DNA from: Spirochaetaceae bacterium
GTDB lineage: Bacteria; Spirochaetota; Spirochaetia; B11-G9
Assembly (NCBI GenBank): GCA_030633365.1
Contig: DAOVSY010000152.1
Span: 1 to 7,205, forward strand
Direction: 5' to 3'
DNA length: 7,205 nucleotides
The notes beneath the pieces were generated by a model. That model had not been told where the DNA came from, made no database searches, and worked only from the letters and a program-made list of their open reading frames with translations. The position numbers and the translations under genes are program-made. The number at the start of each line of letters is the position of its first letter. The stretch's first letter is position 1. This document shows, in pieces, positions 1 to 7,205 of the stretch.

Positions 1-1
1 C

Positions 2-355
2 AGATTAGGTGTTGTAGGATTTGCCATTATCGCTTTTATAATTGCCAGTTCCAGTGGAGGAAGTATTCTTGCCATGGTGGGATATGCCTGGGGTGGTTTC
101 GGAGCAGCTTTCGGACCCTTAATAATTCTGTCTTTAGTCTGGAGAGGTACTACTAAATTCGGGGCCATTGCCGGTATGATCGTCGGTTCAGTTACGATAT
201 TTGTGGTCAAAAACTATATTAAAATTGAAGGTGAATATTTCTACGAGCTGTTACCTGGCTTTATATTAGCTTTTATTGCAATCATTGTTGTAAGTAAACT
301 CACAGCTCTACCCTCTGAAAAAACATTACAGAAATTTGATGAATCACAGGCATAG
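2..355 (+). CDS. putP: Sodium/proline symporter, C-terminal part (5' end outside window)
   Basis: An open frame enters from the left edge and ends at TAG 353-355, giving 117 visible residues. It is the C-terminal end of a sodium:solute symporter (SSS family), an inner-membrane carrier that takes up a substrate, proline in the PutP branch, with Na+. The stretch YAWGGFGAAFGP (coded from about 83) followed by LSLVWRGTTKFGAIAGMIVG matches my memory of the late transmembrane segments of PutP. About four hydrophobic helices are visible (near residues 1-17, 22-46, 53-70 and 80-99), then a short charged tail ending DESQA. The ATG at 74 lies inside a helix and is not a start, because the same frame is open and homologous upstream of it. 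The PutP-like sequence supports proline as substrate, but the sodium-binding core is outside the window, so specificity is inferred. Confidence 0.85.
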   Translation, partial: RLGVVGFAIIAFIIASSSGGSILAMVGYAWGGFGAAFGPLIILSLVWRGTTKFGAIAGMIVGSVTIFVVKNYIKIEGEYFYELLPGFILAFIAIIVVSKLTALPSEKTLQKFDESQA

Positions 356-371
356 AATCAGTTCTCAGTAT

Positions 372-392
372 TCAGTCCGTTTTGCGGACTGA
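372..392 (+). terminator. Hairpin after putP, possible weak terminator
   Basis: TCAGTCCG (372-379) pairs perfectly with CGGACTGA (385-392) around a TTTTG loop, 17 bases after the putP stop codon. The position suits a terminator, but the sequence that follows (TTGCTGTGG) has no T run. It may instead be an mRNA 3'-end stabilising hairpin. Confidence 0.4.
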
Positions 393-461
393 TTGCTGTG
401 GTTAATTTCCCATGACAGAACAGGGATGCGTCCAAAGAAAAGATTTAAATTTAAACAGGGA

Positions 462-490
462 TTGACAATTTTTATCCTCCTTATTAAGGT
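462..490 (+). promoter_or_regulatory. Candidate leuA promoter with consensus -35
   Basis: TTGACA at 462-467 is a perfect sigma-70 -35 hexamer and the only one in this intergenic region. The hexamer at 17-bp spacing is TAAGGT (485-490), only 3 of 6 matches. A start from it would fall at about 497, almost at the leader ATG, and would leave AAGG outside the mRNA. The true -10 or start site may therefore differ; only the -35 match is clear. The 9-mer AACAGGGAT occurs twice, at 419-427 and 454-462, the second touching the -35. Confidence 0.3.
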
Positions 491-498
491 GTTAGCCA

Positions 499-591
499 AT
501 GAAAGGAACAGCATTTCTACTAAATTTACTACTTTCTCTACTATTATCCTTGGTTAAAGAGGTGTACGGTTCAGAGTTGCGTAGTAGGTAG
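499..591 (+). CDS. leuL: Leucine leader peptide of the leuA attenuator (30 aa)
   Basis: A 30-codon ORF (MKGTAFLLNLLLSLLLSLVK...) carries ten Leu codons, nine of them within codons 7-18 (517-552), in groups of two, three, three and one. Five are CTA, which appears only once among the roughly 40 Leu codons of the downstream leuA. AAGG at 486-489 provides a Shine-Dalgarno-like site 9 bases before the ATG. The peptide has no expected function of its own. Its translation should report the charged tRNA-Leu supply: ribosomes stall in the Leu run when leucine is short and reach the TAG (589-591) when it is plentiful. The reading is supported by position: the ORF ends 23 bases before a strong intrinsic terminator that itself precedes leuA. 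The ORF is too short for standard gene callers. The symbol is given by analogy with the enterobacterial leu leader, not by sequence homology. Confidence 0.87.
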   Translation: MKGTAFLLNLLLSLLLSLVKEVYGSELRSR

Positions 592-621
592 ATACCATTA
601 CTGCAATTTATATGTGCCGTG
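565..621 (+). promoter_or_regulatory. Candidate antiterminator hairpin of the leu attenuator
   Basis: TTGC-(GT)-AGTA-GGT (577-589) can pair with ACC-(AT)-TACT-GCAA (594-606), an imperfect 11-bp stem that spans the leader stop codon. Outside it, TACGGT (565-570) can pair with GCCGTG (616-621) using two G-U pairs, and 616-621 is part of the left arm of the terminator. The structure would exclude the terminator. A ribosome at the leader stop would disrupt it, while one stalled in the Leu run would leave it free. The base pairing is read from the sequence; the switching role is inferred and no folding energies were computed. Confidence 0.45.
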
Positions 622-646
622 GGAAAACCCAGGGCACTTTTTTTTT
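614..646 (+). terminator. Attenuator terminator upstream of leuA
   Basis: GTGCC-G-TGGG (614-623) pairs with CCCA-G-GGCAC (628-637): nine base pairs with one G-G mismatch and an AAAA loop, followed directly by nine T (638-646). Another seven T lie at 650-656. This is a textbook intrinsic terminator placed between a Leu-rich leader ORF and leuA, where it would stop transcription unless the antiterminator forms. Confidence 0.93.
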
Positions 647-670
647 GGATTTTTTTAAAGGTATAAAGAC

Positions 671-762
671 CTGGTCGGGACTTCGTCCCTGCCCGGCAAT
701 GAGTTGTACCGGAAGAGCGAAGCGATGAGGAACGACCTCAGCAACCAAAGGAGAGTTAAATG
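671..762 (+). repeat. Hairpin-rich leader element, copy 1 (before leuA)
   Basis: This element shares blocks with 4505-4577: CTGGTCG at its 5' end, CGTCCCTGC in the middle, and a 34-base 3' block (729-762) that is 29/34 identical to 4544-4577 and includes the ribosome binding site and start codon. Hairpins visible here are GGGAC-TTC-GTCCC (677-689), CCGGCAA-TGAG-TTG(TA)CCGG (693-712) and TGAGG-AACGA-CCTCA (726-740). The Shine-Dalgarno AGGAG (749-753) sits 6 bases before the ATG. It may be a dispersed repeat that landed next to start codons, or a conserved 5'-UTR structure. Short minus-strand ORFs that cross it look like shadows. Confidence 0.65.
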
Positions 763-2445
763 AAAAAAATGAATTATACAAGTTACCAGGCATATCCGCT
801 TATGAAGCTGACAAACAGAACCTGGCCGGATAATCAAATTACCAAAGCACCTGCATGGAGTAGTGTAGATCTTCGTGATGGGAATCAGGCATTGGATATT
901 CCTATGAATCTGGACCAGAAAAAAAGGCTCTTCAGGCTGTTATGTGATATTGGTTTTAAAGAAATTGAGATTGGGTTTCCTTCTGCATCCCAGGTTGATT
1001 TTGACTTTGCAAGAATTCTTGTGGAAGAAAACATGATTCCCGAGGATGTAACAATTCAGGTTCTTACTCAGGCAAGGGAGCATTTAATTCGAAGAACATT
1101 TGAATCTTTGGAAGGTGTTGATAAAGCTATTGTTCATATGTACAATTCTACGTCGACTCTTCAGAGAGATGTAGTTTTTAATATGAATAAGGAACAGATT
1201 ATAAAGATAGCTGTTGATGGAGCTTCTCTTGTAAAACAGATAAGCGATGAGATTGGAAACCCGGGAATCAGGTTTGAATATTCTCCGGAAAGTTTTACAG
1301 GCACAGAGATGGATTATGCACTTGATGTTTGTCATGCTGTTATGGATGCATTAAAACCCACACCGGAAAAGAAACTTATTCTTAATTTACCTGCAACTGT
1401 GGAGATGTCTACTCCAAATATTCATGCCGATCAGATTGAGTGGTTTTGTAATAATGTAAAAGATAGAGATTCTGTAATAATCAGTCTTCATGCACATAAT
1501 GACAGGGGAACAGCTGTTGCTGCAACTGAACTGGGAATTATGGCTGGAGCTGACAGAGTAGAAGGTACTCTCTTTGGAAATGGCGAGAGAACAGGAAATT
1601 TGGATTTAGTTACAACAGCTCTTAATATTTTTAGCCAGGGTGTAGATCCTGAACTTGATTTTTCCAGTATTAATTTTATAAAAGATGAATATATGAGCTG
1701 TACCAGAATGCCTGTTCATCCCAGACATCCATATGCAGGTGATCTTGTATATACTGCTTTCTCAGGCTCGCATCAGGATGCAATTAACAAGGGTTTTAAT
1801 AAAAGAAATGAAAGAGATAATAAAATATGGGAAGTTCCTTACCTCCCAATTAATCCTAAAGATGTAGGTCGATCATATCAGTCTATTATTAGAATTAATA
1901 GCCAGTCAGGAAAGGGCGGGGTTGCATATCTTATGGATAGTGAGTTTGGATACAAACTTCCAAAGGCTATGCAGGCTGAGTTCAGCAGGGTTATTCAGAG
2001 TGTAACAGAAGAGAGTGGTTCTGAAATTTCCTCAAGAGCAATATGGGAAAGTTTTAACAGTGAATATCTGGAAATGAAAACACCATATGAACTAAAGCAT
2101 ATCAAGATTAGTATGGATTCTGACAGTGATCATGTAGCGACCGAAGAGGTCACCCTGGTTTCGGGATTGCTTAACTTTAAGGGAAAGGATATTAAGTTTT
2201 CAAGTGAAGGGAATGGACCTATAGATGCATTTATTAAGGGTTTAAACTCAACTTTAAATGAGCCTGTTAAACTTAAGAGTTATGATGAACATAATATTGA
2301 TGGTGGGTCTGATTCTTTGGCAGTTTCTTATATTAGTCTGAGAAAAGACAAAGGTTCTGTGAGGTATGGAGTAGGAACTGATTCAAATATTTCAATGGCA
2401 TCTATAAAAGCCATTGTCAGTGCTTTGAATAGATTGAGTAAGTAA
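760..2445 (+). CDS. leuA: 2-isopropylmalate synthase
   Basis: Cytoplasmic enzyme (EC 2.3.3.13) that condenses acetyl-CoA with 2-oxoisovalerate, the first committed step of leucine synthesis. The 561 residues form two parts. Residues about 30-310 are a DRE-TIM/HMGL-like barrel with LRDGNQAL (38-45, including the conserved Arg-Asp pair), LHAHNDRG (243-250, metal-binding His pair) and GNGERTGN (273-280). After a linker region comes the LeuA allosteric domain, about 440-561, with GNGPIDA (484-490) and the closing stretch GVGTDSNISMASIKAIVSAL. The N-terminal extension (YPLMKLTNRTWPDNQI) and total length fit the longer form typified by actinobacterial LeuA rather than the enterobacterial one. ATG 760 is chosen over ATG 769 because AGGAG at 749-753 is correctly spaced. 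Upstream lies a leucine attenuator, so synthesis is probably controlled by attenuation as well as by feedback on the enzyme. No leuB, leuC or leuD is visible in the window. Confidence 0.96.
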   Translation: MKKMNYTSYQAYPLMKLTNRTWPDNQITKAPAWSSVDLRDGNQALDIPMNLDQKKRLFRLLCDIGFKEIEIGFPSASQVDFDFARILVEENMIPEDVTIQVLTQAREHLIRRTFESLEGVDKAIVHMYNSTSTLQRDVVFNMNKEQIIKIAVDGASLVKQISDEIGNPGIRFEYSPESFTGTEMDYALDVCHAVMDALKPTPEKKLILNLPATVEMSTPNIHADQIEWFCNNVKDRDSVIISLHAHNDRGTAVAATELGIMAGADRVEGTLFGNGERTGNLDLVTTALNIFSQGVDPELDFSSINFIKDEYMSCTRMPVHPRHPYAGDLVYTAFSGSHQDAINKGFNKRNERDNKIWEVPYLPINPKDVGRSYQSIIRINSQSGKGGVAYLMDSEFGYKLPKAMQAEFSRVIQSVTEESGSEISSRAIWESFNSEYLEMKTPYELKHIKISMDSDSDHVATEEVTLVSGLLNFKGKDIKFSSEGNGPIDAFIKGLNSTLNEPVKLKSYDEHNIDGGSDSLAVSYISLRKDKGSVRYGVGTDSNISMASIKAIVSALNRLSK

Positions 2446-2460
2446 AGCAATTTTATAGTA

Positions 2461-2489
2461 TTGAAATTATTTTTGTGATACTATATAGG
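2461..2489 (+). promoter_or_regulatory. Candidate promoter of the HTH-cupin-PTB gene
   Basis: TTGAAA (2461-2466) and TATAGG (2484-2489) are separated by 17 bases, 5/6 and 4/6 matches to sigma-70 hexamers. A start would fall near 2496, just before the 32-bp palindrome. ATAGTAT (2455-2461) and ATACTAT (2478-2484) form a 7-bp inverted repeat over the same hexamers. Many AT-rich stretches would give such matches by chance. Confidence 0.35.
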
Positions 2490-2511
2490 AAAATTTTTAG
2501 AGTGAATGACT

Positions 2512-2543
2512 AAACTGATCACTATAATTATAGTGATCAGTTT
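2512..2543. promoter_or_regulatory. 32-bp perfect palindrome, operator or terminator
   Basis: AAACTGATCACTATAA (2512-2527) is followed without a gap by its exact reverse complement (2528-2543). It lies 66 bases after the leuA stop and 27 bases before the start of the HTH-cupin-PTB gene. TGATACTATA at 2476-2485 resembles the half-site TGATCACTATA (2516-2526) with one base missing. The palindrome could be an operator for the HTH protein encoded just downstream (autoregulation). Alternatively, as RNA with A-rich and U-rich flanks, it could be a terminator for leuA, but only four T follow and the stem is AT-rich. Confidence 0.6.
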
Positions 2544-2570
2544 TAGATTAGTTCTGGAGGATTTCTTCCT

Positions 2571-4046
2571 ATGTTTACTGGTGAAAATATAAAAAAAATT
2601 CGAATTAACAGAGATATATCCCGTAAAAAGCTTGCTGATTCAATTGAAAAAGATGAACTCTATTTAAAACTTGTAGAAGAAGAAGGTCTGGAAGTTTCAG
2701 TTTCTGAGCTGTTAAAAATAGCCAATATACTTGATACTGATATTTCTTCTCTAATGGATGGGTTGGGGCTTTATGAGAAGGGAGTGGTTATTACCAGGGA
2801 AGATTCCAGGACAAGGGTTGAACGAAAAACCAGGCTGGATTATGAAAGCCTGGCACCTCATTACAGTGGCCGGCATATTGAACCATTTCTTGTGGAAATA
2901 AAGGAAAATGATATTGTGGAATACAGCTCTCACGAGGGTGAAGAGTTTCACTATGTTATGTCCGGAGTTTTAAAAATTGTAGTTGATGATAAAGAATATA
3001 TCCTGCAACAGGGTGATACCATATATTTTGATTCTTCCTTTCCTCATGCTTTGTCTGCTGTTGGAGAGAAAGTAAAAATTCTTGCTGCTATTTATAATAG
3101 TTCTTCTATGACACATTTGGCAAGAAGCAGGAAAATGGCGGATCTTATTCAGGGTGCGAAAATACAGAAAAGTGTTAATATTGTTATTGTAATTCCCAAT
3201 GATCATGCTATAGATGCTGTAAACCGGGCTATGGAAGAATTGGTTGTTGCAAATGCCTATATTATAGGAGATCCTGATAATTTTCCTGTACAGTATAAAA
3301 ATTACATAGATAATTATAAAATAATTTCAGTTGATTCATCTCAGGAGGGATTTGAGGTTGAGTGTGCTGAAAAAGGTGTTGAACTTATAAAAAATGGACA
3401 TGGTCAGATGTTAATGAAGGGTAATATCAATACTGCTGTTTTTATGAAGTCAATATTAAATAAGAAGTCCGGTATTGGGACTGGCCGGCGTTTATCTCTG
3501 GTTAGCATTTTTGAACTTCCTAAACTTAACCGGTTTATTTTTCTTACTGATCCTGGTATAAATACTGAACTAACTGTGGAATCTGATATTTCTACGTCAA
3601 AGGACATTATTCTAAATGCAATAGATGTTTCCAGAAGTATGGGAATATCAAGACCCAAGGTAGCTATATTAGATGCAAATGAAAAAACCTCAGAAAAAAT
3701 ACCAACCAGTATATTTGCAAAACAGCTTTCTGAAATGACCTGGGAAAATGCTGATGTTTTTGGCCCTCTCTCTTATGATCTGGCTCTGTATGAAGAGTCA
3801 GTAAAGGAAAAAGGTATTACCGGGAATGTAGTTGCCGGTAATGCAGACATTCTTATTGTACCTCATTTGGCTGGTGGCAATTTTCTGTATAAAGCCTGGG
3901 CTATGACCATGTCTGCAGATGTGGCAAATGTGGTCCTGGGAGCAAAGGTTCCGGTTATAATTACATCCAGAAGCGACAGTGATATGACCAAATTTCTTTC
4001 TCTATGTGCAAGTGCGGTTTACAGTGCTTATAATTCTGAAGGATGA
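2571..4046 (+). CDS. Fusion of XRE-type HTH, cupin and phosphate acetyl/butyryltransferase
   Basis: Three parts are readable in the 491 residues. Residues about 5-63 look like an XRE/Cro helix-turn-helix (IKKIRINRDISRKKLAD...LLKIANILDTDISSLMDG). Residues about 100-175 are a cupin with EYSSHEGEEFHYVMSG (metal-ligand candidates H121, E125, H127) and GDTIYFDSSFPHAL (H159). Residues about 200-488 match the phosphate acetyl/butyryltransferase family, closest to Ptb by eye: LMKGNINTAVF (282-291), LTDPGIN (325-331), PKVAILDANE (362-371), FGPLSYDLAL (397-406), GNADILIVP (423-431) and a GAKVPVIITSRSDS run (457-470). That part is as long as a free-standing enzyme of about 300 residues, and the motifs I know are present, so it may be active, exchanging CoA and phosphate on an acyl group. 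HTH-cupin proteins are common regulators; I do not recall this three-part form. GGAGG (2556-2560) lies 10 bases before the ATG. The 3' end overlaps the next gene. No acyl kinase gene is in the window. Confidence 0.9.
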   Translation: MFTGENIKKIRINRDISRKKLADSIEKDELYLKLVEEEGLEVSVSELLKIANILDTDISSLMDGLGLYEKGVVITREDSRTRVERKTRLDYESLAPHYSGRHIEPFLVEIKENDIVEYSSHEGEEFHYVMSGVLKIVVDDKEYILQQGDTIYFDSSFPHALSAVGEKVKILAAIYNSSSMTHLARSRKMADLIQGAKIQKSVNIVIVIPNDHAIDAVNRAMEELVVANAYIIGDPDNFPVQYKNYIDNYKIISVDSSQEGFEVECAEKGVELIKNGHGQMLMKGNINTAVFMKSILNKKSGIGTGRRLSLVSIFELPKLNRFIFLTDPGINTELTVESDISTSKDIILNAIDVSRSMGISRPKVAILDANEKTSEKIPTSIFAKQLSEMTWENADVFGPLSYDLALYEESVKEKGITGNVVAGNADILIVPHLAGGNFLYKAWAMTMSADVANVVLGAKVPVIITSRSDSDMTKFLSLCASAVYSAYNSEG

Positions 4047-4432
4047 ATATTCAAACAGAAATAATTTATCATATAGTTAGTTCTTCAGATTTTAAAAAAA
4101 ATGTTATAGGATATATGTACGCTCCGGGTAGTCTGTTAAGGAATGGTTATATTCACTGTGCATCCGGGGAGAAGATAACTCTTCTTGTTGCAGAAGATTC
4201 TTTTAGCAAAATTGAGGAAAGTATTTATATAATAAAAATTATTGTAAATGCTGTTTTAGTTCCGGTAAGATTTGAAGAAAGTCCTCAATTGGGCTCAGTG
4301 GGAATTATATTTCCTCATATTTATGGCTCTCTTAATCTGGATGCTGTAGAAGGAATAGGATTTCTTTCAAGATCAGGATCAAAATTCTTATGGCCCGATA
4401 CATTCTATTCAGATTTAACAAAATTTATTTAA
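4043..4432 (+). CDS. DUF952 family protein
   Basis: This 129-residue protein has no visible signal peptide. It carries the two signatures I associate with DUF952: GYIHCAS (35-41) and FPHIYGSLNLDAV (90-102), with IYHIV near the N terminus. The biochemical role of the family is not known to me; the conserved His residues (H38, H92) are candidate functional positions. Its ATG overlaps the TGA of the preceding gene (ATGA, 4043-4046). There is no properly spaced Shine-Dalgarno, since GAAGG directly abuts the ATG. Translation therefore probably depends on ribosomes finishing the HTH-cupin-PTB gene, and the two proteins should be made together. The tail after residue 105 (SRSGSKFLWPDTF...) is less conserved in my memory of the family. 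Confidence 0.88.
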   Translation: MNIQTEIIYHIVSSSDFKKNVIGYMYAPGSLLRNGYIHCASGEKITLLVAEDSFSKIEESIYIIKIIVNAVLVPVRFEESPQLGSVGIIFPHIYGSLNLDAVEGIGFLSRSGSKFLWPDTFYSDLTKFI

Positions 4433-4453
4433 TTTTATTATTATAAATTTTGT
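4418..4453 (+). terminator. AT-rich inverted repeat at the end of the DUF952 gene
   Basis: ACAAAATTTAT (4418-4428) is the exact reverse complement of ATAAATTTTGT (4443-4453), with a 14-base loop. It spans the stop codon and overlaps the following TGTAAC dyad by three bases. An all-AT stem makes a weak hairpin with no T run of its own after it, so it may be a weak terminator or chance in AT-rich sequence. Confidence 0.25.
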
Positions 4454-4493
4454 AACATTGGTTACAGACACGGTCAGGTATTATTAGTATATT
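4451..4493 (+). promoter_or_regulatory. CRP/FNR-type dyad with class II promoter geometry
   Basis: TGTAAC-ATTG-GTTACA (4451-4466) is a perfect 16-bp dyad with the TGTnn-N6-nnACA layout of CRP/FNR-family sites. TATATT (4488-4493) is a 5/6 match to the -10 hexamer and no good -35 is present. Counting from a start at 4500, the dyad centre (4458.5) is at -41.5, the usual place for an activator that replaces the -35. From memory, HcpR-type regulators of nitrosative-stress genes use GTAAC/GTTAC-like half-sites; that identification is tentative. The gene served is the DUF438-hemerythrin-PAS gene. Confidence 0.55.
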
Positions 4494-4504
4494 TTCATCC
4501 AGGG

Positions 4505-4577
4505 CTGGTCGCAACTTCGTTGCAGCTCGTCCCTGCATCCAGGGGAACGATCTCAGCAACTACAGGAGACTTACATG
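4505..4577 (+). repeat. Hairpin-rich leader element, copy 2 (before the DUF438 gene)
   Basis: Second copy of the element at 671-762. It has CTGGTCG, then GCAAC-TTC-GTTGC (4511-4523), CGTCCCTGC, CCCTG-CATC-CAGGG (4531-4544), and the shared 34-base block ending in AGGAGA (4564-4569) and the ATG. The middle is about 19 bases shorter than in copy 1. The first hairpin keeps its pairing and TTC loop although two of five pairs differ from copy 1. CATCCAGGG occurs at 4496-4504 and again at 4536-4544. Confidence 0.65.
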
Positions 4578-5849
4578 AGCGAAATGATAAGAAACAATGA
4601 GGAAAAGCAGAAGATATTAAAAGAAATCGTAATGAACCTTCATGAAGGGTCTAAAGTTAAAGATGTACAAAAACAGTTTAAAGATATAATTAAAAATGTA
4701 AGCCCTGAGGAAATTGCATCAATGGAGCAGTCTTTAATTGATGAAGGAGTCCCTGTTGAACATGTTCAGTCACTATGTGATGTTCATGTTAAGGTTTTTG
4801 AAGACACTTTAGAGAAACAGAAAGTGGGTAAAGCATTACCTGGACACCCTGTTCATACCTATAAAGCAGAAAATAAACATCTTAGGACTTTGATCAGGAA
4901 GATTAAGAAGGATTTGAAGAAAGTTGTAAAGGGTGGAGATCAAGGAGCTTTTCAAGCTGTATTGACTGAATTAAAGGAAGTGGAGATTCATTTTCAGAGA
5001 AAAGAGAATCAGTTGTTTCCATTTCTGGAAGAAGTAAACTTTACAGGTCCATCCCGGGTTATGTGGGGGAAGCAGGATGAAATTAGAGTTATGTTTAAAG
5101 AGATTGATGCTGCTTTAAAAGAAGATGATATGAAAGCTTTGAAAGGCCACATTGCAAAAATTACCAAAGCTCTTACTGGAATGATATTTATGGAAGAAAA
5201 GATTCTTTTTCCTACTGCTATGAGAAAGCTTCCAGAAGATTCCTGGAAAAAAATTAGAAGAGGTGAAGGTGATATAGGCTATTCCTGGATTAAACCCGGA
5301 AACCTCTGGGATCCCAATGTTGTTAAAACAGGAGTACCGGATTTCGCAAAAGTTGCTGCGGAAGCAAGACAAGCCAGAGGTGAGGATACCTCCTCTAATC
5401 AGGGTACAGATGCAGAATCAAGTAATAGTGATAGAGAAGAAGCTGGGCAGATACCTCTCGATGTTGGTGGTTTAACAGGCATACAGTTAAATATGATGCT
5501 GAAGGTTTTACCTTTGGATATAAGTTTTATTGATGAAAATGACAGAGTTTTATACTATTCCCAGGGAAAAGAAAGGATGTTTCCAAGGAGCCCTGGAATA
5601 ATTGGCAGAACTGTTCAAAATTGTCATCCCCCGAAGAGTGCTCATATAGTACAGAAAATTGTTGATGGATTTAGAAATAAAGAAAAGGATGAAGCTGAAT
5701 TTTATTTTACAATGAACGGGCGGTTTCTACACATTAGATATTTCCCAATCTATGATGATAATGGTGAGTATAGAGGTGTTATTGAAGCCGGACAGGATAT
5801 TACTGATATCAGAGCTCTTGAGGGAGAACAGAAACTACTGGATTGGTAG
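4575..5849 (+). CDS. DUF438-hemerythrin-PAS protein, probable cytoplasmic sensor
   Basis: The 424 residues read as three modules. DUF438 covers about 10-80 (EIVMNLHEGSKVKDVQKQF, NVSPEEIASMEQSLIDEGVP). A hemerythrin-like helical bundle covers about 88-215, with candidate iron ligands in HPVHTYKAENKH (91-102), EIHFQRKENQLFP (137-149), KQDEIR (166-171) and FMEEKILFP (205-213). A polar linker (about 262-292) leads to a PAS domain, about 300-412 (LPLDISFIDENDRVLYYS, NCHPPKS at 349-355, and DITDI near the end). In the second half of the bundle the His expected in classical hemerythrins before the final EE is Met203; I believe this is usual for DUF438 proteins. There is no signal peptide, membrane segment or kinase/output domain. 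Proteins of this build are thought to sense redox state, oxygen or nitric oxide; the exact role is unknown. AGGAGA lies 5 bases before the ATG. A CRP/FNR-type site precedes the gene, consistent with anaerobic or nitrosative control. Confidence 0.92.
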   Translation: MSEMIRNNEEKQKILKEIVMNLHEGSKVKDVQKQFKDIIKNVSPEEIASMEQSLIDEGVPVEHVQSLCDVHVKVFEDTLEKQKVGKALPGHPVHTYKAENKHLRTLIRKIKKDLKKVVKGGDQGAFQAVLTELKEVEIHFQRKENQLFPFLEEVNFTGPSRVMWGKQDEIRVMFKEIDAALKEDDMKALKGHIAKITKALTGMIFMEEKILFPTAMRKLPEDSWKKIRRGEGDIGYSWIKPGNLWDPNVVKTGVPDFAKVAAEARQARGEDTSSNQGTDAESSNSDREEAGQIPLDVGGLTGIQLNMMLKVLPLDISFIDENDRVLYYSQGKERMFPRSPGIIGRTVQNCHPPKSAHIVQKIVDGFRNKEKDEAEFYFTMNGRFLHIRYFPIYDDNGEYRGVIEAGQDITDIRALEGEQKLLDW

Positions 5850-5876
5850 ATATTTATAGAATTTAGTTTATAGATG

Positions 5877-5899
5877 GCAGTCGCAAAATATGCGACTGC
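5877..5899. terminator. Hairpin between convergent genes, likely bidirectional terminator
   Basis: GCAGTCGCA (5877-5885) pairs perfectly with TGCGACTGC (5891-5899) around an AAATA loop. It lies 27 bases after the stop of the plus-strand DUF438 gene and 5 bases beyond the stop of the minus-strand lipoprotein gene. The stem is strong, but neither side has a long T run (TATTACTATTTC on the plus side). Confidence 0.7.
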
Positions 5900-5904
5900 T
5901 ATTA

Positions 5905-6183
5905 CTATTTCTCTTCTACAATAACAGTTGCGTTATAAATAATTGTACGCTTACCATCTATATCAAAAAGTACTTTATTCCCATATTCATTGGTTTCAAT
6001 ATCAAGTTTCCCCTCGTAGGTTTTAAGAAGCTGACCTGAAGATGAATAAACTTCAACTTTTCTTTCCAATCCACCTGTGTATTCAGATGTAAATGATTTC
6101 ACCGATCTTTGAAAAGATTCTCCACAACCTGAAAGGGTGGTAACTATCAGGATTGCAGCTAGAATAATAATTATTTTTTTCAT
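5905..6183 (-). CDS. Small lipoprotein, unknown function
   Basis: A 92-residue protein with a lipoprotein signal: MKK, a hydrophobic stretch (4-17) and the lipobox LSGC, so that Cys20 would be lipidated after signal peptidase II cleavage. The mature part is about 73 residues. It is probably beta-rich, with alternating hydrophobic strands (KVEVYSSSGQLLKTYEG, NKVLFDIDGKRTIIYNATVIVEE). It resembles small lipoproteins I recall from Firmicutes and phages, possibly DUF5052, but the family name is unverified. An AAAGGA Shine-Dalgarno (complement of 6191-6196) sits 7 bases before the ATG, and a good promoter lies just upstream. It faces the DUF438 gene across a shared hairpin and follows the adenine deaminase gene on the same strand. 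No functional link to either is evident. Confidence 0.82.
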   Translation of the reverse strand: MKKIIIILAAILIVTTLSGCGESFQRSVKSFTSEYTGGLERKVEVYSSSGQLLKTYEGKLDIETNEYGNKVLFDIDGKRTIIYNATVIVEEK

Positions 6184-6217
6184 GTTCTATTCCTTTATTT
6201 TTGTATTAGTTGACATC

Positions 6218-6246
6218 ATTATATGATACAAATTTTCTTATTTCCA
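6218..6246 (-). promoter_or_regulatory. Promoter of the lipoprotein gene
   Basis: Read on the minus strand, TGGAAA (6246-6241) and a perfect TATAAT (6223-6218) are 17 bases apart. A start near 6211 would give a short 5' UTR of about 27 bases containing AAAGGA. TTTGTAT (6200-6206) and ATACAAA (6226-6232) form a 7-bp inverted repeat around the -10, a possible operator. The -35 lies next to the stop of the upstream deaminase gene, so the lipoprotein can be expressed independently of it. Confidence 0.6.
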
Positions 6247-6247
6247 G

Positions 6248-7205
6248 TCACTCAGCAAAGAGTGACACAACTTTGGATGCCTTAACATCTATAAGTCCTC
6301 TGTCAGTTATTTTAAGCTCAGGACTAACGGGGAGAGTCAGGGTGCACATGGACATGATTGGATTAACATGATCGATGCCAAGCTTCTTTAACGCTTGCTG
6401 AAGTGAGGAAACATCTTTTGAAAGTTTTTCCATTGGTGCTTCGGAGAGAATACCTCCCACGGGTAGAGGAACACTTGCAAGTATTTTTGTACTGGAGATA
6501 GCACACATTCCTCCTTTATTGTTAATAACCCAACTTAATGCTTCTTTCATATCTTTAATATTATCTCCAACCAGAAGAATATTATGATGATCATGGGCGT
6601 GGCTGGTGCAAAAAGCTCCATTATGAAGCCGAACACCATCTATGAGACCCTGTGCTGTATGTGCTTCACCGGAATACCGGTCTATAACAATGGCAAGATT
6701 CACATCTAATTCGGGATTGGACCAGTTGATTAACCCTTTGGAGACTGACAGAGAGCGGAATACTGATTCAGTATAAGTATTTTTACTGTTTTTCCGCATA
6801 ATACGGCATTTGACAGTGGTTTTCCCCTCAGATCCCGGATTGACCTTCAGAATGTACATTTCATCAGAAATTGAACTTAGCGATAAATTTAAACTATCAA
6901 GAAACCCTGGATCAAATTTATGAATGGTTTTATCAACTTTCTTTAAATTAAATAAAACTCCACCCTTGTATACTGATTGAATTTTAAATTCATTTGAAAC
7001 ATCTTCCAGCAGGATAAAGTCTGCGATCTTTCCAGGTGCAATTATTCCTCTGTCCCGAAAGCCCATCCTTTTTGCAGGGGCCAGGCTGGTTGCAATTATA
7101 GCCTTCTCCAGAGAAAGACCGTTCTTCAGGGCCTTTCTTACTATATAATCCAGATGTCCTTTTTCTTCCATGATATCAGGAGGGACATCATCTGTAACAA
7201 AACAA
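6248..7205 (-). CDS. ade: Adenine deaminase, C-terminal part (5' end outside window)
   Basis: The minus-strand frame is open to the right edge (last full codon at 7204-7202), giving 318 visible residues of a protein usually near 570-600. It is an amidohydrolase-superfamily adenine deaminase (EC 3.5.4.2), which converts adenine to hypoxanthine and ammonia for purine salvage in the cytoplasm. The visible part begins FVTDDVPPD, the expected acidic metal/catalytic motif, then GHLDYIVRKAL. Next come LAPAKRMGFRDRGIIAPGKI, where the barrel closes and the beta-sandwich begins, and the C-terminal domain with HAHDHHNILLVGDN (visible residues 202-215) and LASVPLPVGGIL. The ATG at 7171 is not the start, because conserved deaminase sequence runs on upstream of it. 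The protein ends KVVSLFAE just before the lipoprotein promoter. It could be classed as AdeC; the family call is firm, but activity cannot be judged without the N-terminal half. Confidence 0.93.
   Translation of the reverse strand, partial: CFVTDDVPPDIMEEKGHLDYIVRKALKNGLSLEKAIIATSLAPAKRMGFRDRGIIAPGKIADFILLEDVSNEFKIQSVYKGGVLFNLKKVDKTIHKFDPGFLDSLNLSLSSISDEMYILKVNPGSEGKTTVKCRIMRKNSKNTYTESVFRSLSVSKGLINWSNPELDVNLAIVIDRYSGEAHTAQGLIDGVRLHNGAFCTSHAHDHHNILLVGDNIKDMKEALSWVINNKGGMCAISSTKILASVPLPVGGILSEAPMEKLSKDVSSLQQALKKLGIDHVNPIMSMCTLTLPVSPELKITDRGLIDVKASKVVSLFAE

Follow-up and report, generated by a model that had tools for sequence, protein, structure and literature searches.

The window analysed here (7,205 nucleotides of contig DAOVSY010000152.1, from a Spirochaetaceae bacterium) encodes a protein in which an XRE-type helix-turn-helix (HTH), a cupin barrel and a full-length Ptb-type phosphate acyltransferase domain form a single polypeptide (Table 1). 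As judged from sequence comparisons, this join is real, old and widespread. The whole is best explained, with a probability of roughly 55%, by an active Ptb that works with a butyrate-type kinase and carries the HTH-cupin part as a tuning front. An earlier note on this DNA had called the gene a regulator-enzyme fusion; the enzyme half of that description is the better supported one, whereas the regulator half is weakened by an HTH from which the recognition pattern typical of standalone XRE-cupin proteins is largely absent.

One reading frame, three domains

The open reading frame begins with an ATG preceded by GGAGG and contains no internal stop. Of the HTH_3/Cupin_2/PTA_PTB architecture expected from the earlier note, PTA_PTB (87.5 bits, cut-off 24) and Cupin_2 (52.5 bits, cut-off 27.2) score above their Pfam cut-offs, and HTH_3 (18.5 bits) falls below its cut-off of 23. 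The AlphaFold2 model of the 491 residues, a prediction suggested in the same note, has a mean pLDDT of 86.7 and a pTM of 0.83, with helices at residues 4-63, strands at 81-176 and a Ptb part reaching 489; the HTH is predicted as folded. The unbroken frame, the full length of the third part (187-491) and the short linkers (among them 177-186 between cupin and Ptb-type domain) are thus as first described.

Table 1. Features of the window, with positions and the evidence on which each assignment is based.
Feature	Position	Strand	Evidence and remarks
leuA, 2-isopropylmalate synthase	760..2445	+	Pfam, NCBIfam; ends 125 bp upstream of fusion
Perfect 32-bp palindrome AAACTGATCACTATAATTATAGTGATCAGTTT	2512..2543		sequence, genome pattern search, RNA folding
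HTH-cupin-Ptb fusion gene	2571..4046	+	491 aa; ORF list, Pfam, protein search, AlphaFold2
XRE-type HTH, residues 1-64	2571..2762	+	Pfam, AlphaFold2, charge count
Cupin_2 barrel, residues 80-176	2808..3098	+	Pfam, alignment, AlphaFold2, HppE comparison
Candidate metal ligands H121, E125, H159	2931-2933, 2943-2945, 3045-3047	+	alignment
Linker, residues 177-186	3099..3128	+	comparison with standalone XRE-cupins
Ptb-type phosphate acyltransferase domain, residues 187-491	3129..4043	+	Pfam, NCBIfam, alignment, fold
Active-site motif SRSDS, residues 466-470	3966-3980	+	alignment
DUF952 ORF	4043..4432	+	Pfam; overlaps fusion stop by 4 nt (ATGA)
DUF438-hemerythrin-PAS protein	4575..5849	+	Pfam; downstream of fusion
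Small lipoprotein-like ORF	5905-6183	-	also in L001-L003
Adenine deaminase, cut by window end	6248-7204	-	side observation

The HTH-cupin-Ptb architecture is frequent in sequence databases. When the window protein served as query, 657 of 8000 scored candidates reached E ≤ 1e-10; with a Deferribacterales member as query, 444 of 7994 reached E ≤ 1e-20. The best 120 of each were taken and together comprise at least 168 different proteins, at least 161 of which have 480 or more residues. Thinning these 161 at 80% identity left 67, which with six further members make up the aligned set of 73; its members are 92-45% identical to the window protein. The source names of the listed proteins include Spirochaetes, Chitinivibrionales, Deferribacterales, Calditerrivibrio, Deltaproteobacteria and Geomonas limicola (Deferribacterota, Calditerrivibrio and Geomonas are linked to the fusion by such names only). 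Among 27 loci from named genome contigs, 14 hold the fusion (12 spirochaete and two Desulfurellales/Desulfurellaceae records, one of the 14, L006, being truncated by the contig start), and at the other 13 the match is limited to the N-terminal part. Counted with the centre genome of each set, the fusion occurs in 8/8 genomes of the order of G002, in 4/26 of the order of G010, in 2/296 of an even draw across the G002 phylum (one of the two being the centre) and in 7/193 relatives of G013; none was found among 329 genomes of the G526 phylum, a set without a positive control. Genomes G001-G014 have one copy each, that of G006 cut by the contig. The fusion therefore recurs in several bacterial groups, and a frameshift or assembly error joining two genes, which the earlier note had kept in view and for which no evidence was found, is next to impossible given at least 161 full-length relatives, the complete count in the G002 order and the pTM of the model.

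The earlier note did not recall this architecture as described, and no description of an HTH-cupin-Ptb fusion was found in open-licence papers, where a search for it brought up only a microcompartment paper (PMC4207490); the terms “cupin” and “XRE” are absent from PMC2700814. Where the at least 161 proteins bear source names, these are mostly “phosphate butyryltransferase”, “phosphate acyltransferase” or “cupin domain-containing protein”, so that half of each fusion protein is ignored.

In a tree of 79 Ptb domains (43 of the 73 fusion members, 14 shorter sequences and 22 canonical Ptbs, all chosen sets), the fusions and the shorter sequences are separated from all 22 canonical Ptbs with a branch support of 100/100 and a stem of 1.47 changes per column. 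Some of the shorter sequences are cut by short contigs. Four others (P0184, P0186-P0188) are apparently complete Ptbs lacking the HTH-cupin and form a group (99/99) nested among the fusions; P0186 lies on a 34-kb contig and the other three on contigs of 1.6-2.0 kb. P0179 (387 aa) has HTH and Ptb without the cupin. All five nest inside the fusion clade and are apparent secondary losses of the front. With the root placed at the midpoint, the simplest reading would be a single fusion event followed by some losses of the HTH-cupin front. Since there are at least 161 full-length relatives and their Ptb domains form one clade apart from the canonical enzymes, the fusion appears old and probably arose once, when a Ptb became attached C-terminally to an XRE-cupin protein that may have been of the kind found beside 2-oxoacid:ferredoxin oxidoreductase genes.

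The Ptb-type domain and its kinase partner

Tree and alignment place the Ptb-type domain in a distinct subfamily, far from canonical Ptbs. NCBIfam phosphate butyryltransferase models cover residues 187-486 with scores far under their cut-offs (NF004472, 215 against 399; the TIGR02706 equivalog, 208.3 bits against a curated 410.5). The domain is 31-33% identical to CaPTB, the phosphotransbutyrylase of Clostridium acetobutylicum (PDB 7vg9), which belongs to a separate clade, the N-terminal HTH-cupin being proper to the fusion. Motifs differ between the two: MSHVA of CaPTB becomes LSLVS in the fusion, TDVAFN becomes TDPGIN and NVMYKTL becomes NFLYKAW. Seven CoA/phosphate-site residues of CaPTB (D217, K228, N250, K254, S279, R280, D282) nevertheless align with D403, K414, N437, K441, S466, R467 and D469, each invariant in 73/73 aligned fusions, and PTA_PTB is matched in all 73 at E ≤ 1e-3. 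The motifs said in the earlier note to be kept are thus kept, and the loss of active-site residues that it had considered is not seen; in the comparison with a Ptb structure that it proposed, the exception is the position of CaPTB Glu285 (E285), occupied by Met472 in the window protein, and CaPTB Lys186 has no certain counterpart in the alignment.

A set of 21 canonical Ptbs shows 34 columns with a conservation of 90% or more; of these, the fusions keep 20, partly keep nine and lose five (at 338, 343, 373, 453 and 480), while among many columns conserved in fusions only are R306, R307, N370, W391, Y402, Y407, W443 and T446. These fusion-specific columns suggest an acyl pocket that differs from that of canonical Ptbs; the acyl group cannot be named from them. 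A Ptb-type domain behind an N-terminal partner is likewise found in the bifunctional enoyl-CoA hydratase/phosphate acetyltransferases of the PRK08190 type, whose partner is a MaoC-type hydratase in place of the HTH-cupin. A dead Ptb was rejected as the main reading in view of the invariant site residues, and this invariance, together with a constant acyl-kinase linkage around Desulfurellales, argues for a working Ptb and not a dead sensor.

That linkage concerns seven genomes, two of Desulfurellales/Desulfurellaceae and five relatives (loci L036-L042). A kinase ORF directly precedes the fusion at 7/7 loci; against the butyrate kinase equivalog (cut-off 289.1) it scores 477 bits at L056 and 458 bits at L053, and at the remaining five loci it is identified by sequence likeness. 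Each of the seven genomes has exactly one PF00871 acyl kinase, the one adjoining the fusion, and none was found to encode a short PTA_PTB partner for it other than the fusion: the only other PTA_PTB matches are ORFs of 693-774 aa in 6/7 genomes (none in G322), which have the size of hybrid malic enzymes and are known here by length. Among five chosen relatives without the fusion, four have no acyl kinase and one (G310) has an acetate kinase adjoining Pta. In four of the seven, the kinase-fusion pair ends a 2-oxoacid:ferredoxin oxidoreductase operon (annotated by domain search for L056), with the order XRE-cupin, PorG, PorD with an NAD(P)-binding domain, PorA, PorB, buk, fusion at L056, L057 and L059; L058 shows the last five genes of this order, its first ORF being cut. 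At L053-L055, a DUF815-type AAA ATPase (identified for L053) takes the place of the por genes ahead of buk and fusion, and in G014 the XRE-cupin and por genes lie elsewhere in the genome (L094) without buk; the constant unit is thus buk plus fusion. Further upstream of the ATPase, L053-L055 also carry a phosphoglycerate-mutase-like ORF.

Several observations speak against an active enzyme: the long stem, scores below the equivalog cut-offs, the five lost canonical columns, Met472 in place of Glu285, and the fact that D403 and D469 are not among the strictly conserved columns of the 21 canonical Ptbs. In addition, no acyl kinase was found beside the fusion in 13 scanned spirochaete genomes (even the closest one sharing a contig with it, in G509, is about 400 kb off), and all 13 have a separate Ptb-type gene.

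The HTH-cupin front

Standalone XRE-cupins (HTH_3 plus Cupin_2) share the domain order of the N-terminal half of the fusion. In the window protein, the recognition-helix stretch (residues 28-42) is acidic, with a net charge of -5. The mean charge of this stretch is -3.36 in the 73 fusions against -0.82 in 28 standalone ORFs, and that of HTH residues 1-60 is -2.29 against +2.43 (by Mann-Whitney test, p is about 2e-8 for either comparison, relatedness not corrected for, values that overstate independence because the 28 include several near copies and two ORFs from the broken-frame contig L027). The standalones keep a recognition pattern of S/T at 28 (23/28), S at 33 (18/28) and E at 36 (28/28); the fusions mostly have D/E at 28 (51/73), S at 33 in 8/73 and E at 36 in 35/73, and the window protein, with D28, K33 and E36, departs from the pattern. 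HTH_3 is recognised at E ≤ 1e-3 in 48/73 fusions against 12/12 standalones, the latter a chosen set. The likeliest model is that the HTH reads no fixed operator in most lineages; since the standalone recognition pattern is mostly missing, transcriptional control by the fusion protein is a possible reading, though another is better supported.

Pairs of genomes with both kinds of protein allow a direct comparison. Among G014, G321, G322 and G323, the recognition stretch of the por-gene standalone XRE-cupins is identical in 6/6 pairs, whereas that of the fusions is 0.33-0.60 identical in 5/6 pairs, with Ptb domains at 0.71-0.89; the sixth fusion pair is nearly identical throughout. This comparison lends no support to a fixed operator of the fusion around Desulfurellales. 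Faster change of the recognition helix is limited to the two G321 pairs (0.33 against 0.70-0.72 for the whole HTH), as in the three G014 pairs the stretch (0.53-0.60) agrees at least as well as the whole fusion HTH (0.43-0.45). The behaviour of the G014 pairs thus stands against a lost DNA-reading function, as do the 48 HTH_3 matches, the folded HTH of the model and an HTH charge above 0 in 10/73 fusions. In the window's own clade, moreover, the recognition helix is nearly constant, a palindrome precedes the gene, and a mean HTH dN/dS of 0.085 (0.059 overall; six sequences, with mean dS above 1 and near saturation) points to purifying selection.

The palindrome lies directly 5' of the ribosome-binding site and ends 27 bp before the ATG. 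In L001 and L003, as in the window, an inverted repeat, AACTG(A/G)TCAC-n9/10-GTGATCAGTT, lies directly 5' of the fusion gene; the L001 and L003 copies resemble the window palindrome, with inter-arm spacings of 9 and 10 bp. Among eight genomes of the order, the exact pattern occurs at the fusion gene only, in G001 and G003, which excludes a dispersed repeat as its source; it was not found in G002 and G004-G008, where a diverged repeat could be missed. A leuA terminator is an unlikely source, as L001 carries the repeat without leuA upstream. As RNA, positions 2500-2575 fold into a strong hairpin (-25.7 kcal/mol, z -4.3). The palindrome may be the fusion protein's own operator, that of another regulator or a hairpin of the leader (5' UTR).

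The cupin barrel probably binds a metal or ligand through H121, E125 and H159. Of the carboxylate or metal suggested in the earlier note, the metal agrees with these metal-type ligands, invariant in 73/73 fusions and present in 26/28, 27/28 and 26/28 standalone XRE-cupins. All three align with identical letters of HppE (hydroxypropylphosphonic acid epoxidase), which we take to be its iron ligands (a two-His one-Glu triad). HppE also unites HTH and cupin in one protein but has no Ptb, and its tyrosine stretch, presumably the substrate-binding tyrosines, falls in an alignment gap. In the linker, M180, T184 and R/K185 are common among fusion members; standalone XRE-cupins mostly lack this stretch.

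Proposed role, rival readings and surroundings

In the preferred reading, the protein would act as a phosphotransacylase of a distinct Ptb subfamily (acyl-CoA + phosphate <-> acyl-phosphate + CoA) and, with the butyrate-type kinase, would interconvert acyl-CoA, acyl-phosphate and free acid, yielding ATP or, in reverse, serving acid uptake; the acyl groups would most likely be branched-chain or otherwise derived from 2-oxoacids. The HTH would no longer read a fixed operator in most members and, together with the metal-binding cupin, would build a front that oligomerises, senses a ligand or metal and tunes the enzyme, so that the altered DNA-reading part may serve metabolite sensing instead of gene switching. 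If so, a regulator would have become an allosteric domain of the adjoining enzyme, and Desulfurellales-type genomes would hold an acyl-CoA-to-acid step that is missed when only canonical ptb-buk pairs are sought.

Trigger enzymes such as PutA combine catalysis and DNA binding in the same polypeptide, and an active Ptb whose HTH turns its own gene and those of acyl metabolism up or down in response to acyl-CoA, acyl-phosphate or metal status is conceivable, though unlikely for the family as a whole; it is above all in the window's own clade that such a DNA-binding role is possible. The kept site residues, the HTH, which is folded in the model and under purifying selection, an inverted repeat just before the gene in the window, L001 and L003 and nowhere else in G001 and G003, and standalone XRE-cupin kin beside oxidoreductase or ligase genes at several loci would all suit it, but DNA binding appears doubtful from an acidic helix mostly lacking the standalone pattern and varying in the Desulfurellales group, in which the por operon starts with a standalone XRE-cupin. 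The repeat itself may be no operator of the fusion protein, given its absence in relatives, its variable spacing and the RNA hairpin. A more speculative variant, rather improbable in our estimate, has the active Ptb dimerise through its HTH-cupin half with the XRE-cupin regulator of the por operon or, in spirochaetes, bind its own palindrome, acyl-CoA turnover and the metal or ligand state of the cupin together setting expression of the pathway from which the acyl-CoA comes; a Ptb would then double as co-regulator without an operator-reading helix of its own.

Improbable, too, is a regulator with an enzyme-derived sensor, in which the Ptb part binds acyl-CoA without turnover and steers the HTH-cupin. 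The long stem and many fusion-only residues fit it, and precedents exist: according to PMC7902834, the PTA domain of the hybrid malic enzyme MaeB is devoid of catalytic residues and serves as an acetyl-CoA sensor, and according to PMC3602430, BzdR joins an XRE-type HTH to a shikimate-kinase-like domain that handles acyl-CoA and has lost enzymatic activity while keeping DNA binding. The fusion resembles BzdR in coupling a DNA-binding-type domain to an enzyme-derived, acyl-CoA-handling one, yet the opposite outcome is suggested for it, the reverse of the route by which an enzyme became a regulator's sensor. The catalytic residues missing in MaeB are retained here (S466, R467, D469 and four others): where the fusion reads IITSRSD, E. 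coli MaeB aligns as VHVLTPI and does not keep the SR motif. The sole acyl kinase of the Desulfurellales group, with no other short PTA_PTB partner, also tells against a silent Ptb. Very unlikely, finally, is a fusion of two enzymes with the cupin as an HppE-type mononuclear iron enzyme whose step would precede or follow that of the Ptb. An XRE-type fold used within an enzyme is known from HppE by the fold comparison in PMC3406030. Among PDB sequences, HppE matches the N-terminal part best, it is the first cupin row by fold, and its H/E/H letters are matched throughout the family; however, nearly all standalone XRE-cupins have the same H/E/H, which thus marks the family and not an enzyme, and the tyrosine stretch is unaligned. 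In the preferred reading, an active Ptb with a tuning front, the architecture, the conservation of ligand and active-site residues, the single Ptb clade and the kinase linkage of one group are read from the sequences, while activity, acyl substrate, the cupin's bound partner, allostery and loss of DNA binding are what we infer.

Standalone XRE-cupins head 2-oxoacid:ferredoxin oxidoreductase genes at L094 (4193-9029) and L056 (2998-7827), with the delta subunit fused to an NAD(P)-binding protein that resembles the small subunit of glutamate synthase (as annotated for L056). Those at L015, L016, L018 and L027 lie beside oxidoreductase-like ORFs (read by eye), and those at L017, L020, L021 and L093 have other enzymes as neighbours. 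In L027 (7965-16235, Desulfothermus okinawensis), the XRE-cupin and oxidoreductase genes have broken frames, perhaps through sequencing errors.

Around the spirochaete fusions, leuA stands directly upstream in the window, L003, L007 and L008, a hint at branched-chain acyl metabolism. The overlap of the fusion with the DUF952 ORF suggests translational coupling; the pair is also seen in L001 and L006, and not in L002-L005. The DUF438-hemerythrin-PAS gene also follows the fusion in L001-L005, and the presence of such a redox/oxygen sensor beside a metal-type cupin is perhaps no accident.
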